Of a stretch of DNA of 63,336 nucleotides, positions 1 to 63,336 are shown in pieces. Every line of letters begins with the position of its first letter. The stretch's first letter is position 1. The notes under the pieces are model-generated. The model was not told the DNA's origin, searched no databases, and saw only the letters and a program-made list of their open reading frames with translations. Source of the DNA: Acidobacteriota bacterium (lineage in GTDB: Bacteria; Actinomycetota; Acidimicrobiia; Spongiisociales; UBA5794); assembly GCA_022562055.1 (NCBI GenBank), contig JADFQA010000017.1, positions 1 through 63,336 of the forward strand, read 5' to 3'. A program made the translations under genes and the position numbers.

Positions 1-16
1 CTCGCAGGGTTTCCGG

Positions 17-66
17 TGGCACGCCCGGAGGGACTTGAACCCCCAACCTCCTGATCCGTAGTCAAA
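17..66 (-). pseudogene. tRNA-Arg(ACG) 3' half with degenerate 5' half
   Basis: On the minus strand the 3' part of a tRNA is clear: an encoded CCA (17-19), an acceptor 3' strand (21-27), a 5-bp T-stem around a TTCAAGT loop (28-44), and an anticodon arm (50-66) whose loop reads CTACGGA, giving anticodon ACG. The stem pairs with two U-G wobbles. The 5' half should begin with a strand pairing to the acceptor and a D-arm; beyond base 66 only a weak D-loop-like GGATA remains and no acceptor partner is present. It is therefore a tRNA remnant, either a decayed gene or the 3' copy left by tRNA-targeted integration. I see no integrase nearby. Confidence 0.65.
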
Positions 67-108
67 AGGTTTATCCGGGTCGGTGTTCCGCCCGGTTGGT
101 ATCTCAGG

Positions 109-1704
109 TCATGTGGCTTCGGTTATGAAGGACCGCATGTCGCTGGCGAGTTTCTCCAGTGACGGGAGGTGCACATACATCATGTGGCCTGCTTCATAGT
201 ATTCCATCGTCACGTTGTCGCGAATCTCGGGGTCGAGATCCATGTGGTTGAATGTGTACTCGGTGGCAAAGTACGGTGTTGCCAAGTCGTAGTACCCGTT
301 GGTGACCAGCACCTTCATGTGACGGTTGCGTGACATAGTGTCTCTCAGTGTTTCTGAGACGTCGACGTAGGCGTTCTGGAACGCCTCATAGTTCCAGGGA
401 TGCACCCGATCCGACAGAATCTCGTAAGGAAGGTCGCTCTCGTAACCCAGGTCGGCGGGTAGGTAGTGGTTGAGCGCCGAACTGTATGCACTCGAAACAG
501 CGTCGATGGAAGGGTCGTTCTCCATCGTGTCACCGTCCGTGAACCGGTCGATGCCGGTGTACCGGCTGTCGATCCGCCCGACCGTTCGGTTGCGGTCCCG
601 CAACACTTCCCGGCAGTAGCGGAGGATCTCGATTCTCATGTTGTAGCGATCGAGATACTCCCGGCTGAGACCGGTGACACGTTCGAGCTCGTCGAGGATC
701 GCAGCCTCGTCCTCGGTATCGATGCTGGTCCCCGCGAACAGTCCAAGCTGGTACGCAGAGGCGGCGAACTTCTCGACTACATCGAGCAATTCCCTCAGAC
801 TGAGCGCTTGCTCGGCGTCGCCAAGGGCACCGTGATAATGCGACGTGGCCGCGTACGTCGGCAGGAAGAGCGCATAGGGCAGGTCGTTGCCGCGCTGAAA
901 GGTCCATGTCTTGCGGTCAAAACCGGCGGTCTGAAAGTTCAAGATGGCCGAAATCAGCAGCAACCCGTTGAAAGCCACCCCGTACCTGTTGAAGAGATGA
1001 CCCGCCAAACCGACCGCACGGGTGGTCCCGTACGACTCGCCGGCGATAAATTTCGGTGAGTTCCACCGCATGTTGCGTGTGAGATAGAGTCGGATGAATT
1101 GGCCGACCGACTCGATGTCCTTCGTGAAGTGGTGGAAGTCTTTTGCTTTCTTTTCTGGGATCGCACGCGAATATCCGGTGGAGATCGGGTCGATAAACAC
1201 GAGGTCAGCAACATCGAGAATCGAATGTTCGTTTGCAACAAGCTTTGACGGTGGCGGTAGCGTCCAGCCTTCGTCGGACATCAACACACGTCTCGGGCCG
1301 AGCGCACCGAGATGGAGCCACACCGAGGCCGACCCCGGGCCACCGTTAAACGAGAACACGATCGGGCGCGCGCTCACATCCTGAACGTCATCCCTGGTAT
1401 ACGAGACGTAGAAAAACGACGCTCGCTTCTTGCCTTCTTCTTCGGCGAGGATCATCCGTCCGGCGGTTGCCGTGTAGTTGATAGTTTCGCCACGGATCTC
1501 TACCGAATGCTGGGTGGCTACGGACTCGTCTTCGTGATGCGGCGGTGAATCGTCCTTGGAGGAGGTTTTGTTACCGTCGTCGGCTTGTCTTTGCTGGCTT
1601 TGTCTTCGTGCGCCATCACATCTCCCGCGGCTCGTTACACGGTCGCCAGACTGGAAGACTGAGCACCTCCGAAGTCCGACACACTGGCCCTGCTCGGCTG
1701 CCAA
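109..1704 (-). CDS. Serine carboxypeptidase-like peptidase (family S10)
   Basis: The protein has the S10 alpha/beta-hydrolase signature: an oxyanion-region FNGGPGSASVW motif, a GESYG nucleophile elbow (Ser about 224), Asp about 473 in NGYYDLATP and His about 507 in EAGHMMYVH. Bacterial members are exported or cytoplasmic carboxypeptidases; no clear signal peptide is visible here. The only in-frame start upstream of the conserved region is a TTG at 1704, and the first 40 residues do not resemble a normal N-terminus. In another frame an ATG at 1616, preceded by GGGAGA, opens a Lys-rich stretch that looks like a typical N-terminus of this group, so the true start may lie there and a one-base shift near 1520-1560 may separate it from the body. 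Family call is firm; the start is not. Confidence 0.88.
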   Translation of the reverse strand: MAAEQGQCVGLRRCSVFQSGDRVTSRGRCDGARRQSQQRQADDGNKTSSKDDSPPHHEDESVATQHSVEIRGETINYTATAGRMILAEEEGKKRASFFYVSYTRDDVQDVSARPIVFSFNGGPGSASVWLHLGALGPRRVLMSDEGWTLPPPSKLVANEHSILDVADLVFIDPISTGYSRAIPEKKAKDFHHFTKDIESVGQFIRLYLTRNMRWNSPKFIAGESYGTTRAVGLAGHLFNRYGVAFNGLLLISAILNFQTAGFDRKTWTFQRGNDLPYALFLPTYAATSHYHGALGDAEQALSLRELLDVVEKFAASAYQLGLFAGTSIDTEDEAAILDELERVTGLSREYLDRYNMRIEILRYCREVLRDRNRTVGRIDSRYTGIDRFTDGDTMENDPSIDAVSSAYSSALNHYLPADLGYESDLPYEILSDRVHPWNYEAFQNAYVDVSETLRDTMSRNRHMKVLVTNGYYDLATPYFATEYTFNHMDLDPEIRDNVTMEYYEAGHMMYVHLPSLEKLASDMRSFITEAT

Positions 1705-1723
1705 AGCAGGGGGAGAGGGAATC

Positions 1724-2395
1724 CTAGGCAGCGGTCATGAGATAGCGGTAGGCCACGACGAAGTGGAAACTCGACGCAACGATTGTGAGGATGTGGAACA
1801 CTTCGTGGTACGAGAAGACCCGTGGCCACAACCGAGGTCGCTCGGTGACGAGGAACACCATCCCGACCGTGTACACCGCCCCGCCGATGCCGAGTAGCAC
1901 AACTGGGAACATGCCCAGGCTTTGCGCGAGCGGATAAATCACCAGCACCGCCAGCCAACCAAGGGTCGCCTTGAGCGCGATTGAGAGCGCCATACCGGGA
2001 GTTTTCGTCAACATTTGATGGACGATGCCAACGATCGCAATCGTCCACCCGGCGACCAGAGCGATGATACGGACCTTCCCTTCGAGGCCGACCAGCGCGA
2101 CCGGGGTGAATGTTCCGATGATGAGCACGAAGATCATCGAATGGTCAAGTCGACGCATCCTCTTCTTCCATACTTCACCCCACGGGATCGCGTGATACAA
2201 CGCGCTCGTGAGGTAAAGCGCTACCAGGGCAATGCCAAACACGAGTCCACCAGCGAGTGTCACGCCAGAGTTCGCCCGTATCACGAGGAGGGGAAGCCCA
2301 ACGGTCGCCGCCAAGAGGGCGGCACCGCCATGGAGAAACCCGCGTACCGGGTTTTGCATTCGGCCGAGTGATATTCGAGGTGTTTCCATCTGCAT
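1724..2395 (-). CDS. Hemolysin III family (YqfA-like) membrane protein
   Basis: About 223 residues with seven predicted hydrophobic helices. Diagnostic motifs of the hemolysin III/PAQR-like family are present: SALYHAIPW after the second helix, LDHSMIFVLIIGTFTP at the third, and the C-terminal FSYHEVFHILT with clustered histidines that bind zinc in relatives. The bacterial proteins are inner-membrane proteins of uncertain enzymatic role, often linked to lipid homeostasis. I prefer ATG 2395 (or ATG 2389, six bases downstream) over the longer frame from 2464, because the extra 23 residues are not hydrophobic and lie outside the family alignment. It stands alone, with the peptidase downstream on the same strand. 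Confidence 0.9.
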   Translation of the reverse strand: MQMETPRISLGRMQNPVRGFLHGGAALLAATVGLPLLVIRANSGVTLAGGLVFGIALVALYLTSALYHAIPWGEVWKKRMRRLDHSMIFVLIIGTFTPVALVGLEGKVRIIALVAGWTIAIVGIVHQMLTKTPGMALSIALKATLGWLAVLVIYPLAQSLGMFPVVLLGIGGAVYTVGMVFLVTERPRLWPRVFSYHEVFHILTIVASSFHFVVAYRYLMTAA

Positions 2396-2481
2396 AGTGT
2401 ACCGATGTAGGTGTGTAATGAGCCGTTGCTGATTGGTCTCGATCAACCAGTCGACGACTGCCACAAGGGATTGAGGAGTTA

Positions 2482-2519
2482 CAAGAACCGGCAGTGCAAA
2501 AAGCAGCTGCCGGTTCTTG
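2482..2519. terminator. Perfect 13-bp inverted repeat in the 2396-2755 gap
   Basis: The arms (2482-2494 and 2507-2519) are exact complements of CAAGAACCGGCAG, and the 12-base loop contains a further TGC/GCA pairing, so the hairpin is very stable. It sits upstream of the hemolysin III gene and beyond the stop of the aldolase gene, both minus strand, so it could end aldolase transcription although no U-run follows. A second, weaker hairpin (about 2712-2737, AAGCCGA/TCGGCCTT followed by T5 on the plus strand) lies nearer the aldolase stop. The rest of this 360-base gap shows no gene. Confidence 0.4.
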
Positions 2520-2755
2520 GGGGCTGGTGCCTTCGACGTCCAGGGGGGACGAGACGCCTCAGATGCACCAAATCTGTTATTACAAAGTCTACATAGTGCA
2601 AACCGAAAAGGGAACAGATTATTTCAAAACTTCCTCACCTCCGGTTGGCGGATCCGCGTCTCGTTATGCCGGACCTGACCGCTCGGGCGTCGTGATCCCA
2701 CGCCCTCCCGCAAGCCGAGTGGTTGCGTGGTCGGCCTTTTTGTAGCTGCTGGAGG

Positions 2756-3787
2756 CTACTTCAGCAGGCTCTTGCCCGCCGAGCGAAGCTCCACGCATGC
2801 CTGCACAACTCGGTCAGCCATCCCGATTTCAGCCTTTTTCAGATACGACCGCGGGTCGTAAAACTTCTTGGTGCCGACGCCGCCGTCGATCTTGAGAACG
2901 CCGGCGTAGTTCGAGAAGAAGTGATCCGCAATCGGTCGCGAGAACGCGTACTGGTTGTCGGTGTCGACATTCATTTTGATGACGCCGTAGTCGATGGCTG
3001 CATGGATGTCTGCAATGTCTGAACCCGACCCGCCATGGAACACATAATCAAAGTGGGCATCGTTACCGAACTCGGCCCTGATTGCATCCTGACCTTCTTG
3101 TAAGACCTCTGGACGCAGTTTGACGTTGCCTGGTTTGTATACGCCGTGGACATTGCCAAATGTCGCGGCGAGCAGGTAACGGCCGTTTTCTCCGAGACCG
3201 AGCTTGTTTACGGTCTCGATCAGATCTTCGTTGGTTGTGTACAGCTTGTCGCGGGGCACGCCTTCAGCGCTCACGCCATCTTCTTCGCCACCCACGACGC
3301 CGACTTCAAGCTCGAGGATTATGTCCAGCTCTTGCATTTCGCCGAGCAGCTCGTGGGAGATATCGAGGTTAGGCGTCAACTCTATTGCGGAGCCGTCGAA
3401 CATGTGACTCTGGAAGAGGGGACTTTCGCCGTTTGCTTTTCGATCACGACTGACCTGAAGCAATGGTCGGATGAAGGTGTCGACCTTATCCGCTTGGCAG
3501 TGATCGGTGTGGAACGCGACCAACACGTCATAGCGCTCGGCAAGGAGGTGGCCCATTTCGGCAAGCGCCTGGGCCCCGAGCGCCATGTCCTGCACGGCAG
3601 ATCCTGATGCAAACGATCCTCCTCCATGGCTGATCTGGATGATGCCGTCCGACTCCGCTTCGGCGAAACCCCGTAGGGCGGCGTTCAACGACTCCGAGGA
3701 TGAAATATTGATGGCCGCATAGGCGTACTTGCCAGCTCGAGCTGTGTCGAGCATTGCGCCGTATTGGTCCGGGCTTGCGACCGGCAT
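2756..3787 (-). CDS. fba: Class II fructose-bisphosphate aldolase
   Basis: The 343-residue protein is a zinc-dependent TIM-barrel aldolase that interconverts fructose 1,6-bisphosphate with glyceraldehyde 3-phosphate and dihydroxyacetone phosphate in glycolysis and gluconeogenesis. The catalytic FHTDHC motif (Asp95, zinc ligand His96) is present, together with the ELEVGVVGGEEDGV segment, NVHGVY and FHGGSGS phosphate-binding loops. The ATG at 3787 is supported by an AAGGAG ribosome binding site nine bases upstream; the frame extends further to 3850 but that extension has no homology. Length and motifs match the actinobacterial FbaA group. The gene is monocistronic and divergent from the GNAT gene. 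Confidence 0.96.
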   Translation of the reverse strand: MPVASPDQYGAMLDTARAGKYAYAAINISSSESLNAALRGFAEAESDGIIQISHGGGSFASGSAVQDMALGAQALAEMGHLLAERYDVLVAFHTDHCQADKVDTFIRPLLQVSRDRKANGESPLFQSHMFDGSAIELTPNLDISHELLGEMQELDIILELEVGVVGGEEDGVSAEGVPRDKLYTTNEDLIETVNKLGLGENGRYLLAATFGNVHGVYKPGNVKLRPEVLQEGQDAIRAEFGNDAHFDYVFHGGSGSDIADIHAAIDYGVIKMNVDTDNQYAFSRPIADHFFSNYAGVLKIDGGVGTKKFYDPRSYLKKAEIGMADRVVQACVELRSAGKSLLK

Positions 3788-3879
3788 GGTTTCTCCTTGT
3801 GAATTGTCATCAGTACACCCAAACCGTACCCAAGCAACGCTTGGCAACACAATTGCACGGCATCGGGCATACTGACCTC

Positions 3880-4851
3880 ATGGCCCAGTACTCGTATCGT
3901 CCGGTGTTGCTCTCTGACGTTGAGGAACTCGCGGCTGTGCAAACGATCTCAGACGGTCACGACGGCAGGACTTGGGCGACAACGCCCCGGCAATTCGAAG
4001 AGATGCTGCTCAAATCATACGTCGACCTGCAACGGGACACCATCGCCGCCGTTGATGGATCTGAGATGATTGTGGGGTTTGGTTTTGCAACATACGATCA
4101 CGGGGATGGAGCTGACCCCTTCGTTCAGCTCAGCGGGTCTACACACCCCGCCCATCGCGGGAAGGGTTTAGGGACTCACATGGTCTGCCATCTCGAGGAA
4201 GTAGCTGAAACTCATCTGCGAACCAACGGGGTCTTGGAGGCCGGTGGCGTTCGCACCTTCATCTTCGAAGGCGACGCGGTTCGCGACTCGCTGCTGTCGG
4301 ACCGTGGATTCACCCTTGCGCGAATCTGGAGCGAAATGTCGCTCACACTCCCGGCCTACGTGAACCCGCGGGTGTTGCCGAGTGTCACGATTGTGGGTTG
4401 GAACGATGTGGACATCGACGTGCTGTACAAGGTCGAACAGGCCGCATTCCGCGGTCAGTACGCGGTCACACAGTTGTCGTTCGATGCCTGGCTTGAGTAT
4501 TACGACTATCCGGGTTTTCGTCCCGACCTCTCCTTCGTGGCGGTCGACGATGAAGGAGAGGTTCTGGGGTTGTCCTGGAACTATGTCGATGTTGCCGACT
4601 TCGAGGTGAGTGGTCGCAAGGAAGGGTGGATCGGGCAGCTAGCCGTTGCCAAGGAAGCGCGAGGCCGCGGTATTGCGTCATGTCTGTGCGAGCACTCCTT
4701 CTCGGCGTTTCGTCGCGACGGTCTGGACTTCGCCATGCTCGCAGTCGACACTGACGACTCGACTGGTGCTTTACGCCTCTACGAGGGACTCGGTTTCGAG
4801 CGCATCCACGCCTCCATTGCATTCGAGAAGACCTTCTGGTCCGGTTCATGA
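3880..4851 (+). CDS. Tandem GNAT-domain acetyltransferase
   Basis: The 323-residue protein contains two GNAT folds, roughly residues 1-150 and 165-320. Each has an acetyl-CoA loop: HPAHRGKGLGTHM in the first and a better-formed VAKEARGRGIASCL in the second. This arrangement is that of mycothiol synthase (MshD) and relatives, but motif detail is not enough to claim mycothiol synthesis. The start at ATG 3880 is chosen because the frame upstream runs into the aldolase promoter. Its stop overlaps the start of the AtuA-like gene by four bases (ATGA), so the two are translationally coupled and probably work together, perhaps on an acyl-CoA substrate. Confidence 0.8.
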   Translation: MAQYSYRPVLLSDVEELAAVQTISDGHDGRTWATTPRQFEEMLLKSYVDLQRDTIAAVDGSEMIVGFGFATYDHGDGADPFVQLSGSTHPAHRGKGLGTHMVCHLEEVAETHLRTNGVLEAGGVRTFIFEGDAVRDSLLSDRGFTLARIWSEMSLTLPAYVNPRVLPSVTIVGWNDVDIDVLYKVEQAAFRGQYAVTQLSFDAWLEYYDYPGFRPDLSFVAVDDEGEVLGLSWNYVDVADFEVSGRKEGWIGQLAVAKEARGRGIASCLCEHSFSAFRRDGLDFAMLAVDTDDSTGALRLYEGLGFERIHASIAFEKTFWSGS

Positions 4852-6599
4852 CACGCCGTGCAGTTCGGATTGCAAACTGTTCCGGGTTCTGGGGCGACAG
4901 GGCCACGGCGGCCCGAGAGATGGTTGATGGCGGTCCGATCGACGTACTCACCGGCGACTACCTTGCAGAACTCACCCTCGGAATCCTTGCTCAGCGGGTT
5001 AGCGGCGGCGGCAAGGGCTGGGTTCCGACCGGGGTAGCCCACATCGGCGGCGTGCTCACCGACTGTCTGGACCGAGGCATCAAAATCGTGATGAACACCG
5101 GCGGACTCGACCCGCTTGGCGCGGCGGCCGCTGTGAAGTCCACAGCCGACGCGGCAGGACTCACCGTCAGTATCGCTGCGATAACCGGCGATGATATGAC
5201 CGCTGAAGTGGCGCAGTCACCCGAAGAGTTCTTCCACATGGATGAAAAGTGGTCGATCGCCGACCGACGGCTAACCGTCCTTGCTGCAAACGCCTACCTG
5301 GGTGCCTGGGGTATTACACGGGCTCTCAGCGAGGGTGCCGATGTCGTCATCACCGGCCGGGTGACCGATGCCTCCTTGGTCATCGGTGCAGCCGCCTGGT
5401 GGCACGGTTGGGCACCCGATGCCTGGGACGAACTGGCGGGAGCGCTGGTGGCCGGGCATCTCATCGAATGTGGGACACAGGTGACGGGTGGCAACTTCGC
5501 GTTCTTCCAAACCGTTGGGCCGCTCGACCACCTCGGTTTTCCGATAGCGGAGGTGGCTGCCGATGGGTCGGCGACAATCACGAAACATCCGGGAACCGAG
5601 GGGAGAGTCACCGGCGACACCGTGCGTGCCCAACTCCTATATGAAATCGGGTCGCCGGGGTACTTAAACCCCGATGTCGTTGCCGCACTCGACACTGTCG
5701 AGATAACCGATCACGGAGACGACCGGGTCGAGGTTTCCGAGACGGTCGGAAGCGCCCCGCCCGTAACGACCAAGGCTGCCTGCGTGACTCTTGCAGGGTT
5801 CCGCAACCAGGTGACTTTCCTCATCGCAGGTCTCGATGCCGACGCCAAAGCCGAGGCGGCTCTCTCTGCGCTGTGGGCCGGACTCGGTGGACGCGAACAG
5901 TTTGGTGATGTTGAGGTGCGATGGTCGCAAACCGCGCCCGTCGACCCGCCATCGCACGATGCCGCCATCAACCGGCTGACCGTACGTGTCACCGATCGTG
6001 ACAGGGACAAGGTCGACAAGGGCTTTTCGCGTATCGCCGTCGAGTTGGCATTGGCCAACTACCCGGGTCTTGCATTGGCCGCGCCGCCCGGCGGGGCCAC
6101 TCCCCATGTTGTGTACGTGCCATGCCTCGTCCCCCAGCGCACCCAAACCGTCCACGTGGGCGGCCGGACGATTGACATCGATCCAGCGCCGACGGCTGGT
6201 CACGATTTTGTGCCACAGCCCGCTCTTGAGCAAGCGGCCGAAACGGATGTTGCGGGTCGTAATCTGGTGAGTGTGGCGATCGGGAGGGTTGTTGGTGCTC
6301 GATCTGGAGACAAAGGCGGCGATGCCAATGTTGGCGTGTGGGTTGCTTCTGAGGCTGCGTACTCCTGGTTGTTTCGGTTTCTTACGGTTGAGAAATTTGC
6401 CGAGATGTTCCCGGACCTTGCACAGTTCCCGATTCAACGGTATGAGTTTGCCAATATTGGGGCTCTTAACTTCGTCATACGCGGGTATCTCGGCGATGGC
6501 GCACTTGCGTCAACCGCCGTGGACCCACAAGCGAAAAGTCTTGGTGAGTACCTGCGTGCCCGCATCGTCGAGTTACCAGAGGCGCTGCTCGCCATCTAG
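4848..6599 (+). CDS. AtuA-like protein (acyclic terpene utilisation, DUF1446)
   Basis: The 583-residue protein matches the AtuA/DUF1446 architecture: an N-terminal domain beginning RIANCSGFWGDR and running through the Gly-rich VITGRVTDASL region, then from about residue 480 the AtuA-like C-terminal ferredoxin-fold domain (GARSGDKGGDANVGVW). AtuA is needed for citronellol/geraniol breakdown in Pseudomonas, but its exact reaction is unresolved and most homologues sit with acyl-CoA metabolism genes. No other atu genes are nearby; the only partner is the overlapping GNAT gene. The start overlaps that gene's stop by four bases. Family assignment is strong, terpene use is not established. Confidence 0.88.
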   Translation: MTRRAVRIANCSGFWGDRATAAREMVDGGPIDVLTGDYLAELTLGILAQRVSGGGKGWVPTGVAHIGGVLTDCLDRGIKIVMNTGGLDPLGAAAAVKSTADAAGLTVSIAAITGDDMTAEVAQSPEEFFHMDEKWSIADRRLTVLAANAYLGAWGITRALSEGADVVITGRVTDASLVIGAAAWWHGWAPDAWDELAGALVAGHLIECGTQVTGGNFAFFQTVGPLDHLGFPIAEVAADGSATITKHPGTEGRVTGDTVRAQLLYEIGSPGYLNPDVVAALDTVEITDHGDDRVEVSETVGSAPPVTTKAACVTLAGFRNQVTFLIAGLDADAKAEAALSALWAGLGGREQFGDVEVRWSQTAPVDPPSHDAAINRLTVRVTDRDRDKVDKGFSRIAVELALANYPGLALAAPPGGATPHVVYVPCLVPQRTQTVHVGGRTIDIDPAPTAGHDFVPQPALEQAAETDVAGRNLVSVAIGRVVGARSGDKGGDANVGVWVASEAAYSWLFRFLTVEKFAEMFPDLAQFPIQRYEFANIGALNFVIRGYLGDGALASTAVDPQAKSLGEYLRARIVELPEALLAI

Positions 6600-6744
6600 A
6601 TGTGACAACCGCCTTACGTTGGCATCGATCTGTGCGGGTAGCTTCATGATCTAGTGCGCGGACGCACCCCGAACCATGAGCAGGTAGGTAGCATTCGGGT
6701 GGGCGCCCTGCGCGACGTTGTCGACAGAAAGTGTGTGGGAACCA

Positions 6745-7524
6745 GTGAGTGTTCGTGAGAGAGTCAAGTCGGTCCTGTACCGGGTGTATGAGCGACGTCT
6801 GCTCAACCAGCTCGACCGCTCAGCTCTGCCGCACCACATCGGGGTGATCCATGACGGACACCGTCGGTACGCCAAACAAGCTGGCCTGCCCGACTACGCC
6901 GCCAGTTACCAAGTTGGCATGGACAAGGTTCGTGAGTTCTTTGGGTGGGTAGAGGAGCTTGAGATACCCGCCGTAACCTGCTGGCTGCTGTCTCAAGAAA
7001 ACTTGCAGCGACCGGCTGAAGAGTTGGAGCCGTACTACGACGTGCTGATCGATCTGTTTGCAAGCCTCCCCGGGGCGCTCCATGGCGCGACCTCCGTGAA
7101 GTTTGTGGGCAGTCTCGATCTTCTTCCCGAACGTCTGGTGTCCGCAGCGAAGGATCTCGAGTCCGAGTGCCCCACCGGCCACCGCCGGATCACGATTGCC
7201 CTGGGTTACGGGGGCCGTCAAGAAATCGTCGATGCAACCAAGGATCTCATCCGGTCTCTTGCCGATCAAGGTCTGGACGGACACAGCATTGCGGACCGGG
7301 TTGACGCCGATCAGCTTGCCAAACACATGTACATTTCTGACGTCCCCGACCCGGATCTCGTGATACGCACCAGCGGTGAGTCTCGGCTGTCAGGCTTTTT
7401 GCTGTGGCAGGCGGCGTACGCGGAGTTTTCGTTCGTCGACGTGTACTGGCCGGCATTCCGCCGCGTTGACTTTCTTCGCTCGATGCGAGACTTCACCGGC
7501 CGGTCGAGGCGTTTCGGAAAGTAG
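6745..7524 (+). CDS. Cis-prenyl diphosphate synthase, Rv1086-like, with altered catalytic motif
   Basis: This 259-residue protein belongs to the undecaprenyl diphosphate synthase (UppS) family, which condenses isopentenyl diphosphate in Z configuration at the membrane face. It resembles the short-chain mycobacterial Z-farnesyl diphosphate synthase Rv1086 more than true UppS: LLSQENLQRPAEEL, ALGYGGRQEIVDA, VIRTSGESRLSGFLLWQ and YWPAFRRVDFLR are shared. The normally invariant MDGN(G/R)RWA motif reads HDGHRRYA here, so catalytic Asp (residue 37) stays but the Asn becomes His39. The start is GTG 6745, which aligns with family N-termini; GTG 6733 and TTG 6718 are possible. It probably makes a short prenyl diphosphate for lipid carriers. 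Confidence 0.88.
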   Translation: MSVRERVKSVLYRVYERRLLNQLDRSALPHHIGVIHDGHRRYAKQAGLPDYAASYQVGMDKVREFFGWVEELEIPAVTCWLLSQENLQRPAEELEPYYDVLIDLFASLPGALHGATSVKFVGSLDLLPERLVSAAKDLESECPTGHRRITIALGYGGRQEIVDATKDLIRSLADQGLDGHSIADRVDADQLAKHMYISDVPDPDLVIRTSGESRLSGFLLWQAAYAEFSFVDVYWPAFRRVDFLRSMRDFTGRSRRFGK

Positions 7525-7526
7525 CG

Positions 7527-8213
7527 TCACCGGGTCCGCAGGTGTCGCGGCAAGTGTTCCACATCGTTAAAGGTACGGAGAGAAAACACGTGCCCGCCAG
7601 CAAGCGGAATGGCTCGAACTCGGGCCATTGAGCAGTGCCCGAGGACGAATCGTTCCCACTCCCACGGTGTCGGTTCGAGACCGAGCAGCCAACCGAGCGC
7701 CACCGCGTTGGTGCCACCGTGAGCAACGATCACGATTCTTTTCGCTTGCGAATCCACATGCCAAAGGTGCGGACGACCGCGTGAATCCTGTGTGATGCCC
7801 CGCTGGTTTAGTACATCAAGCATTGCGGTGGTAATTCGGTGATGGAAGTCGCCGAAGCTTTCGCCGCCATCAAGCCCGTCCCACCATTGGTCAGGGTCCC
7901 TATCCCGCGCCTCGCTAAAGATCTGCATGACCTTTTCCTCCGGCACACCGTCCCAGTCGGGCCTCTTGATCTCGGTGAGGTCATGAACGGTGATCGGCGT
8001 CACCTGGGTTGCTTCCGCCAGCGGGGTCGCGGTCTGTTGTGCCCGCAGGGCGGGTGACACGAGAATCTCCAACATGGGTGAGTCCTCGCTGGCGAGGCGC
8101 TGGGCAGCGAGCCGTGCTTGCTCGGTACCGCGTTCGGTGAGATTGGGATTCGCCTGGCTGATCCCCCCAACGGACCACGCGGGTTCGCCGTGCCGCAAGA
8201 ACACGATCTCCAC
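7527..8213 (-). CDS. Histidine phosphatase family protein
   Basis: The 228-residue protein begins with the RHGEP phosphohistidine motif (Arg7, His8) and carries the downstream acidic region and a second catalytic His in IVAHGGTNAVALGWLL, as in the phosphoglycerate mutase-like branch 1 phosphatases. The substrate cannot be read from the sequence; relatives hydrolyse sugar phosphates, phosphoglycolate-type esters or cofactor precursors. It starts two bases after the stop of the upstream membrane-protein gene, so the two form a minus-strand operon. It converges with the prenyl synthase gene, their stops only two bases apart, leaving no room for a separate terminator. Confidence 0.88.
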   Translation of the reverse strand: MEIVFLRHGEPAWSVGGISQANPNLTERGTEQARLAAQRLASEDSPMLEILVSPALRAQQTATPLAEATQVTPITVHDLTEIKRPDWDGVPEEKVMQIFSEARDRDPDQWWDGLDGGESFGDFHHRITTAMLDVLNQRGITQDSRGRPHLWHVDSQAKRIVIVAHGGTNAVALGWLLGLEPTPWEWERFVLGHCSMARVRAIPLAGGHVFSLRTFNDVEHLPRHLRTR

Positions 8214-8215
8214 AG

Positions 8216-8794
8216 CTAGCCCTCGAGGTCAGCGAACGTGTCTTGCATGTTCGTGGCGCTGGCGAGCGCGAGGGATGCAGCGACCGCAACCTGCTCCGCT
8301 GGAACATCCCACATATCAGCGTTCAAGAAAATCGTCTGACTTACCACGTCCGCGTTGGATACCCTGCCCGGCGGGCGTACGTCGTCTCTGAGTTGCACCG
8401 CAACGCTGGGGCGCACACGACTCCCAGCGCCTGGAACACCGCGGTAGCCGACCGTAAGAATATCCTCCCACGGGATAAACACCAGGTCACCAGGTGCGAT
8501 ATTCATCTCAAGACCGTCGTCTGTGATCGCGAACTGGGTGGAACGTCGCACCAAACTGCCGACGCCGGCAAAGACCATCGCTGCCCCACCGACTCCGAGC
8601 ACGCCTCCCCACATCAGGTCCGTACGCCTCTGTGTCTGGCCACGCGTCGTAAGGACGCCAGCGTCGTTGGTCTCGGGAAGCTCGGTGTACTTGCGCAGAA
8701 TCGCCACCTCGTAGGCCGTTGCTAGTAGCAGCGCCCCGACGAGAACGAGCAGAACCAGCACATCCTTTCGGCGGCGAACAAGCACGTGTGTCAT
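8216..8794 (-). CDS. Two-helix membrane protein, PH-domain-like
   Basis: This 192-residue protein has two hydrophobic segments (about 12-30 and 62-82) and a soluble C-terminal part with the rhythm of a bacterial PH-like domain (QFAITDDGLEM ... VFIPWEDILTVGYRG). Proteins of this shape are common and uncharacterised in actinobacteria. It is the first gene of an operon with the histidine phosphatase; the promoter must lie in the divergent gap with the endonuclease IV gene. No catalytic motif is visible, and I do not assign a function. Confidence 0.65.
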   Translation of the reverse strand: MTHVLVRRRKDVLVLLVLVGALLLATAYEVAILRKYTELPETNDAGVLTTRGQTQRRTDLMWGGVLGVGGAAMVFAGVGSLVRRSTQFAITDDGLEMNIAPGDLVFIPWEDILTVGYRGVPGAGSRVRPSVAVQLRDDVRPPGRVSNADVVSQTIFLNADMWDVPAEQVAVAASLALASATNMQDTFADLEG

Positions 8795-8942
8795 GCGACG
8801 ATCCTAGCGCTGCTGGTAGTAATGGTCGTCAAGGGTAAGGTCGCGAAAAACGTCCTTACGTTTCTGGAAAACCCTTAAGGATCTACAAATATGGTCGATA
8901 ACACCTTCAGACAGGATGCCTTCCTACCTCCCGTCTAAGCCC

Positions 8943-8977
8943 GAACCGATGGTCGCCTTTATGGCGGCCTTCGGTTC
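8943..8977. other. Long interrupted hairpin inside the 8795-9162 divergent gap
   Basis: GAACCGA (8943-8949) pairs with TCGGTTC (8971-8977), and after one T/T mismatch GGTCGCC pairs with GGCGGCC around a TTTAT loop, giving a 14-bp stem. The gap separates two divergent genes (membrane protein minus, endonuclease IV plus), so a terminator is not expected here; it could be a leader structure of the plus-strand gene, a small RNA end or a protein site. The rest of the 368-base gap has no convincing ORF, only a CCTTA/TAAGG pair near 8855-8880. Confidence 0.35.
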
Positions 8978-9162
8978 TATCTGGGGTCAGTTTCGGGACC
9001 TCGGAATGGCTCCTCGTGCGTGTTTGAGCGGTCGAAGTGTGCTCTATCCACATTTTTCATCCACCTCAATTCACAGTGCGCTGTTGCAGTCGTTTGCGAT
9101 GAGAACAGCCTCAAGAGTTCGATTGTCGTCCGTCGGCGCCTGGTTTGGTGGTGCGTTACGGT

Positions 9163-9933
9163 ATGTCCATGCTGATTGGCGCCCACACTCCCGCACAAGA
9201 TCCGCTTGCCGAAGCTCGCGTTCGCGGTGCTGACGTGATTCAACTGTTCCTGTCCGCGCCGCAGTCGTACAAGAAGCCGGTTCCTCGTGATGACGCCGAT
9301 GAGTTGCGTGCGTCACCGTTGCCGATTTTCGTTCATGCACCGTACGTCATCAATGTCGCGTCGCCAAACAACCGGATCCGCATACCCGCTCGTAAGACGC
9401 TGGCCAACGCCTGTGCGGCTGCGGAGAGCATTGGTGCGAGCGGTGTCGTTGTGCACGGTGGTCACGTCGGTGATGGTGAGGACATCGCCGTCGGGTTCGA
9501 GCGCTGGAGAAAGGCGATCGATTCGTTCACGACGACCGTGCCGATCCTCATCGAGAACACTGCCGGCGGTGACCATGCCGTCGTCCGATCCATTGCAAAC
9601 TATGCACCCCTGTTTGCAGAGCTTGGCGACCGCAACGTCGGCGTCTGCCTTGACACCTGTCACGCCTGGGCGGCGGGCGAGGACTTGGCAACCATTGCTC
9701 GGACGATCCACGAGACTGGCAGCCGCATTGGCTTGGTGCACTGCAACGACTCGAAGGACCCCCTGGACTCGCGTCGCGATCGTCACGCCAACCTCGGCGC
9801 CGGGATGATTCCGCATCAGCTGCTTCTGCAATGTCTCAGGGACGCAGGCGCTCCTGTTGTGCTTGAGACACCCGGCGGCGCTAACGAACACACCGCAGAC
9901 CTCGCCTGGTTGCGGGATCGCCTTGACGGCTAG
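9163..9933 (+). CDS. nfo: Deoxyribonuclease IV (AP endonuclease, TIM barrel)
   Basis: The 256-residue protein fits the endonuclease IV family, which cuts DNA 5' to abasic sites using three metal ions. Metal-ligand motifs appear in order: GAHTP near the start, HAPYVIN, VVHGGHVGDG, IENTAGGDH, CLDTCHAWAAG, HCNDSK with DRHANLGAG, and LETPGG at the end. The ATG at 9163 precedes the conserved MLIGAHT; the frame opens at 9145 with GTG but the added residues have no homology. It is monocistronic. A sugar isomerase-like TIM barrel is the only serious alternative, and the DRHANLGAG motif argues for nuclease. Confidence 0.88.
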   Translation: MSMLIGAHTPAQDPLAEARVRGADVIQLFLSAPQSYKKPVPRDDADELRASPLPIFVHAPYVINVASPNNRIRIPARKTLANACAAAESIGASGVVVHGGHVGDGEDIAVGFERWRKAIDSFTTTVPILIENTAGGDHAVVRSIANYAPLFAELGDRNVGVCLDTCHAWAAGEDLATIARTIHETGSRIGLVHCNDSKDPLDSRRDRHANLGAGMIPHQLLLQCLRDAGAPVVLETPGGANEHTADLAWLRDRLDG

Positions 9934-10044
9934 CGCGGCGCTTTGACCCACCAAGATCGGGTTGCCACTGGTCAGGTCGCGCCATGTGTCGTTCGATTTG
10001 TCCGGACATCCAAAGCTGAACCTGACGTCGATCCCGATCGCGAG

Positions 10045-10227
10045 TCAGAAAGCGTCGCTGTCGTACTGCATTGCACCGATCGGATTACCGCTGGAGTCCT
10101 CGAAGAAAATTAGATGACCGACTCCAGCAATGGTGAACCGGTCCACGAGGATTTTCCCTCCGGCCGCCTCGACCGGGTTCAGAATGGCGATGCATAAAGT
10201 CGTCGGTCGTTGCATAACGGCGGCCAA
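10045..10227 (-). pseudogene. C-terminal fragment of a VOC/glyoxalase-like protein
   Basis: The 60-codon frame encodes the last part of a VOC-domain protein: VEAAGGKILVDRFTI, then GVGHLIFFEDSSGNPIGAMQYD, which is the typical final beta-alpha-beta unit. A complete protein would need about 60 more residues upstream, but that DNA is occupied by the terminator hairpin and the preceding PadR gene, so the 5' end is missing. It is probably a relic of a deleted gene. Expression as a short protein cannot be excluded but has no support. Confidence 0.6.
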
Positions 10228-10269
10228 GTGACTACCTTCGCGGGAGCTATGTGGGGACGAGAGCCACAG

Positions 10270-10310
10270 ACAACGGACGGCTCCTTCGTGGGGGAGGGGC
10301 CGTCCGTTGT
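10270..10310. terminator. Strong hairpin after the small PadR gene
   Basis: A perfect 12-bp stem, ACAACGGACGGC (10270-10281) against GCCGTCCGTTGT (10299-10310), lies 17 bases beyond the PadR stop. Its loop is G-rich, with a possible inner CTCC/GGAG extension, and a T-rich stretch follows on the plus strand. It most likely ends the minus-strand PadR transcript. Confidence 0.7.
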
Positions 10311-10326
10311 TGTCGTTCTGATGTGC

Positions 10327-10629
10327 CTAGGACGCCCGCAGCTTCCTGGCCAGGGCCTTGCCTTCCTTGGTCAGTGTGTATAGCCGTTTGGGCTGGGCAC
10401 CGTGCTCTGGTGTGGTCCATTTGCTCGACATGAGGTCACGGTCTTCGAGCCTCACCAGGCAGCGGTACAGCGTGGTGTACGCCATGGGTCGCGATTCGGT
10501 CTTTTCCTTCAGCCCTCGGCTAATTCGATAGCCATGGAAGCTGCCTTCCCCCTCGTCGAGAAGGCCCAGTGCCAGCACAAGGACCGTCTCTTCATTCTTT
10601 ACGAGCGAGTCGTTGGTTTTTCTTCGCAT
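10327..10629 (-). CDS. PadR-family transcriptional regulator, short form
   Basis: About 100 residues forming the PadR winged helix: LALGLLDEGEGSFHGYRISRGL, MAYTTLYRCLVRLEDRDLM and a wing with KRLYTLTKEGKAL. There is no C-terminal dimerisation extension, so it is a subfamily-2 type regulator. PadR proteins usually repress a neighbouring membrane or stress gene in response to small ligands; here there is no obvious partner, only ino1 upstream on the same strand. I choose ATG 10629 because the longer frame to 10716 is Cys-rich and unlike family N-termini. Confidence 0.85.
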   Translation of the reverse strand: MRRKTNDSLVKNEETVLVLALGLLDEGEGSFHGYRISRGLKEKTESRPMAYTTLYRCLVRLEDRDLMSSKWTTPEHGAQPKRLYTLTKEGKALARKLRAS

Positions 10630-10793
10630 GCCACTGATTGTACCCGCGTGCGAACACGTTTCGCTTGTGCAGACTGCGCAACTCATTAGCACTCCGCCTG
10701 CCGAGCCATTGTCCACCGGTGTTGCTCCGTCACGACGAGATGAATCCTCCTTCGAGTCCCGCCGGAACTGCGTTGTGCTTCGGGCAACAAGTC

Positions 10794-11900
10794 TTAACCA
10801 AGGTACGCAGTGGTTGCTGCGGCGGTTGGGTCGTTGCCATCAATGAATTCTGTAAGGTTTTGTTTGGCGACGACATCGCGGTATTGGACCGGTGGGGATT
10901 TCATGAAGTACGACGACGGTGCCAGTAGTGGGCCGCCGATACCGCGATCGATCGCGATCTTGATACAACGGACTGCGTCGATCACAACACCAGCGCTGTT
11001 TGGCGAGTCCCAGACTTCAAGCTTGAGCTCGGCGGACAGGGGCACATCCCCAAAAGATCTGCCCTCAAGCCGGATGTATGCCCACTTGCGGTCCGTGAGC
11101 CACGGGATGTGGTCGGACGGGCCGATATGGACGTCGTCATCGGCAATGCCGTTGTCGAGCTGCGACGTCACCGCCTGAGTCTTGGAGATCTTCTTTGACT
11201 CGAGACGTTCGCGTTCCAACATGTTTTTGAAGTCCATGTTGCCGCCCACGTTGAGCTGATAGGTCCGTTCGACAACAACGCCGCGGTCTTCGAAGAGACG
11301 GGCAAGGTTACGGTGGATGATTGTTGCGCCGACCTGGGACTTGATGTCATCGCCGATGATCGGCACACCGGCGTCTGCGAATTTCTGTGCCCACTCAGGG
11401 TCGGACGCAATGAAGGCCGGGATGCAGTTGACAAAGCCGATTCCCTCATCGATTGCTGCTTGTGCGTAGAACCGCGTCGCTTGCTCTGAGCCGACGGGTA
11501 GGTAGGACACCAGGACATTTGCACCCGAATCTCTCAGCACCTGCGCGACGTCGATTGGTTCGCCTGCTGACTCTTCGATTGAAGTCTTGTAGTACTTGCC
11601 GAGCCCATCGAGAGTTGGCCCGCGATGGACGATGCATCCGGTGTTGGGGATGTCGGAGAACCGAACGGTGTTGTTTTCACCCGCCCACACTGCCTTGGCC
11701 ATGTCCTCACCGACTTTTGACGCGTCGACGTCGAACCCGGCAACGAATTCGATGTCGCTGATGTGATAGTCGCCGAGAGTCACGTGCATGAGGCCGGGGA
11801 TGTCAGTCCCGTTCGGCGCGTCCTTGTAATATTCGACACCCTGCATGAGGGAGTTGGCGCAGTTGCCAAGCCCTACGATTGCTACTTTTACTTTGTTCAT
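10794..11900 (-). CDS. ino1: Inositol-3-phosphate synthase
   Basis: The 368-residue protein converts glucose 6-phosphate to 1D-myo-inositol 3-phosphate with NAD, the first step towards phosphatidylinositol and mycothiol in actinobacteria. It opens with the NAD-binding [16 protein letters not shown] motif and carries [12 protein letters not shown] and the catalytic-region [11 protein letters not shown], all typical of the short actinobacterial and archaeal form. ATG 11900 has an excellent AGGAGGGG ribosome binding site. It overlaps the upstream PadR gene by four bases (ATGA), the same gene pair as Rv0047c-Rv0046c in mycobacteria, so PadR and ino1 form one operon. Confidence 0.96.
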
Positions 11901-12448
11901 AACGCCCCTCCTGGGGATAGTTCTGTGGCTGTTAGGCGGGCCTGCTCGCCTCGTTCGGCGGCAATCAGATGATCGAGCCACGCAATGTCCGCCTCGGTTG
12001 TCCTGACCCCACGCTCTATCAGTGCACGGGTATAACGGTCGAGTTTGCCACGGCCGTGGTTAGCTGCCCGACGCATCAGTCTTTTGGTCCGCGTGAGCTT
12101 CTCGACAAGTTCGTTTCTTCTGCGCAGCAGCGACCTTGTTCGATGTGCGGCGTCCAGATAGCGGAAGAACGCGAGTCGAAGGTGGAAATGGCGTTCCTCC
12201 TCCGGCGCGTCTGAGTGCTCCATCAGCAGAGACATGAAGTGCTTCTGGCCTTCGGTGGTGAGGGTGTACATCTTCTTACGCCCTTCACGATCGGATGCGA
12301 TGAGTGCGCGACGGTCAAGCCTTTTCAGCCCCGGGTACAGCGAGCCGAAGGAGACGCGCCAAAACCCAAGTTCAGCGAGCCGTCGTTTGATTTCGTACCC
12401 GTGGAGACTGGTATCGCAAAGCAGTCCGAGGACCGCAAATTCGAGCAT
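11897..12448 (-). CDS. PadR-family regulator coupled to ino1
   Basis: This 183-residue protein has an N-terminal PadR winged helix ([43 protein letters not shown]) and a C-terminal all-helical dimerisation domain (about 90-170), matching the long PadR group and mycobacterial Rv0047c. ATG 12448 is preferred over TTG 12469 because GGAG lies eight bases upstream and family members begin MLE(L/F)A. A perfect palindrome lies just upstream at 12481-12497, so autoregulation of the PadR-ino1 operon is likely. The ligand is unknown; sensing inositol or thiol status is only an idea from context. Confidence 0.9.
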
Positions 12449-12480
12449 ATTCCGCTCCGTATTCGACAACGATACGGCAC

Positions 12481-12497
12481 TATATCGAACCGATATA
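12481..12497. promoter_or_regulatory. Palindromic operator upstream of padR-ino1
   Basis: TATATCG-AAC-CGATATA is a perfect 7-3-7 inverted repeat 33 bases upstream of the chosen PadR start. AT-rich dyads of this spacing in front of PadR genes are commonly autoregulatory operators. It would cover the promoter, whose AT-rich -10 element could be within the dyad itself. Confidence 0.6.
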
Positions 12498-12671
12498 TCA
12501 AAGGCAATATGACAGCGAGATGTGCGGTCTCCAAGGGCGGCAGATGATCGGCAACAAAAAGTCGAATTTGTGCGACATCATGACTTGCATGACCGCGACG
12601 CTTGGCGAGAGCCCAGCGGACTGCTCTCCCACGCACAAGGCTCGTCGGGCGGCGCGACAGCGCCTTTCGGG

Positions 12672-13052
12672 CTATCCCCTTTCGACGATCGTGACGCGGC
12701 CGTCTGCATCGACCGTGACCAGGACCGCCAAACCTTCGCTGCCACAGGGCAGGCTGAGCACTCCTCGGGCGATGCCGACCGATACTCCGCTACCGGCGAC
12801 TCTTGTCACCGAGTACGCCGCAGTTGTTGGATGAATGGCGGGAAACAGAACGCTTACCGAGGCGTCGGGTGACTCGTCCTCGTTGCAGAGTCCGTCGACG
12901 CAGACCCTGAGCCAACTACCAGGTTGTGCCTGCGCCACCGCGTCGACGCGGTCCGACACCTCACTCGAAGTTTCTTCGCACGCGGATGCGTCAGCGCAGG
13001 AACTTAGGAGAATGGCCAGGGCGGCGATGATGGGCAGCGCTAGTGCTCTCAT
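12672..13052 (-). CDS. Small lipoprotein of unknown function
   Basis: About 126 residues. The N-terminus MRALALPIIAALAILLSSC is a lipoprotein signal with a lipobox cysteine at residue 19. The mature part has four further cysteines (two in CVDGLCNE, one in SACEE and one in LPCGSEG) and may form disulfides outside the membrane. ATG 13052 has AAGGGA about ten bases upstream. I recognise no family. It is a single minus-strand gene between the PadR-ino1 operon and the PPOX gene. Confidence 0.65.
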   Translation of the reverse strand: MRALALPIIAALAILLSSCADASACEETSSEVSDRVDAVAQAQPGSWLRVCVDGLCNEDESPDASVSVLFPAIHPTTAAYSVTRVAGSGVSVGIARGVLSLPCGSEGLAVLVTVDADGRVTIVERG

Positions 13053-13091
13053 TCTCAAAATAGGTCCCTTTACGTTGCCCGGTCCCGATGT

Positions 13092-13568
13092 TCAATAACT
13101 CCCGTCGAGTTTGCGGTGGTCCCAAGTAGCGATTTTCACGGGTTCGACCACAACGGCCGTATTCTTTGACGAAAAGCGGCCAAACGCCGACTCGAGTTCT
13201 TCTCTGGTCAGTTCTTGGGGTGCCCCGCCGATCATCGCGTACTTTGCCGCGAGGGTCCCGTAAATCTTGAGGATGTAGGCTGGGTCGGTCACGAGTTTCG
13301 CAGTTCCACGGATCATGAGACCTCTTAGTTCGTCGTAGTTTTCTCCAACTTCGATGAGGACACTCAGCTTTGGGTCTCGTTGAAGGTTGACGATCTTCTG
13401 CGACTTCGTAAAGGACCGGAAGACGATTTTTCCGCTGTCTATCACGTACCACATGGGTGCGATATGGGGGTACCCGTCGGCGCCTATGGACGACACCAGC
13501 AACGTGTGGCCTTCTGCGAGAAATTCGTCCATTTCGGATTGCGACATAGTGATGTTTTTGCGCGCCAT
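13092..13568 (-). CDS. PPOX-class (pyridoxamine oxidase-like) FMN/F420-binding protein
   Basis: The roughly 158-residue protein has the split-barrel of the pyridoxamine 5'-phosphate oxidase-like superfamily: EFLAEGHTLLVSSIGADGYPHIAPMWYV, FRSFTKSQKIVNLQRDPKLSVLIE and a C-terminal barrel strand set. In actinobacteria this subgroup more often binds F420 than FMN and reduces small oxidised substrates, so it is not evidence for PLP synthesis. ATG 13568 (MARKNITM) is preferred; an ATG at 13607 is in frame but neither has a strong ribosome binding site. It diverges from the histidine kinase gene. Confidence 0.85.
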   Translation of the reverse strand: MARKNITMSQSEMDEFLAEGHTLLVSSIGADGYPHIAPMWYVIDSGKIVFRSFTKSQKIVNLQRDPKLSVLIEVGENYDELRGLMIRGTAKLVTDPAYILKIYGTLAAKYAMIGGAPQELTREELESAFGRFSSKNTAVVVEPVKIATWDHRKLDGSY

Positions 13569-13720
13569 GGCGGCAATGTAGCGCATCGCTCGCACGTAGC
13601 GGGCCATCGTCGGATGACCCGGGAGGCGGACATAGAAGTACTACTCTGCAAGTCTTCAAGGCTTATCCGTCAATGCCGACGTTTAGATTACATGGCAGAT
13701 ACAGCATGTGAGGTCATAGG

Positions 13721-15262
13721 ATGAGCCAGATTCGCGCTGGCGATCCGTCACGCTGGTTGGTCGCCCTGTCAACCGTCGTGTTGCTTTCGAGCGCTGCGGC
13801 GTTGGCGATCGTGATGGTTCGATACGCCTCTTCCACCTCTGCTTTTGGCCTCGAGGTCGACCGCCAACTCCTCATTACCGATCTCGAAGCTGCCGTTCTT
13901 GTGGAAGCCGACATCGCGGTCGAACTTGTCAGTGGGATGGTCGCTGACGGCAGTCTTGAGGACGCTGGACCGGGTGGGACTACCGGATTTGCCGCTGACG
14001 GCATGGACGATATGGGCATGGACGATATGGGCAGCCATCTGAGCCCGGCCGCCTTGTCGGATATGACCGCGTCCGAGCTGGCAGCCGCCATGTCTCTCTC
14101 ACACCATGGTGGTGGCACAGACGCGGCTAATGATTTTGCTGCCATTGTGCAACGACTCCGCGGGATTACTCCAGACCAGGGGCTGAAAAGACTCGATGAG
14201 GTCGTATCCCTGCAGCAGACATTCCTGACGTCGATCGCTCAGCTCGATGCGCAATCGCACCAAGCATCGATCTCCATGGCGTTCTATCACTCCGATACCC
14301 AAGTCGCTGAGGTCGCTCTTCGCGGAGACGTGCAGGCGCTTTACCGGGAGGCGCTGCTGGGTCTCGAACAGGCGGTTGCAGACACCCGCGTTGCTGAAGG
14401 GCTTCTCCGTGTCGTGACCCCAGTCGTTTTGATTGCTGGGATCATCGCTGTGTTGGCGCTTGTCAGAACGCAAGCTACTCGGCGACGGGTCGTAACGCTC
14501 GAGCGCCTTGTAGCGGAGAAGGGCGAGTTCATTGCATCTGTCGGTCATCGGCTAAAGACACCACTGACTTCGATCATCGGCTTTGTCGACATGCTCCGCG
14601 ACCCTAATGGAGCTTTCGATCAGCGTGAGCGTGACGAGTTTCTGGCCACGATTGCACATCAGTCGCGACTAATTGGTGGAACGGTCGACGATATGGAGGT
14701 TGCAGCGAGAAACCAGAACGGCGGGTTGGTAGTCGTGAGCGAGCGTGTGGATCTTCTCGCCGAGACCCAGAAAGCCCTCCAAACGTTGTCCGAGGCGCGT
14801 GCGGACATGGAGATCATCGGCCCTGCGCTTCCAGCCGTACGCGGAGACTCGGCTCGAGTTCGTCAGATCTTGCGCAACTTGCTGACAAACGCCGAACGCC
14901 ACGGCACGGGCGAAATTCGGGTGGAGACAGGGATCGAGCTCGGAGAGGGATGCATACGCGTGAGCAGCAGTGGGCCGCCGATTTCCGAAGTCGACGAGGC
15001 TCGGATCTTCGCGTTCTGCGAGCGAGGTTACGACACCCCGGGCCTTGTAGCTGAGTTGGGGATCGGCCTTGCCGTGTCCTGCGAGCTCGCCCGACGGATG
15101 GGTGGCGATGTCACCTATTTACGCAAGGACGGACTCAATGTGTTCCAGCTTTCTCTGCCCTGCGATCCGCTTAAGCCGGGCGAGTCGCGCATTTTTGCCT
15201 TCGGCGCCGAACAACCCTCGATCGGTACCCACCGAGAGGGCGCCGTCGGTACCGTTCACTAA
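13721..15262 (+). CDS. Orphan membrane sensor histidine kinase
   Basis: This 513-residue kinase has a first helix at about 13-33, an extracytoplasmic domain to about 230, a second helix at 231-248, then the kinase core: H-box VGHRLKTPLTS (His276), N-box ILRNLLTNAERHG and a degenerate G-box LGIGLAVSCELARRMGG. The sensor domain carries an acidic Met-rich tandem repeat, GMDDM twice, followed by SHLSP and LSHHGGG, which looks suited to metal or oxidant sensing; this is inference. No response regulator is adjacent, so its partner is elsewhere. It lies ten bases from the downstream PLP enzyme gene and may be co-transcribed with it. Confidence 0.88.
   Translation: MSQIRAGDPSRWLVALSTVVLLSSAAALAIVMVRYASSTSAFGLEVDRQLLITDLEAAVLVEADIAVELVSGMVADGSLEDAGPGGTTGFAADGMDDMGMDDMGSHLSPAALSDMTASELAAAMSLSHHGGGTDAANDFAAIVQRLRGITPDQGLKRLDEVVSLQQTFLTSIAQLDAQSHQASISMAFYHSDTQVAEVALRGDVQALYREALLGLEQAVADTRVAEGLLRVVTPVVLIAGIIAVLALVRTQATRRRVVTLERLVAEKGEFIASVGHRLKTPLTSIIGFVDMLRDPNGAFDQRERDEFLATIAHQSRLIGGTVDDMEVAARNQNGGLVVVSERVDLLAETQKALQTLSEARADMEIIGPALPAVRGDSARVRQILRNLLTNAERHGTGEIRVETGIELGEGCIRVSSSGPPISEVDEARIFAFCERGYDTPGLVAELGIGLAVSCELARRMGGDVTYLRKDGLNVFQLSLPCDPLKPGESRIFAFGAEQPSIGTHREGAVGTVH
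14000..14029 (+). repeat. Perfect 15-base tandem repeat in the kinase sensor domain
   Basis: Two exact copies of a 15-base unit (GGC ATG GAC GAT ATG) encode GMDDM twice. Such an in-frame short duplication can vary in copy number between strains and would change the acidic Met-rich loop of the sensor. Confidence 0.85.
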
Positions 15263-15271
15263 CATGTCTGC

Positions 15272-16384
15272 ATGGATGAGCGGTCGGTGGGCACGTGGGT
15301 TGTAAGCGGAGGGCGCTCGTCTGACCGAGGTTCGCCGCTCAATAGCCCGGTGGTTTTGGCATCGAACTTTCGAGCCGGTGGGCTGCGCACCTATTCTCGC
15401 GAGCACGGCACCGCCACGATTTCGGCGCTGGAAGAACTCGTAGGTCAACTTGAGGGTGGGCACGCCGTGGCGTTTTCGTCGGGCATGGGGGCCTGTGCGG
15501 CTGTGATCAATCTTCTGCCTGTCGGTGCGAATGTGTTGTTGCCGACCGACTGCTACCACGGCGTCTCTGCTCTCATTGACCAAGGCGTCGAGCAGCGGAG
15601 ATGGTCAGCAACCCGCATCGATGGTGCGGACACACCAGAGTGGATCGAAGCCGCTGCAAATGCGGACCTCATCTGGTTGGAATCGCCGTCGAACCCGCTG
15701 CTCGCCGTATCAGAGATACCGTCCATCGCCGCAGCGGACCGCAAGCCGGGCGCGTTGGTCGTTGTTGATAACACTTTTGCAACGCCGCTCAATCAGCGTC
15801 CGCTTGACGTCGGAGCGGACATTGTGATGCATTCGGCCACAAAGTTTCTCGGTGGCCATTCGGATTTACTCTCTGGAGTGCTCGTGACGAAGGACCAGGA
15901 TCTTGAGGAGTCGCTGCGCAGGCAGCGCACGATCGGCGGCGCAACACCGGGGGCGCTCGAGTCGTATCTGGTGACGAGGGGGATTCGGACATTGGTGGTG
16001 CGGATGCGTCGTGCTGAGCAGAACGCCGTTGTCCTGGCTGGTCGACTTTACGATCACCCCGAAGTAGTCAAGGTGCGCTATCCCGGTTTGCCGAGCCACG
16101 AATCGTACGAGATCGCTCAGCGCGTTCTTGATGGGCCCGGTGCAATGATGTCCTTCGACGTTTCTGGAGACGGTTCGCGGGCGACAAGGCTCTGCGATGC
16201 TCTGGAAATCATCCAACACGCAACGAGCCTTGGAGGTGTCGAGTCGACGATGGAGCGTAGGGCGCCGATTTCGGGGCAGGGGCATCTTCCCCCGACCTTG
16301 ATCCGTTTCAGCGTTGGGATCGAGGACGTCGATGACTTGTGGCGGGACATTGTGCAGGCGCTTGAGGTGTCAAGGAGCCGCTGA
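15272..16384 (+). CDS. Cys/Met-metabolism PLP enzyme (cystathionine gamma-synthase/lyase type)
   Basis: The 370-residue protein is a fold-type I PLP enzyme of the trans-sulfuration family. The Schiff-base lysine is Lys191 in HSATKFLGGHSD, the PLP aspartate is in VVVDNTFATP, and the cofactor-binding SSGMGA loop and the C-terminal RFSVGIEDVDDL signature are present. Sequence alone does not separate gamma-synthase, gamma-lyase and beta-lyase. It begins ten bases after the histidine kinase stop. Length is slightly under the usual 380-400, with no obvious deletion. Confidence 0.9.
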   Translation: MDERSVGTWVVSGGRSSDRGSPLNSPVVLASNFRAGGLRTYSREHGTATISALEELVGQLEGGHAVAFSSGMGACAAVINLLPVGANVLLPTDCYHGVSALIDQGVEQRRWSATRIDGADTPEWIEAAANADLIWLESPSNPLLAVSEIPSIAAADRKPGALVVVDNTFATPLNQRPLDVGADIVMHSATKFLGGHSDLLSGVLVTKDQDLEESLRRQRTIGGATPGALESYLVTRGIRTLVVRMRRAEQNAVVLAGRLYDHPEVVKVRYPGLPSHESYEIAQRVLDGPGAMMSFDVSGDGSRATRLCDALEIIQHATSLGGVESTMERRAPISGQGHLPPTLIRFSVGIEDVDDLWRDIVQALEVSRSR

Positions 16385-16415
16385 AGATGTCACGGGGGGC
16401 GGTAGTCTTAATCGT

Positions 16416-17342
16416 ATGACTTCACCAGTCGCATACGCAGAATCCTTGGTCAAAAAGTTTGGCGATTTCACCGCCGTTGACGGTATCGACTTCGAAGTCG
16501 CACCCGGCGAGGTGTTCGGATTCTTGGGCCCCAACGGTGCCGGCAAGAGTTCCACAATGAGGATGATCGGTGCGGTATCTCCTGTGACGGACGGCAAGCT
16601 ACGTGTGTTCGACCTTGACCCGAGGACCGACGGTCCCGAAATTCGTGGTCGTATTGGTGTCGTCCCGCAAGAGAACTTGCTCGACATGGATCTCACGGTC
16701 TCAGAGAATCTGCTCATCTACGGCCGCTATTTCGACCTACCGCGCTCGCTGATCAAAGAGCGCATCGTGGAGCTGCTCGACTTCGCCCAACTCACCGACA
16801 AGAAGGATGCCAATGTCGATGCGATTTCTGGTGGCATGCAACGCAGGTTGACGATTGCAAGATCGCTCATCAACGAGCCGAGGCTTGTCTTGCTCGATGA
16901 GCCGACGACTGGTCTCGATCCGCAGGCTCGGCACATCCTGTGGGATCGGCTTTACCGGCTCAAACAGCAGGGCGTGACCCTGATAATCACGACCCACTAC
17001 ATGGATGAAGCCGAGCAACTCTGCGATCGGCTTGTTGTCATGGACGAAGGAAAGATTGTTGCGGAGGGTTCTCCGCGGGAGCTGATCCGCAAATACGCGA
17101 CGCGTGACGTTGTCGAGCTGCGTTTCCCGGTCGGTGTCCAGGAGACCGTTGTTGCATCGTTGGAGCCCATGGCCGACCGACTTGAGATCTTGCCAGACCG
17201 CGTCCTCATGTATACGACCGACGGCGATTCCACGATGCGTGCGGTGAACGCGGCGGGCTTGGAACCAGAGACAGTGGTTGAGCGGCGTTCGAGCCTTGAG
17301 GACGTGTTCCTCAGGCTCACGGGACGGAGCCTGACCGACTGA
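16416..17342 (+). CDS. ABC-2 exporter ATP-binding protein (DrrA/NodI-like)
   Basis: This 308-residue ATPase carries Walker A GPNGAGKSS, signature ISGGMQRRL, Walker B LVLLDEPTTGLDP and the H-loop ITTHYMDEAEQLCD, followed by a C-terminal regulatory extension with SLEDVFLRLTGRSL typical of DrrA-type drug/lipid exporters. ATG 16416 is taken as the start; the frame further upstream overlaps the PLP gene. It shares one base with the first permease gene and forms a three-gene exporter. The cargo is unknown. Confidence 0.93.
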   Translation: MTSPVAYAESLVKKFGDFTAVDGIDFEVAPGEVFGFLGPNGAGKSSTMRMIGAVSPVTDGKLRVFDLDPRTDGPEIRGRIGVVPQENLLDMDLTVSENLLIYGRYFDLPRSLIKERIVELLDFAQLTDKKDANVDAISGGMQRRLTIARSLINEPRLVLLDEPTTGLDPQARHILWDRLYRLKQQGVTLIITTHYMDEAEQLCDRLVVMDEGKIVAEGSPRELIRKYATRDVVELRFPVGVQETVVASLEPMADRLEILPDRVLMYTTDGDSTMRAVNAAGLEPETVVERRSSLEDVFLRLTGRSLTD

Positions 17343-18121
17343 TGGCGACCCCAGGTGCGTTCCGCGCCCTCGAACACAACATCATCTCGTACAGACGTGT
17401 CTGGAAGGGGAGCCTGTTCTCGAACTTCGTCAACCCCATCCTGTTCCTGACGGCGATGGGGTTAGGACTCGGGTCCCTTGTCGACTCGGGCGAGCGCGTC
17501 GGGACGCTTGGAGCGACGTCCTATCTAGCGTTTCTCGCCCCGGGTCTGCTGGCTGCGACCGCCATGCAGACAGCGGCCTTCGAGTCGTCCTATCCGGTGA
17601 TGGCGGGGATGAAATGGCGCAAGACCTATCACGCCGCCCTTTCCACCCCGATGCGGCCCTTCGACCTTGTCGGCGGGCAACTGGTTTTCGTCACGTTTCG
17701 ACTTGTGGTGACGTGTGTGGTGTTTGCGATTGCTATCAGCCTTTTTGGAGCGGCGGATTTTGGCAGGGCGATGTTGGCGACTATCCCTGCGGTTCTCACG
17801 GGACTGGCGTTTGCCGCACCGATTACCGCGTTTGCGGGCAATCTCGAGCGGGACCAGGCGCTGGCCTCGCTATTCAGGTTTGGCATCGTTCCGATGTTTC
17901 TTTTTTCGGGGACCTTCTTCCCGGTCGATCAGATTCCCGATTGGCTAGAGCCACTCGTGTACGTGATCCCGCTGTGGCACGGCGTCGAGCTCACTCGCGC
18001 CGTCGCCCTGGGGACCAGCACGACCCTGTATCCGGCGGTGCATGTCGCTGCGCTGATCGGCGTGACGGCTGCGGGGTTCTTTCTTGCTGTGAAGGCGTTC
18101 GAGAAGAGGCTCATCAAATGA
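17342..18121 (+). CDS. ABC-2 type permease, first subunit (NodJ/DrrB-like)
   Basis: The 259-residue protein has six hydrophobic segments and the ABC-2 membrane signature near FSGTFFPVDQIPDWLEPLVY. The N-terminus (ALEHNIISYRRVWKGSLFSN) is the amphipathic lead-in common to DrrB/NodJ proteins. It overlaps the ATPase by one base and the second permease by four, so the three genes are translationally coupled. Together with the next gene it would make a heterodimeric channel in the cytoplasmic membrane. Confidence 0.9.
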   Translation: MATPGAFRALEHNIISYRRVWKGSLFSNFVNPILFLTAMGLGLGSLVDSGERVGTLGATSYLAFLAPGLLAATAMQTAAFESSYPVMAGMKWRKTYHAALSTPMRPFDLVGGQLVFVTFRLVVTCVVFAIAISLFGAADFGRAMLATIPAVLTGLAFAAPITAFAGNLERDQALASLFRFGIVPMFLFSGTFFPVDQIPDWLEPLVYVIPLWHGVELTRAVALGTSTTLYPAVHVAALIGVTAAGFFLAVKAFEKRLIK

Positions 18122-18930
18122 CCTCTGGGACTCCCGTCGCCCGCATAGTCCCGGCGTCCGGGTTTGCGGGCAGGCGTGCGCGACATCTCGTGGAGCGCAA
18201 TTTCATGGTGTACCGCCGAGCATGGATGGTTGTCTTCAGCGGATTTTTCGAGCCTATTTTCTACCTGTTCTCGGTGGGGATCGGCATCGGCCAGCTCGTC
18301 GGTGACGTAACCGGTCCCGGAGGTCAGCCGATCTCGTATGCAGCGTTTGTGGCGCCAGCACTGCTGGCCTCCTCAGCGATGAACGGTGCGATCTACGAGT
18401 CGACGATGAACATCTTTTTCAAGATGAAATTCTCCAAGATCTATGACGCGATCCTGGCGACACCGGTAAGTCCCTTGGACATAGCCGTCGGCGAGATTTC
18501 GTGGTCCCTGCTGCGAGGAGCCCTGTACGCCGTTGCGTTCTTGACAGTTGTCATCGTCATGGGGCTGATGCAATCCGTATGGGGCCTATTGGCAATACCG
18601 GCGGCGTTGCTTATCGGGTTTGCGTTTGGAGCCGTCGGGATGGCCGCGACGACCTATATGAGAACGTGGCAAGATTTTGACCTCATACAGCTTGTCACCT
18701 TGCCGCTGTTTTTGTTCTCGGCGACGTTTTACCCCCTCGACGTCTACCCCCGCACCATGCAGATCATCACGCAGTTTTCGCCTCTCTACCACGGCACAGT
18801 GCTGATTCGCAGTCTGATGCTTGGAGATGTGAGCGTCGGTCTTCTTGGGCATGTGCTGTTCCTCGTGGTCATGGGTCTAGTCGGCACTGTCGTTGCGGGC
18901 CGCAGGCTGGGGACTCTGCTCCTCAAGTAG
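18118..18930 (+). CDS. ABC-2 type permease, second subunit
   Basis: A 270-residue paralogue of the preceding gene: ERNFMVYRRAWMVVFSGFFEPIFYLF at the start, six membrane helices, and the conserved FSATFYPLDVYPRTMQ stretch before the last helices. The start at ATG 18118 overlaps the previous stop by four bases. A longer open frame continues upstream through the first permease gene but is only a shadow of it. A 7-2-7 hairpin follows the stop. Confidence 0.9.
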   Translation: MTSGTPVARIVPASGFAGRRARHLVERNFMVYRRAWMVVFSGFFEPIFYLFSVGIGIGQLVGDVTGPGGQPISYAAFVAPALLASSAMNGAIYESTMNIFFKMKFSKIYDAILATPVSPLDIAVGEISWSLLRGALYAVAFLTVVIVMGLMQSVWGLLAIPAALLIGFAFGAVGMAATTYMRTWQDFDLIQLVTLPLFLFSATFYPLDVYPRTMQIITQFSPLYHGTVLIRSLMLGDVSVGLLGHVLFLVVMGLVGTVVAGRRLGTLLLK

Positions 18931-18938
18931 TTCGAGCC

Positions 18939-18954
18939 GCCGTCCGTGGACGGC
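18939..18954 (+). terminator. Compact hairpin after the ABC-2 operon
   Basis: GCCGTCC-GT-GGACGGC begins nine bases after the last permease stop. No U-run follows, so termination would be of the hairpin-only kind. A second similar hairpin, CTGGTCC-TC-GGACCAG at 19006-19021, precedes the lipoprotein gene and is followed by ATTGTTTGG, a better terminator tail. Confidence 0.45.
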
Positions 18955-19106
18955 AGTGTGTGATGAGAACGCGACGGCTTGTGGCAGCGGCAACTGCTTG
19001 CGCGACTGGTCCTCGGACCAGCATTGTTTGGTGAGGTGTTTAGTGTCTGTACTTGCATCGCTCCGTAGCGACACACCGTCGTCACCTTTCACCTCAGGAG
19101 CCACCG

Positions 19107-19991
19107 ATGTCCTACTCGAAACGCCGTCGCAGTTTCTTTGCCTTGACCGTGGTACTTGTCCTCATCGCCGCTGCATGTTCCAGTTCCACCAGCGAGAGCG
19201 ACATCCGCGACTTCACCGAAATCCAGACGTCCGATTTCGAGTTCACCATTGACGCTAGCGGCGTCGTCAAAATGAACACGACCACGAGCGCCGAGGCGGC
19301 GTGTTCGATTGCGTGGGGTGAATCGGGCGAACTCGGGTTTTTGAATACCGACCTCGACATGCAGGGCGGTGGCCACAACAACCACGAAGTGATCCTCGTC
19401 GGAGCAGAACCAGGCAAGACATATTCGTTCAGAGTGCAAGGCGCCACTCCCGATGGGTCGCTGTTCCAGAGTCCGATATCGACATTCACGGTGCCCGAGC
19501 TACCCGAGAGTGGTGACAGCATGGGTGCTGACGATGCGACGGAAGATGGCGATGCCATGGCCGATGACAATGCGATGGCAGTGCATGGCGCAAACCTTGC
19601 CGAGGGCGCCGAGGTTCTCAGTGTCAGTTCAGAGTTTTCGGTTGCGTGGGCTGGTAGCAACGCGGTCGATGGTGACATGTCGACGGAGTGGGCGACCGCA
19701 GGCAGCGGTGACGACGCCTTTATTGAGATTGACCTTGGATCATCACAGCAGGTCGTCGGTGTCGAGTTCATCACCCGAACGATGAGCGACGGCACTGCAA
19801 CTACCACGGAGTACACCGTGACGGTTGATGGTGGCGAGACCTACGGACCGTTTTCGGCAGGCGACCCGGGAGACGCCCGTTTTGCCGAAGCGATGTTCGA
19901 GGGCCAGGTACTCAGGTTCGAGGTTGTTGCATCGACTGGTGGAAACACCGGCGCTATCGAGGTGCGTGCCTTTGCCCCACCTGCTGGTTAG
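19107..19991 (+). CDS. Lipoprotein with C-terminal discoidin (F5/8 type C) domain
   Basis: The 294-residue protein starts with a lipoprotein signal (FFALTVVLVLIAAAC). Residues about 30-130 look like an Ig/fibronectin-type beta domain containing a GGGHNNHEVIL patch. A Met/Asp-rich linker follows (DAMADDNAMAVHG). The last 130 residues fit a discoidin-like fold: SEFSVAWAGSNAVDGDMSTEWAT, ending in EVRAF. Such domains bind glycans or surfaces. ATG 19107 has a CAGGAG ribosome binding site. Probably anchored on the outer face of the membrane; ligand unknown. Confidence 0.8.
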   Translation: MSYSKRRRSFFALTVVLVLIAAACSSSTSESDIRDFTEIQTSDFEFTIDASGVVKMNTTTSAEAACSIAWGESGELGFLNTDLDMQGGGHNNHEVILVGAEPGKTYSFRVQGATPDGSLFQSPISTFTVPELPESGDSMGADDATEDGDAMADDNAMAVHGANLAEGAEVLSVSSEFSVAWAGSNAVDGDMSTEWATAGSGDDAFIEIDLGSSQQVVGVEFITRTMSDGTATTTEYTVTVDGGETYGPFSAGDPGDARFAEAMFEGQVLRFEVVASTGGNTGAIEVRAFAPPAG

Positions 19992-20104
19992 ATGGACACC
20001 AAAACAGAAAGATGGTGCCGTGCTGCGATTGGGATGGTGTGAACCTATGCTGACACCGTGGGTCCGTGGATCGGAACACCCCGCGAACCGCTAGCTAGAG
20101 AGGT

Positions 20105-20515
20105 GTGACTGTGACAACCACGAAGAACCGATACGGAGTCTTTGTCGATGTTGAGGGATCGCTGGCGGACGTTCGTCCGCGCGTCGAGAGCCTTCTTGCG
20201 GGAGAGGGTTTCGGGATACTCAGCGTGATCGATATTCAGGCGACATTCAAGGCGAAGCTCGACAAGGATGTGCCACCCCAAGTAATACTTGGTGCATGCA
20301 ACCCACCGTTGGCATATCGGGCGTTGACAAGCGAGGTTGATGTCGCTCTGCTGCTTCCATGCAACGTGACCTTGCGCGAATCGGGCGAAGGTCAGACGCG
20401 AGTGGGTTTTCTCGACATCGAAGCAATGGTCTCGATGGTCGACAACCCCGTCATGGACGAAATCGCCGCCGACGTCTCAGCACGGTTCGAACGTATCCAG
20501 CAAGCCCTTAGCTGA
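20105..20515 (+). CDS. DUF302 domain protein
   Basis: The 136-residue protein matches DUF302, a small alpha/beta domain of unknown biochemical role often seen with redox or stress genes. Recognisable parts are VESLLAGEGFGILSVIDIQATFKAKL, the ILGACNPPLAYRAL core and the LLLPCNVTLRE strand. The start is GTG 20105, or GTG 20111, which is better spaced from AGAGAGG. It converges with the large DUF3352-type gene. Confidence 0.85.
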   Translation: MTVTTTKNRYGVFVDVEGSLADVRPRVESLLAGEGFGILSVIDIQATFKAKLDKDVPPQVILGACNPPLAYRALTSEVDVALLLPCNVTLRESGEGQTRVGFLDIEAMVSMVDNPVMDEIAADVSARFERIQQALS

Positions 20516-20595
20516 GACTGTGGCGTCCGCCCGGGCGCCAGACAGCATGAACCCGGCTGCACGGATGGACGCCAAAGCGGTGATTGTCGCGGGGC

Positions 20596-22404
20596 TTAGT
20601 AGTCGAGAACTACGGCGAGTGTGCCACGTGTGAACGACGACGTCTGCTCGAAACTCCCGCCGATACTTGTCACGATTTCACTGACGAGGTCGAAATCAGA
20701 GTCGGGAGCTACTTGAGCGATCAGCTGTAGGTCGGCGAAGAAGAACATGCCGTCCGAACCGAGCAGCTTGCGCACGTCGGCGAATGCCTTGCTGATCTTG
20801 TCGACCGAGGCACCTGGTGAAAGGGAGTCGATGAGTGCTCTGCTCGTCCCGGCCACGAGAGCATCGTCTTTGACTCCGAAGGTCACACCAGCCGCTCCGA
20901 ACCCGAACGTCAGGAGTCCATCATCTTTGGCGAAACCAAACCCAAAGTCGTCAGCCGACGTCAACGATTCGAGCAGAGTGTCCACGGGTCCGGTGTCACC
21001 AAGCCCAATGCTGAGAGCGCCCGCGAGTTCGATATCCACGACGGCACTCAGAAGGCTGGGCTCATCTGCCACGATCAGTTGAAAAGGTCCGCTAATGGAT
21101 CGGATCAGGTCAGCAGCGCTAACACCCGCTAGGAGTTCGGCCGAGGGATCGAATCCGAAGCTACCCAGACCGCTTGACAGGCCTCCTTGTTCAAGCTGGT
21201 CAAGGATCTCCTCCCCATTCAAGATGAACGACAGATAGGCCAGCGTACCGTCTGGCAGTTCCGATAGCTGCGGCAGATAACCGTCGAACCCGGGGACAGA
21301 TGCTCCACCGCTTGCAACAATGTCAAATGTGAGGCCTGCGTCGCTCAGTGTCGCGGCGAACGCAACCTCCCCTACGTCGTCGATGTTGGCGAGGTCGCCA
21401 ATGGTGTCAAGGAGCGAAGGATCGATACCCGCCGGTAGCTGATCGATACCTTGCGATCGAAGTGCGTCTCCGAGCGTTTCCAGAGAGAGCGCCACCACCG
21501 CCCCAGCGTCAACGTAGGCCGTGAGGAAACGGTTGTCGGGAAGCTCGTTGACAGCGTCAGTGTACGCATCGAGGTCTACAATGGAGTCTCCGTCGAGGGC
21601 TGCGAGGGCCGCGTCAATCATTGCACGCGTTGGCGAGATGAGCACCAGGTCGTCCGTGAGCAGGATGATGCCGCTGTCGTCCGCCCATTCCACTCCGTCT
21701 GCAACTGTTGTCGCAGTCAGCCCTTCTTTCGCCGCAGCAGCGTCAAAGAAGGCCTTGGCTTCGCCATGGTTACGCACTGCAATCACCGTGATCACCTCGA
21801 CCGTGTCACCGTCGCGCCCGGGAAACACCGCCAATGCGCTTGAGCGTCCGAGCCACGGGAGCAGGTCTTCCCTGATTGAGATCCCAGAATCATCGTCGAC
21901 TTTGTCGAGAAGTTCGTTCCAGCTCTTTGGGGAGTCGGCATCATTGGGAAACTGCGCCGCCAGTCTGTTGAACAGGCGCTCAAAACGACCACCGTCGACA
22001 ACCTCGGTGAGGTTGATCGAGAGAACGATCGGCGCATCAGCCGGAATCGCCTCGAGCGCGGCATCGTCAACTCCCTTTGCTCTCGCTGATGTCCACGAAG
22101 CTGCTGCAAGAACTAACAACACGACTGCAATCCCGATACCGACGAACAACGCCCTCTTACTATTGCTTCCGCCGCCGTTGTCGTCGACGGATCCGGCCGT
22201 GGTCGTCGCTGAACCCCCCTCCGCGTTGGTGGATGTCGAGGGGGCGTCAGCTGCACCCGGGGACTTCTCTGCGTGCTCGGGAGCTGCTTCAGGTCCGTCC
22301 GTCTGGGTGGCGGCGTCTTTGGAAGATTCAAGTGGTTCGCCCCAACCGGGGTCGGCAGAATCCGGGATATCCGCGGGTTCTTTGGGTGTGTTGTGTTCGC
22401 TCAT
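20596..22404 (-). CDS. DUF3352-like single-pass membrane protein with large extracellular domain
   Basis: The 602-residue protein has an acidic, Ser/Thr/Ala-rich cytoplasmic tail (1-80), one transmembrane helix (about 85-104) and a roughly 490-residue exterior domain. The outside part resembles DUF3352: AIPADAPIVLSINLTEVVDG, repeated ALAVFPGR/TAYVDAGAVV strands, and Gly/Phe-rich SADDFGFGFAKDDGLLTFGFG. These proteins are common in actinobacteria and of unknown function. No signal cleavage is expected, so the domain stays tethered. It diverges from panB with a 256-base gap. Confidence 0.8.
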   Translation of the reverse strand: MSEHNTPKEPADIPDSADPGWGEPLESSKDAATQTDGPEAAPEHAEKSPGAADAPSTSTNAEGGSATTTAGSVDDNGGGSNSKRALFVGIGIAVVLLVLAAASWTSARAKGVDDAALEAIPADAPIVLSINLTEVVDGGRFERLFNRLAAQFPNDADSPKSWNELLDKVDDDSGISIREDLLPWLGRSSALAVFPGRDGDTVEVITVIAVRNHGEAKAFFDAAAAKEGLTATTVADGVEWADDSGIILLTDDLVLISPTRAMIDAALAALDGDSIVDLDAYTDAVNELPDNRFLTAYVDAGAVVALSLETLGDALRSQGIDQLPAGIDPSLLDTIGDLANIDDVGEVAFAATLSDAGLTFDIVASGGASVPGFDGYLPQLSELPDGTLAYLSFILNGEEILDQLEQGGLSSGLGSFGFDPSAELLAGVSAADLIRSISGPFQLIVADEPSLLSAVVDIELAGALSIGLGDTGPVDTLLESLTSADDFGFGFAKDDGLLTFGFGAAGVTFGVKDDALVAGTSRALIDSLSPGASVDKISKAFADVRKLLGSDGMFFFADLQLIAQVAPDSDFDLVSEIVTSIGGSFEQTSSFTRGTLAVVLDY

Positions 22405-22660
22405 ACTTCCCCAAATATCGGCATATTCTTGGTGCCTCTACAGCGAAGCGTAGGCCCAAGTATTGATTATCCCCTACACCGGTCGATAGTCAAGATTGCG
22501 CATTGCGTTGGCTCAACCGATAAGTCGCGCGATAATGAGCGGGTGTGCGATTCGCACGGGCGACCTTGATGGCGGCCGATGTCCTGACACGCATGAGAAC
22601 ACGTCGATTTGAGGACGAGGCAATCCCCCAACCCGTAGCGGTGGGGAGAAAGGCAAGAAA

Positions 22661-23590
22661 ATGTCCGCTGGTTCTACAGCCCCACAGGGCACACCCGCTA
22701 AGAGCACACGCCCAAAGATGACGGCACCGAAGATCCGGGCGCTCAAGGGCATCCGGAAAATCAAGATGGTTACCGCATATGACCATCCATCGGCACGGGT
22801 CGCGGACCGCGCCGGTGCAGACATCATCCTCGTGGGTGATTCGGTTGCCAACGTCGTCCTCGGACACTCTGACACGCTGTCGGTTTCTGTTGACGACATG
22901 GTGGGGCATACCGCCGCCGTCACCTCGGCGAAACCAATAGCTTTGGTCGTGGGTGATATGCCGTGGCTGAGCTACCACTCCTCGCGCGCGGAAACCGTTC
23001 ACAACGCGGGCCGGTTCATCCGCGGCGGCAAAGCAGAAGCGGTAAAGCTCGAAGGTGGGCGAAAACGTATCGATATGATCGAAGCGGTGCGCGATGCAGA
23101 GATCCCTGTGATGGGCCATCTGGGTCTCACCCCGCAATCGGTGCACACCATGGGAGGGTACCGCGTACAAGGCAAACAGGCGGGAGTCGCATACGACCTG
23201 ATATCTGACGCAAAGGCGCTCGAAGAGGCCGGTGTGTTCGCGATCGTGCTTGAGGCCGTTCCAGATATCCTTGCCAACATGATCACCAAGGAGGTCGCTA
23301 TTCCCACGATAGGTATCGGCGCAGGCCCAGGGTGCGATGGCCAGGTGCTCGTCTATCACGACCTACTCGGTTACGGCGAGGGCCATTTGGCCAAGTTCGT
23401 ACGCCAATACGCAAACCTGTCCGACATTGCAGTCCGCGCCATGGAGGCGTGGTTTGCGGATATTGATAGCGGCGCGTTCCCGTCTGAAGATGAGACCTAT
23501 CACATGCCCGCGGAATCGGCAGAAATGCTGGCCGCGCTCGGCCAATCCGGGTCCTCGAACCTGATGGCTGACGAGGCAATGGAACACTGA
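22661..23590 (+). CDS. panB: 3-methyl-2-oxobutanoate hydroxymethyltransferase
   Basis: PanB transfers a one-carbon unit from 5,10-methylene-tetrahydrofolate to ketoisovalerate, the first committed step to pantothenate and CoA. Residues about 25-60 carry the signature MVTAYDHPSARVADRAGAD and ILVGDSVANVVLGH with the Mg-binding Asp; EGG and MGHLGLTPQS follow, and GIGAGPGCDGQVLVYHDLLG is diagnostic. The 309-residue length includes a slightly long, basic N-terminus. ATG 22661 has GGGGAGAAAGG upstream. No other pan genes are nearby; the next gene starts eight bases after its stop. Confidence 0.96.
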   Translation: MSAGSTAPQGTPAKSTRPKMTAPKIRALKGIRKIKMVTAYDHPSARVADRAGADIILVGDSVANVVLGHSDTLSVSVDDMVGHTAAVTSAKPIALVVGDMPWLSYHSSRAETVHNAGRFIRGGKAEAVKLEGGRKRIDMIEAVRDAEIPVMGHLGLTPQSVHTMGGYRVQGKQAGVAYDLISDAKALEEAGVFAIVLEAVPDILANMITKEVAIPTIGIGAGPGCDGQVLVYHDLLGYGEGHLAKFVRQYANLSDIAVRAMEAWFADIDSGAFPSEDETYHMPAESAEMLAALGQSGSSNLMADEAMEH

Positions 23591-23598
23591 ACACATCC

Positions 23599-24141
23599 GT
23601 GCCGCGAACTCTCGCGCTGATCGTGGCTAGTTCACTGGTTGCAGCGGCCTGCGCCTCGGGAGCGGACTCCGCGCCGGCATCAGATGGTCCCGGCGGTCCT
23701 CAACAAATCGATACCCAGGCCCCAAACCAAACATCTGCCGTACCCGGGCCGGAGTTCGTCAAGGTGGATCCGTTATTTGATCGGGCGACCATCGTTGTAG
23801 GTGGGGAGAGCCTCAACGTTGCGATCGCAGACACCGCTGGCAAACGTTCTCAGGGACTTATGTTCGTAACCGATTTGGGCGATATCGATGGAATGTTGTT
23901 CGTGTTTCAAGGCGGCGAGGTTCGGAGTTTTTGGATGAGTAACACCCCACTCGCTCTCGACATCGTTTTCTTTGACAATTTCGGGAACCCAGTCGGAGAA
24001 CATTTGATGTTGCCGTGTTCCGACACGGCCGATGACTGTCCCAGTTACCTGTCGGATGGGTCTGCGACGTACGCCCTCGAGACTGCGGCTGGAGTGTTCG
24101 ATTTCGGTGCGTCAGTTCTGGACGTCGCGACCGTTCCCTAA
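23599..24141 (+). CDS. DUF192 lipoprotein
   Basis: The 180-residue protein starts at GTG 23599 with a lipoprotein signal (ALIVASSLVAAAC), then a low-complexity linker and a DUF192 domain from about residue 70: KRSQGLMFVTDLGDIDGMLFVF, SFWMSNTPLALDIVFFD and a closing LETAAGVFDFGA. DUF192 proteins are small secreted or membrane-attached beta-barrels of unknown role. It immediately follows panB and is probably co-transcribed, although no functional link is known. The next genes are convergent. Confidence 0.87.
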   Translation: MPRTLALIVASSLVAAACASGADSAPASDGPGGPQQIDTQAPNQTSAVPGPEFVKVDPLFDRATIVVGGESLNVAIADTAGKRSQGLMFVTDLGDIDGMLFVFQGGEVRSFWMSNTPLALDIVFFDNFGNPVGEHLMLPCSDTADDCPSYLSDGSATYALETAAGVFDFGASVLDVATVP

Positions 24142-24204
24142 CCTCGAGCGCAAGAACTCAGCCTGAGACGAGCCCGCCGTGCCAGACAGCATCGTTAGTT
24201 CCAG

Positions 24205-24408
24205 CTAATTCTTTGGGTTTGGACGGGTGCTGTGCCGCGCAACGGTTGCCAACTGGTGAGTGGTCGAGACCGCCGGTTCTCCCAGGGCTGGCCCGTGTTG
24301 GGCTGGGTGCCGCTGGGTTAATACCAAACCCGCTAGGACGATGACTGCCAGCGAAGCACACCAAGCTGCTGGGGTTATCGAACGCCGCCCTATCGCTGAC
24401 CCTTGCAC
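24205..24408 (-). CDS. Short single-helix membrane protein, possible truncated sortase or anchor
   Basis: A 67-codon frame starting at GTG 24408 overlaps the end of the DUF916 gene by 19 bases. It encodes a basic N-terminus, a strong helix (AAWCASLAVIVLAGLVLTQ) and a short Pro/His-rich tail before a stop. The layout resembles the first 60 residues of a class F sortase, which often accompanies actinobacterial surface-protein genes, but the catalytic domain is absent. It could equally be the displaced C-terminal membrane anchor of the DUF916 protein. Low certainty. Confidence 0.35.
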   Translation of the reverse strand: MQGSAIGRRSITPAAWCASLAVIVLAGLVLTQRHPAQHGPALGEPAVSTTHQLATVARHSTRPNPKN

Positions 24409-25399
24409 TGTTTGAGGGCCAGAAGATTCGGACTCCGGGGGGCGGGAATCTTGGGTTGCCCGTTGACAATCGTGAGCTCGATACCGCTCAACGTGGTCGT
24501 GTGGACGGTGTCGTCATCGCGTAAAGCACGGTACTGGACAACGGAGGCGAGGAAGCAATCGCCGTCTGCCAGCACGATGGGGTAGTCGATGTAGTAAAAG
24601 GTCGGATCCTTGGCGAGGACCATGTCGACTTCAAAGGGGATTGACGCGAGTTCGTTGTTCTGTCGATCGGAGATGGTGAGCGTACCGGTACCGTCAACCA
24701 TGACGTTGCCGTCGTTGTCGACTGCAACCTCGAAGATCGCTCGTCCTGCTGACTATCTCCCTAAACGGATATCGGTCAGGGTGAGGTCGGTGACGATTTC
24801 GTCCCCCCCGCAATGACAACCGCTACCCCGACTCGTTGTACCACGTCGACCGCGAACTGCGGCTGGCCGTTTTCGGCCATTGTTTCTGGATTGCTGTCAG
24901 TCGCTACTCGCGCAACGAGGATTCCGGCAACGTGGTCGCCTGACCGAGCATCCTGTGGAACTGCGATGGTGAACCGGACGATCTGGGTTGCGCCGGGCTC
25001 AAGTAAGACCTCGTCCACGTCGAGCGTCACCCAGTCGGCTACACCGCCAGTGCTTCCGTCCGGGGTCCCGAACGATGTCCCACCATTGACCGCGGTAATC
25101 GCGTTGGCAACAAACACCCGTAGACGAACTTGCGACTCGCCTTCGTTGATCACGAGCGCGGTATCGACGAGGGTGTCGCCTGGTTCAAGACGATGGGTGA
25201 AATAGCTAAATGACGTAGCGTCGCCTTCTGATGCTTGGGCGGGGCGGATTCCAAATCCACCTCCGGGCTGGCTGCCGGCTTCCGTCGGCTCTTGGGCATG
25301 CGCAATCCCTGTGGTCCCATCGACAACGGAGAGAAATACAAGCAACATTGCAAAGACCCACGGCGTAGCAATTCGGACCGTTCTGGGTATCGCAGTCAT
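24390..25399 (-). pseudogene. DUF916 (WxL-interacting) surface protein, broken by frameshift and nonsense codon
   Basis: The gene starts at ATG 25399, overlapping the WxL paralogue stop by four bases, with a signal peptide (IATPWVFAMLLVFLSVVDG). The DUF916 peptidoglycan-binding domain follows: GIRPAQASEGDATSFSYFTH, LEPGDTLVDTALVINEGES, and VPQDARSGDHVAGILV. At the C7 run 24803-24809 the frame is lost; adding one base restores IAGGDEIVTDLTLTDIRLG, then an in-frame TAG (24753-24755) interrupts, and the same frame continues as RAIFEVAVDNDGNVMVDGTG to the stop at 24390. Two lesions make a full product unlikely unless the sequence is wrong. DUF916 proteins bind WxL proteins on the cell wall. Confidence 0.75.
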
Positions 25400-26023
25400 G
25401 GGCCGACCGCTACGTCGACCGTCAACGTAGCCGAGTAGGTACCCGTGCACGTTTCGGCCAGGATTCGTGAGTTCAAGGCCGGGGGTGAGGTCGTACACGC
25501 CATTTCCGTCTCCCGTTGCTGCAGATGCGATCTTGAGGGGTGTGCCACCCAGGGACACAAACGCGGTCTGGGTGGACACCGGTCCGTTCGTGTCGCCCGA
25601 CACAACAACAATGTCCGCATCCAACAGCCGGGAGGCTACATTCGAGACTGCAATGGTTCTTGATCCGGTGACGAACTCTGTCGATGCCACGGTGAGATTC
25701 CAGCCCCCGGTTTCGCCGTTGGCGTTGACCCGCCATGCGCTGGTGGACCCGGAAACCAATTGGGATGTGCCGTCCAGAGTCACGGAGGAGAAGGTTACGG
25801 CCGCAGTGGTCACGACGAGTGCCCGCGCTTGGACAACGTGTGCGAGCATTGCAAGCAAGAGTATTGCTGTATATACGCCTGCTCGACTAAGAGATTTTCT
25901 CCCGGAGATCGGAAGGGCTCCAGATGGCCTCCCGGAGATCGGAAGGGTTCCAGATGGCACCGCTCGGTACGGCTGGTAACCCAGCCGCCGCGTCCCTTCA
26001 TCCGCATGTTGCACATCCTCCAC
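25396..26023 (-). pseudogene. WxL-domain surface protein paralogue with C-terminal frameshift
   Basis: From GTG 26023 the frame encodes an unusual N-terminus with a 10-residue tandem repeat, a membrane/signal segment (VYTAILLLAMLAHVVQA) and a WxL-type beta domain: VTFSSVTLDGTSQLVSG and TGGWNLTVASTEF (the W-x-L motif). Near 25455-25467 the reading frame departs; a one-base correction gives ELTNP-AETCTGTYSATLTVDVAVGP and a stop at 25396, matching the C-terminus of the intact neighbour (AETYVGSGTYTATITV). Without correction the frame runs on into the DUF916 gene as a false fusion. Confidence 0.72.
25899..25958 (+). repeat. 30-base tandem duplication with one mismatch
   Basis: Two adjacent 30-base units (25899-25928, 25929-25958) differ at a single base. 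They lie in the N-terminal coding part of the frameshifted WxL gene and encode a ten-residue repeat, PSG(T/A)LPISGR. The unit has no dyad symmetry of note. Confidence 0.9.
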
Positions 26024-26131
26024 GACCGGCTCCGTGTGTTGGTGTCGTAACCGTCGTTCGGGCCTGTTTCGGGCCGCTGTGAATTCGATCGGTCCGAACC
26101 ATTCTCGGGAACGGTCGGCTAATTCAATAGG

Positions 26132-26707
26132 TTAGGACCCAGTGCCCGCCGTGACCGTGATTGTCGCTGTGTAGGTTCCGCTACCGACGTATGTCTCTGC
26201 GGCAACGTCAAGCTCGAAGTCGGGCGCCATCGTGTAGGTACCCATTCCCGTGTCTGCAGCTATCGAGGTGAACTTCAGCGTTGAGACGCCTGTGGTCGGG
26301 ATCGTGGTCAACGCCGTTACCGACGACGTCGGCTGGGTGTTACCCGCGGTCACGCCAATTTTGGCATCCAACAATTGGATTCTGAACTCTTGGCCGACCA
26401 CGGATATGTCGATCGTTCGCAGCGGAGATCCTCCGTCGGTGAAGTCGGTCGAGTCGATCGTTAGGTTCCAACCTGCGCCGGTACCGCGACTGTCTTGCGC
26501 TGACAAGCTGTTTGATCCTGAAGCTGATGTCGATATCTGATCGGTACCATCGAGAGTGACTGAACTCAACGGCACATCGGCCACAGTTGCGGAAAGCGTT
26601 CCGCCTGACACCGTTACAGTTGCGGTTTCCGCGTACGCCAGGCCAGCGGTAACGATCACCAGGCTCAGCGCGGCGAAAGTCGCTCCGATTCTACGTTTTG
26701 TATTCAC
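26132..26707 (-). CDS. WxL-domain cell-surface protein
   Basis: The 191-residue protein starts at GTG 26707, seven bases after a GGAGG site, with a Sec signal (IGATFAALSLVIVTAGLAYA). The mature part is a beta-rich WxL domain: GGTLSATVADVPLSSVTLDG, GAGWNLTIDSTDF and a final AETYVGSGTYTATITVTAGTGS. WxL domains attach non-covalently to peptidoglycan and partner with DUF916 proteins, which are encoded just downstream in damaged form. It is the first and only intact gene of this surface locus. In-frame codons up to 26761 exist but lack support. Confidence 0.85.
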   Translation of the reverse strand: MNTKRRIGATFAALSLVIVTAGLAYAETATVTVSGGTLSATVADVPLSSVTLDGTDQISTSASGSNSLSAQDSRGTGAGWNLTIDSTDFTDGGSPLRTIDISVVGQEFRIQLLDAKIGVTAGNTQPTSSVTALTTIPTTGVSTLKFTSIAADTGMGTYTMAPDFELDVAAETYVGSGTYTATITVTAGTGS

Positions 26708-26910
26708 AACAGCCTCCGGTCGCGTTGTGGCTTCCACCCCCGTGGTGCCCGTGTCGGCCACAACCGCTGCAGCTTTACGACATGGTCTTGGGACTATCGC
26801 TTGGAGTTGTCGATTGGGGAGCCCTCACCAGGCCATCTGGCACCGCACCACAGCGGGGTAGTGGCACTGGCGATATAGCTTCCCCCGAGCGGAGTCCGGC
26901 AGATAGCGTG

Positions 26911-27207
26911 TCAGCGGGGTGGCGTTTCGGGAAGCCCGAACGCGGCGAAAAGCGCAGTATCGTCGAACCCGCAGATCGAAGATATTTTCGACCCACTAAC
27001 CGTAAGAACCATGATGCCGTGGGGCCGGTGGCTCTGCGATGAGTCGAGGTAGTCAGCAAAGGCTGGCTGCCCATTCGCTCTGGTGGCGATCAGTGGTAGT
27101 GCCCCGATGTCTCCTTCAGGGTGCAACGAAGCGAAGAAGTCGGTGACGTCTTTGCGTCCCTCCCACTGCAAAGTTCGGCCGGGTGGATATCGGATCCGGA
27201 CATCGAG
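26911..27207 (-). pseudogene. Truncated SnoaL/NTF2-like C-terminal domain (ECF sigma factor type)
   Basis: The open frame encodes DVRIRYPPGRTLQWEGR, FFASLHPEGDIGALPLIATRANGQPAFADYL, HGIMVLTVSGSKISSICGF and FAAFGLPETPP, which is the ligand-binding-like C-terminal domain of large ECF sigma factors of the SigG/SigJ type. No start codon other than TTG 27171 falls in range and a TGA at 27208-27210 closes the frame upstream, so the sigma region 2 and 4 domains are missing. It is probably a relic; a free-standing SnoaL-like protein is a weaker alternative. Confidence 0.6.
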
Positions 27208-27236
27208 TCAGGAACGCGATGTTATGTTGCCTGGAC

Positions 27237-27875
27237 CTACCTACTGCTAATGACCAAATTGAACAGGCCGGCTTCGTTTGTGTTGGAATCGGATCGATAG
27301 AACTGTGCGAGGTCGGGTGCCCCGTCGTTGTCCGCGATCTTCTCGAAGCGAAGACGGAACTGGACGCTGTCTCGACTCTGTGCCACTGCCTCGCTCACGG
27401 ATTTCGTCACGTCGCACTCGAGGGTTGTGCTGCCGGTCACTCGACATGCGGTTGCCTCTGCGTCGGCGGAGAGGTCGAACAACTGCGGCCCGAACTCGGA
27501 GTAAGTTATCGGCTCAATCAGCAGTGATCCGAGATCTTCAAAAGGCGCTCCGGCGGTGCTCAACACGTCGGATCTGACTATCGCCGAGACCACGTTGATG
27601 CCTTCGGGCAGTGCGAAGGTCAAGAACGTTTGCACACCGTCACCTTCGGGGAACGACGGGTTGAGGTTGTCGCCTACGAAGAGGCCTGTGCCGGTGCCGG
27701 CAAATCCGATGGGCGTGTGGCCTTCGAGTGTTCCCCCTTGGTTTGCGATGCTGAGGGTTCCAGAAGCTGTGGGGCTGGGTACCGAATCTCCTGTGGTAGT
27801 GGTTGCGGTTGTATTTCCACACGCGGCAGCGACCAGCATGAGGCCGATGATCATGCGGCTCTTAACGTACGCCAT
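27237..27875 (-). CDS. Secreted lipoprotein paired with a metzincin
   Basis: The 212-residue protein has a lipoprotein signal (MIIGLMLVAAACG), a Thr/Ser-rich linker and a beta-rich domain of about 150 residues: FLTFALPEGINVVSAIVRSDVLS and TTLECDVTKSVSEAVAQSRDSVQFRLRFEK. The latter has the flavour of a CBM-like or DNRLRE-type jelly-roll seen in exported proteins, but I do not assign a family. Its start overlaps the metalloprotease stop region by 14 bases, so the two are translationally coupled; it may be a substrate, inhibitor or anchoring partner. Confidence 0.7.
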   Translation of the reverse strand: MAYVKSRMIIGLMLVAAACGNTTATTTTGDSVPSPTASGTLSIANQGGTLEGHTPIGFAGTGTGLFVGDNLNPSFPEGDGVQTFLTFALPEGINVVSAIVRSDVLSTAGAPFEDLGSLLIEPITYSEFGPQLFDLSADAEATACRVTGSTTLECDVTKSVSEAVAQSRDSVQFRLRFEKIADNDGAPDLAQFYRSDSNTNEAGLFNLVISSR

Positions 27876-28491
27876 CGAGGATCCCTTCTGCAGCGTAGCG
27901 GGCGACTGATTGTTCAAGCACCGTGAGATCGGTTCCATTCGTGCCACCAAACATGAGCCTCATCGAGTCGTCGAGCACATGATGCAATCCGAAGATATGG
28001 CCCACTTCGTGGCTGCTCACGCGTTCATCGTTGACGGACGGTTCGTCGATGACGAAGAAGATTCGCGAGCCGACAGGTGTTACCCCGTTTGCTCTGCCAA
28101 CGCTGCGGACATAGAACCCGTTGATACTGGCCGGGTCCGGGACAGCGATTGCTCCGATGGCCGCGGCATTGAGAAAGGGAGATGTGTCGCCTGCGGCAAG
28201 TGAGTTGAGCACGTCGCCTGGGACGCTAATCCGAGTGACGGTCTCCACGGAGAGTTCGATCCCCGCTTGACTCCAAATGGTGTTCATCCGGTTGGCGATT
28301 TCTGCGACTTCGGCTACCTGGCGTTGCGACGAGAGGGGGGATTCGGCGTCGCTATTCGCATCGTCGACAATGTATAGAGACATCGAAACGATGATGGGCT
28401 TGTAATCGGTGGCCCGTTCCTCGGTGATTGCTGCGGCACCCGTCGAGCTGCATGCGGCCGCGACGAGAGCGAAGGAAACAAGAAAGCGCAT
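27862..28491 (-). CDS. Lipoprotein metalloprotease of the metzincin type
   Basis: The 209-residue protein has a lipoprotein signal (FLVSFALVAAAC, Cys14) and the full extended zinc motif HEVGHIFGLHH (His161, Glu162, His165, His171), followed by a Met-turn candidate in DSMRLMFGG. This matches the metzincin clan (matrixin- or archaemetzincin-like), and the N-terminal strands VSMSLYIVDD with IANRMNTIWSQAGIEL are typical of small matrixin-like secreted proteases. It would act outside the membrane. It overlaps the following lipoprotein gene. ATG 28491 is chosen because the signal peptide starts there. Confidence 0.85.
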   Translation of the reverse strand: MRFLVSFALVAAACSSTGAAAITEERATDYKPIIVSMSLYIVDDANSDAESPLSSQRQVAEVAEIANRMNTIWSQAGIELSVETVTRISVPGDVLNSLAAGDTSPFLNAAAIGAIAVPDPASINGFYVRSVGRANGVTPVGSRIFFVIDEPSVNDERVSSHEVGHIFGLHHVLDDSMRLMFGGTNGTDLTVLEQSVARYAAEGILDGVR

Positions 28492-28698
28492 CTCACTGCA
28501 ACACCCCACCGGCCGCCGCCATTTCGTGTTAGGCGAACCGGTACCAAAGTCGGAGCTGTTGCAACGATCTTTCGAACGTGGAATGACTAAGTAGCTGAAG
28601 GTTGGTCTCAGGTCGACCGCTAGAGCCTATCAGTCCGGCAGTGCGATTCGTTTGTGCAGCACCATGGATTCGGCGTGTATTGAAGCAAGGAACGGCTG

Positions 28699-29412
28699 AT
28701 GTCCGAGAGATCGAACATGTTGAAAACAATCCCACGCTTAGGTTCCATGCCACTGCTGGTCAAGGTTTTTGTCACCGGGACTGCCGTTATGGCATTCTTG
28801 GCTCTGTTGGGTTTTGTCGTCAATCCCGACTGGGATCTCGTCAAGGTTGGCGAAGAAAACAACATTCCAACCTGGTTCTCTTCAGTGCAACTTTTTGCCA
28901 TTGGTGCTGTGTTGTCGATAATTGTGGTTCGCGACGCCTCGCCAAAAAGACCGTTGACATGGACGATATCTGTCGTACCAGGGTTGTTCGTGCTGTTGTC
29001 GCTCGACGAGGTCGCCATGTTTCACGAGCGTCTTGGCGATTGGCTTAGAGGGAGCACCGACGTTGGGTCTGGGGTGCTGAGCGGTCCGTGGGTCCTCATC
29101 TTTGTTCCGGTAATCGGGTTGCTTACCGTCGCCGCCGCAATCGTGTTCCGGCCATATCTCCGAGGTCGGAGTGACGTCGTTGCACTCGCCATTGTCGGAT
29201 TCGCAATGTTGGGATTCTCGGCTGTCGGGCTTGAGCTAGCCGGAAACTTTCCCGCAAGCGGATCGCTGCTCCAGAAGCTGCTCATCTTCGCCGAGGAAAT
29301 CGGTGAGATGCTCGCCGCGAACATGATTCTGTGGTCGGCGGTGCTCGTGGTGCAGCACGAAGGCATCCGCATCGACCTAGGGAGCCGCCGTTCCCTGCAG
29401 CGGGTGTCGTAG
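28699..29412 (+). CDS. Uncharacterised polytopic membrane protein
   Basis: The 237-residue protein has about six hydrophobic helices. Conserved-looking charged residues sit at helix edges: EENNIPTWFSSVQL after helix 1, LSLDEVAMFHERLGDWL in the middle and FAEEIGEMLAANMILW before the last helix. Regularly placed Glu and His like this suggest an enzyme or transporter active site in the membrane, but I do not recognise the family. ATG 28699 follows AAGGAA. It is monocistronic and divergent from the metzincin operon. Confidence 0.7.
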   Translation: MSERSNMLKTIPRLGSMPLLVKVFVTGTAVMAFLALLGFVVNPDWDLVKVGEENNIPTWFSSVQLFAIGAVLSIIVVRDASPKRPLTWTISVVPGLFVLLSLDEVAMFHERLGDWLRGSTDVGSGVLSGPWVLIFVPVIGLLTVAAAIVFRPYLRGRSDVVALAIVGFAMLGFSAVGLELAGNFPASGSLLQKLLIFAEEIGEMLAANMILWSAVLVVQHEGIRIDLGSRRSLQRVS

Positions 29413-29819
29413 GGCATTCTTTTTGCGTTTCGGGCTGAGGACGGTAGGAGGTTGTCGGCGCAGTTGAGGGTTCCTCCGGTCGCTGCGTCCCCACTTTCGT
29501 TGCGGCGGCCCGCTTCGGGCGTACAGCCATAGTTCAGCGGTCAGGTTGTAGTGGGGACAATGGATCTTGGCGCGTCATCCGGGATATGAGCGGGTCCGTT
29601 GCTTGCAAACACGCCACCGGGTGACAAGGATCGCCTCGACTAGCAAGACAATCGGCGCATGCCTCCGTGCTGATCAGAACACATTCTTTTCTTGGATGAG
29701 CTCTGCCGCAGCAGGCGGCGGTGGTTATTGCTTCGGCCCATGTCGCGACCTTCGTAGCCGTCCGTGTAGTAGCTGGTGTCTGTTGCGGCAGGGGATTGCT
29801 CAGTGTGGCTGTGGGGACG
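29413..29819. other. 407-base gap without a recognisable gene
   Basis: This stretch lies between the end of the membrane-protein gene (plus) and the end of the TetR gene (minus). Short frames exist on both strands but show no homology, signal peptide or ribosome binding site. I see no strong hairpin or repeat in it. Confidence 0.6.
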
Positions 29820-30518
29820 TTAGAGGTCGAGAGTCTTGCTCGCCAGGGTCAGCATCTGGTCGAAGTACGCCTCGTTGTCCGCAATGACGTTGTTGAAGTG
29901 GCCGAAGATTTCGAAACTAATGGTGCCCAGAATCTGAATCCATGCTGCGAGGCCCAGCGTGAAGAGCGACGGAGGGACTGTCGCGGCGTATTCTCTTGCG
30001 AGCTTTGTAAAATCAATCTCGAGCGATTCGCCTAGGTCGGGTTGGTTGACGCCAGCCTCGGGCTCCGAACTCTTGGCACTCTGAAGGATTGCGAGTAGTC
30101 GTCTGGTAACCCGCGTTGCCGGCACGATCGTGTCTTCTGGTGCTTTGTAGCCTGGGACAGGGGTGCCGTAGATGAGGGCGTACTCGTGGGGGTTGGCGAG
30201 GGCCCAGTTGCGCACGGCGTGACCGATCGTCTTGAAGCGCAACCCGAAGTCGTCGCGAGCGACCTTTGCCTCCGCCTTTTCGGCCGCAGCGCCAAGGGCG
30301 TTGTATGCATCGATGATCAACGCGGTGATGAGCGCTTCCCTGCTCGGAAAATATCGGTAGATAGCGGATGACGACATTTCTAAATCGCGGGTGATAGCTC
30401 TCACAGACAGCGATGCAGCGCCCACTTCCGCGAGTTGACGGCGAGCGGCAACCAGGATCTCTCGTGTCATTTCGGCGCGGACTCTCGCCCTTGCTGTTTG
30501 AGTGGCGTTTGGTGGCAT
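29820..30518 (-). CDS. TetR-family transcriptional regulator
   Basis: The 232-residue protein has an N-terminal TetR helix-turn-helix (about 19-65: ILVAARRQLAEVGAASLSVRAITRDLEMSSSAIYRYFPSREAL) and a C-terminal ligand domain with WALANPHEYALIYGTPVPGYKAP, typical of the TetR_C_13 type in actinobacteria. It is divergent from the epimerase-like gene, with two near-identical palindromes between them. It therefore probably represses that gene, and possibly itself, until it binds a small molecule. ATG 30518 is used. Confidence 0.92.
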   Translation of the reverse strand: MPPNATQTARARVRAEMTREILVAARRQLAEVGAASLSVRAITRDLEMSSSAIYRYFPSREALITALIIDAYNALGAAAEKAEAKVARDDFGLRFKTIGHAVRNWALANPHEYALIYGTPVPGYKAPEDTIVPATRVTRRLLAILQSAKSSEPEAGVNQPDLGESLEIDFTKLAREYAATVPPSLFTLGLAAWIQILGTISFEIFGHFNNVIADNEAYFDQMLTLASKTLDL

Positions 30519-30559
30519 GGTCCCATTGTGGCGGATAACGAGAGCGGTGGCAAGAAACG

Positions 30560-30614
30560 AGAGCAGTGCTCTTGCGAAACTGCGAGCACCGTGTCATACT
30601 GTGAGCAGTGCTCT
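30560..30614. promoter_or_regulatory. Duplicated TetR operator between the regulator and epimerase genes
   Basis: AGAGCAGTGCTCT (30560-30572) is a perfect 6-1-6 palindrome, and TGAGCAGTGCTCT (30602-30614) repeats it with one outer mismatch. Their centres are 42 bases apart, four helical turns. A half-site (GCGAGCA) lies between, and a possible -10 (CATACT) sits just before the second copy, 32 bases upstream of the epimerase start. The arrangement fits cooperative TetR repression. Confidence 0.7.
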
Positions 30615-30645
30615 CGCAGGGAGATCACTTTTTAGGAGGAAATTC

Positions 30646-31572
30646 ATGGGGACACACGTTGTTGTCGGTGCCGGGCCTACCGGTGCTGGGACTGCCCGCA
30701 AGCTCGCTGACATGGGGCATGAAGTGGTTGTTGTAACCCGATCGGGTACAGAGATCAACCACTCCGAGATCAAGGCTAGGGCTATCGATGCCAACGACGC
30801 CGCGGCCCTGGCGGGTGTTGCTGACGACATCGAAGCCATATACAACTGCGCGAATCCTCCGTACTACGCATGGAGTGCGCAGTGGCCGCCGCTGGCGCAG
30901 TCTTTGTTGAGCACCGCCGAGCAGCACGACGCCGTTTTGGTAACGATGAGCAACCTTTACGGGTACGGACCTGTCAGCGAGCCGATGAGGGAATCCCATC
31001 CGTTAGCGGCTACGTATGCCAAGGGGCAGGTGCGGGCGCAGATGTGGCGCGATGCGCTTGCAGCCCACGACGCTGGGCGAGTCCGCGTGACCGAGGCGCG
31101 AGCTTCCGACTTCTTTGGGCCGGGTGTTGGACAATCGGCACACATGGGGTCCCGCATGGTCGATCGGGCGCTTGCCGGCAAGCCGGTTGCCGTAGTCGGA
31201 AATCCTGATGCCATACACAGTTGGACCGCAATGGACGACACAACAACCTTGTTGGCGCGGCTCGGCACCGACGGGCAGGCCTGGGGGCGGGCATGGCACG
31301 TTCCATCCGCACCACCAATGTCGCAGCGCGAGTTCATCCACCTTCTCTGCGAGGTCGCCGGTATCGATCCTGTCAAGGTCCGTGGCCGAACATCGTTCGA
31401 ACTCTGGATTGCAGGCGTTTTTTCAAAGACCATCCGTGAGGTGGGCGATGTGCTCTACCAGTTGGAGAGTCCCTTCGTTATTGACTCTTCCGCCGCCACC
31501 AAGACTTTCGGACTCCAGGCAACGCCGACCAGAGACGTCCTGTCTGAAGTTGTCGCGTTGGCTAAAAGGTAG
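30646..31572 (+). CDS. NAD(P)-binding epimerase/dehydratase-like protein
   Basis: The 308-residue protein opens with a Rossmann motif GAGPTGAGTARKLADMGH and continues as an extended/atypical SDR: an IYNCANPPYYAW region, SNLYGYGPVSEPM, where the usual YxxxK tyrosine is not obvious, and a DFFGPGVG segment. These proteins are annotated as NAD-dependent epimerases but several relatives are simple reductases. The start has an ideal AGGAGG site. It is under the predicted control of the divergent TetR gene, suggesting an inducible detoxifying or catabolic role. Confidence 0.85.
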   Translation: MGTHVVVGAGPTGAGTARKLADMGHEVVVVTRSGTEINHSEIKARAIDANDAAALAGVADDIEAIYNCANPPYYAWSAQWPPLAQSLLSTAEQHDAVLVTMSNLYGYGPVSEPMRESHPLAATYAKGQVRAQMWRDALAAHDAGRVRVTEARASDFFGPGVGQSAHMGSRMVDRALAGKPVAVVGNPDAIHSWTAMDDTTTLLARLGTDGQAWGRAWHVPSAPPMSQREFIHLLCEVAGIDPVKVRGRTSFELWIAGVFSKTIREVGDVLYQLESPFVIDSSAATKTFGLQATPTRDVLSEVVALAKR

Positions 31573-31646
31573 TTTGGCGTTGCGTCGTCGTCGCGCAACA
31601 CTGCAAGGTGCGGGACAACGTTAATCGTGTCAGCTTGGAGGATTCG

Positions 31647-32129
31647 GTGTCTGAGATCGAGATTCGCAAGGCCACCCCGGATGACGCGGCCCTGCTCCTT
31701 CGGTTCATAAAGGAGTTGGCCGTCTTCGAAAAGGCCGCGAGCGAGGTGGTTGCCGACGTTGCGGCCATCAGGGATTCGTTGTTCGGCTCTGATTCCAACG
31801 CTTCGGGTCTGATCTGTCTCCTTGATGGAACACCGATCGGCTTTGCGGTCTACTTCTATAACTACTCGACGTGGCTCGGGAAACGCGGGCTGTTCTTAGA
31901 AGACCTGTTTGTCGAGCCGCGGCACCGAGGCAGTGGTGCAGGCAAGGCGCTACTGAAACAGCTTGCTGTGATCGCTGTCGACGAGGGTTGTGATCGATTC
32001 GAATGGAACGTTTTGAAGTGGAACGAACCCGCAATTCAGTTCTATGAGTCGATAGGCGCGCTACCGCAAAACGAATGGGTCGGCTACCGGCTTAGTGGTG
32101 ATGCGTTGATAACACTCGCCGGTTCGTAG
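31647..32129 (+). CDS. GNAT acetyltransferase, diamine/polyamine-type
   Basis: The 160-residue protein has a single GNAT domain with FLEDLFVEPRHRGSGAGKALL as the acetyl-CoA loop and YNYSTWLGKRGLF and WNEPAIQFYESIGA as in spermidine/spermine or thialysine N-acetyltransferases. The substrate is inferred from this family resemblance only. GTG 31647 with GGAGG seven bases upstream is clearly better than the frame start at 31608. It lies 74 bases after the epimerase gene. Confidence 0.88.
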   Translation: MSEIEIRKATPDDAALLLRFIKELAVFEKAASEVVADVAAIRDSLFGSDSNASGLICLLDGTPIGFAVYFYNYSTWLGKRGLFLEDLFVEPRHRGSGAGKALLKQLAVIAVDEGCDRFEWNVLKWNEPAIQFYESIGALPQNEWVGYRLSGDALITLAGS

Positions 32130-32158
32130 TCAAACCGGCTCGATCCGCTTTCGCGGTC

Positions 32159-32269
32159 TCGACCGAGGCGCAAAGGTGGTCTACACTCACACCGTAATTC
32201 AGTAACTACCCCTGTTCCCGGAAAGTCTGGAAACCTGTCGCCCGAGGGTGACTGTCCGAAGGAGGAAAC
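32159..32269 (+). promoter_or_regulatory. rpsF operon promoter and leader
   Basis: TCGACC (32159-32164), a 17-base spacer and TACACT (32182-32187) form a plausible housekeeping promoter. The leader contains a GTCGCC-CGAG-GGTGAC hairpin (32237-32252) and ends in GAAGGAGGAAAC before the TTG start. Many bacteria regulate this operon by S6:S18 binding to a leader structure; the hairpin is a candidate but I cannot match the full motif. Confidence 0.5.
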
Positions 32270-32557
32270 TTGCGTACATACGAGTTGATGGTCATCCATC
32301 GACCTGCGACGAGCGAAGATGACGTCCGCAGCCACATCGAAGAAGTCAACAAGGCGATTGCCGACGGTGGCACTCTTACGACGACCGACTTTTGGGGGAA
32401 GCGGCGTTTCGCCTACGAGATTGAGAAGGTCAGCGAGGGCTTTTACTCGGTCTTTGAGTTCGAGGGCGACAACGACTTGTTGGACTCCCTGAACCGTTCT
32501 CTGACTCTGCGCGATGCAGTGATGCGTCACAAGATCGTGCGCACCGACGAGGACTAG
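32270..32557 (+). CDS. rpsF: 30S ribosomal protein S6
   Basis: The 95-residue protein begins RTYELMVIHRP and contains WGKRRFAYEIEKVSEGFYSVF and the SLTLRDAVMRHKIVR C-terminus, all diagnostic of S6, which binds S18 on the 30S platform. The start is TTG, supported by a strong GGAGG and by the S6 N-terminus itself. It heads the conserved rpsF-ssb-rpsR-rplI-dnaB cluster. Confidence 0.97.
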   Translation: MRTYELMVIHRPATSEDDVRSHIEEVNKAIADGGTLTTTDFWGKRRFAYEIEKVSEGFYSVFEFEGDNDLLDSLNRSLTLRDAVMRHKIVRTDED

Positions 32558-32656
32558 GAACTCCAAACGTGTCACACCCCGGTCGCATAGTGGTGTTTGT
32601 GCGGGTCTCAAATACCCAGTCCGCCGAGAGGGCAAGAAGAGAGAAGCGAGAGCAGT

Positions 32657-33124
32657 ATGAGTGGTAATAGCGTAACCCTGGTTGGCAATCTGGTCGATGA
32701 TCCAGAACTTCGATTCACCCCATCGGGTGCAGCGATGGCAAAGATTCGTTTCGCCGTCAACCGTCGATACCAGGTCAATGGCGAATGGCAGGAGCAGACG
32801 AGTTTTTTCACCGGAACCTGTTGGCGAGAGATGGCTGAGAACGCCGCGGAGTCTCTCACCAAGGGCGCCCGGGTGATTGTGTCCGGGCGCCTTGAGCAGC
32901 GCACCTGGGAGACCCAAGACGGTGACAAACGATCTGTTGTCGAGATCCAAATCGACGAGATCGGCCCGTCACTCCGCTGGGCAACCGCGAGTGTCACTCG
33001 AACCCAGCGCCAGGGCGGCGGGGACTATGGCGGAGGCGGTGGTGGCGGCAATGTCACTACACCGTCCATGCCGGCGGCTCCGGTTGTAAAAAATGACTTC
33101 GGGCCGGATGAAGCCCCGTTCTAA
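32657..33124 (+). CDS. ssb: Single-stranded DNA-binding protein
   Basis: The 155-residue protein has an OB-fold (about 1-110: [52 protein letters not shown]), a Gly-rich linker, and a C-terminal acidic tip DFGPDEAPF that recruits repair and replication partners. ATG 32657 matches the family start. Its place between rpsF and rpsR is conserved across bacteria. The tip ends APF rather than the commoner IPF, a minor variation. Confidence 0.97.
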
Positions 33125-33144
33125 GAACTCAATAGGAGGACCAT

Positions 33145-33414
33145 ATGGCCCCGCGTAGCCGTAACAACAAACGTCGTCGCCCTTCGGCGGCTGACGGTCG
33201 GCGAAGAAAAAAGGCGTGTCCGTTCTGCAAGGACACCAGCCTGAAAATCGACTACAAAGAGACTGCGCTCCTGCGCAAGTTCATGTCCGACCGAGGCAAG
33301 ATCAGGGCGCGTCGTGTCACCGGTCTGTGCGCAATCCACCAGCGCCGGGTAGCCAACGCGATCAAGAATGCTCGTGAGATGGCTCTGCTTCCATACACCC
33401 AGGTGCGCCAGTAA
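33145..33414 (+). CDS. rpsR: 30S ribosomal protein S18, zinc-binding form
   Basis: The 89-residue protein has the S18 core [24 protein letters not shown] and [23 protein letters not shown]. It carries CPFC and a further Cys and His (LCAIH), the C+ form that binds zinc. Actinobacteria often keep a second, C-minus S18 for zinc starvation elsewhere. An AGGAGG site precedes the ATG, and the stop shares one base with rplI. Confidence 0.97.
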
Positions 33415-33860
33415 TGCAGGTCATCCTCACGAAGGACGTCTCCGACCTCGGTGGCAAGGGTGAGATTGTGGATGTGAGCAAAGGTTTCGCGCGCAACTTC
33501 CTGCTGCCAAAGAAGTTGGCTGTGCTCGCGACTGATGGCGCCTTGGCTCAAGCCGACGAGATGCGCCGCGCGGCCGAGGAGGCCGAGCGCATCGCCAAAG
33601 CGGCTGCCGAAGTCATTGCGCAAACCCTCGTTGGTCAGCGCATTGTGGTCGCGGCTCGCTCCGGCGATGAAGGCAAGCTGTATGGCTCTATAGCGCCGCA
33701 TGACGTAGCCTTTGCGATCGAGAAGTTCACAGGCGTGACCGTTGATCAGCACGACATCATTATCGAGACGCCTATCAAGGAGATCGGGCTTCACGAGGTC
33801 GGCATCAGGCCGCACTCGGCTGTGGAGTTTCGGGTGACTCTCGACGTCATCCCGGCGTAA
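33414..33860 (+). CDS. rplI: 50S ribosomal protein L9
   Basis: The 148-residue protein shows the L9 N-terminal signature [32 protein letters not shown]-type sequence, a long connecting helix (about 40-75) and the C-terminal RNA-binding domain. It starts within the rpsR stop codon, indicating coupling. Position and length are standard. Confidence 0.97.
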   Translation: MQVILTKDVSDLGGKGEIVDVSKGFARNFLLPKKLAVLATDGALAQADEMRRAAEEAERIAKAAAEVIAQTLVGQRIVVAARSGDEGKLYGSIAPHDVAFAIEKFTGVTVDQHDIIIETPIKEIGLHEVGIRPHSAVEFRVTLDVIPA

Positions 33861-33872
33861 GAGCTTCCATTC

Positions 33873-35228
33873 ATGACTTTTCCGCCGCAAGAGCAAGGCG
33901 GCCGATCCCTACGGAGGCCGCCTCACAGCATCGAGGCAGAAGAGTCTGTGCTGGGTGCCGTGTTGCTCTCGTCGGAGGCGATCAATACAGCACTGGAGAA
34001 GCTTCATTCTGAAGATTTCTACCATCCGTCGCATCAGCTCATATTCGAGGCGATTACGAGTCTGTTTGATGCCAACGAACCGATCGACGCTGTTACTGTC
34101 GCCGAGCAGCTACGGCGCTCCGACTCGCTTGACAAAATCGGTGGCATCGGCTTCCTGACCAAACTGCTCGATTCGGTACCGGTGGCGTCGAGTATCGACT
34201 ACTACGCGGGCATCGTTGAAGAACACGCCCTGCGTCGCCGACTGATGAATGCCGGTGGCCAGGTGGCCGGTTACGCCAACGAAATGGAGTTGCCGCTCAA
34301 CGAGGTTCTCGACCTCGCCGAACAATCCGTGTACGCAGTCTCGGACCGACGTGTCGGGTCGGGTCTTGCACTCATCGACCCGGTGCTTGGTCAGGCGGTC
34401 GAACTCGCCGAACTTCGCCACCAGCAGGGTGGTGACGTCACCGGCATCTCGACCGGGTATTTGGACATCGATAAGAAGCTCGGCGGCTTCAATAAATCAA
34501 ACCTCATTATCCTCGCCGCTCGCCCTGGCATGGGCAAAACTGCGTTGGCCTTGAACATTGCACAGAACGTCGGCACTTCCGGGCTTCCCGTAGCGGTGTT
34601 CTCGTTGGAGATGAGTCGCGAAGAGATTGTTACCCGCATGTTGTGTGCGGCCGGGCGCATCGACTCGCAGAAGCTCCGCACCGGGCAACTAACCGACAAT
34701 GACTTCACGAAACTCTCGAGGGCAGCGAACGAGTTGTACAAAAAGCCGATCTATGTCGACGACTCCCCGGGCTTGACCGTGACCGAGATTCGTGCCAAAG
34801 CGAGGCGACTAGCGCGTCGCCCCGGGCTGTCGCTGATTGTTGTTGACTACATCCAACTCATGCAGGGTTCGGGTGCCGAGAACCGTCAGCAGGAGATCTC
34901 TGAGATCAGCCGCAATCTCAAGAGCCTGGCACGCGAACTTGAAGTACCGGTTCTTGCCCTTTCGCAGCTCAACCGCGCCCTGGAGTCACGCGAGGATCGC
35001 CGCCCCCGTCTTGGGGACCTTCGTGAGTCCGGTGCCATCGAGCAGGATGCGGACATCGTCATGTTTATCTACCGCAACGAGTATTACCACCCGGAGGACA
35101 TGGAGACGAGGGGCACTGCCGAACTCATTATCTCAAAACACCGCCAGGGATCTGTTGGGGTGATCCACATGACGTTTTTCCCCGAGTTCACGTTGTTCGG
35201 AGACCTCGCCCGGGTGCCGGTGCCGTGA
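33873..35228 (+). CDS. dnaB: Replicative DNA helicase
   Basis: The 451-residue protein has the DnaB N-terminal helical domain (about 15-115) and the RecA-like motor with Walker A ARPGMGKTALALN, Walker B LIVVDYIQLMQ, the QLNRALESREDRRPRLGDLRESG motif and an arginine finger region near SKHRQGSVG. It unwinds DNA at the fork as a hexamer. There is no intein, although actinobacterial dnaB genes often carry one. It starts 12 bases after rplI and ends the ribosomal/replication cluster. The 203 bases downstream hold no gene. Confidence 0.97.
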   Translation: MTFPPQEQGGRSLRRPPHSIEAEESVLGAVLLSSEAINTALEKLHSEDFYHPSHQLIFEAITSLFDANEPIDAVTVAEQLRRSDSLDKIGGIGFLTKLLDSVPVASSIDYYAGIVEEHALRRRLMNAGGQVAGYANEMELPLNEVLDLAEQSVYAVSDRRVGSGLALIDPVLGQAVELAELRHQQGGDVTGISTGYLDIDKKLGGFNKSNLIILAARPGMGKTALALNIAQNVGTSGLPVAVFSLEMSREEIVTRMLCAAGRIDSQKLRTGQLTDNDFTKLSRAANELYKKPIYVDDSPGLTVTEIRAKARRLARRPGLSLIVVDYIQLMQGSGAENRQQEISEISRNLKSLARELEVPVLALSQLNRALESREDRRPRLGDLRESGAIEQDADIVMFIYRNEYYHPEDMETRGTAELIISKHRQGSVGVIHMTFFPEFTLFGDLARVPVP

Positions 35229-35431
35229 TCCCCACCGCCTTGCTTCGAGGATTCACCCTGTTTTGCAACTGGCGGTCAGAGCCGTATGTCGTGTAGTTCT
35301 CGGGACGACAACATCTGGCGAGCCGCCGTCCGTTTACTTCCGCTTGGGCAGCCTGCACCGGCGAGTACTGTCTCTGACCAGTGCGTTCGCTACGATACGT
35401 TCATAGATCCTCTATAACGATGGCACCGCGA

Positions 35432-36289
35432 TCACGCTGCGGTCATCTCCTCGCTAATCGTCCATAACTTCTTTGCGTTGGCCTCATTGGTGGCGGCACT
35501 GTTGGGGCTCTTCTCTTTGTTGTTGAAGAAGTATTTCCCGGTCACACCCTCAACGTTTGGTGATGTCGCGAGATAGATGGAGGTCTGGGCCCCTTTGGCC
35601 GGGGTGCGCATCATTGGGGCGATGGCTTTGATCATCGTCCGCATGAGGCCGGGATTGTTGCGACCGAAGTTGCTCGCTACCGCCCCTGGGTGAGCCGCGT
35701 TGGCGGTAACCCCGGTGCCTTCGAGACGTCTGGCCAACTCACGAGTGAACAAGATGTTGGCGAGTTTTGACTTACCGTACACTCGCATGCCGCCGTACCT
35801 CTTGGTTGAGTTAATGTCGTCGAAGTCGATGTTGGCCATTTTGTGGGCAACCGATGACACTGTGATGATGCGGCTCGGAGCGCTCTCCTTCAGGCGGTCG
35901 AGCAACAGTTCGGTCAGCAGAAATGGGCCGAGATGGTTGATTGCGAACGTCGCTTCGATGCCGTCTTCGGTTTCTTCGCGTTTGTTGAGGGTTACGCCGG
36001 CGTTGTTGATAAGTACATGAAGCGGTCGCGATAGTGCGAGAAACTCGGCAGCGACGCTTCTGACCTGTTGCTGTGACCCAAGGTCGGCAAGGAGCAGGTC
36101 GGTCGTCCCGTCCCCCTGCTTCGCGATATCTGCCATGGCGGCCTCCCCGCGACCTCGGTCGCGGCATAGGAGCACCACGTCTGCACCCATCTCGGCGAGC
36201 GCCAATGCGGTTTCCTTGCCGATTCCGCTGTTGGCTCCAGTGACCATGCATGTCTTGCCGCTCATGTCGACGTGTTGATTGCTGCTCAT
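35432..36289 (-). CDS. Short-chain dehydrogenase (retinol dehydrogenase-like)
   Basis: The 285-residue SDR has the NAD(P) motif TGANSGIGKE (17-26), NNAG in LINNAGVTL, catalytic Ser in TVSSVAH and YGKSK with Tyr171 and Lys175. The form with HPGAVASNFGRNN resembles the RDH/WWOX-like classical SDRs that reduce lipophilic aldehydes and ketones. ATG 36289 is chosen; the frame to 36406 overlaps the upstream VOC gene. With that gene, 88 bases upstream, it forms a likely minus-strand operon. Confidence 0.9.
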   Translation of the reverse strand: MSSNQHVDMSGKTCMVTGANSGIGKETALALAEMGADVVLLCRDRGRGEAAMADIAKQGDGTTDLLLADLGSQQQVRSVAAEFLALSRPLHVLINNAGVTLNKREETEDGIEATFAINHLGPFLLTELLLDRLKESAPSRIITVSSVAHKMANIDFDDINSTKRYGGMRVYGKSKLANILFTRELARRLEGTGVTANAAHPGAVASNFGRNNPGLMRTMIKAIAPMMRTPAKGAQTSIYLATSPNVEGVTGKYFFNNKEKSPNSAATNEANAKKLWTISEEMTAA

Positions 36290-36377
36290 GTGTCGGTACT
36301 CCAGCCTTGCGGTTCTGGCGGACGGTATCCGCATGGGTGTTCTCAGAGTTTGGCGGTTGTCTTGGCCGAACGTGGGC

Positions 36378-36794
36378 TCAGTTGAGCGCTCCGGTCGCCT
36401 GACCAACTTCGATGATATGACCGTCTGGGTCGCGAATGTAACAGCGGATCTCGGGGCCTCTGTCGATCGGCGGCGTCAGGAACTCGGCGCCCTTGGCGCT
36501 CCACTCCCTGTAGATGTGCTGAATGTCTGCAACTCTGATGTTGAGGAACGCGCTGACTCGGTTTGGATCTTTCGGAGTTTCGAGAGTCACTTCTGGTTTG
36601 TCGTCGGTTGGTCCACCACCGACATTTGCAATGATCCACCCATTCGCCAATTTCATGATCAGCGGGTCTTCGAGCACCGCTTTCGCCCCTAGCACCCCTA
36701 CGTAGAATTGTTTGGTCCGCTCTAGATCTTCACAGACGATGAAATGCGTCAGCAGTATGCCTTCGCTTGGTGCGGGAAAATCGGAGTCTGTCAT
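36378..36794 (-). CDS. VOC-family glyoxalase/dioxygenase-like protein
   Basis: The 138-residue protein is a complete two-module VOC domain: LTHFIVCEDLERTKQFYVGVLGA, GWIIANVGGG, FLNIRVADIQHIYREWSAKGAEFL and CYIRDPDGHIIEVGQ. The His and Glu positions expected for a metal site are present in both halves. Members act on glyoxals, aromatic diols or bind antibiotics; context gives only a neighbouring SDR. Confidence 0.87.
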   Translation of the reverse strand: MTDSDFPAPSEGILLTHFIVCEDLERTKQFYVGVLGAKAVLEDPLIMKLANGWIIANVGGGPTDDKPEVTLETPKDPNRVSAFLNIRVADIQHIYREWSAKGAEFLTPPIDRGPEIRCYIRDPDGHIIEVGQATGALN

Positions 36795-36940
36795 GGCACT
36801 ATTCCTTGCTGTAGCTGCCGAACCCGTGCGTGCACAACCTGGCTCTCAATCAACCATAGTTGGACGTATGTTGCCCGATGACGCGATGCGGCCACGCTTG
36901 GGGACCATCCAGTGTCGTCTGTTCGCCAGTTAATGGCGCC

Positions 36941-37459
36941 CTAACGGACCGCTTGTGCGAGTAGACCGGCGGCGAGCAGGTAGATCGCCCCGATGCCTGT
37001 TTGTAACACGATGGTTCGTCGAGCGTTGAGGTGCGCCGAAATTTTCGACGCCGCGAGCGTGTAGATCGTGTAGTTCGTCAATGCGATCGGCACTCCGATG
37101 GCGCCGAGGATTGCAAACTGAACAGCGGCTGGGCCATCGGATGTGACGAACTGCGGGAGCACGGCCGCGTATTGAAGGATCGCTTTAGGGTTTGACAGCG
37201 ATACGATCATTGCACGCCGTGCGATCTCGTCGCGGGTTGGTGCGGTCTTAATGTCACTGACGAAGCTTCCCGGCGACCCAATCTGTCTCACTCCGAGCAA
37301 CGCAAGATACGCAACGCCCAGCCACTTCAGCGTCGAGAACGCAGTGGGTGAATTCGCGAAGATCGTCCCAGCACCGGTTGCCGCCACACTCATGTGCACC
37401 ACTGACGCCAGCGCGATCCCCATCGGCGCAAAGACGGCACCGCTACTACCGCATTTCAT
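36941..37459 (-). pseudogene. LysE-family exporter lacking its first helix
   Basis: The frame encodes a LysE/RhtB amino-acid exporter from the second helix onward: FAPMGIALASVVHM, FSTLKWLGVAYLALLGVRQI, the SLSNPKAILQYAAVLPQF motif and two final helices. The N-terminal 33-35 residues, including the invariant TPGP helix, are absent; the frame upstream is instead antisense to an ArsR-like gene fragment. ATG 37459 gives MKCGSSG, which has no membrane-insertion role. A deletion at about 37435 explains both truncated genes. Confidence 0.75.
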
Positions 37460-37922
37460 CTCCCGAAGTGGCTCGGTTGCTGGAAGATATGGACTCGATC
37501 ACGTTGCCCACGATCGCAGCGCCGAAGCGGCCGAACCCCGGATCTGAACTCTCTTTCGCCCGCTGTTGTTACGACCACCTGGCTGGGCGTCTGGGCGTTC
37601 AACTTTACGAGTCGCTCGTACGGCAGGGCGTCATCGACGTTTCGAGTGGCGGTGCGTTCCTAACAACCGCCGGAGCGAGCCGGTTCGAGCTGCTTGGTAT
37701 CGATGTTTCGGATTTGGAGCGCGCGCAGCGAGTTCTCGTCCGACCTTATCTTGACTGGCCTCAAAGAAAACATCACTTGGGGGAGCGCTCGGTGCTGCAC
37801 TGTTGAGTCACATGATTCGCAATGGGTGGCTGACAAGGCGCGTCAATCGACGGGTACTGCGGCTTACACGGATTGGACGGGACGAAATGGAACGCCACTT
37901 TGCGCTCGTTCCGAGCACCTAG
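37435..37922 (+). pseudogene. ArsR-family regulator remnant, 5'-truncated and frameshifted
   Basis: Homology begins abruptly at RRHRYYRISSPEVARLLE, the end of an ArsR winged helix, and continues with LSFARCCYDHLAGRLGVQLYESLV and RPYLDWPQRKHHLG, the extension typical of this ArsR subgroup. At a G5 run (37779-37783) the frame breaks; adding one G restores GALGAALLSHMIRNGWL and RVLRLTRIGRDEMERH to a stop at 37922. The DNA-binding half (about 75-80 residues) is missing, its place taken by the LysE remnant on the other strand. Confidence 0.75.
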
Positions 37923-38033
37923 AAGCGACAGAGGCTGAGTCGCAGCACGACCGATGGGATCTCGGCCGTACACGAAGCCAGACCCTGATCCACTAAGCGG
38001 CGAGCCCGCCGCGACGCTGGAATCAACCGACAA

Positions 38034-38069
38034 ACACAAGAACGCCCCCGCACGGTGCCGTTCTTGTGT
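38034..38069. terminator. Perfect 11-bp hairpin in the 37923-38492 gap
   Basis: ACACAAGAACG (38034-38044) pairs exactly with CGTTCTTGTGT (38059-38069) around a C/G-rich loop that can pair again (GCAC/GTGC). It resembles actinobacterial hairpin terminators and would end the ArsR-side transcript. The remaining 420 bases up to the next gene contain a GGTGG/CCACC dyad near 38133-38165 but no gene I can support. Confidence 0.6.
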
Positions 38070-38444
38070 CTGTCCTTAGGGGGCGCTCGTGAGGAGAGAG
38101 TAACCGGAGAGAAGGGGGACTCCTCCGATTGCTTTAGTGTTCCGGTGGAGTGTGTGTGGAGGAACCGCCACCCTAAGTTGTCATCTCTATCATCGGCAAT
38201 CAAATAGCCAACTCCTGAGCATTATTGACCCAACGCGCGTTGTGACTAGTCAATTGCACCCAGATTCTGGGATGTGGGTGCACCTACAGGACCGGCGACA
38301 CGCCGTGTTTGTTGTGCGAACCGCAAACCAAAATAGCCGCGTGTGCAAGCGGTGAAGACGACCGTGCGACCACCTGGGCAACTGCTTGAAGCGTTCCGAG
38401 TCGCCAATCCGACAGCAGCGCCTCCGACTTCATTGTCCGATGGC

Positions 38445-38464
38445 GAGTCGGTTTGGACCGACTC
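38445..38464 (-). terminator. 8-bp hairpin after the lipoprotein gene
   Basis: GAGTCGGT-TTGG-ACCGACTC is a perfect stem 28 bases beyond the stop of the minus-strand lipoprotein gene. No U-run follows on that strand. Confidence 0.5.
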
Positions 38465-38492
38465 TGGGAGGATCGATTCCGTGAGGGTTCGT

Positions 38493-39788
38493 CTAGTCGG
38501 TGGACTCGAATCCAATCAGCTCCGAGGGGAGAGGCTCCTCGTCGATAGTGCCTCCAGTGTCGTCGCCGAGTGCGTCGACGCGGACCCGTTCGCTTCGTAG
38601 GAGGGCGGAGCCCAAGACGGCGAACGACACCTTGTCTGGTGCAACCGACGCACGTGATGCAAAGGCGAGCACGAGGTCGTTGGGGACCGCGAAATAGATG
38701 CCCTTGCTCGAGTCCCAGAGCGATGCAGGAACTTCAGCAATCACGACTGGTTCGTTGTCACCAACACCGAAGCGGAAGAGGAAGAGCCGGATGTTCGACT
38801 CGGGTTGGAGCAACGCAACCCACGAGGGTCCGCCCAATGTGGATATCGCTGCACCCGTCCACCCGGCGTCTGTATGGACGCCGATCGCGACGTTGTCTAG
38901 TCCACCGCCGCCGATAATCTCGACAAGGACGGAGCGCCGTTCGAGCTGGTCGCGGATTTCCTGTGGCGCTTCCTCGACATCGCGGTCATTGATGGCGAGG
39001 GCCTCGTACGCCTGGACTGCCGTCAAAGGGCGCTCTACGAGCACGTCGATAAGTTCCAGAGCGGGAACCACCGTGTTCGCTGAGAGGGCAGCCTCGCGGA
39101 TGCGCAGCTCGCGCGCTAATTCGCCAAGCAATTCGGCCATTGTGCCTTGCCACGAACGTGACAACACCGCGAGGTCCGCGGAGTGCTGTTCAGTACCCGG
39201 ACCGACGAATGAGCCCTGGGCTCGGGTTTCGACCACCCCCATAAGCGAATAGGGACTGACATTGCTCAGGTCGTCATAGGTATCCGTGTCTCCCTGGAAC
39301 CCGAGGATCAGGACAACCGGGTCCACGATCGAATCAACCACCGTGGCCGCGTCGGTCCCACGACCCCACAGACGGTTGAGACTTGGCCAGATCATAATTG
39401 TGTCCGATGGGGCCTCAATGTCGGGCCGCGTGTTGTCCACGTAGGCAACCTCTATAACGGTTGCTTCGAGAGCGATGAGGCTGCCCTGTTGGTCCGTGAG
39501 ACGAAGGTCTTTGACTTGAACGACGATGGCGGGCGGAGAAATACGTGCCAGGGACCCCGAACGAGGCTCAGAGTTGAACTGATTCGCTGCACTCTTTGGG
39601 GTTGTTGGATCTCCCTCCGCGGTGTCGGACTCGTCCACTTCGGTGCCGGTCGTGGTTGTCGCCCCGACTTCCGCTGTCGTTGTCGACGTGAAACCGGTAG
39701 GTGTCGTGGAACACGCCGCACCCACGATCGCTAACACGATGATGGCGATGGAAGTGCGGGGCCGGAAGCGCAATGCATTAGCAACCAT
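38493..39788 (-). CDS. Large lipoprotein of unknown function
   Basis: The 431-residue protein has a lipoprotein signal (SIAIIVLAIVGAAC), a Thr-rich linker of about 50 residues and a roughly 350-residue soluble domain. No catalytic motif stands out; IVVQVKDLRLTDQQGSLIALEATVIEVAYV looks like an OB- or Ig-type strand set. ATG 39788 is used, with TTG 39794 as an alternative; neither has a good ribosome binding site. It diverges from the DMT transporter gene. I do not recognise a family. Confidence 0.7.
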   Translation of the reverse strand: MVANALRFRPRTSIAIIVLAIVGAACSTTPTGFTSTTTAEVGATTTTGTEVDESDTAEGDPTTPKSAANQFNSEPRSGSLARISPPAIVVQVKDLRLTDQQGSLIALEATVIEVAYVDNTRPDIEAPSDTIMIWPSLNRLWGRGTDAATVVDSIVDPVVLILGFQGDTDTYDDLSNVSPYSLMGVVETRAQGSFVGPGTEQHSADLAVLSRSWQGTMAELLGELARELRIREAALSANTVVPALELIDVLVERPLTAVQAYEALAINDRDVEEAPQEIRDQLERRSVLVEIIGGGGLDNVAIGVHTDAGWTGAAISTLGGPSWVALLQPESNIRLFLFRFGVGDNEPVVIAEVPASLWDSSKGIYFAVPNDLVLAFASRASVAPDKVSFAVLGSALLRSERVRVDALGDDTGGTIDEEPLPSELIGFESTD

Positions 39789-39894
39789 GATCAATTCTAT
39801 GACGTTTTCTCCCGTGAGCGAGAGAATGTGACGTGGTACTGAGTGATGCCGCTGTCATATTTTCGGACGAGAGCAAGCGGTTTAAGCTCGCACG

Positions 39895-40758
39895 ATGCTG
39901 CGACGCTTTCCGCCTGTTCTTGTGATCGCTGGGGTCGCTCTTGTGTGGGGTGCTATTCCACTCATAGTTCGCGAGGAGATCCCGGCTACGCAGCTTGTCG
40001 CTACCCGAGTGCTGTTCGGCGGGATCGCGATGTTTGCGATCCTGGCTGCCAAGGGCGATGTATCTATTGCCAGGGAACAGGTTCCGCGCGTCATCTTGCT
40101 TGGGTTCATTCTCACTGCGCACTGGTTGACGGTTTTTGCGGCGATCAAGACAACGTCGGTAGCTGTGGCGCTGGCGGTCGTTTATCTCGGACCGATGATG
40201 GCGTCATTGCTTGCACCCCGATTCCTCGGTGAACGATTCAATGCTAAGGCGGCGCTCGGACTCGTCCCTGCGGTTGTCGGCACGATGCTCGTGCTGTCGC
40301 CGGGCTCGGGCGCCACGGCGCAGGGCATAGCGCTGGCTGCCGTGTCGGCAGCGTTCGTGACGGCCCTCATGCTCGTTGGTAAACTGGCCGCTGCTGCGAT
40401 CGGAGGAATGAAGCTAGCAGCATACGAGATGGCTGTAGCCACCGCGCTGTTGTTTCCATGGAGCGTTGCGGCAGCGCGAGAGTCCGCCCATCTGTGGAAG
40501 CAACTTCTCGTGTTGGGGGTACTTCTCACGGGCTTCGCGCTTGCGATCTATTGGACGACGATGGCGAGATTGCCCATGTCTACGACGGTGGTCCTCATGT
40601 ATCTTGAACCGGCGTCGGCCGCAGTGTTGGCCATGGTTGTACTCGGCGAAGCTACATCGGCATATTCATGGGTCGGCATTGGGCTTGTCATTCTTGGCGG
40701 GGTGACTGTCGCTCTATGGAGTGACGACTCGACCGTTGAGGCGTCGCTAGCCGGATAA
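39895..40758 (+). CDS. EamA-family (DMT) transporter
   Basis: The 287-residue protein has ten predicted helices arranged as two EamA repeats: VLVIAGVALVWGAIPLIVREEIPA opens the first, and after the mid-loop GMKLAAYEMAVATALLFPW the second closes with LMYLEPASAAVLAMVVLGEA, the EamA hallmark. Such proteins export amino acids or other metabolites. It ends ten bases before the start of the orphan ATPase gene, so the two may be co-transcribed. Confidence 0.9.
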   Translation: MLRRFPPVLVIAGVALVWGAIPLIVREEIPATQLVATRVLFGGIAMFAILAAKGDVSIAREQVPRVILLGFILTAHWLTVFAAIKTTSVAVALAVVYLGPMMASLLAPRFLGERFNAKAALGLVPAVVGTMLVLSPGSGATAQGIALAAVSAAFVTALMLVGKLAAAAIGGMKLAAYEMAVATALLFPWSVAAARESAHLWKQLLVLGVLLTGFALAIYWTTMARLPMSTTVVLMYLEPASAAVLAMVVLGEATSAYSWVGIGLVILGGVTVALWSDDSTVEASLAG

Positions 40759-40768
40759 TGTGGGCCTT

Positions 40769-41875
40769 ATGACAGATGCTGCGCCGGTGGTTTTTCGGGC
40801 AACAGATCTTCGTGTGTCTCTGTATGACGCGGACGATGTTCCACGCAAGAGGCCCCGGCCCCACGGTGCACAGGACGACGTGTTGTCACCGCCGTGGCGT
40901 TCAGCGATTCGCGGTGTGTCGTTCGAGGTTCGACGCGGCGAAGTGCTCAGCATTGTTGGGGAGTCTGCATCTGGAAAGACTCTCTCGATGTATGCGGCTC
41001 TCAGGTTGTTGGGACCGGGTGCGCAAGCAACCGGTGGGGAGGTTGAATTGTTTGGGCAGTCCTTCCCGGTGCGCGTGGACAACAATTCGATCGGATCCCC
41101 CGGTCGCCACCGGCGGGGCCGTGTTGTCGATCCTGACGATGAATGGCGTCGTCTTCTCGGGTCTCGGGTCGGGATCCTGTTCCAAGATCCGATAGGCGCC
41201 TGGACTCCGCAGCTCACCATCGGGGAACAGGCCGGAGAGGCGCTGGACGAACACTTCTCCCTCACAACCGAGGAGATCGAGCGCCGTGTTCGCGACGCTC
41301 TTGGATCGGTGAACTTGCCGAAGCGTGGTTTTGGTGCATTCTCGTTCCTGCTCAGCAGGGGTCAAGCTCAGCGAGCCATGCTTGCGGCGGCCATTGTGAA
41401 GGCGCCCGACCTCTTGATAGCTGATGAGCCGCTGGCCGGACTCGACCCAAACTCGGCCGCATCTATCCTTGCGCTGCTTCGCGACATGCAAGAAGCGCGT
41501 GGCATGGCGATGATCTTTATCACGCACGACCTAGCGAGAGCCGCCAGTTTCTCGGACCGCATTGCTGTGATGTATGCGGGCCGTATTGTTGAGACCGGCC
41601 TTGTTGAGGACGTAATTCGGCGCCCTAGACACCCCTACACGGAAGGTCTTATCGGTGCGCTTCCGATGGTGGGGCAGGATCGGTTGCGCCCTATCCGCGG
41701 TGCCCCCCCGAGGCTGCTGGAGTCGTTTGCCGGTTGCAGCTTTGCGAGTCGCTGCGACTTTGTCTCGAATAGGTGTGCTGATGTTCCTCCGCTCGTCCAC
41801 AGTGCGGGCGACTCCGCTGACGCCTGCTGGCGCTCGGGTGAGCTCAGCCTTCAGGGACTTTCGTCGGCACGCTGA
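40769..41875 (+). CDS. Orphan oligopeptide-type ABC ATPase
   Basis: The 368-residue ATPase is of DppD/OppD type: Walker A GESASGKTLS, Walker B LLIADEPLAGLDP, H-loop FITHDLARAASF and a C-terminal oligopeptide-transporter extension with Cys residues (CSFASRCDFVSNRC). The signature reads LSRGQAQR instead of LSGGQ, a change at the ATP-contact glycine. An insertion of about 25 residues follows the first strand and another sits near HRRGRVVDPDDEW. There are no permease or binding-protein genes around it. Its last 32 bases overlap the histidine kinase gene tail to tail. Confidence 0.85.
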   Translation: MTDAAPVVFRATDLRVSLYDADDVPRKRPRPHGAQDDVLSPPWRSAIRGVSFEVRRGEVLSIVGESASGKTLSMYAALRLLGPGAQATGGEVELFGQSFPVRVDNNSIGSPGRHRRGRVVDPDDEWRRLLGSRVGILFQDPIGAWTPQLTIGEQAGEALDEHFSLTTEEIERRVRDALGSVNLPKRGFGAFSFLLSRGQAQRAMLAAAIVKAPDLLIADEPLAGLDPNSAASILALLRDMQEARGMAMIFITHDLARAASFSDRIAVMYAGRIVETGLVEDVIRRPRHPYTEGLIGALPMVGQDRLRPIRGAPPRLLESFAGCSFASRCDFVSNRCADVPPLVHSAGDSADACWRSGELSLQGLSSAR

Positions 41876-43211
41876 AGCCGATCCGAGACCCGACGCCAAA
41901 CGTCGACGCCGCATGGACCGCACCGTCGTGATCCTCGGCAATACGTTTCACGATCGACAGTCCAAGACCGGATCCTGCGGTTTGGCGAGCTTCAGCCGTG
42001 CGGTAGAAACGGTCGAATATCTTTTCGAGTTCCTCTGCTCGGACCCCGGTGCCTTCGTCAATCACGGTCACCACGCCAGCAGCTACTTCGATGTGAATGT
42101 CGGTTTTGGCGCCGGACCATTTGATTGCGTTTTGGACCAGGTTTGCTATCGCCCGCCCAAGTTCGATGCGGATCCCGTGAACCACCGAATCATCCGCGGT
42201 GACGACGATCGTGCGGTGCGAGCGACGCCGGGCGTCTGCGGCCGCGGTTTCAGCCACCGCGGCGAGGGACACGTCGGTGAATGCAATCTCTGCTCTTGAG
42301 TCGGTTGCGGTATCGACGAGCTCAGTGACCAAAGCAGTGAGTTCGTGGACCTCGGTGGATATCTCACTGACGATCTGTCGTCGGGTATCTGTGTCGATAT
42401 CAGGTGCTCGCTCAAGCAGGTCGGCGTTCATCCGTAGCGCCGTCAGCGGAGTACGGAGCTCGTGGCTGGCGTCTCGTACGAGCTGGTGTTGCACGGCTTT
42501 CGACGACTTCAACGCTGCCAGCATCTCGTTGAAGCGGGTGGCCAACTGAGCCAACTCATCGTTGCCATTGACGGTGAGCCGGGCGTCGAGGTCGTTCGTT
42601 GACGCTACATGTTCGGCAGCCGCGCTCAGTGCCGCGATGGGGCGAGTCGCCCGAGAGGCAACTGCGACGCCGGCTGCACCGGCGAGGCCAAGGCCTACAG
42701 CGCCGGCCAATGCAAGACGGTTTGCCAGCCCCGAGAGAGTTTCGTCTGTCTCGGTGAGGGATCGTGCAAACTGGAGAACAGCCCCTGACGGCGCCGCTAT
42801 CGAGATCATCCTTATGTGCTCGCCCTCCGCCCAAACGCTTTCAAACGCCCTTGTCATACCGCCCTGCTGGACGAGAGCCGCTGAGCCGTCAACTGGGAGT
42901 GTCGGACCGGATTCTCCGATTGACGTAATCGTCCCATCCGGGTTCAGGACCTGCCCATACAACGTGTCGAAATTGCCGCGCGGGCGGTTGAAGGCTTCGC
43001 CGATCGTTGAAAAGAGGTGTCGCGCCAGGAGTCTGTCGCGGGATGCGGGACCGGCCTCGCGCAGAGCACTGCTGGCCCGTTCGTCGAGACTGGCGTCGAT
43101 CTGATTGACGAGTTCTCTCTGGGTGAACAAGTACGCGCTCCACGAGACGAGTAACACCGCGACCGCCACTGCGGCGGATGATGCCAACGCGACCCTGGTA
43201 CGGAACTTCAA
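41844..43211 (-). CDS. Sensor histidine kinase, MprB-like
   Basis: The 455-residue kinase has helices at about 7-30 and 165-186, an extracytoplasmic sensor between them, a HAMP linker (ATRPIAALSAAAEHV), the H-box ASHELRTPLTALR (His250), N-box LVQNAIKWSG and G boxes DEGTGV and GSGLGLSIVKRIAEDH. It overlaps the response regulator gene by four bases and matches the actinobacterial MprB/TcrY group that senses envelope stress. Its own signal is unknown. Confidence 0.94.
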   Translation of the reverse strand: MKFRTRVALASSAAVAVAVLLVSWSAYLFTQRELVNQIDASLDERASSALREAGPASRDRLLARHLFSTIGEAFNRPRGNFDTLYGQVLNPDGTITSIGESGPTLPVDGSAALVQQGGMTRAFESVWAEGEHIRMISIAAPSGAVLQFARSLTETDETLSGLANRLALAGAVGLGLAGAAGVAVASRATRPIAALSAAAEHVASTNDLDARLTVNGNDELAQLATRFNEMLAALKSSKAVQHQLVRDASHELRTPLTALRMNADLLERAPDIDTDTRRQIVSEISTEVHELTALVTELVDTATDSRAEIAFTDVSLAAVAETAAADARRRSHRTIVVTADDSVVHGIRIELGRAIANLVQNAIKWSGAKTDIHIEVAAGVVTVIDEGTGVRAEELEKIFDRFYRTAEARQTAGSGLGLSIVKRIAEDHDGAVHAASTFGVGSRIGFSVPTKVPEG

Positions 43212-43897
43212 GTTTCCAGCCTCGCTACATAGCCGACCCCGCGCACCGTCTGCACAATGCGCTCGTGGCCCCCCTCCTCGGTCTTCCGACGGAGATAGCC
43301 GACGTACACCTCAAGCGGGTTCGAACTCGTATCAAAGTCGTATCCCCAGATCTCCTCGTAGATCCGTGCCCGCGGGATCACGATGCCTGCGTTAGTCATA
43401 AGCAGCGCGAGCAGATCGAACTCGGTTTTCGTGAGATTGATCGAGTGACCTGCCCGGATAACGGTACGAGCGTCGATGTTCATTGTGAGGTCACCCACCT
43501 GTAGCACTTCTGTCGTCGTGCCCGTGGAGCGACGGAGTAGCGCGCGAATGCGAGCGAGAAGTTCTTCGAGGGCGAACGGTTTGACAAGGTAGTCGTCAGC
43601 CCCGGCGTCTAAACCTGCCACGCGATCGCTTACTTCGTGTCGTGCTGTGAGCATGAGAACCGGTGTTGTTATGCCGCGACTGCGGATGAGTCGACAGGTC
43701 TCAAGCCCGTCGAGAAAGGGCATAAGTACATCAAGGAGGATCAGATCGATGTGCTCGGTACGCAGCTTCTCAAGAGCCTCGGCACCGTCGTTCGCTGTCA
43801 GAACTTCGAATTCCTCAAATTGCAGCGCACGCGACACAGCCTCGCGGATTGCCGGATCGTCTTCAGCGATCAGAATCGTCGGTGCGGTGGTCGTCAT
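43208..43897 (-). CDS. OmpR/PhoB-family response regulator, MprA-like
   Basis: The 229-residue regulator has a receiver domain with acidic pocket EDD (12-14), phospho-acceptor Asp56 in LLDVLMP and the KPF lysine, then a winged helix (LTKTEFDLLALLMTNAG ... NPLEVYVGYLRRKTEEGG). ATG 43897 is the family start; the frame to 43972 is an upstream extension. It is first in the operon with the kinase. A direct repeat 60-80 bases upstream looks like its own binding site. Confidence 0.95.
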   Translation of the reverse strand: MTTTAPTILIAEDDPAIREAVSRALQFEEFEVLTANDGAEALEKLRTEHIDLILLDVLMPFLDGLETCRLIRSRGITTPVLMLTARHEVSDRVAGLDAGADDYLVKPFALEELLARIRALLRRSTGTTTEVLQVGDLTMNIDARTVIRAGHSINLTKTEFDLLALLMTNAGIVIPRARIYEEIWGYDFDTSSNPLEVYVGYLRRKTEEGGHERIVQTVRGVGYVARLET

Positions 43898-43956
43898 GCT
43901 TTTTTCCCGGTGCTTATTGGTATCTTGGTCGACTGTGCCATGGCTGGCGTGACAAT

Positions 43957-43976
43957 CACATGAGAAACACATGAGA
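43957..43976 (-). promoter_or_regulatory. Tandem response-regulator box upstream of the two-component operon
   Basis: CACATGAGA occurs twice on the plus strand (43957-43965, 43968-43976), start to start 11 bases apart, which reads TCTCATGTG twice towards the regulator gene. Direct repeats with a one-turn period are the usual binding site of OmpR/PhoB-type dimers, and mycobacterial MprA uses a direct-repeat box. It lies 60-80 bases upstream of the start. Confidence 0.65.
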
Positions 43977-44017
43977 GTGGTCGTGCAAGATAGGTCATGC
44001 GGGGTCTTCTGTCAGGC

Positions 44018-45034
44018 TCAATCGAATTGGATGATCGTTCGGGCTGGCGCGGTACCTGAGTCCAGGGCGTCGAGCACGCCGTTCACTGACTTGGAAGTGA
44101 ACGTCACTGAGTTGGTGACCAACGTGTCCGCAGCGAAGAGGCCGGATTCGGCGAGGCCCATCAGTTCCTCAAGGTCCGCGATCGTATGGTCGGAGCACCC
44201 GATCAGTTCCTTTTCTCCCGCAACGAGATCGGTGTATGGGCCGACTGCAAAGGTGTCAGGCGTGAGTCCGACCGCGACCGCCCGACCGAGCGGCCGGAGC
44301 ACGTCGAGACAGGTGCGCATGAGCGCGGGCGAACCGACCAATTCGAGAGCAACATCGGCGCCGCCGGCTGCGCTGATCGCAGTGGCGGGATCGTCGTCTC
44401 CGTCGATTGGTATCGCACCGAATGTCTGTGCAGCAGTGAGTTTGTCCTCGTCGATATCCACGGCGAAGACCTTCGACGCACCAAGTAAAAGGGCGAGCTG
44501 GATCGCTGACACCCCCAGTCCACCGGCGCCGACAATTGCAACGACCTCACCGGCAGCCAACCGGCCCTTTCTCAGAGCGTGAAGCGAAGTAGACGACGAG
44601 CAGCCCATGACCGCCGCGGCGCCGTAGCTCACCGATTCCGGGATGAGCACCGTGTTCTGGGCGGGGACCCCCAGATATTCGGCGTAACCGCCGTCGCGAT
44701 CTTTTCCGATCATCTCGCCAGATGAGCAGAAGCGCTCCTGCCCGGCGACGCAGAACCGGCAGGTGCCGCATCCGACGGTGTAGTGGACGACGACACGGTC
44801 GCCAACGGTCCGTCCGCGTGTTTGTGACCCGACGAATACGATCGCCCCCGCGACCTCGTGCCCAAACACGGTGCCATCTTCAACAGGCGGGAAACCCGAT
44901 CGGTAATGGGCGTCAGACCGGCAGATGCCAGCGGCCTGGACCTGTATCAGAACGTCGCCGCTTCCAGCGACGGGTACATCGACGTCCGCTTCGATCAGCG
45001 GCAGGTTCGCTTGGGAGAATCGCAAAACGCGCAT
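44018..45034 (-). CDS. Zinc-dependent alcohol dehydrogenase (MDR)
   Basis: The 338-residue enzyme has catalytic zinc ligands in AGICRSDAHYRSG and GHEVAG, the structural-zinc loop VGCGTCRFCVAGQERFC and a Rossmann motif VAIVGAGGLGVSAIQ. It matches Adh-like medium-chain dehydrogenases that oxidise alcohols with NAD(P). ATG 45034 begins MRVLRFSQANLP; the longer frame overlaps the divergent exporter gene and is not used. No regulator is adjacent except the two-component genes beyond its stop. Confidence 0.92.
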   Translation of the reverse strand: MRVLRFSQANLPLIEADVDVPVAGSGDVLIQVQAAGICRSDAHYRSGFPPVEDGTVFGHEVAGAIVFVGSQTRGRTVGDRVVVHYTVGCGTCRFCVAGQERFCSSGEMIGKDRDGGYAEYLGVPAQNTVLIPESVSYGAAAVMGCSSSTSLHALRKGRLAAGEVVAIVGAGGLGVSAIQLALLLGASKVFAVDIDEDKLTAAQTFGAIPIDGDDDPATAISAAGGADVALELVGSPALMRTCLDVLRPLGRAVAVGLTPDTFAVGPYTDLVAGEKELIGCSDHTIADLEELMGLAESGLFAADTLVTNSVTFTSKSVNGVLDALDSGTAPARTIIQFD

Positions 45035-45122
45035 GCAGAATCGTAGCCCCGCCGCTAGCGCTGATCGCCCAAGACCGGGTCCTGGGGCTAAGGTTGCGGC
45101 GACTGGAGGCAGAGGGGTACGC

Positions 45123-48100
45123 ATGCGATTCGTCACATACGGCGGGCTCGTTGTCCGCAGAGTATGGGCAAAACGAGGGACGCTGGCAGGGTCCTTCGCC
45201 GGAGCCGCGATCGTCATAGCCTTGTTTGTGGTCGTCCCTCTGTACGAGGACTCCATCAAGGCGATCGACCTTCAGTTTGCGATTTCCGGCACCGGTAGCG
45301 ACGAAACCGCAGTCGAAATGAACGCCTCGATGACGGACTTTGTGCTTTCCGACGTAGTTCGCAACAGGACCGTTGTCGACACGAACGGTGCGGCATTCCT
45401 GCTGCCGTGGTACACGAAGAGCTTCGAATGGGTGAGATCTCGTGAGTTCGTCGTGATCCCTCCCTCCAGCACAACTGACTGGGAGGCCGACGCCTATGCG
45501 TGGCGTCAACGCAAGGACGAATTTGCGGACACAAACCCTGGCGAAGAGTTCGACGAGAACATCGTATACCCGCGGCCACCCCGAGAACCGCTCCAGTTTC
45601 GGACCTGGTCGGGTGTAGACGTCGAGTCACGACTGAACATTGTTGAGGGCTCGTGGCCCGATCCGATTGTGCAGCAGACGAAGGGTGAGTCCGTTCCTGT
45701 GCTCGGGGTCGTCCTCGGCACCGACCTGGCGAGACTGGCGAACTTAGACATCGGCGATCGCTTTTACACGCGAGCATTGACCAGCATCCCCGAGTCGTTT
45801 GCCCTTGTTGAGGTTGCCGCGATTGCTGAGGCGGTTGCACCGAATGACGCCTATTGGGGTTTCAGTATGCCTAGCAGGCTCGTCTTTTACTCTCTGGCCT
45901 CGTTCGAGGCGTGGATGACCGGTGTGCCTGTTAATCCCGAGGACGACGCGTGGGGTCGAAGATCGGTCGGGTTCTCGGGCGCCGATGTCAACCAGCACTT
46001 TCGGTTCGATCTCGATCCGGCGACTGTGGCCTTCGAGGACATACCCGCGTTGCGCAACGGCTTGTCTCAGATGCGGACGGTGTCATCTCGAGACACTAAG
46101 GGTGATGTGTCTGTCGAAACGCCCATCATTGGGTTGTTGGATCGGTTTGACACCCGGTCGGTGGTTGTCGGTGCCCCGATACAGGGTATTTTGGCTCTCG
46201 TCATCGGTGGCGCGGTCTACTTTCTCGTGTATACGGCGTCGATCACGTTGGAACGCGAGGGTACAGAACTCGCGTTGCTTCGATCCAGAGGCGCGAGCGC
46301 TTGGCAAACTGTGGGGATTCACATTGCCCAATCAGCAGTGGTTGTTGGTGCCGCGACGGCTATTGCGCCAACACTTGCCCGCGCGTTGGTTGCAGTGACT
46401 GGTCGCGTTCCACCTATGTCCGAGCTGACTGGTGGAGCCGCGCTCGGTGTGACCGAGGCACAGGAGCTGACGCGGTTCTTGTTCGCCGGCGCAGCGTTGG
46501 CTTTCATTGCGATGGGTCTCGCCATAGTTCCGTTTGCTCGCAAATCTGTGCTCGAGCTCCGCCTCCTCACGAGCCGCCCGACCCTGAAGTCGGTATGGCA
46601 GCGATACAACCTCGACCTTTTTGCAGTCGGTCTGTCAGCTGTGATCCTCGCTCAGCTCGCGCAACGAGGGTTCCTCATCCTCGACGGCGACACGGTTGAG
46701 TTGGACCCGGTTGCGATCATCTTTCCCGCGTTGGTGTTGTTCACCGGCGCTCTCCTGTTGTTGCGCATCCTTCCGGCGGTGTTGCGGGTCATTGGATGGA
46801 CAATGGCGAGAAGTAGCCGCCTCTCGCTTGCGCTACCTGGTTGGCACTTGGCTCGAAACCCCGTCGCGTACGGCAGGCTCGCCCTTTTGGTGTGGCTGAC
46901 GTCTGGCTTGGGAGCGTTTGCGTTGACATACGCCAATACACTCAACACGTCGTTCGAAGACCGGGCCGTGTTTACCTCCGGTGCCGATGCCAGGATCGTC
47001 GGGGAACATGCCGGCTACTTGCAGGTTGGCGACGGCTTTGTAACAACGCCTGTCATGCGGACAACTGGCGGACCGAAGGCCCGAGGCCGCTCGGCGCAGA
47101 TACTTGCGATCGACCCGTCAACCTTCGCCGGAGTTGTTGGATGGAGAGATGACTATTCGCCAACGCCACGCGACAAGTTGTTTGGTCTGCTCCGACCAGA
47201 TGACGAGATGGCTCGTGTGGGGTTCCCATTGCCCGCGGACACGCTCAGTATTCGTTTCGAGGGCATGGTCCAGCCACAGACCGTGAGACAAAGAGAAACG
47301 AATCCGTCGGCCAGCCGTGATTCGGCCACGGCGGTGGTCATCAAGGTTATGGATGCAACGGGGCGTCTCTGGACGATGAGTACCACCGAGAGCTTCACTG
47401 ATGAGGGGTGGAGCACGATCGAGATCGATTTCTCGACCGGGCTTAACCTCGCTAGTGGTAAGAGGAGGTACATTGACCTTCCCATCGGACCGTATGAACT
47501 CCACACAATGTGGTTTGAACTCTCGGACAATCGTAGTGGGCTCAAGGCCAATGGAGATGCTGTCTTCATTGACTCCATGACATTGGTGACCTCATCGGGG
47601 GAGACGCCCTTGAATATCTCGCAGCTCGGCGCCACCAACGCTCTCGCGGTGAGCAAGGATCGGCCAAACGCAAGTCTTTTGCGAGCCGTGTACGCCGACG
47701 TTCCCAACGATTTCGAAATACCGACCACCGCTGAGCAGCGTCAAGACAAGTGGTTTCGCGAAGGGGAGTCGGATGTTTTCACAGCCCCGATCGGACGGGC
47801 GAACTCGCGGACCGTGCCCGAGCTTCGTTTCCGCCTGCAACCACTGTCAGCCCTTGTCGACCAGGATGTGAAGTCCTCCGCTGGGCTTGACCTCGGAGTC
47901 TCGGTGCAAATGTCGGCTGGCGGCGTCAACTTTCCCGTCGTCATGGTCGGTGAAATCGACCGTGTACCGACGATGACAGACAATCGGTTCACCGGCAAGA
48001 TCATCTTCGATCAGCGGCCCTTCGTTGCTTATCTCAATGGTGCGGCGACCTGGAGCATTGACAGACCCCTTGCCGATGTGGCCGGTGCAGATGAGCTGTG

Positions 48101-48650
48101 GGTGAAAACAGACGACCCCGACGCGGTCATTCGTCGTGCGACCGGTCTACTCGGGTCTGGACTCGATTTTGTAGTGACCGCCCGCGGTTCCGCTGCTGAC
48201 TTTGCGGGGCGACCCGTGCAGATAGGTCTTGTCGCCATTCTGTTCGTAGGTGCCGTGACGTCTGTCGTGTTGGCGTTGGCGGGAGTCGTCGGGTACGTGC
48301 TACTTGCTGTCTCGCGCCGTGCGCGCGAGATGGGAGTTCTCAGGGCGATGGGCTTCCCCCGTCGTGGGGTTGCGATGACGTTCGCTCTTGAGCAAGTGGT
48401 GGTCCTCGGCCTTGGTTCGGTGGTCGGCGTGTATGGGGGTGTGCAACTGATGCGGCTCATGGGGCCGTTTCTCCAGCTTGGCGAGACGGCCACGATCGTC
48501 GAACCGCCGGTTCGCCTCGCAGTCTCGATCCCGGTTCTGCTTGCTTATGTGGGGGTTGTTGCCGCACTCCTGGTTGGTGCGGTCCTGTGGGCAACCCGGC
48601 GAGTGTCTGCTTCGCGCATGAGCGAGGTTCTGAGGGAGGTCGAGCGATGA
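45123..48650 (+). CDS. Giant FtsX/MacB-type ABC permease
   Basis: The 1175-residue protein starts with a helix (LAGSFAGAAIVIALFVVVPLY) and a large extracytoplasmic domain, then FtsX core helices around residues 345-380, 420-450 and 475-500, further helices at 540-580 and 610-640, a second exterior domain of about 350 residues, and a final FtsX core (1035-1165). Both cores carry the family lead-ins, TELALLRSRGASAWQ and REMGVLRAMGFPRRG. This duplicated layout fits exporters acting on lipids, lipoproteins or peptides by mechanotransmission. It overlaps the first ATPase gene by four bases. Confidence 0.9.
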   Translation: MRFVTYGGLVVRRVWAKRGTLAGSFAGAAIVIALFVVVPLYEDSIKAIDLQFAISGTGSDETAVEMNASMTDFVLSDVVRNRTVVDTNGAAFLLPWYTKSFEWVRSREFVVIPPSSTTDWEADAYAWRQRKDEFADTNPGEEFDENIVYPRPPREPLQFRTWSGVDVESRLNIVEGSWPDPIVQQTKGESVPVLGVVLGTDLARLANLDIGDRFYTRALTSIPESFALVEVAAIAEAVAPNDAYWGFSMPSRLVFYSLASFEAWMTGVPVNPEDDAWGRRSVGFSGADVNQHFRFDLDPATVAFEDIPALRNGLSQMRTVSSRDTKGDVSVETPIIGLLDRFDTRSVVVGAPIQGILALVIGGAVYFLVYTASITLEREGTELALLRSRGASAWQTVGIHIAQSAVVVGAATAIAPTLARALVAVTGRVPPMSELTGGAALGVTEAQELTRFLFAGAALAFIAMGLAIVPFARKSVLELRLLTSRPTLKSVWQRYNLDLFAVGLSAVILAQLAQRGFLILDGDTVELDPVAIIFPALVLFTGALLLLRILPAVLRVIGWTMARSSRLSLALPGWHLARNPVAYGRLALLVWLTSGLGAFALTYANTLNTSFEDRAVFTSGADARIVGEHAGYLQVGDGFVTTPVMRTTGGPKARGRSAQILAIDPSTFAGVVGWRDDYSPTPRDKLFGLLRPDDEMARVGFPLPADTLSIRFEGMVQPQTVRQRETNPSASRDSATAVVIKVMDATGRLWTMSTTESFTDEGWSTIEIDFSTGLNLASGKRRYIDLPIGPYELHTMWFELSDNRSGLKANGDAVFIDSMTLVTSSGETPLNISQLGATNALAVSKDRPNASLLRAVYADVPNDFEIPTTAEQRQDKWFREGESDVFTAPIGRANSRTVPELRFRLQPLSALVDQDVKSSAGLDLGVSVQMSAGGVNFPVVMVGEIDRVPTMTDNRFTGKIIFDQRPFVAYLNGAATWSIDRPLADVAGADELWVKTDDPDAVIRRATGLLGSGLDFVVTARGSAADFAGRPVQIGLVAILFVGAVTSVVLALAGVVGYVLLAVSRRAREMGVLRAMGFPRRGVAMTFALEQVVVLGLGSVVGVYGGVQLMRLMGPFLQLGETATIVEPPVRLAVSIPVLLAYVGVVAALLVGAVLWATRRVSASRMSEVLREVER

Positions 48651-49489
48651 CAGCGGCGATGGTCGAGTGTGTTGATCTCATCAAGATTCATAAGCAGGGC
48701 AACCTTGAAGTGGTGGCATTGCATGGCCTCAATTTCGCAATGGAGAAGGGGGAGTTCGTTTCGGTTGTTGGGAGGTCCGGCGCCGGCAAGTCGACTCTGC
48801 TTAGGGTGCTGGCCGGTCTCGAACAGCCGTCGGCCGGATCGGTCACCGTTGACGGAGTTCGCCTGTCCGGTATCGACCGGCGCGATCTCACCAACTACTA
48901 CCGCCGCAATGTGGGCTTCTTGTGGCAGGACTTTCACCGCAACCTTTTGCCATACTTGAAGGTGCGCGCCAACGTTGAACTGCCCATGCTTCTCGCGGGC
49001 GTCGGCACTCGAAAGCGAAAAAAGAGGGCCTTCGACTTGCTCGATGCGGTCGGTCTACGGAATCTAGCCTTCGCCAAAGTGGGCACAATGTCGGGAGGCG
49101 AACAGCAGCGCCTGGCAATGTGCGTCGCGCTCGCAATGCAGCCAAAGCTGCTGCTTGCTGATGAACCGACGGGCGAGCTTGATACGCCTGCCTCGATCGG
49201 TATCTACGACTTGTTGCGCAGCATGTGCGAAGACAGCGGACTGACAGTCCTGGTGGTCACTCACGACGTGGCGCTAGCAACTCGCACAGACCGGATTGTT
49301 CGGCTCGCCGACGGCAGACTTGTGACAACCCAGGGCGGTGTTGACGAAACAGTTGTCCAGGTGTCAACGGACGGTGCGGTCCAGTTTCCTCGCGAAATGC
49401 TGCGAGCTGCCGGAATCGGCTCAACAACCCGAGCCAGACGCACGGACGAAGGCATCGTCATACGTCCCATGGATAGTTTCGATGCTTGA
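48647..49489 (+). CDS. ABC ATPase of the FtsX-type exporter, first
   Basis: The 280-residue ATPase has Walker A GRSGAGKST, signature MSGGEQQRL, Walker B LLLADEPTGELDTP and H-loop VVTHDVALAT, as in LolD/MacB ATPases. The C-terminal 50 residues extend past the standard domain. ATG 48647 overlaps the permease stop by four bases with GGGAGG upstream. Together with the next gene it suggests an asymmetric ATPase pair for the single large permease. Confidence 0.93.
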   Translation: MTAAMVECVDLIKIHKQGNLEVVALHGLNFAMEKGEFVSVVGRSGAGKSTLLRVLAGLEQPSAGSVTVDGVRLSGIDRRDLTNYYRRNVGFLWQDFHRNLLPYLKVRANVELPMLLAGVGTRKRKKRAFDLLDAVGLRNLAFAKVGTMSGGEQQRLAMCVALAMQPKLLLADEPTGELDTPASIGIYDLLRSMCEDSGLTVLVVTHDVALATRTDRIVRLADGRLVTTQGGVDETVVQVSTDGAVQFPREMLRAAGIGSTTRARRTDEGIVIRPMDSFDA

Positions 49490-50192
49490 ACTTCGCAACG
49501 TTTCCAAGCAATACCTCCGCGGCGCTGTCGGCGCGGCCGATGCGTCGTTTCGGGTCGAACGAGGGGAGTTCCTTACGCTGTTCGGCCCGTCGGGTTCGGG
49601 CAAGACCTCACTTCTCCAATTGGCGGGCCTGCTCATTCCGCCAGATCGTGGAGAGGTCTGGATTGATGGAGCTCGTGCAGACAACCTGTCTGAGGCAAGC
49701 GCGGCCGAGATCCGACGGACCAAGCTAGGTTTTATCTTTCAGACATCCGGTCTCCTGCCGCTTCTGTCGGCTCACGAAAACATTGAGGTTGCGTTGCGGC
49801 TGCTTGGTGTCGGCCGGAGGGCGAGATCGAGTGCAACCGACCTTGCTCTCGCCACAGTAGGGATGAGCGACCGAGCGGAACACCGGCCGGAGGAATTGTC
49901 CGGAGGAGAGCAGCAGAGGGTGTCGATTGCACGGGCGCTGGTCCATGAGCCCGCGTATCTCCTGGCGGATGAACCCACCGGCGAACTCGACACAGCCACG
50001 GGGGCGGCCATTCTCGGCCTCCTGCGTGATGTCGCTCGCAACGATATGGCGATCATCATGGCATCACACGATCCGGCGGCGGTCGAGTTCTGCGATCGTG
50101 CGCTATATGTGAAAGATGGCAAACTATTCCACCCACCCAAGGATGAGCTGGTGCGGTGGCTCACCGATGGGACGCCGATCAGCGTCGAGTAG
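49482..50192 (+). CDS. ABC ATPase of the FtsX-type exporter, second
   Basis: The 236-residue ATPase carries Walker A GPSGSGKTS, signature LSGGEQQRVSIARAL, Walker B YLLADEPTGELDT and the H-loop MASHDPAAVEF. It is of LolD/MacB length without extension. ATG 49482 overlaps the previous stop by eight bases. Both ATPases keep complete catalytic motifs, so either homodimers or a heterodimer could power the permease. Confidence 0.93.
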   Translation: MLELRNVSKQYLRGAVGAADASFRVERGEFLTLFGPSGSGKTSLLQLAGLLIPPDRGEVWIDGARADNLSEASAAEIRRTKLGFIFQTSGLLPLLSAHENIEVALRLLGVGRRARSSATDLALATVGMSDRAEHRPEELSGGEQQRVSIARALVHEPAYLLADEPTGELDTATGAAILGLLRDVARNDMAIIMASHDPAAVEFCDRALYVKDGKLFHPPKDELVRWLTDGTPISVE

Positions 50193-50330
50193 CCGACTGA
50201 CGGCCGCGACCTAACGTGTTACTGGGTGGAATCGGTGACGCCGATCGGTCTCGGGAGCACATGCATGGCGGGAAGGTTGTTTGCGGTCGGGGTCGTCAAC
50301 TTCTTACGATGAGTCACGAGTGACACGCAA

Positions 50331-50838
50331 TTGAAGGAAGACGAGCATGCATGGAATCGACTGCTCGCTCTAGTGGGCGTCATAATCGGAATCATCGGCC
50401 TATCCATGGAAGGGCTGACAACCGCCGGTGAGCCGTTCATGGCAGACCTCAGCAAAGCGATTGACGGATTCCCAGACGGGATCCCCACTATCTGGGGAGG
50501 GCTAGCGTCCTGAGCACAGCCCATCGTCGCGCTCTTGATCCTCGCGGTAGTCGTGTTCGCCTTGTCGCCCCGACAGGGCCGTTGCCATGGACCGCAATTC
50601 GACGATGACGGTCGCCGTGATTGGTGTGGCACTGCTCGCCTACGCGGCGTACAAGATGATCGACACAGGTACCGATGCCGACAACCTTGCGGCTGCCTTT
50701 GCCGGTGTTGCAAGCCAGGGCGGACTCCCAGCAGCCTTCCCGGTCGACCTGGGGTTCGGGTTCCTAGTGCTCATCGTAGGTGCCGTTCTGGTGACGTTTG
50801 GCGGCGCAATAGGCTTTATGGCGAGCACCGACGACTAA
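50331..50838 (+). pseudogene. Small four-helix membrane protein interrupted by TGA and a frameshift
   Basis: From TTG 50331 a frame encodes a helix (RLLALVGVIIGIIGLSMEGL) and ends at TGA 50511-50513. Reading through that TGA in the same frame gives a second clean helix, AQPIVALLILAVVVFALSP; near 50565-50590 the coding signal passes to another frame with MTVAVIGVALLAYAAYKMI and GFGFLVLIVGAVLVTFGGAIGFM, ending at 50838. The pieces join into one protein of about 165 residues with four helices, broken by a probable TGG-to-TGA change and a one-base shift. Two separate small proteins are the alternative. Confidence 0.55.
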
Positions 50839-50841
50839 TCA

Positions 50842-50867
50842 TCTCGATGTTCAGCTGAACATCGAGA
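50842..50867. terminator. 26-base perfect palindrome
   Basis: The left 13 bases (from 50842) are the exact reverse complement of the right 13 (to 50867), centred on AGCT. It directly follows the stop of the small membrane-protein gene and precedes a second long hairpin. It could be a hairpin terminator lacking a U-run or a dimeric protein site. Confidence 0.55.
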
Positions 50868-50879
50868 CCAACGCACCGT

Positions 50880-50918
50880 AAGCGAAGCCTCCCTCACTAG
50901 GTGAAGGAGGCTTCGCTT
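50880..50918. terminator. Bidirectional hairpin terminator
   Basis: AAGCGAAGCCTCC (50880-50892) pairs perfectly with GGAGGCTTCGCTT (50906-50918), and the loop extends the stem with TCAC/GTGA around TAG. It lies between convergent transcription units, 40 bases beyond the stop of the VOC gene on the minus strand, and can serve both directions. Confidence 0.75.
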
Positions 50919-50957
50919 GGACCAATCGGACCGACGCTGCGGGGGCTCCAAGTTCGG

Positions 50958-51458
50958 TTAGGTAGACGGTGTTGTTGCAGTTCGAAGGTCTGTCCAGCGT
51001 GCAACTTCGGCCTCCAAGTCGAGGGGATCGATTGGGGCTTCCGATTCGTATGCACCCCACTCATCGTGGGGCAGCATCCACATCACTTCGAACTCGTTGC
51101 CGTCGAGGTCAACTCCGTAGACGCTCTTCGTAGCGCCATGACTCGATTCGCCGGTGTAGGCGCCGTTGCGAACCAACGTGGCTCGGGCGTCAGCAAGCTG
51201 CTGAATCGTGTCGACTTGCCAGGCCAGGTGATACAGACCTAGAGAGCGCCCACCCTGTCTGCTTGCACTTTCACCCAGACCGAACAGCCCTAGGTCATGG
51301 TGATTCTCACCATGACCTAGGCGCAGGAAGGCTGCGTTGGCCCGCGGTTCGCGGGCTATCACTGTCATGTCGAATGTCGTCGTCCAGAAGTCAACCGAGC
51401 GTTCCAAGTCTGACACGAACAGCACCGCGTGGTTCAAGCGAACCGCAGGGATGCTCAC
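50958..51458 (-). CDS. VOC-family extradiol dioxygenase/glyoxalase-like protein
   Basis: The 166-residue protein starts at GTG 51458, which overlaps the YceI stop (GTGA). VOC motifs are RLNHAVLFVSDLERSVDFWTTTFDM, FLRLGHGENHHDLGLFGLG, GLYHLAWQVDTIQQLADA and YGVDLDGNEFEVMWML; His and Glu ligands fit catechol-2,3-dioxygenase-like enzymes. Co-transcription with YceI and control by the divergent MarR regulator suggest a role in a response to lipophilic or phenolic compounds, by inference. Confidence 0.87.
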   Translation of the reverse strand: MSIPAVRLNHAVLFVSDLERSVDFWTTTFDMTVIAREPRANAAFLRLGHGENHHDLGLFGLGESASRQGGRSLGLYHLAWQVDTIQQLADARATLVRNGAYTGESSHGATKSVYGVDLDGNEFEVMWMLPHDEWGAYESEAPIDPLDLEAEVARWTDLRTATTPST

Positions 51459-52048
51459 CCCTCGTCTGTCTGTTTGATGGCTTCGATGTCGATCTCCAGT
51501 TTTGCGATCTTGCCCACCATCATGCCACCTGCTTCGAGGGCCTGGTTCCATGTGAGGCCGAATGCTTCGCGGTCGATTTCTGTCGATGCGGAGAACACCG
51601 CCCTCGTGCTACCCCACGGATCGGTTGCTTCGCCGCCGTACTCCAGCTTGAGAGTCACGAGGTTGGTTGTTTCGCGAATCGTGAGTTGTCCGTCAATGGT
51701 GAAAGTGCCATCGCCGGCGTCAACGACAGTCTTGCTTTCGAATGTGGCTGTTGGATACTGCTCAACATCGAAGAAGTCGGCCGAGCGCAGATGATCGTCT
51801 CGATCGCTGACACCGGTGTCGATCGATGCAACATTGATGGAAATCGTCGTCGTCGACGCGAGCTGGTCTTCGGTTACGTTGATCTCACCGGAAAAGTCAG
51901 TGAAACGTCCTCTGACCTTTGCTACGACCAGGTGCCGGATGGTGAGGCTGATCGCTGAATGTGCTGGGTCGATCACGTAGCGACCGGGGGCCGGCAGCAA
52001 TGATCGGCCGTCTGGTGCTGGTGCTTCGGTTGGTGATTGCTGGGTCAT
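51455..52048 (-). CDS. YceI-family lipocalin-like protein
   Basis: The 197-residue protein fits YceI: GRYVIDPAHSAISLTIRHLVVAKVRGRF, DDHLRSADFFDVEQYPTATF, and DREAFGLTWN near the end. YceI proteins form a beta-barrel that binds isoprenoid chains. There is no signal peptide, so it is probably cytoplasmic as in other actinobacterial members. The start at ATG 52048 has AAGGA upstream. It is divergent from a MarR gene and its promoter region contains repeated TAGTTGAC-type sites. Confidence 0.93.
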   Translation of the reverse strand: MTQQSPTEAPAPDGRSLLPAPGRYVIDPAHSAISLTIRHLVVAKVRGRFTDFSGEINVTEDQLASTTTISINVASIDTGVSDRDDHLRSADFFDVEQYPTATFESKTVVDAGDGTFTIDGQLTIRETTNLVTLKLEYGGEATDPWGSTRAVFSASTEIDREAFGLTWNQALEAGGMMVGKIAKLEIDIEAIKQTDEG

Positions 52049-52061
52049 GAGGGTCCTTACG

Positions 52062-52118
52062 AGTTAGTAACTGACTTCGTAATAGTTGACTCTACAGCGA
52101 TAATAGTTGACGTGTCAA
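52062..52118. promoter_or_regulatory. MarR operator array between yceI and marR
   Basis: TAATAGTTGAC occurs twice (52080-52090, 52101-52111), 21 bases apart, and the second copy forms a dyad TTGAC-GT-GTCAA (52107-52118). A further AGTTA-G-TAACT palindrome lies at 52062-52072 just upstream of the YceI start. The set covers both divergent promoters, as expected for an autoregulated MarR repressor. Confidence 0.65.
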
Positions 52119-52143
52119 TAACTTTTGTGATAAATTTCCTTTC

Positions 52144-52581
52144 ATGGTCGAAAGCAGCATCTTTGACGATCGGATTACATCCTTTGGCCGCCTCATCGAG
52201 GTCAGAGCGCGACTCGACCGCGAGTTTGGGCGGTCGCTGGAGGAGGCTCATGGCCTTTTGCAGACGTGGTTCGAGGTGCTTCTCCGTATCGGAAGAGCCG
52301 GGGAAGCGCGACTCAAGATGTGCGACCTAGCCAATGAAATTGCTCTCACCACCGGCGGAGTAACTCGGTTAATCGATAGAATTGTCGAGGCGGGTTACGT
52401 TCAACGAACGCCATCGGATTCGGATCGTCGGGTGTTGTATCTGGAACTCACGGAATCGGGTCACGACATCCTCGAGGCCGCATGCCGCACCCATCTCAAG
52501 GATCTAGACGAGCAGATGTTTTCACGTCTCACCCGTCGCGAGGCTCAGCAACTCGACTCGCTGTTGGAGAAACTGCGCTGA
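52144..52581 (+). CDS. MarR-family transcriptional regulator
   Basis: The 145-residue protein has the MarR winged helix: LLQTWFEVLLRIGRAG, RLKMCDLANEIALTTGGVTRLIDRIVEAGYV as recognition region and the wing SDSDRRVLYLELTESGHD. It is divergent from the yceI-VOC operon, with candidate operators in between, so it most likely represses that operon and itself. Ligands of such regulators are usually phenolic or lipophilic. Confidence 0.93.
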   Translation: MVESSIFDDRITSFGRLIEVRARLDREFGRSLEEAHGLLQTWFEVLLRIGRAGEARLKMCDLANEIALTTGGVTRLIDRIVEAGYVQRTPSDSDRRVLYLELTESGHDILEAACRTHLKDLDEQMFSRLTRREAQQLDSLLEKLR

Positions 52582-52771
52582 ACCGGCGGTAGCACGGTCG
52601 GCGGACCGTGTTGCTAGATGATGTGATCGTCCATGCCGGAGATCTGACGCAAGAGGTCCGTTCGGTCGGTGTGACACGTTCCGGGTCAGTGCAACACCGA
52701 GTCTCGGCAAGCAGGAGTATGGCCTGCTGCCTAATTCACATAGTTGATGTTGACAGCGCTCGGAACAGCGC

Positions 52772-52921
52772 CTACTCGGGGTGGATCACATGCCAGTCAT
52801 CGATGAGTCCGATATGAATCGATCGCCCGTCTCTAGCGAGTATGTCAACCGTGCATCCTTGGGTCGACACGAAGCGGATGGTCGGCGGGACCGGTCGTTC
52901 TTCCGTTTTTTCCCGATGCTC
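52772..52921 (-). other. In-frame 49-codon extension after the amidohydrolase stop
   Basis: Directly after the amidohydrolase TAG (52922-52924) the same frame stays open and encodes IRFVSTQGCTVDILARDG, IHIGLIDDWHVIHPE and a stop at 52772. It reads like protein sequence, but the family normally ends before it, and it has no good start of its own except GTG codons. It may be a former C-terminal tail or chance. The remaining gap to the MarR gene (52582-52771) holds nothing I recognise. Confidence 0.3.
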
Positions 52922-53632
52922 CTAGGATCTCAGCAGCAGTTCTTCAGCGCTACGACCCAGCACCCATTCGAGGTCTTCATCGGGGAGTCCGCACCGTTGT
53001 ACCTTGAGCAGCTCGACGACCGAGTCGTGAAACGGGGTGTCGGAACCAAACAGGACCCGCTCGCGGCCCACACGTTCAACAGCTTCAACAATCTTCGTGG
53101 GCATTGGCATGCCTGATGTCTCGAGATAGACATTGGAATTGCGCTCCGCAACGTCGATCGCGGCGTTTATGTAGATAATGTTGCCGTGACCCATATGTCC
53201 GAGAATGACGGGCACGTCAGGGAACTCCACCACAAGCTCTTCGATACTCCACGGCAAGGTAAATATGGGGTGTCCACAATGAATGAGAACCGCTCCGCCC
53301 TGGTCCCGGACTACCTCCATGATGGGGTGAACGAGCGGATCGTTGGGGTGGTATCCATCGAGCAGGGGATGGAGTTTCACACCGACGAAGTCCTCAGAGG
53401 CGAGAAACCGCGAACACTCAGCAACAACATTTTCCATCCTGGGGTTAGCCCAGTAGAGAGCGTGCACAGTCCCGATCGAGTCGACGGTACGCTGGACAAG
53501 GTCGTTGTCGGGATGAAACACCACCCCGCCGTCGATTCCCGCATCGCGCATGACGACACCAAGACCAGGACCGTCTAAAGATACGCCGAACATGGGGAAG
53601 TCCCCTACATGCATGTGTGCGTCGAAAATCAT
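52922..53632 (-). CDS. Amidohydrolase (TIM-barrel metal hydrolase, COG2159-like)
   Basis: The 236-residue protein has the metal motif DAHMHVGD (His6, His8), VGVKLHP, VLIHCGHP, VILGHMGHGN and the final FGSDTP aspartate, as in the ACMSD/amidohydrolase_2 group. These enzymes hydrolyse or decarboxylate ring-cleavage products and cyclic amides. It lies 39 bases after the lipoprotein at the end of the BMP transporter operon, so it may act on the imported compound or its breakdown product. Confidence 0.88.
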   Translation of the reverse strand: MIFDAHMHVGDFPMFGVSLDGPGLGVVMRDAGIDGGVVFHPDNDLVQRTVDSIGTVHALYWANPRMENVVAECSRFLASEDFVGVKLHPLLDGYHPNDPLVHPIMEVVRDQGGAVLIHCGHPIFTLPWSIEELVVEFPDVPVILGHMGHGNIIYINAAIDVAERNSNVYLETSGMPMPTKIVEAVERVGRERVLFGSDTPFHDSVVELLKVQRCGLPDEDLEWVLGRSAEELLLRS

Positions 53633-53671
53633 TTTCTATTTCCCTTCGTGGCTGAGTGACTCAGGCGTTGC

Positions 53672-54634
53672 TTAACCCCGCAAGTCGCTGCCCGTTTCGC
53701 CCAGTGGAGGTACCTGAAAGACGAGAGTCGGTTGCGAGGCAACAGAAAGCGACGGCAGGATGAGTCTTACTCCTTGTTCCGAGAGGCCATGGTCATCAAA
53801 TGTGATGAGGAACGGCGCTACATCCTCTGGTCCGGGAGGACCCACTTCGGAGAAGGACGTTTCTACATCCCGCGATCCGTCATTGGGCACGAGGCGAGCG
53901 TCACGCAATGCCCACCGATCCACTCCAGCCCTAGTGATCTCGCCTGCGATCATGTAGCGACCAAGCGAAGATCGTACGACTGCGACGATACGCACTGCGC
54001 CGCTATCAGTCCCAACTGGTTCAACGCTGTCGCCAGGAACGACGAGGTTGGAAATCCATGTACCGTTCCGTTGAAAATCAACCAATTGAAACTGCAAATT
54101 GGAGTTCAGTTCCATCACGAACTGGTCAAATGTTGTCCGGTTTGCCTGGCCAGACCCTGTGCTGCGGTCTTCTGTAATCTCAGCCTCGAACAACACTTCT
54201 GAGGCACGCTGACCGTCGGCAACGCGAGGCACTTGTTGCAAGATCACTTCCTCCATGGGGTGCTGCCCGCTGACCGCTTCCATCACGCTCATGAACTCAG
54301 CGAACACTCTCGCAGCGCCTGTCGAGACAGAAAGCATCGCATCCGCAGAGTCTGACCCAAAGAAGGTCTGAAGAACTTCAGTGGCTGCTCTCTCAGCTGG
54401 ATCATCGCTCTTCGGGGCTTCGTCAACCCGGCGCGCCAGCCACCACCGGGGCGATACTTCTCGGGCTGCATCCGGATACACGCGAGTGTCTCGAGATATT
54501 GTCTGCGTCGATACGGTCAGAGGGGCAGTGGCGCCGTTCGCTTTCGTGGCGCAACCGGTTGCGATTACAGCCGTGGCGAGAGCCAACAAGGTCAGAATTC
54601 CTCGGTTTATGCGCCTGGATCGGGCTTTCGTCAC
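53672..54634 (-). CDS. Lipoprotein in the BMP transporter operon
   Basis: The 320-residue protein starts at GTG 54634, overlapping the permease stop by four bases with GGGGAG upstream. A lipoprotein signal (ILTLLALATAVIATGC) is followed by a soluble domain of about 290 residues: WWLARRVDEAP, MSVMEAVSGQHPMEEVILQ and SSLGRYMIAGEITRAGVDRW. I do not recognise the family. Tight coupling to the importer suggests an accessory surface component; a standard BMP system has none. Confidence 0.75.
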   Translation of the reverse strand: MTKARSRRINRGILTLLALATAVIATGCATKANGATAPLTVSTQTISRDTRVYPDAAREVSPRWWLARRVDEAPKSDDPAERAATEVLQTFFGSDSADAMLSVSTGAARVFAEFMSVMEAVSGQHPMEEVILQQVPRVADGQRASEVLFEAEITEDRSTGSGQANRTTFDQFVMELNSNLQFQLVDFQRNGTWISNLVVPGDSVEPVGTDSGAVRIVAVVRSSLGRYMIAGEITRAGVDRWALRDARLVPNDGSRDVETSFSEVGPPGPEDVAPFLITFDDHGLSEQGVRLILPSLSVASQPTLVFQVPPLGETGSDLRG

Positions 54635-55554
54635 CGTTCTCCCCTCACATACGGTACAGCGAGCGATTTGGGCAGGTAATCGTTGCGACCGAAGAGTGCT
54701 AGTGCGACAAGCACCACAACGAATGGCAAGCTGTTGACGATCTCCGGTCGGACATCGATGCCGAAGAGTTGGAGTGCTGTCGTCGCGGCCGTGGCGAATC
54801 CGAAGAGCAGTGCGCCTGCCGCGAGCCACACTGGACGTCCTCTGGCGAGCATCGCGAGAACGAGAGCCATGAATCCTCGCCCACCTGTCATGAATGGGAT
54901 GAAGTTACCGGAACTGATCAGCGAAAGATATGCCCCGCCCAAGCCGGCGAACACACCCGCACCGGTTGCAGCTAGAGATCGAACGAGAACAACATTGACA
55001 CCTGCTGTATCAACAGCCTCCGGCAATTCACCCGTTGCGCGGATCGCTAAGCCCCACGGAGTCTTTTGGAGCATCCAGCCAGCAAGCAGAATAGCTAGAA
55101 GCGTTAGATAGACCATATACGGTTCCCCAAAAACGACTCGACCAACTACCGGAATGTCGGACAGCCATGGGATGTACACGGTCGCCGGCTTGCCGAGCCT
55201 CGGATAGGTGTCGGCGAACAAAGCTGCATGCAGCAGACTTGTCAGACCCTCGGCGCCCAGCAGGACGCCGATACCCACAACAATCTGATCGAGGCCCCAT
55301 CGCACGGACAGGACCACCATCACAAGAGATGCCGCCGCGCCGGCGACCGCTCCCCCGAGGAAGCCCAACCATATCGAATCAGTGGCGACGGCGACGGCGA
55401 AGCCACCAAATGCCCCCATCAGCATCATTCCTTCAAGCCCGACGTTGAGTACTCCGGCGCGCTCTGATACAAGTTCTCCGATACCTGCCAGCATCAACGG
55501 AATTGCTGCTGCAACGGCACCAACCAGTAACGCGGTTATCAGGGTTTCACTCAT
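54631..55554 (-). CDS. BMP-type ABC importer permease, second
   Basis: The 307-residue permease has about eight helices and the branched-chain-type membrane signature with AGIGELVSERAGVLNVGLEGMMLMGAF, TGELPEAVDTAGVNVVLVRSLA and GRGFMALVLAMLARGRPVW. It matches the NupQ/YufQ (COG1079) permeases of nucleoside importers. It overlaps its partner permease by eight bases and the lipoprotein gene by four. Confidence 0.93.
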   Translation of the reverse strand: MSETLITALLVGAVAAAIPLMLAGIGELVSERAGVLNVGLEGMMLMGAFGGFAVAVATDSIWLGFLGGAVAGAAASLVMVVLSVRWGLDQIVVGIGVLLGAEGLTSLLHAALFADTYPRLGKPATVYIPWLSDIPVVGRVVFGEPYMVYLTLLAILLAGWMLQKTPWGLAIRATGELPEAVDTAGVNVVLVRSLAATGAGVFAGLGGAYLSLISSGNFIPFMTGGRGFMALVLAMLARGRPVWLAAGALLFGFATAATTALQLFGIDVRPEIVNSLPFVVVLVALALFGRNDYLPKSLAVPYVRGER

Positions 55555-56758
55555 CGCTTAAACCTCCCTTGGGGAGGAGTCGGTCTGACATTGCGTTCCA
55601 CACGGATCGATCGCCCCGAACTTGTTTCGCTTCGAAGTACTCAGCGACAGTCATGAACAGCAGAACGAGCGCGACTATGAGCAAGCCGAAATCGTTGGGT
55701 AGGCCTGCATTGCGGGTCGCTAGCTCGCCGCCAATGGAGAGCACCGATAACAAGAACACCAACGCAATCGTCGCCCACCCATTCATCCGCGCAAGGAATA
55801 CAAGCGGTACCACGACCAGACCAAAGGCAGGGTTCCAACCCGCCCGCACGAACCCTTGCACACCGAGCACCTCTACACCACCCGCCAACCCCATCAGCAT
55901 TCCACTCACAAGGAAAGTCACAACGATCAGTTTGGGGACCTTTAAACCCGAATGGTGCGCTGCCTTCACGTTAGCGCCGAGTACTTTCAATTTGAGGCCG
56001 AAGGATGTGCGGGTGATCATGAGGTGTACGGCAATGACGGCGACAAGTCCTACGACAACCCCTAAGTGCACCCGTGTACCAAACAGTGTCGGTAAACGAT
56101 CGGATACATCCAAGACCCTGGTACGAGGGATTTGCAGGCCCTGTTCATCGGTGAGGAACACGACTTTGACGAGAAGACTGGCAAAGTTGACACCGATACT
56201 GCTCATCATCAATGTCGTAATGATCTCGTTGATCCCGTACCGGGCCTTCATCATGGCGGGGACAATCGTCCACACGGCGCCGACGGCTGCTGCCAACATG
56301 AGCAGGAGAACCAACATGAGACTGCGTGGTATCGCATCAGACACGGTAGCTGCGAGACCGCCTGCCAGGGCAGCGCCGAGCAAGAATTGACCGTCGACGC
56401 CAAGGTTCCAAATGCCAGCACTGAACGACACGATGAGTCCCGCAGCGATGATGAGCAGAGGTGCCATACGAATCAGGGTTTCCTGAAGCCCCGAAGGGCT
56501 GATGATTCCTCTGTGAATGATGGTGCCGTAGAACGCGATCGGGTCCTCGCCGAGTATGAGGATCAAAAGCCCACCGACGAGCGTGGCCGCGAGGAGAGGC
56601 AGGACGGCGAGCGCCATGGCGCTCCGGATCTTTTCCTTCCGGCCTAAACCATGTGACTGCGCTGTAGTGCCTCCCGACTGGCGGGAGTTTCCTCCCCGAC
56701 CATCCCCGCCGACGCTCCCCCCTGTGGGTTCGGTCGGTGTAAGGTCTGAAGCTCTCAC
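55547..56758 (-). CDS. BMP-type ABC importer permease, first
   Basis: The 403-residue permease belongs to the NupP/YufP group (COG4603): an N-terminal Gly/Ser-rich cytoplasmic tail of about 40 residues, helices from LAVLPLLAATLVGGLLILILG, the SFSAGIWNLGVDGQFLLGA signature and GANVKAAHHSGLKVPKLI. It pairs with the following permease to form the channel. It overlaps the ATPase gene by four bases. Confidence 0.93.
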   Translation of the reverse strand: MRASDLTPTEPTGGSVGGDGRGGNSRQSGGTTAQSHGLGRKEKIRSAMALAVLPLLAATLVGGLLILILGEDPIAFYGTIIHRGIISPSGLQETLIRMAPLLIIAAGLIVSFSAGIWNLGVDGQFLLGAALAGGLAATVSDAIPRSLMLVLLLMLAAAVGAVWTIVPAMMKARYGINEIITTLMMSSIGVNFASLLVKVVFLTDEQGLQIPRTRVLDVSDRLPTLFGTRVHLGVVVGLVAVIAVHLMITRTSFGLKLKVLGANVKAAHHSGLKVPKLIVVTFLVSGMLMGLAGGVEVLGVQGFVRAGWNPAFGLVVVPLVFLARMNGWATIALVFLLSVLSIGGELATRNAGLPNDFGLLIVALVLLFMTVAEYFEAKQVRGDRSVWNAMSDRLLPKGGLSDE

Positions 56759-58386
56759 GACACGGCCGTGCCGACCATGAGGTCCCCGATGCGTCGCTCT
56801 GCGCCGGGCCGATTCTCGACGATCCCCACAACGCGGCCCTTCATGAGGACTGCGACACGGTCACAGAGATCGAGGAGCTCCTCGAGGTGACTCGAGATGA
56901 TGACCGCACTCACACCTTCGGCGGCCATCTGGCGGATTCGCTCGCGAACCATCAACATCGTTCGAACGTCGAGTCCGTGTGTCGGCTTGTTGTAAATAAT
57001 AATCCGCGGACCGGACGTCGTGTCGCGGGCGAGGATCACCTTTTGGATGTTGCCACCAGACAGCTTGCTGATGTTCGTTTCGGTGTTGGGCAACCGAATA
57101 TCGAAGTCCTTAACCGCTGACTCGGCGTTGCGTTGAATCTCCGCTGCTTGGATGATGCGTCGCTTCCAAAAGGGAGCGTCACCGATCCTCTTGAGGACCA
57201 GGTTGATCGATACGCTCATCGACGCAACTGTCGCCTCGCCCCTTCGGTCATCGCTCAAGTAGCGCAGACCCAGCTGTCCACGCGAGTAAACGTCCAAGCG
57301 GTCAATCCGTCGGAAATACCCATCATGAAGCAGTTGTATCTCACCATTGTCCAGCCTGCGTTGACCGGCTAATACCTCGGCAAGTTCAGTCTGGCCATTA
57401 CCGGCGACACCCGCTATGCCAAGGATTTCGCCCTCTGCGATCGTCAGTTCGATATCGTGGAGGCCGTGGCTGGACGGTGAAGAGTCAAGCGACACATTGA
57501 TCATCTTCAAGAGCGGCTCTCCAATCGTTCGAGTGTGCTGGTCGAGCACCTTTTCGCGAGGATGTTTCGCAGAGACATCGACATGCATCTCAGCAACATC
57601 GCTTAACTCGGTACCTTCCGATCCGAACATGATCTCAACGATTCGATCGCGTAGCCGGCTGGGGTCTTCTGATCGCAGCTCCTGTTTTTCGATCGTTCCT
57701 GCGACGCGGCCCTGCCGCAGGACGGTAATTTGATCCCCCATCTCGATCGCTTCATGAAGCATGTGGGTGATGAAAACGATTGCAAGACCGCTGGCTTTCA
57801 GTCGCCGGAACATTTTCGCAAGCTCGGTAACACCCGAAGGAGCCAACATCGATGTTGGCTCATCCAGAATGAGAGCGACTTTTCCTTTCCACAGGGCCTT
57901 AATGATTTCGATAACCTGTTGTTCATCCAGAGCAAGGTCCCCGGCAATGGCCGCCGGATCGATATTGGCGCCCAACAAACTCGCTAGCTCATCGAGGCGT
58001 CTGAGTCCTTCGGCCTCGTCGAGCGTCATGCCTTTGGTGTTCCCCAAGATGAGGTTTTCGAGCACAGTGAGAGTTGGGACGAGGGTCGCATGCTGATACA
58101 CGGTTCCGATGCCGAGATCAAGCGCCTTGCGTGGAGAGTCGATCTCGGTCTCGATCCCGTTGATCAAGATGGTTCCTGCATCCGGAACAGTCATCCCGCT
58201 AAGAATGCTGATCAGCGTTGACTTACCAGCACCATTCTCGCCGAGAAGACAGTGAACCTCTCCTCTATCGATCGATAGGGAGATGTTGTCGTTCGCCAGG
58301 ACGCCGGGGTATCGCTTCGTGATACCGATGAGGTTGATCAGGGAGGAGTCCGAGTTCCCGCTGGGGTTCGTTGATTCCACATCCAT
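56755..58386 (-). CDS. BMP-type ABC importer ATPase with two ATP-binding domains
   Basis: The 543-residue protein has two fused ATPase domains like RbsA/NupO (COG3845). Domain 1 has Walker A GENGAGKST (49-57) and Walker B KVALILDEPTSML. Domain 2 begins near residue 290; its Walker A is the usual degenerate AGVAGNGQTEL, with signature KLSGGNIQKVILARD and H-loop IISSHLEELLDL. It energises uptake with the two permeases. A hairpin lies upstream between it and the binding-protein gene. Confidence 0.94.
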   Translation of the reverse strand: MDVESTNPSGNSDSSLINLIGITKRYPGVLANDNISLSIDRGEVHCLLGENGAGKSTLISILSGMTVPDAGTILINGIETEIDSPRKALDLGIGTVYQHATLVPTLTVLENLILGNTKGMTLDEAEGLRRLDELASLLGANIDPAAIAGDLALDEQQVIEIIKALWKGKVALILDEPTSMLAPSGVTELAKMFRRLKASGLAIVFITHMLHEAIEMGDQITVLRQGRVAGTIEKQELRSEDPSRLRDRIVEIMFGSEGTELSDVAEMHVDVSAKHPREKVLDQHTRTIGEPLLKMINVSLDSSPSSHGLHDIELTIAEGEILGIAGVAGNGQTELAEVLAGQRRLDNGEIQLLHDGYFRRIDRLDVYSRGQLGLRYLSDDRRGEATVASMSVSINLVLKRIGDAPFWKRRIIQAAEIQRNAESAVKDFDIRLPNTETNISKLSGGNIQKVILARDTTSGPRIIIYNKPTHGLDVRTMLMVRERIRQMAAEGVSAVIISSHLEELLDLCDRVAVLMKGRVVGIVENRPGAERRIGDLMVGTAVS

Positions 58387-58449
58387 GTGGCAGTTCTCCT
58401 ACGATATTTGGTCGACTACCTGTCGCGGGACGCGCTTTAGAATATAGGA

Positions 58450-58474
58450 ACCCGGCACCCACGTGGCGCCGGGT
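58450..58474 (-). terminator. Intra-operon hairpin between binding protein and ATPase genes
   Basis: ACCCGGC (58450-58456) pairs with GCCGGGT (58468-58474), with inner CAC/GTG pairing, and on the minus strand it is followed by TTCCTATATTCT. It lies 26 bases after the binding-protein stop. Such partial terminators let the binding protein be made in excess of the membrane components. Confidence 0.7.
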
Positions 58475-58499
58475 CCCACTCACTACTCGTCCTATGTCG

Positions 58500-59606
58500 C
58501 TATCCGCAACCGATGAGTTCCTCGATCTCGGCGCGGGTCTCAGCGGCGGGCACCGAGATTGAGCCGTCTACAACTCCAGCTTTTGCCGTTTCAAGCGTAG
58601 TCCACAACTCGTCGGAGATGTTTTCTGTCTGGAGAAGAGCAATGCCACCTGTTGCCAAGTTCAGATCGTAGTTGTGGTCGCCGAACGTCCCGGCTTCGAC
58701 ATCCCTGATCGCCTGTAGGTAGGTCGGCCCGAAGTCCCACAGTATTGACGACAGCAGAACATTCTCGTCGTCAACTGATGTTTTATCACCGATCACATCG
58801 ATGAACCAGACTTTGTCCGCCCCTGCAGGTGCGTCAGCTGTCTCGACCGCACGGATCATGCCGAACGATGAGCCATCTCCGTTGCCCAAGATCACATCGG
58901 CGCCACCGGCGATGATGCTCTCGGTCACTCGCGCACCGCCTTCGACGTCGCCGTACGCCGCTTCACCAATCTGAACGAGGAGAACCTCGATGTTCGGGTT
59001 GATGGAGCATGCGCCTGCAACGAATCCACCAGAATGCCTAGCCCAGTTGAAGTCGTCGGCTGAAATGACGATTCCGAGAGTTCCCGTCATCGTCGTCTCT
59101 GCTGCGAGGATACCTGCTAGATACCCTCCCTCCTCGGCGCTCGTGCCTACGAACGCGGCGACGCCGGACTCCAAGGCATCGGGCGAGCTGTACACAACGA
59201 CCCGTACACCGGTCTCGAGAGCGACTTCCTTTGCCGCGTCCCCGAATCCAGACGCGTGTGCGAAGATGAGGTCAGCCGTTTCTGCAAGTTGTCTAAGGGT
59301 TTGTGTTGGAGCGTCGTAGCCCAGTCCACCGGCTATCTCAATATCTATTCCTGCTGCCGTCGCCGCGGCCTGGGCACCCTCTACTCCCTGCTGGTTCCAG
59401 CCGAAATCGACTGGTTCCTCTGGCGTGGCTACAGCCACCTTCAAGACTGTCGTGGCTGGTGCTGCGACTGTCGTGGCTGGTGCGGCTTCGGCGGTTGTCG
59501 TCGTGTCAGCTGTGCTGCCGCAAGCCGCTCCAACGACAGCGAAAACAACGAGAACAACGAAGCCAGGCAGCCGTGCTCGTCCTCTGATCCCAGTTCGTCT
59601 ACCCAT
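58500..59606 (-). CDS. BMP-family substrate-binding lipoprotein
   Basis: The 368-residue protein has a lipoprotein signal (GFVVLVVFAVVGAAC, Cys29), a Thr/Ala linker and a BMP/PnrA-like periplasmic-binding domain: VDFGWNQQGVEGAQAAA, LIFAHASGFGDAAKEVALE, VAAFVGTSAEEGGYLAGILAA and VWFIDVIGDKTSVDDENVLLSS. Known members bind purine nucleosides or related rings. ATG 59606 is preceded by GAGGAAGAGG. It is first of the importer genes, with a clear promoter and operator upstream. Confidence 0.93.
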   Translation of the reverse strand: MGRRTGIRGRARLPGFVVLVVFAVVGAACGSTADTTTTAEAAPATTVAAPATTVLKVAVATPEEPVDFGWNQQGVEGAQAAATAAGIDIEIAGGLGYDAPTQTLRQLAETADLIFAHASGFGDAAKEVALETGVRVVVYSSPDALESGVAAFVGTSAEEGGYLAGILAAETTMTGTLGIVISADDFNWARHSGGFVAGACSINPNIEVLLVQIGEAAYGDVEGGARVTESIIAGGADVILGNGDGSSFGMIRAVETADAPAGADKVWFIDVIGDKTSVDDENVLLSSILWDFGPTYLQAIRDVEAGTFGDHNYDLNLATGGIALLQTENISDELWTTLETAKAGVVDGSISVPAAETRAEIEELIGCG

Positions 59607-59688
59607 TGTCCTCTTCCTCTCGTTCGCCCAAACCGACAACCGGACCCGGTTTCCCGTTCCCCGCTCTCTCGGCCCTCATGCCTGCGGA

Positions 59689-59725
59689 ATGATATCCCAT
59701 CTCATGTTGACAGTCAACAGCTAGC
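59689..59725 (-). promoter_or_regulatory. Promoter with overlapping operator for the BMP importer
   Basis: On the minus strand TTGACT (59712-59717), a 17-base spacer and TATCAT (59689-59694) make a near-consensus housekeeping promoter. The -35 lies inside a perfect 7-1-7 dyad TGTTGACAGTCAACA (59705-59719). The flanking CAGTCAACAGCTAGC (59711-59725) recurs almost exactly upstream of the transaminase gene. The dyad resembles GntR-type (FadR subfamily) operators; the regulator itself is not in the window. Confidence 0.75.
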
Positions 59726-59748
59726 ACAGAGTGAACATGAAGCGCGTA

Positions 59749-60783
59749 TCAGGAACAGTTCAGGATCACCTTTGTCGCCGACCGAGAATCAAAAAGCTCG
59801 TAACCGTGCGCGGCGTCTTCCAACGGCATGCGATGACTTAGCACCACTGTCGGATCAAGAACGCCCTTCATCATTAGGTCAAGAAGTCGAACTCGGTCGT
59901 TGAACGGATCACCGATGGTGAAGACAAGCGAGATTTCGCGCTCGAACATATGGCCGTTATCGAGTGGGTAGTCTGGTTCAAAATGCGCGCCAACCACTGA
60001 CACGACGCCGCGGCCGCGCACAAGTCCGAGAGCCTGTGTCAGCCCTGCGGGACTTCCCGCAGCCTCCACGACCACATCTGCGCCGAGACCGCTGGTGAGT
60101 TCGTCTACTAGTGTCGACGATCCCTCAGGCGCAACTGCCTTGGCCCCCAGTTGCTTGGCTAAATCTCTTCGCTCGGGAATCGTGTCAACTGCGATCACGC
60201 TCGCGGCCAGCCTCACGGCGCACATCACTGCCATGAGTCCGACTGGCCCACAGCCGATGATCACCACAACGTCTCCAAGGCTGGTGCCTGCTCGCTTCAG
60301 AGCGCCGAATCCCGTTGGGAGCACATCCGCGAGGAAGACCGCAGCCTCATCTGATACAGCATCCGGCAGGGACATCAGTACGCGGTCTGCTTCAGGAACC
60401 CGGACGAACTCGGCTTGGCCGCCGTCGAGCCTGGGATACACCCCCGAATACCCGAAGAGGCTTCGACTGCTGCACTGGGATGGCCGACCAGCAAGACAAT
60501 GATCGCAGATACCGTCTGAGATTGTGCTGGTAGCAACCACCCGCTGTCCGAGCTTGACTCGATCCACCGAAGTGCCGATCTCCACGACCTCACCGACGAA
60601 TTCGTGGCCTAGAACTGTCCCGTTCTCGAAGCCGGGCGTGAACCCGTGGAATGGGAGGAGATCAGCTCCGCAAATCGCACTCTTGCTTATCCGCACGATT
60701 GCATCGCGCGGATCAATTATCTCGGGATCGGGCACGGACAGGACCTGTACGTCCCCCGGTTCTACTAGGACAACCGCTCTCAT
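59749..60783 (-). CDS. Zinc-dependent alcohol dehydrogenase in the transaminase/importer cluster
   Basis: The 344-residue MDR enzyme shows catalytic-zinc motifs SAICGADLLPFHG and GHEFVGE, a structural-zinc-like loop GICDHCLAGRPSQC, and a nucleotide motif VVIIGCGPVGLMAVM. It resembles threonine/sorbitol/glutathione-independent aldehyde-forming dehydrogenases. Placed between a pyridoxamine-pyruvate transaminase-like gene and the importer, it might oxidise an alcohol group of the imported compound (for example a pyridoxine-type hydroxymethyl), which is speculative. ATG 60783 has AAGGAG upstream. Confidence 0.9.
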   Translation of the reverse strand: MRAVVLVEPGDVQVLSVPDPEIIDPRDAIVRISKSAICGADLLPFHGFTPGFENGTVLGHEFVGEVVEIGTSVDRVKLGQRVVATSTISDGICDHCLAGRPSQCSSRSLFGYSGVYPRLDGGQAEFVRVPEADRVLMSLPDAVSDEAAVFLADVLPTGFGALKRAGTSLGDVVVIIGCGPVGLMAVMCAVRLAASVIAVDTIPERRDLAKQLGAKAVAPEGSSTLVDELTSGLGADVVVEAAGSPAGLTQALGLVRGRGVVSVVGAHFEPDYPLDNGHMFEREISLVFTIGDPFNDRVRLLDLMMKGVLDPTVVLSHRMPLEDAAHGYELFDSRSATKVILNCS

Positions 60784-60909
60784 TCGGACGGCTCCTTCTT
60801 CATTCGTCGAAACACTCATCCGCACACACGTCGAAGCCGACACCCCAGACTTTCAGGGGAGTCTCAGCCCCAACGTGCGGTAGTCGAGATTGTGGTTACC
60901 GCGTCAAAA

Positions 60910-62079
60910 TCACAGATTTGGTGTCGCACTCAGTGCTTGCATTGCGACTTCGATTCCCTGACCGATGTCGACCTCGCACCCGAGGTCTCGCAGGCCCTGC
61001 CCGAGGGCAGATAGTCCAATGATGGGGTGGAGGCTTCGCGCGGTCTCTCCCATGTGGCCGATCCTCACGAGGTTGCCCGCACCGAGGGCTCCAGAGATCA
61101 TGACTCCGTACCGTTCGCGAATATGATCACGTACTTGGACGTCGGTGAGACCTTCGGGCAGCTTCACCGCGGTTACCGAGTTTGCAGCTGTCCGAGAATC
61201 CGACGGCCAGAGTTCGAGGCCCATGGCTACCACACCCGCGCGGCATGCCGCAGCTGTGGCGGCGTGGCGCGCAATGGCCGCTTCAACACCTTCCTCGAGG
61301 ATCTGTTCACATGCTGCGATAACCCCGTTCACGTCCGACACTGAGGGGGTGTAGGGGTATTTGTCCCCTTCGAGCCATTTCGTCTTCCAATCGAGAATCG
61401 AGAGGAAAGAATCGTGCGGAGCATTCGGATTCTTGGCGATGAGATCCCAACCCGCCTGACTCACCGCGATTAGCGACATGCCGCTAGGCCCCCCAAGGCA
61501 CTTCTGGGGCGCTGAAATACAGATGTCAAGGCCCCATTCGTCCGGGTGAAGTTCAACGCCGCCAAGAGAAGCGACTACATCGATAAGCGACACAATGTCG
61601 TGCCTGCGACAGATCTCACCGATCTGTTTCAACGGAGACACGGTGCCGCACGGGGTCTCGACATGAACGACCGTGAGAAGTTCGACGTCGGGGTGAGCGG
61701 CCGCAACTTCTTCGATCATCTCTGGTGCTGGGACCTCACGGAATCCTGTCTCGATCTCGATGACCTCCGCTCCGTGACCAGCGAGCCAGTAACCCATTCC
61801 CTTGCCGTAGGGACCGTTCGCCAGGTTGATTACCTTCATTCCGGGCCGAACGACTCCCACGACAGCCGCTTCAAGCCCGAGGACGGCCTCGCCCTGCATG
61901 AGAATAATGTCGTTTTCAGTTCCGTACACCTGTCCGACTAGATCTCCGAGCATCCGGAAACGCTCGAGAAAAGCGGGATCGTAGTGATACGAAACAGGTG
62001 ATCCCTGCGCCGCTAGAACGCGGGCCGATACCGTGGTGGGTCCTGCCGCGAGCGTAAAAGCGGGGGGACTGGTGGACAT
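60910..62079 (-). CDS. Pyridoxamine-pyruvate transaminase-like class V aminotransferase
   Basis: The 389-residue fold-type I enzyme resembles Mesorhizobium loti pyridoxamine-pyruvate transaminase along its length, from memory of that sequence: AAGPTTVSARVL, QGEAVLGLEAA, NLANGPYGKGMGYW, HVETPCGTVSPL, SAPQKCLGGPSGMSL, PYTPSVSDVNG and RIGHMGETA. Glu64, Lys193 and Arg339 align with Glu68, Lys197 and Arg345 of that enzyme; ordinary alanine- or serine-glyoxylate aminotransferases lack the equivalent Glu. It would convert pyridoxamine plus pyruvate to pyridoxal plus alanine. ATG 62079 follows AAGGAGG. A ureidoglycine-glyoxylate aminotransferase is the main alternative. Confidence 0.82.
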   Translation of the reverse strand: MSTSPPAFTLAAGPTTVSARVLAAQGSPVSYHYDPAFLERFRMLGDLVGQVYGTENDIILMQGEAVLGLEAAVVGVVRPGMKVINLANGPYGKGMGYWLAGHGAEVIEIETGFREVPAPEMIEEVAAAHPDVELLTVVHVETPCGTVSPLKQIGEICRRHDIVSLIDVVASLGGVELHPDEWGLDICISAPQKCLGGPSGMSLIAVSQAGWDLIAKNPNAPHDSFLSILDWKTKWLEGDKYPYTPSVSDVNGVIAACEQILEEGVEAAIARHAATAAACRAGVVAMGLELWPSDSRTAANSVTAVKLPEGLTDVQVRDHIRERYGVMISGALGAGNLVRIGHMGETARSLHPIIGLSALGQGLRDLGCEVDIGQGIEVAMQALSATPNL

Positions 62080-62174
62080 GGGCTTCCTCCTTGTCGCATG
62101 AATTTACGATGTCAAGCATGAATGGACGGGAACTAAAAAGGCTCCTCCTCCACCTCCACCGTAGAGGGAGTACT

Positions 62175-62194
62175 GTCAACAGTCAACAGCTAAC
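62175..62194 (-). promoter_or_regulatory. Operator upstream of the transaminase gene
   Basis: GTCAACA occurs as a tandem pair (62175-62181, 62182-62188), and CAGTCAACAGCTAAC (62180-62194) matches the importer operator at 59711-59725 in 14 of 15 bases. On the minus strand it again supplies TTGACT, 17 bases from a weaker -10 (TACGGT). The 62080-62291 gap holds nothing else of note. Confidence 0.65.
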
Positions 62195-62291
62195 GAGGGG
62201 TGGGAGGGCAACGAGGGCGTGTACTTCCGGCGGCCGGCAGCCTGGAGGCTGTCCGCGACGGCGCCACTCTCTGTGGTGGCCGGACGGGGCC

Positions 62292-62885
62292 TCACCGCTT
62301 ACGAAACACCAACCACGCAATGAGCAGTCCCGTTGCGGCGATCACCACGGGGATCACTCGGGTTAGGAGGGGGCGGGCCATGGCAGAGCCGAGATCAAGA
62401 TACTCCTTACTTTCCGGTGGCTCCGTCTCGCGAGTTTCCTCACCACCGGACAGCTCCGACTGGAGTCGATCTGCGAATTGATTGATTATCTTCTCAGCGA
62501 CATCCTGAATGAGTCCCCTTCCCATTTGGGCCGGTCGCCCTGTGATAGCAAGTTCGGTTGCGACGTTCACGATGGTCCCACCGGCGTCTCTCACAAGAGT
62601 GGCAACAACTGTCGCTTTTGCGGTTCCCCCACCCCGTCTGTCCTTTGCTGACCCCTCGATAACCATCCGTCGAAGCAGTGCATCTTGCTCAACAACGCTG
62701 GCTAAACCTTCATATTGGATTTTCATGGGTCCTAAACGCACCGTGATGGATCCCACGAGCTCGTCTCCGCGTACCTCGTGTAGTTCGGCACCGGGCATAC
62801 AACGGGCGACCATTGGGAAGTCCGTAAGAGCATCCCATGCCTGATCGATCGACGCCGCGATTCGAAAACTATTCGATAAATTCAT
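62292..62885 (-). CDS. CoxG-like SRPBCC protein with C-terminal membrane anchor
   Basis: The 197-residue protein has a CoxG/SRPBCC domain: NSFRIAASIDQAWDALTDFPMVARCMPGAEL, YEGLASVVEQD and GRGLIQDVAEKIINQFADRL. After a charged linker it ends in a helix (VIPVVIAATGLLIAWLVF) and a basic tip, as in CoxG, which tethers CO dehydrogenase-type molybdenum hydroxylases to the membrane. ATG 62885 has CAGGAG upstream. It sits 34 bases after the FAD-subunit gene. Confidence 0.9.
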   Translation of the reverse strand: MNLSNSFRIAASIDQAWDALTDFPMVARCMPGAELHEVRGDELVGSITVRLGPMKIQYEGLASVVEQDALLRRMVIEGSAKDRRGGGTAKATVVATLVRDAGGTIVNVATELAITGRPAQMGRGLIQDVAEKIINQFADRLQSELSGGEETRETEPPESKEYLDLGSAMARPLLTRVIPVVIAATGLLIAWLVFRKR

Positions 62886-62919
62886 TTCGGGTCTCCTGAT
62901 TGACCGCTTCGTTCCCCGC

Positions 62920-63336
62920 TCATGTACCTGCACTCGATCCGAGCGCCTGACCGAGACATTGCACCACTGCTCTTCCGACGAGGACACCCGCAAGGTGACG
63001 TTTGTACTCGACTGATCCGTGCAAATTGTCGATCGGTTCGACGCTGGCTTCAACGGCCGCTACAGCTTCAGCGACCGCTGACTCGAGGGAGTCCCGCCCA
63101 ACCCCGATAAGTGTTGCTTCCGCTTCCGCGATCCTTATCGGGACAGAGCCCACTGAACCCACGGCAATCTTCACGTCGATCGCTCGGCCTGCCTTCGCAG
63201 TGCCTGCCACCGTCACGGTCACCGCGGGACGCTCCTGAAAACGAATCCGCTCGTGGACAACGAAGGTTCCAGCGGCAAGAGCAGGGACGACAATCGTCTC
63301 TATCAACTCAGCATCACCGAGCGTCGTTTGATATGC
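62920..63336 (-). CDS. FAD-binding subunit of a molybdenum hydroxylase (C-terminal part, runs off the edge)
   Basis: The frame is open to the window edge and encodes AELIETIVVPALAAGTFVVHERIRFQERPA and the CO dehydrogenase flavoprotein C-terminal domain (VKIAVGSVGSVPIRIAEAEATLIG, VEYKRHLAGVLVGRAVVQCL). This is the medium subunit of the xanthine dehydrogenase/CO dehydrogenase/aldehyde oxidase family; the FAD-binding N-terminal domain is outside. The large Mo and 2Fe-2S subunits should lie next to it beyond the edge. Hydroxylation of an N-heterocycle or aldehyde is the likely chemistry. Confidence 0.88.
   Translation of the reverse strand, partial: AYQTTLGDAELIETIVVPALAAGTFVVHERIRFQERPAVTVTVAGTAKAGRAIDVKIAVGSVGSVPIRIAEAEATLIGVGRDSLESAVAEAVAAVEASVEPIDNLHGSVEYKRHLAGVLVGRAVVQCLGQALGSSAGT

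Follow-up and report, generated by a model that had tools for sequence, protein, structure and literature searches.

A predicted vitamin B6 catabolic island in which a molybdenum-hydroxylase gene block probably takes the place of the ring-opening oxygenase MHPCO

Gene content of the locus and its continuation

The window, which is the whole 63,336-nucleotide stretch analysed, ends with ten consecutive minus-strand genes (52922-63336). All ten were confirmed at their coordinates, and neighbouring genes overlap by up to 8 bp or are separated by up to 212 bp. Their Pfam assignments are Amidohydro_2, two BPD_transp_2, a double ABC ATPase, Bmp, ADH_N/ADH_zinc_N, Aminotran_5, COXG and CO_deh_flav_C. 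The features are listed below.

52177..52673, plus strand: 497-bp direct repeat copy at the flank of the island, comprising marR and the sequence that follows
52922..53632, minus strand: Amidohydro_2 family hydrolase or decarboxylase (PF04909, E 6e-25)
53672..54637, minus strand: lipoprotein with lipobox VIATGC, present only in close relatives
54631..55554, minus strand: permease 1 of the predicted B6 importer (NF047928, 379 bits, below the cut-off of 465; E 1e-113)
55547..56758, minus strand: permease 2 of the predicted B6 importer (NF047929, 449 bits, above the cut-off of 400)
56755..58386, minus strand: ABC ATPase of the predicted B6 importer (NF047930, 673.3 bits, above the cut-off of 670)
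58500..59606, minus strand: BMP/PnrA-type binding lipoprotein of the predicted B6 importer (PF02608; NF047927, 384.6 bits, below the cut-off of 400; E 3e-115)
59749..60783, minus strand: zinc alcohol dehydrogenase (PF08240/PF00107), candidate 4-pyridoxate (or pyridoxine) dehydrogenase
60910..62079, minus strand: predicted pyridoxamine-pyruvate transaminase, PPAT (NF046070, 2Z9U, tree, E64/K193/R339)
62292..62885, minus strand: CoxG-like protein with a C-terminal membrane anchor (PF06240, E 3e-19)
62920..63336, minus strand: molybdenum-hydroxylase FAD subunit, C-terminal 138 aa (PF03450, E 1e-15)

The contig (C17) terminates at 63336, and the FAD subunit is therefore present only as a C-terminal fragment; it shares 68-71% identity with the C-terminal part of the full-length FAD subunits encoded in the related loci L003, L005 and L008. 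The same three loci contain the CoxG-like protein (63-71% identity), the zinc alcohol dehydrogenase (81-85%, and 59% in G218) and the lipoprotein (52%), which has no match in Pfam or NCBIfam. The order of all ten genes is kept in L003 and L005 (52-90% identity); L008 keeps it for the first nine, up to the end of its contig data. This conserved order indicates that the arrangement is not due to chance.

The remaining part of the operon is assigned by synteny to contig C53 of the same genome, across a gap of about 950 bp; this half shares 80% DNA identity with the syntenic part of L005. The original prediction had proposed looking past position 63336, and the continuation indeed holds B6-pathway enzymes together with a gene block that includes the Mo and 2Fe-2S subunits. 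The assembled cluster spans about 20 kb, with the ten genes of the window forming its second half. A second copy of the direct repeat lies at C53:9640-10135 (94.8% identity to the first), and the site is uninterrupted in the other two genomes of the genus. Judged by sequence, the two halves together form an island for vitamin B6 catabolism.

Predicted uptake of B6 vitamers and early steps

The transaminase scores 399.5 bits with the PPAT family NF046070, below the cut-off of 600 and with the next family at 171. Its best solved match is Mesorhizobium loti PPAT (2Z9U, E 3e-96, compared with E 2e-44 for PucG), and in the tree proposed earlier for separating PPAT, AGXT and PucG it falls in a clade with the M. 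loti enzyme with support of 100/99. The residues Glu64, Lys193 and Arg339, put forward as marks of PPAT, are located as claimed, but are less diagnostic: Lys193 and Arg339 also occur in PucG, where only position 64 differs (Thr), and one MHPCO-linked PPAT paralogue has His at position 339. The protein scores below the equivalog cut-off yet lies in the M. loti clade, and by this placement it is a PPAT of B6 degradation pathway I, predicted to deaminate pyridoxamine to pyridoxal.

Purine pathways, too, make use of BMP importers and of class V transaminases resembling PucG, and purine/ureide catabolism had been named as the competing interpretation of this locus. However, the transaminase lies outside the PucG/AGXT-like rows with the same 100/99 support, the importer fits the NCBIfam B6 models, the adjoining genes encode B6-pathway enzymes, and neither a urate nor an allantoin gene was seen among the genes of the cluster. 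We therefore reject purine/ureide catabolism as highly improbable.

The BMP-type ABC importer is predicted to take up B6 vitamers. Compared with the NCBIfam "putative B6 ABC transporter" models (NF047927-NF047930), in which B6 transport is itself putative, the ATPase and permease 2 exceed the cut-offs, whereas permease 1 and the binding protein fall below them. In an open library holding few of the subscription papers, our literature search found neither a B6-specific BMP importer nor the origin of these models.

Three enzymes encoded on C53 belong, by homology, to pathway I. The SDR pyridoxal 4-dehydrogenase (376 bits) and the 4-pyridoxolactonase (400 bits) each exceed an NCBIfam cut-off of 325. 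The FHMPC dehydrogenase reaches 408 bits with NF042925, below the cut-off of 500, but this is its top family by 220 bits, and the best PDB match of its L008 orthologue is 4OM8 (E 3e-95). The dehydrogenase and the metallo-beta-lactamase-fold lactonase would convert pyridoxal to 4-pyridoxate, after which a dehydrogenase (perhaps the zinc alcohol dehydrogenase) and the FHMPC dehydrogenase would oxidise the 5-hydroxymethyl group, yielding the dicarboxylate HMPDC. Counting against this role of the zinc enzyme, whose substrate is perhaps 4-pyridoxate (or pyridoxine), it was not found in the G758 and G145 clusters, although both carry the ring-opening module described below. The class II aldolase-like protein would remove one carboxylate from HMPDC to yield HMPC; it matches HMPDC decarboxylase (2Z7B, E 3e-17) less well than other class II aldolases (E 9e-23). 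In addition, homologues of the amidohydrolase with 56-60% identity occur in G758, in G218 and in Microbacteriaceae clusters of the MHPCO type, and it is therefore not specific to the new module.

Taken together, the PPAT family and tree placement, the importer models and the C53 enzymes strongly support the original proposal that the locus serves the uptake and oxidation of B6 vitamers. The further idea of a molybdenum enzyme standing in for the SDR route is rejected, since the operon itself also encodes the SDR pyridoxal dehydrogenase and the lactonase. The pathway does depart from the FAD-oxygenase route, as had been suggested, in having no MHPCO, but only at ring opening, a later step than claimed.

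A conserved molybdenum-hydroxylase block as the probable substitute for MHPCO

MHPCO, the canonical ring-opening oxygenase, was not found in the 97%-complete genome, whose sole full-length PF01494 protein is geranylgeranyl-reductase-like, and AAMS hydrolase was not found within the cluster. In their place stands a conserved block composed of an LLM oxidoreductase, an M29/NicX-like protein, a cupin, the class II aldolase-like protein and a three-subunit molybdenum hydroxylase. The block genes for LLM, M29, cupin, class II aldolase, FeS and Mo lie beside or interleaved with B6 genes in G758, G218, L007 and G145 (on two contigs), with about 48-81% protein identity. Among 396 genomes of the phylum, PPAT-grade matches (429 bits or more; next score 321) and the NicX-like protein are confined to the same three. 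A distant MHPCO-like gene in G235 (39%) was set aside, its surrounding region containing no B6 genes.

The clusters of two Microbacteriaceae, Lacisediminihabitans profunda (L004 and L037) and RYN_86 (L006 and L040), share the BMP-type importer, PPAT, pyridoxal 4-dehydrogenase, lactonase, FHMPC dehydrogenase and amidohydrolase with the island. Where the block stands here, they instead encode MHPCO (E 7e-124) and AAMS hydrolase (E 1.5e-57), and the molybdenum, LLM, NicX-like and cupin genes are absent from the neighbourhoods examined. Pathway I of M. loti and Pseudomonas MA-1 likewise has PPAT, the SDR pyridoxal 4-dehydrogenase, 4-pyridoxolactonase, FHMPC dehydrogenase and probably the class II aldolase-type decarboxylase in common with the island. 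In contrast, the island lacks the MHPCO, AAMS hydrolase, GMC-type pyridoxine oxidase and 4-pyridoxate dehydrogenase of that pathway, and adds the molybdenum hydroxylase, LLM, M29/NicX-like and cupin block as well as a dedicated ABC importer. In G642, and on a second contig of G588, the block stands on contigs of 10-12 kb that carry no upper B6 genes, and it may therefore serve other pyridines there.

The molybdenum hydroxylase is of the xanthine-oxidase type and has Mo, 2Fe-2S and FAD subunits, the last being partial at the contig gap; the CoxG-like protein is probably its maturation factor or tether. Since this family also holds aldehyde oxidases, and the FAD subunit scores best in NCBIfam with the glyceraldehyde dehydrogenase beta subunit, the enzyme might instead produce 4-pyridoxate or HMPDC while the ring is opened elsewhere. 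We consider this improbable. The aldehyde steps are already served by pyridoxal 4-dehydrogenase with the lactonase and by FHMPC dehydrogenase, and the presence of these dedicated enzymes makes a pyridoxal-oxidising role of the molybdenum enzyme unlikely. Moreover, the nearest solved Mo subunits include the N-heterocycle ring hydroxylases 7DQX and 1T3Q, and the molybdenum genes travel with the NicX-like, LLM and cupin genes; the examined MHPCO-bearing clusters contain no such molybdenum genes. We therefore favour, as the probable reading, an island whose early steps follow pathway I by homology and in which the ring is opened through the molybdenum-hydroxylase block and not by MHPCO, the exact chemistry being inferred. 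The hydroxylase would most likely place a hydroxyl group onto C6, because this is the only free position adjoining the ring nitrogen.

Possible ring-opening chemistry and its implications

Following hydroxylation, three co-conserved proteins, the LLM oxidoreductase, the M29/NicX-like metalloprotein and the cupin, may open the resulting dihydroxypyridine or pyridone. The best PDB match of the M29-like profile is NicX (E 2e-5; hhalign E 7e-15 over 296 columns), a 2,5-dihydroxypyridine dioxygenase whose iron ligands are His265, Ser302, His318 and Asp320 (PMC7910607). In the hhalign alignment two of these four are kept (H314 and D316), and E270 and A296 replace the others. The protein is thus homologous to NicX overall, but its sequence does not preserve the four-ligand iron site. 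Its AlphaFold model has a pLDDT of 44, too low for a fold search. The island shares with nicotinate degradation (nic genes; NicX) the logic of molybdenum-dependent ring hydroxylation coupled with a NicX-related protein, and differs in that its NicX relative lacks the counterparts of His265 and Ser302, would act on another pyridine and has LLM and cupin partners.

A reductive-hydrolytic route is a sub-case of the favoured reading that differs in how the ring opens: once C6 is hydroxylated, the pyridone would be reduced by an LLM enzyme that depends on F420H2, and an M29-type metallohydrolase (or the amidohydrolase) would open the lactam. The best NCBIfam and PDB matches of the LLM protein are F420-dependent families, although it scores below every NCBIfam cut-off. 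F420 synthesis is encoded in the genome (cofE, 251 bits), and two related copies of the block adjoin divergently transcribed genes for FrhB-type F420-reducing and 2-oxoacid:ferredoxin oxidoreductases, but FrhB was not found when searched for in the genome of the island. The M29-like protein keeps E201, E270, H294, H314 and D316, which, on comparison of the motifs, would correspond to the metal ligands of M29 peptidases and not to those of NicX, an assignment made at the level of sequence. The proposed route would also parallel fermentative nicotinate breakdown. We regard it as possible but on the unlikely side, and it is doubtful that the island represents a new, oxygenase-free B6 ring opening combining molybdenum-dependent C6 hydroxylation, F420H2-dependent reduction and metallohydrolase cleavage.

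Bacterial degradation of vitamin B6 is described as characterised for only two routes (PMC3538738), and our literature search, with most subscription papers outside its coverage, found no molybdenum-dependent or otherwise variant B6 pathway. The exchange of MHPCO and AAMS hydrolase for the molybdenum block makes the favoured reading directly testable, and the cluster strengthens the tentative NCBIfam assignment of the BMP-type importer to B6. Moreover, a concrete function would be provided for uncharacterised M29/NicX-like and LLM families annotated only as "aminopeptidase" or "luciferase-like". A third way of ring opening, if true, would explain the use of vitamin B6 by actinobacteria that lack MHPCO.

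The split operon and its insertion site

The ten genes predicted at 52922-63336 are real, all on the minus strand and co-oriented. The end of the window contig (C17) at 63336 falls within the molybdenum hydroxylase FAD subunit gene. Three close-relative loci in other genomes (L003, L005, and L008) show an identical operon layout with 8 kb more upstream, and their transaminases are 81-86% identical. In the window genome (83 contigs, 2.93 Mb, 97% complete), a DNA search found this upstream part on contig C53, with the match reaching base 2. The Mo and 2Fe-2S subunit genes, which the original prediction proposed to seek past 63336, are located there, and we infer the joining of the two contigs from synteny. 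Aligned to L005, C53 ends near 7908 and C17 begins near 8859, leaving a gap of ~950 bp that contains most of the FAD subunit gene.

Genes of the cluster in transcription order (C53 coordinates refer to locus L018)
C53 8691-9560, minus, GntR/FCD regulator
C53 7455-8468, minus, LLM-class oxidoreductase
C53 6414-7439, minus, M29/NicX-like protein
C53 6025-6402, minus, cupin
C53 5267-6025, minus, class II aldolase-like protein
C53 4806-5264, minus, 2Fe-2S subunit
C53 2464-4809, minus, Mo subunit
C53 1550-2485, minus, FHMPC dehydrogenase (NCBIfam 408 bits, cut-off 500)
C53 791-1546, minus, 4-pyridoxolactonase (NCBIfam 400 bits, cut-off 325)
C53 7-741, minus, pyridoxal 4-dehydrogenase (NCBIfam 376 bits, cut-off 325)
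C17, after the gap: FAD subunit, CoxG, pyridoxamine-pyruvate transaminase (PPAT), zinc ADH, BMP protein, ATPase, permease 2, permease 1, lipoprotein, amidohydrolase

The lipoprotein (window 53672-54637) has a lipobox and no known domain, and is kept only in the close relatives of the cluster (~52% identity).

A 497-bp direct repeat, comprising marR and the sequence after it, lies at both cluster edges (window 52177-52673 and C53:9640-10135; 94.8% identical). In the two other same-genus genomes searched, G588 and G666, yceI-marR-DinB-like-dcd is uninterrupted, and the glyoxalase gene is likewise in place at the G588 site. Because of the flanking repeat and this uninterrupted site, we conclude that the roughly 21-kb cluster was inserted at this position; single-crossover recombination may have brought it in. 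G588 has its own cluster on another contig.

Probable vitamin B6 catabolism and the missing MHPCO

The cluster very probably serves vitamin B6 catabolism. Pyridoxal 4-dehydrogenase and 4-pyridoxolactonase pass their NCBIfam cut-offs, and FHMPC dehydrogenase, below its own, scores far above the next family; its L008 orthologue has as top structure 4OM8, the solved enzyme of the same name (E 3e-95). For the transaminase, M. loti PPAT is a match at E 3e-96 and PucG at E 2e-44, and the proposed tree places it in a supported clade with M. loti PPAT, apart from PucG and AGXT-like rows (100/99, with a long-branch warning). The three residues put forward as a PPAT mark are all present, but only E64 differs from PucG in the alignment. 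Against the NCBIfam putative B6 ABC transporter models, the ATPase (673, cut-off 670) and permease 2 (449, cut-off 400) pass, and the BMP protein (385, cut-off 400) and permease 1 (379, cut-off 465) fall below.

In the canonical route, the FAD oxygenase MHPCO opens HMPC, and AAMS hydrolase then cuts the product. The genes and last step of this pathway have been summarised (PMC3538738). The window cluster is an altered version of it. Lacisediminihabitans profunda (L004 and L037) and Microbacteriaceae RYN_86 (L006 and L040) have the importer, PPAT, pyridoxal dehydrogenase, lactonase, FHMPC dehydrogenase, and amidohydrolase in common with the window cluster. Alongside these genes they carry MHPCO (3ALJ, E 7e-124) and AAMS hydrolase (3KXP, E 1.5e-57), both absent from the window cluster. 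RYN_86 also carries a second, divergent PPAT paralogue adjoining MHPCO (L040 5836-6996), in which His replaces R339 and which may use another substrate.

A direct search of the 97% complete window genome did not find MHPCO; one of its five PF01494 matches is full length, and that one is geranylgeranyl-reductase-like. The genome instead contains a block of LLM, M29-like, cupin, class II aldolase-like, 2Fe-2S, and Mo genes, together with FAD and CoxG. This block accompanies B6 genes in G758, where a single operon runs from BMP to amidohydrolase, G218, L007 (Solirubrobacteraceae), and G145 (across two contigs). The M29-like protein occurs in 3 of 396 phylum genomes, and PPAT-grade matches (429-719 bits; next best 321) in the same three, a coincidence with a chance of ~1e-7 if independent, a figure that ignores shared ancestry. 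A molybdenum-hydroxylase ring-opening module probably replaces MHPCO, a replacement of which no description was found in the open-access literature searched. Within the G218 B6 cluster, an NMT1/THI5-like ABC binding protein (L039 15870-17480) beside the BMP-type importer may be part of an additional importer that handles a related ring.

Proposed pathway and ring opening

Homology supports a route in which the ABC importer would import B6 vitamers, pyridoxamine would be converted to pyridoxal and, through 4-pyridoxolactone, to 4-pyridoxate, and FHMPC would yield HMPDC. The zinc ADH, missing from G758 and G145, is a candidate for 4-pyridoxate to FHMPC. The class II aldolase-like protein likely converts HMPDC to HMPC, with weaker support than the homology-backed steps; other aldolases are closer to it than 2Z7B. 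The molybdenum enzyme would hydroxylate HMPC at C6, since C6 is the sole unsubstituted position beside the nitrogen and the solved structures closest to its Mo subunit are 1RM6 (4-hydroxybenzoyl-CoA reductase), 7DQX (nicotine-pathway ring hydroxylase), and 1T3Q (quinoline oxidoreductase). The LLM, M29-like, and cupin proteins would open the ring.

Two readings of this opening are considered. In one, it would be NicX-like and performed by the M29-like protein, whose profile has NicX as top solved relative (E 2e-5; hhalign probability 98.4, E 7e-15, 296 columns). H314, D316, and H110 of the M29-like protein occupy the positions of NicX His318, Asp320, and His105. NicX His265 and Ser302, whose alanine mutants are both inactive (PMC7910607), correspond to E270 and A296, and the protein is therefore not filed as NicX.

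In the other reading, the opening would be reductive-hydrolytic. In its favour, residues E201, E270, H294, H314, and D316 of the M29-like protein are invariant and, by motif comparison, presumably match the M29 aminopeptidase metal ligands. It is also supported by the F420-dependent families nearest to the LLM protein, by cofE in the window genome, and by the divergently transcribed FrhB-type and 2-oxoacid:ferredoxin oxidoreductase genes next to the block copies of G588 and G642. FrhB was not found in the window genome when searched, which counts against this reading.

The second copies of the block at L054 227-4112 and L055 1-1855 show this divergent arrangement with genes for an FrhB-type F420-reducing subunit and 2-oxoacid:ferredoxin oxidoreductase. 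Their contigs carry no upper B6 genes, and these copies may act on a different pyridine, using F420H2. In Rhodococcus and haloarchaeal plasmids, relatives of the M29/NicX-like protein (~31%) annotated as 'aminopeptidase' have catabolic genes around them (L063 7989-8960 and L065 5983-6984), which points to a broader family whose members are catabolic enzymes, not peptidases.
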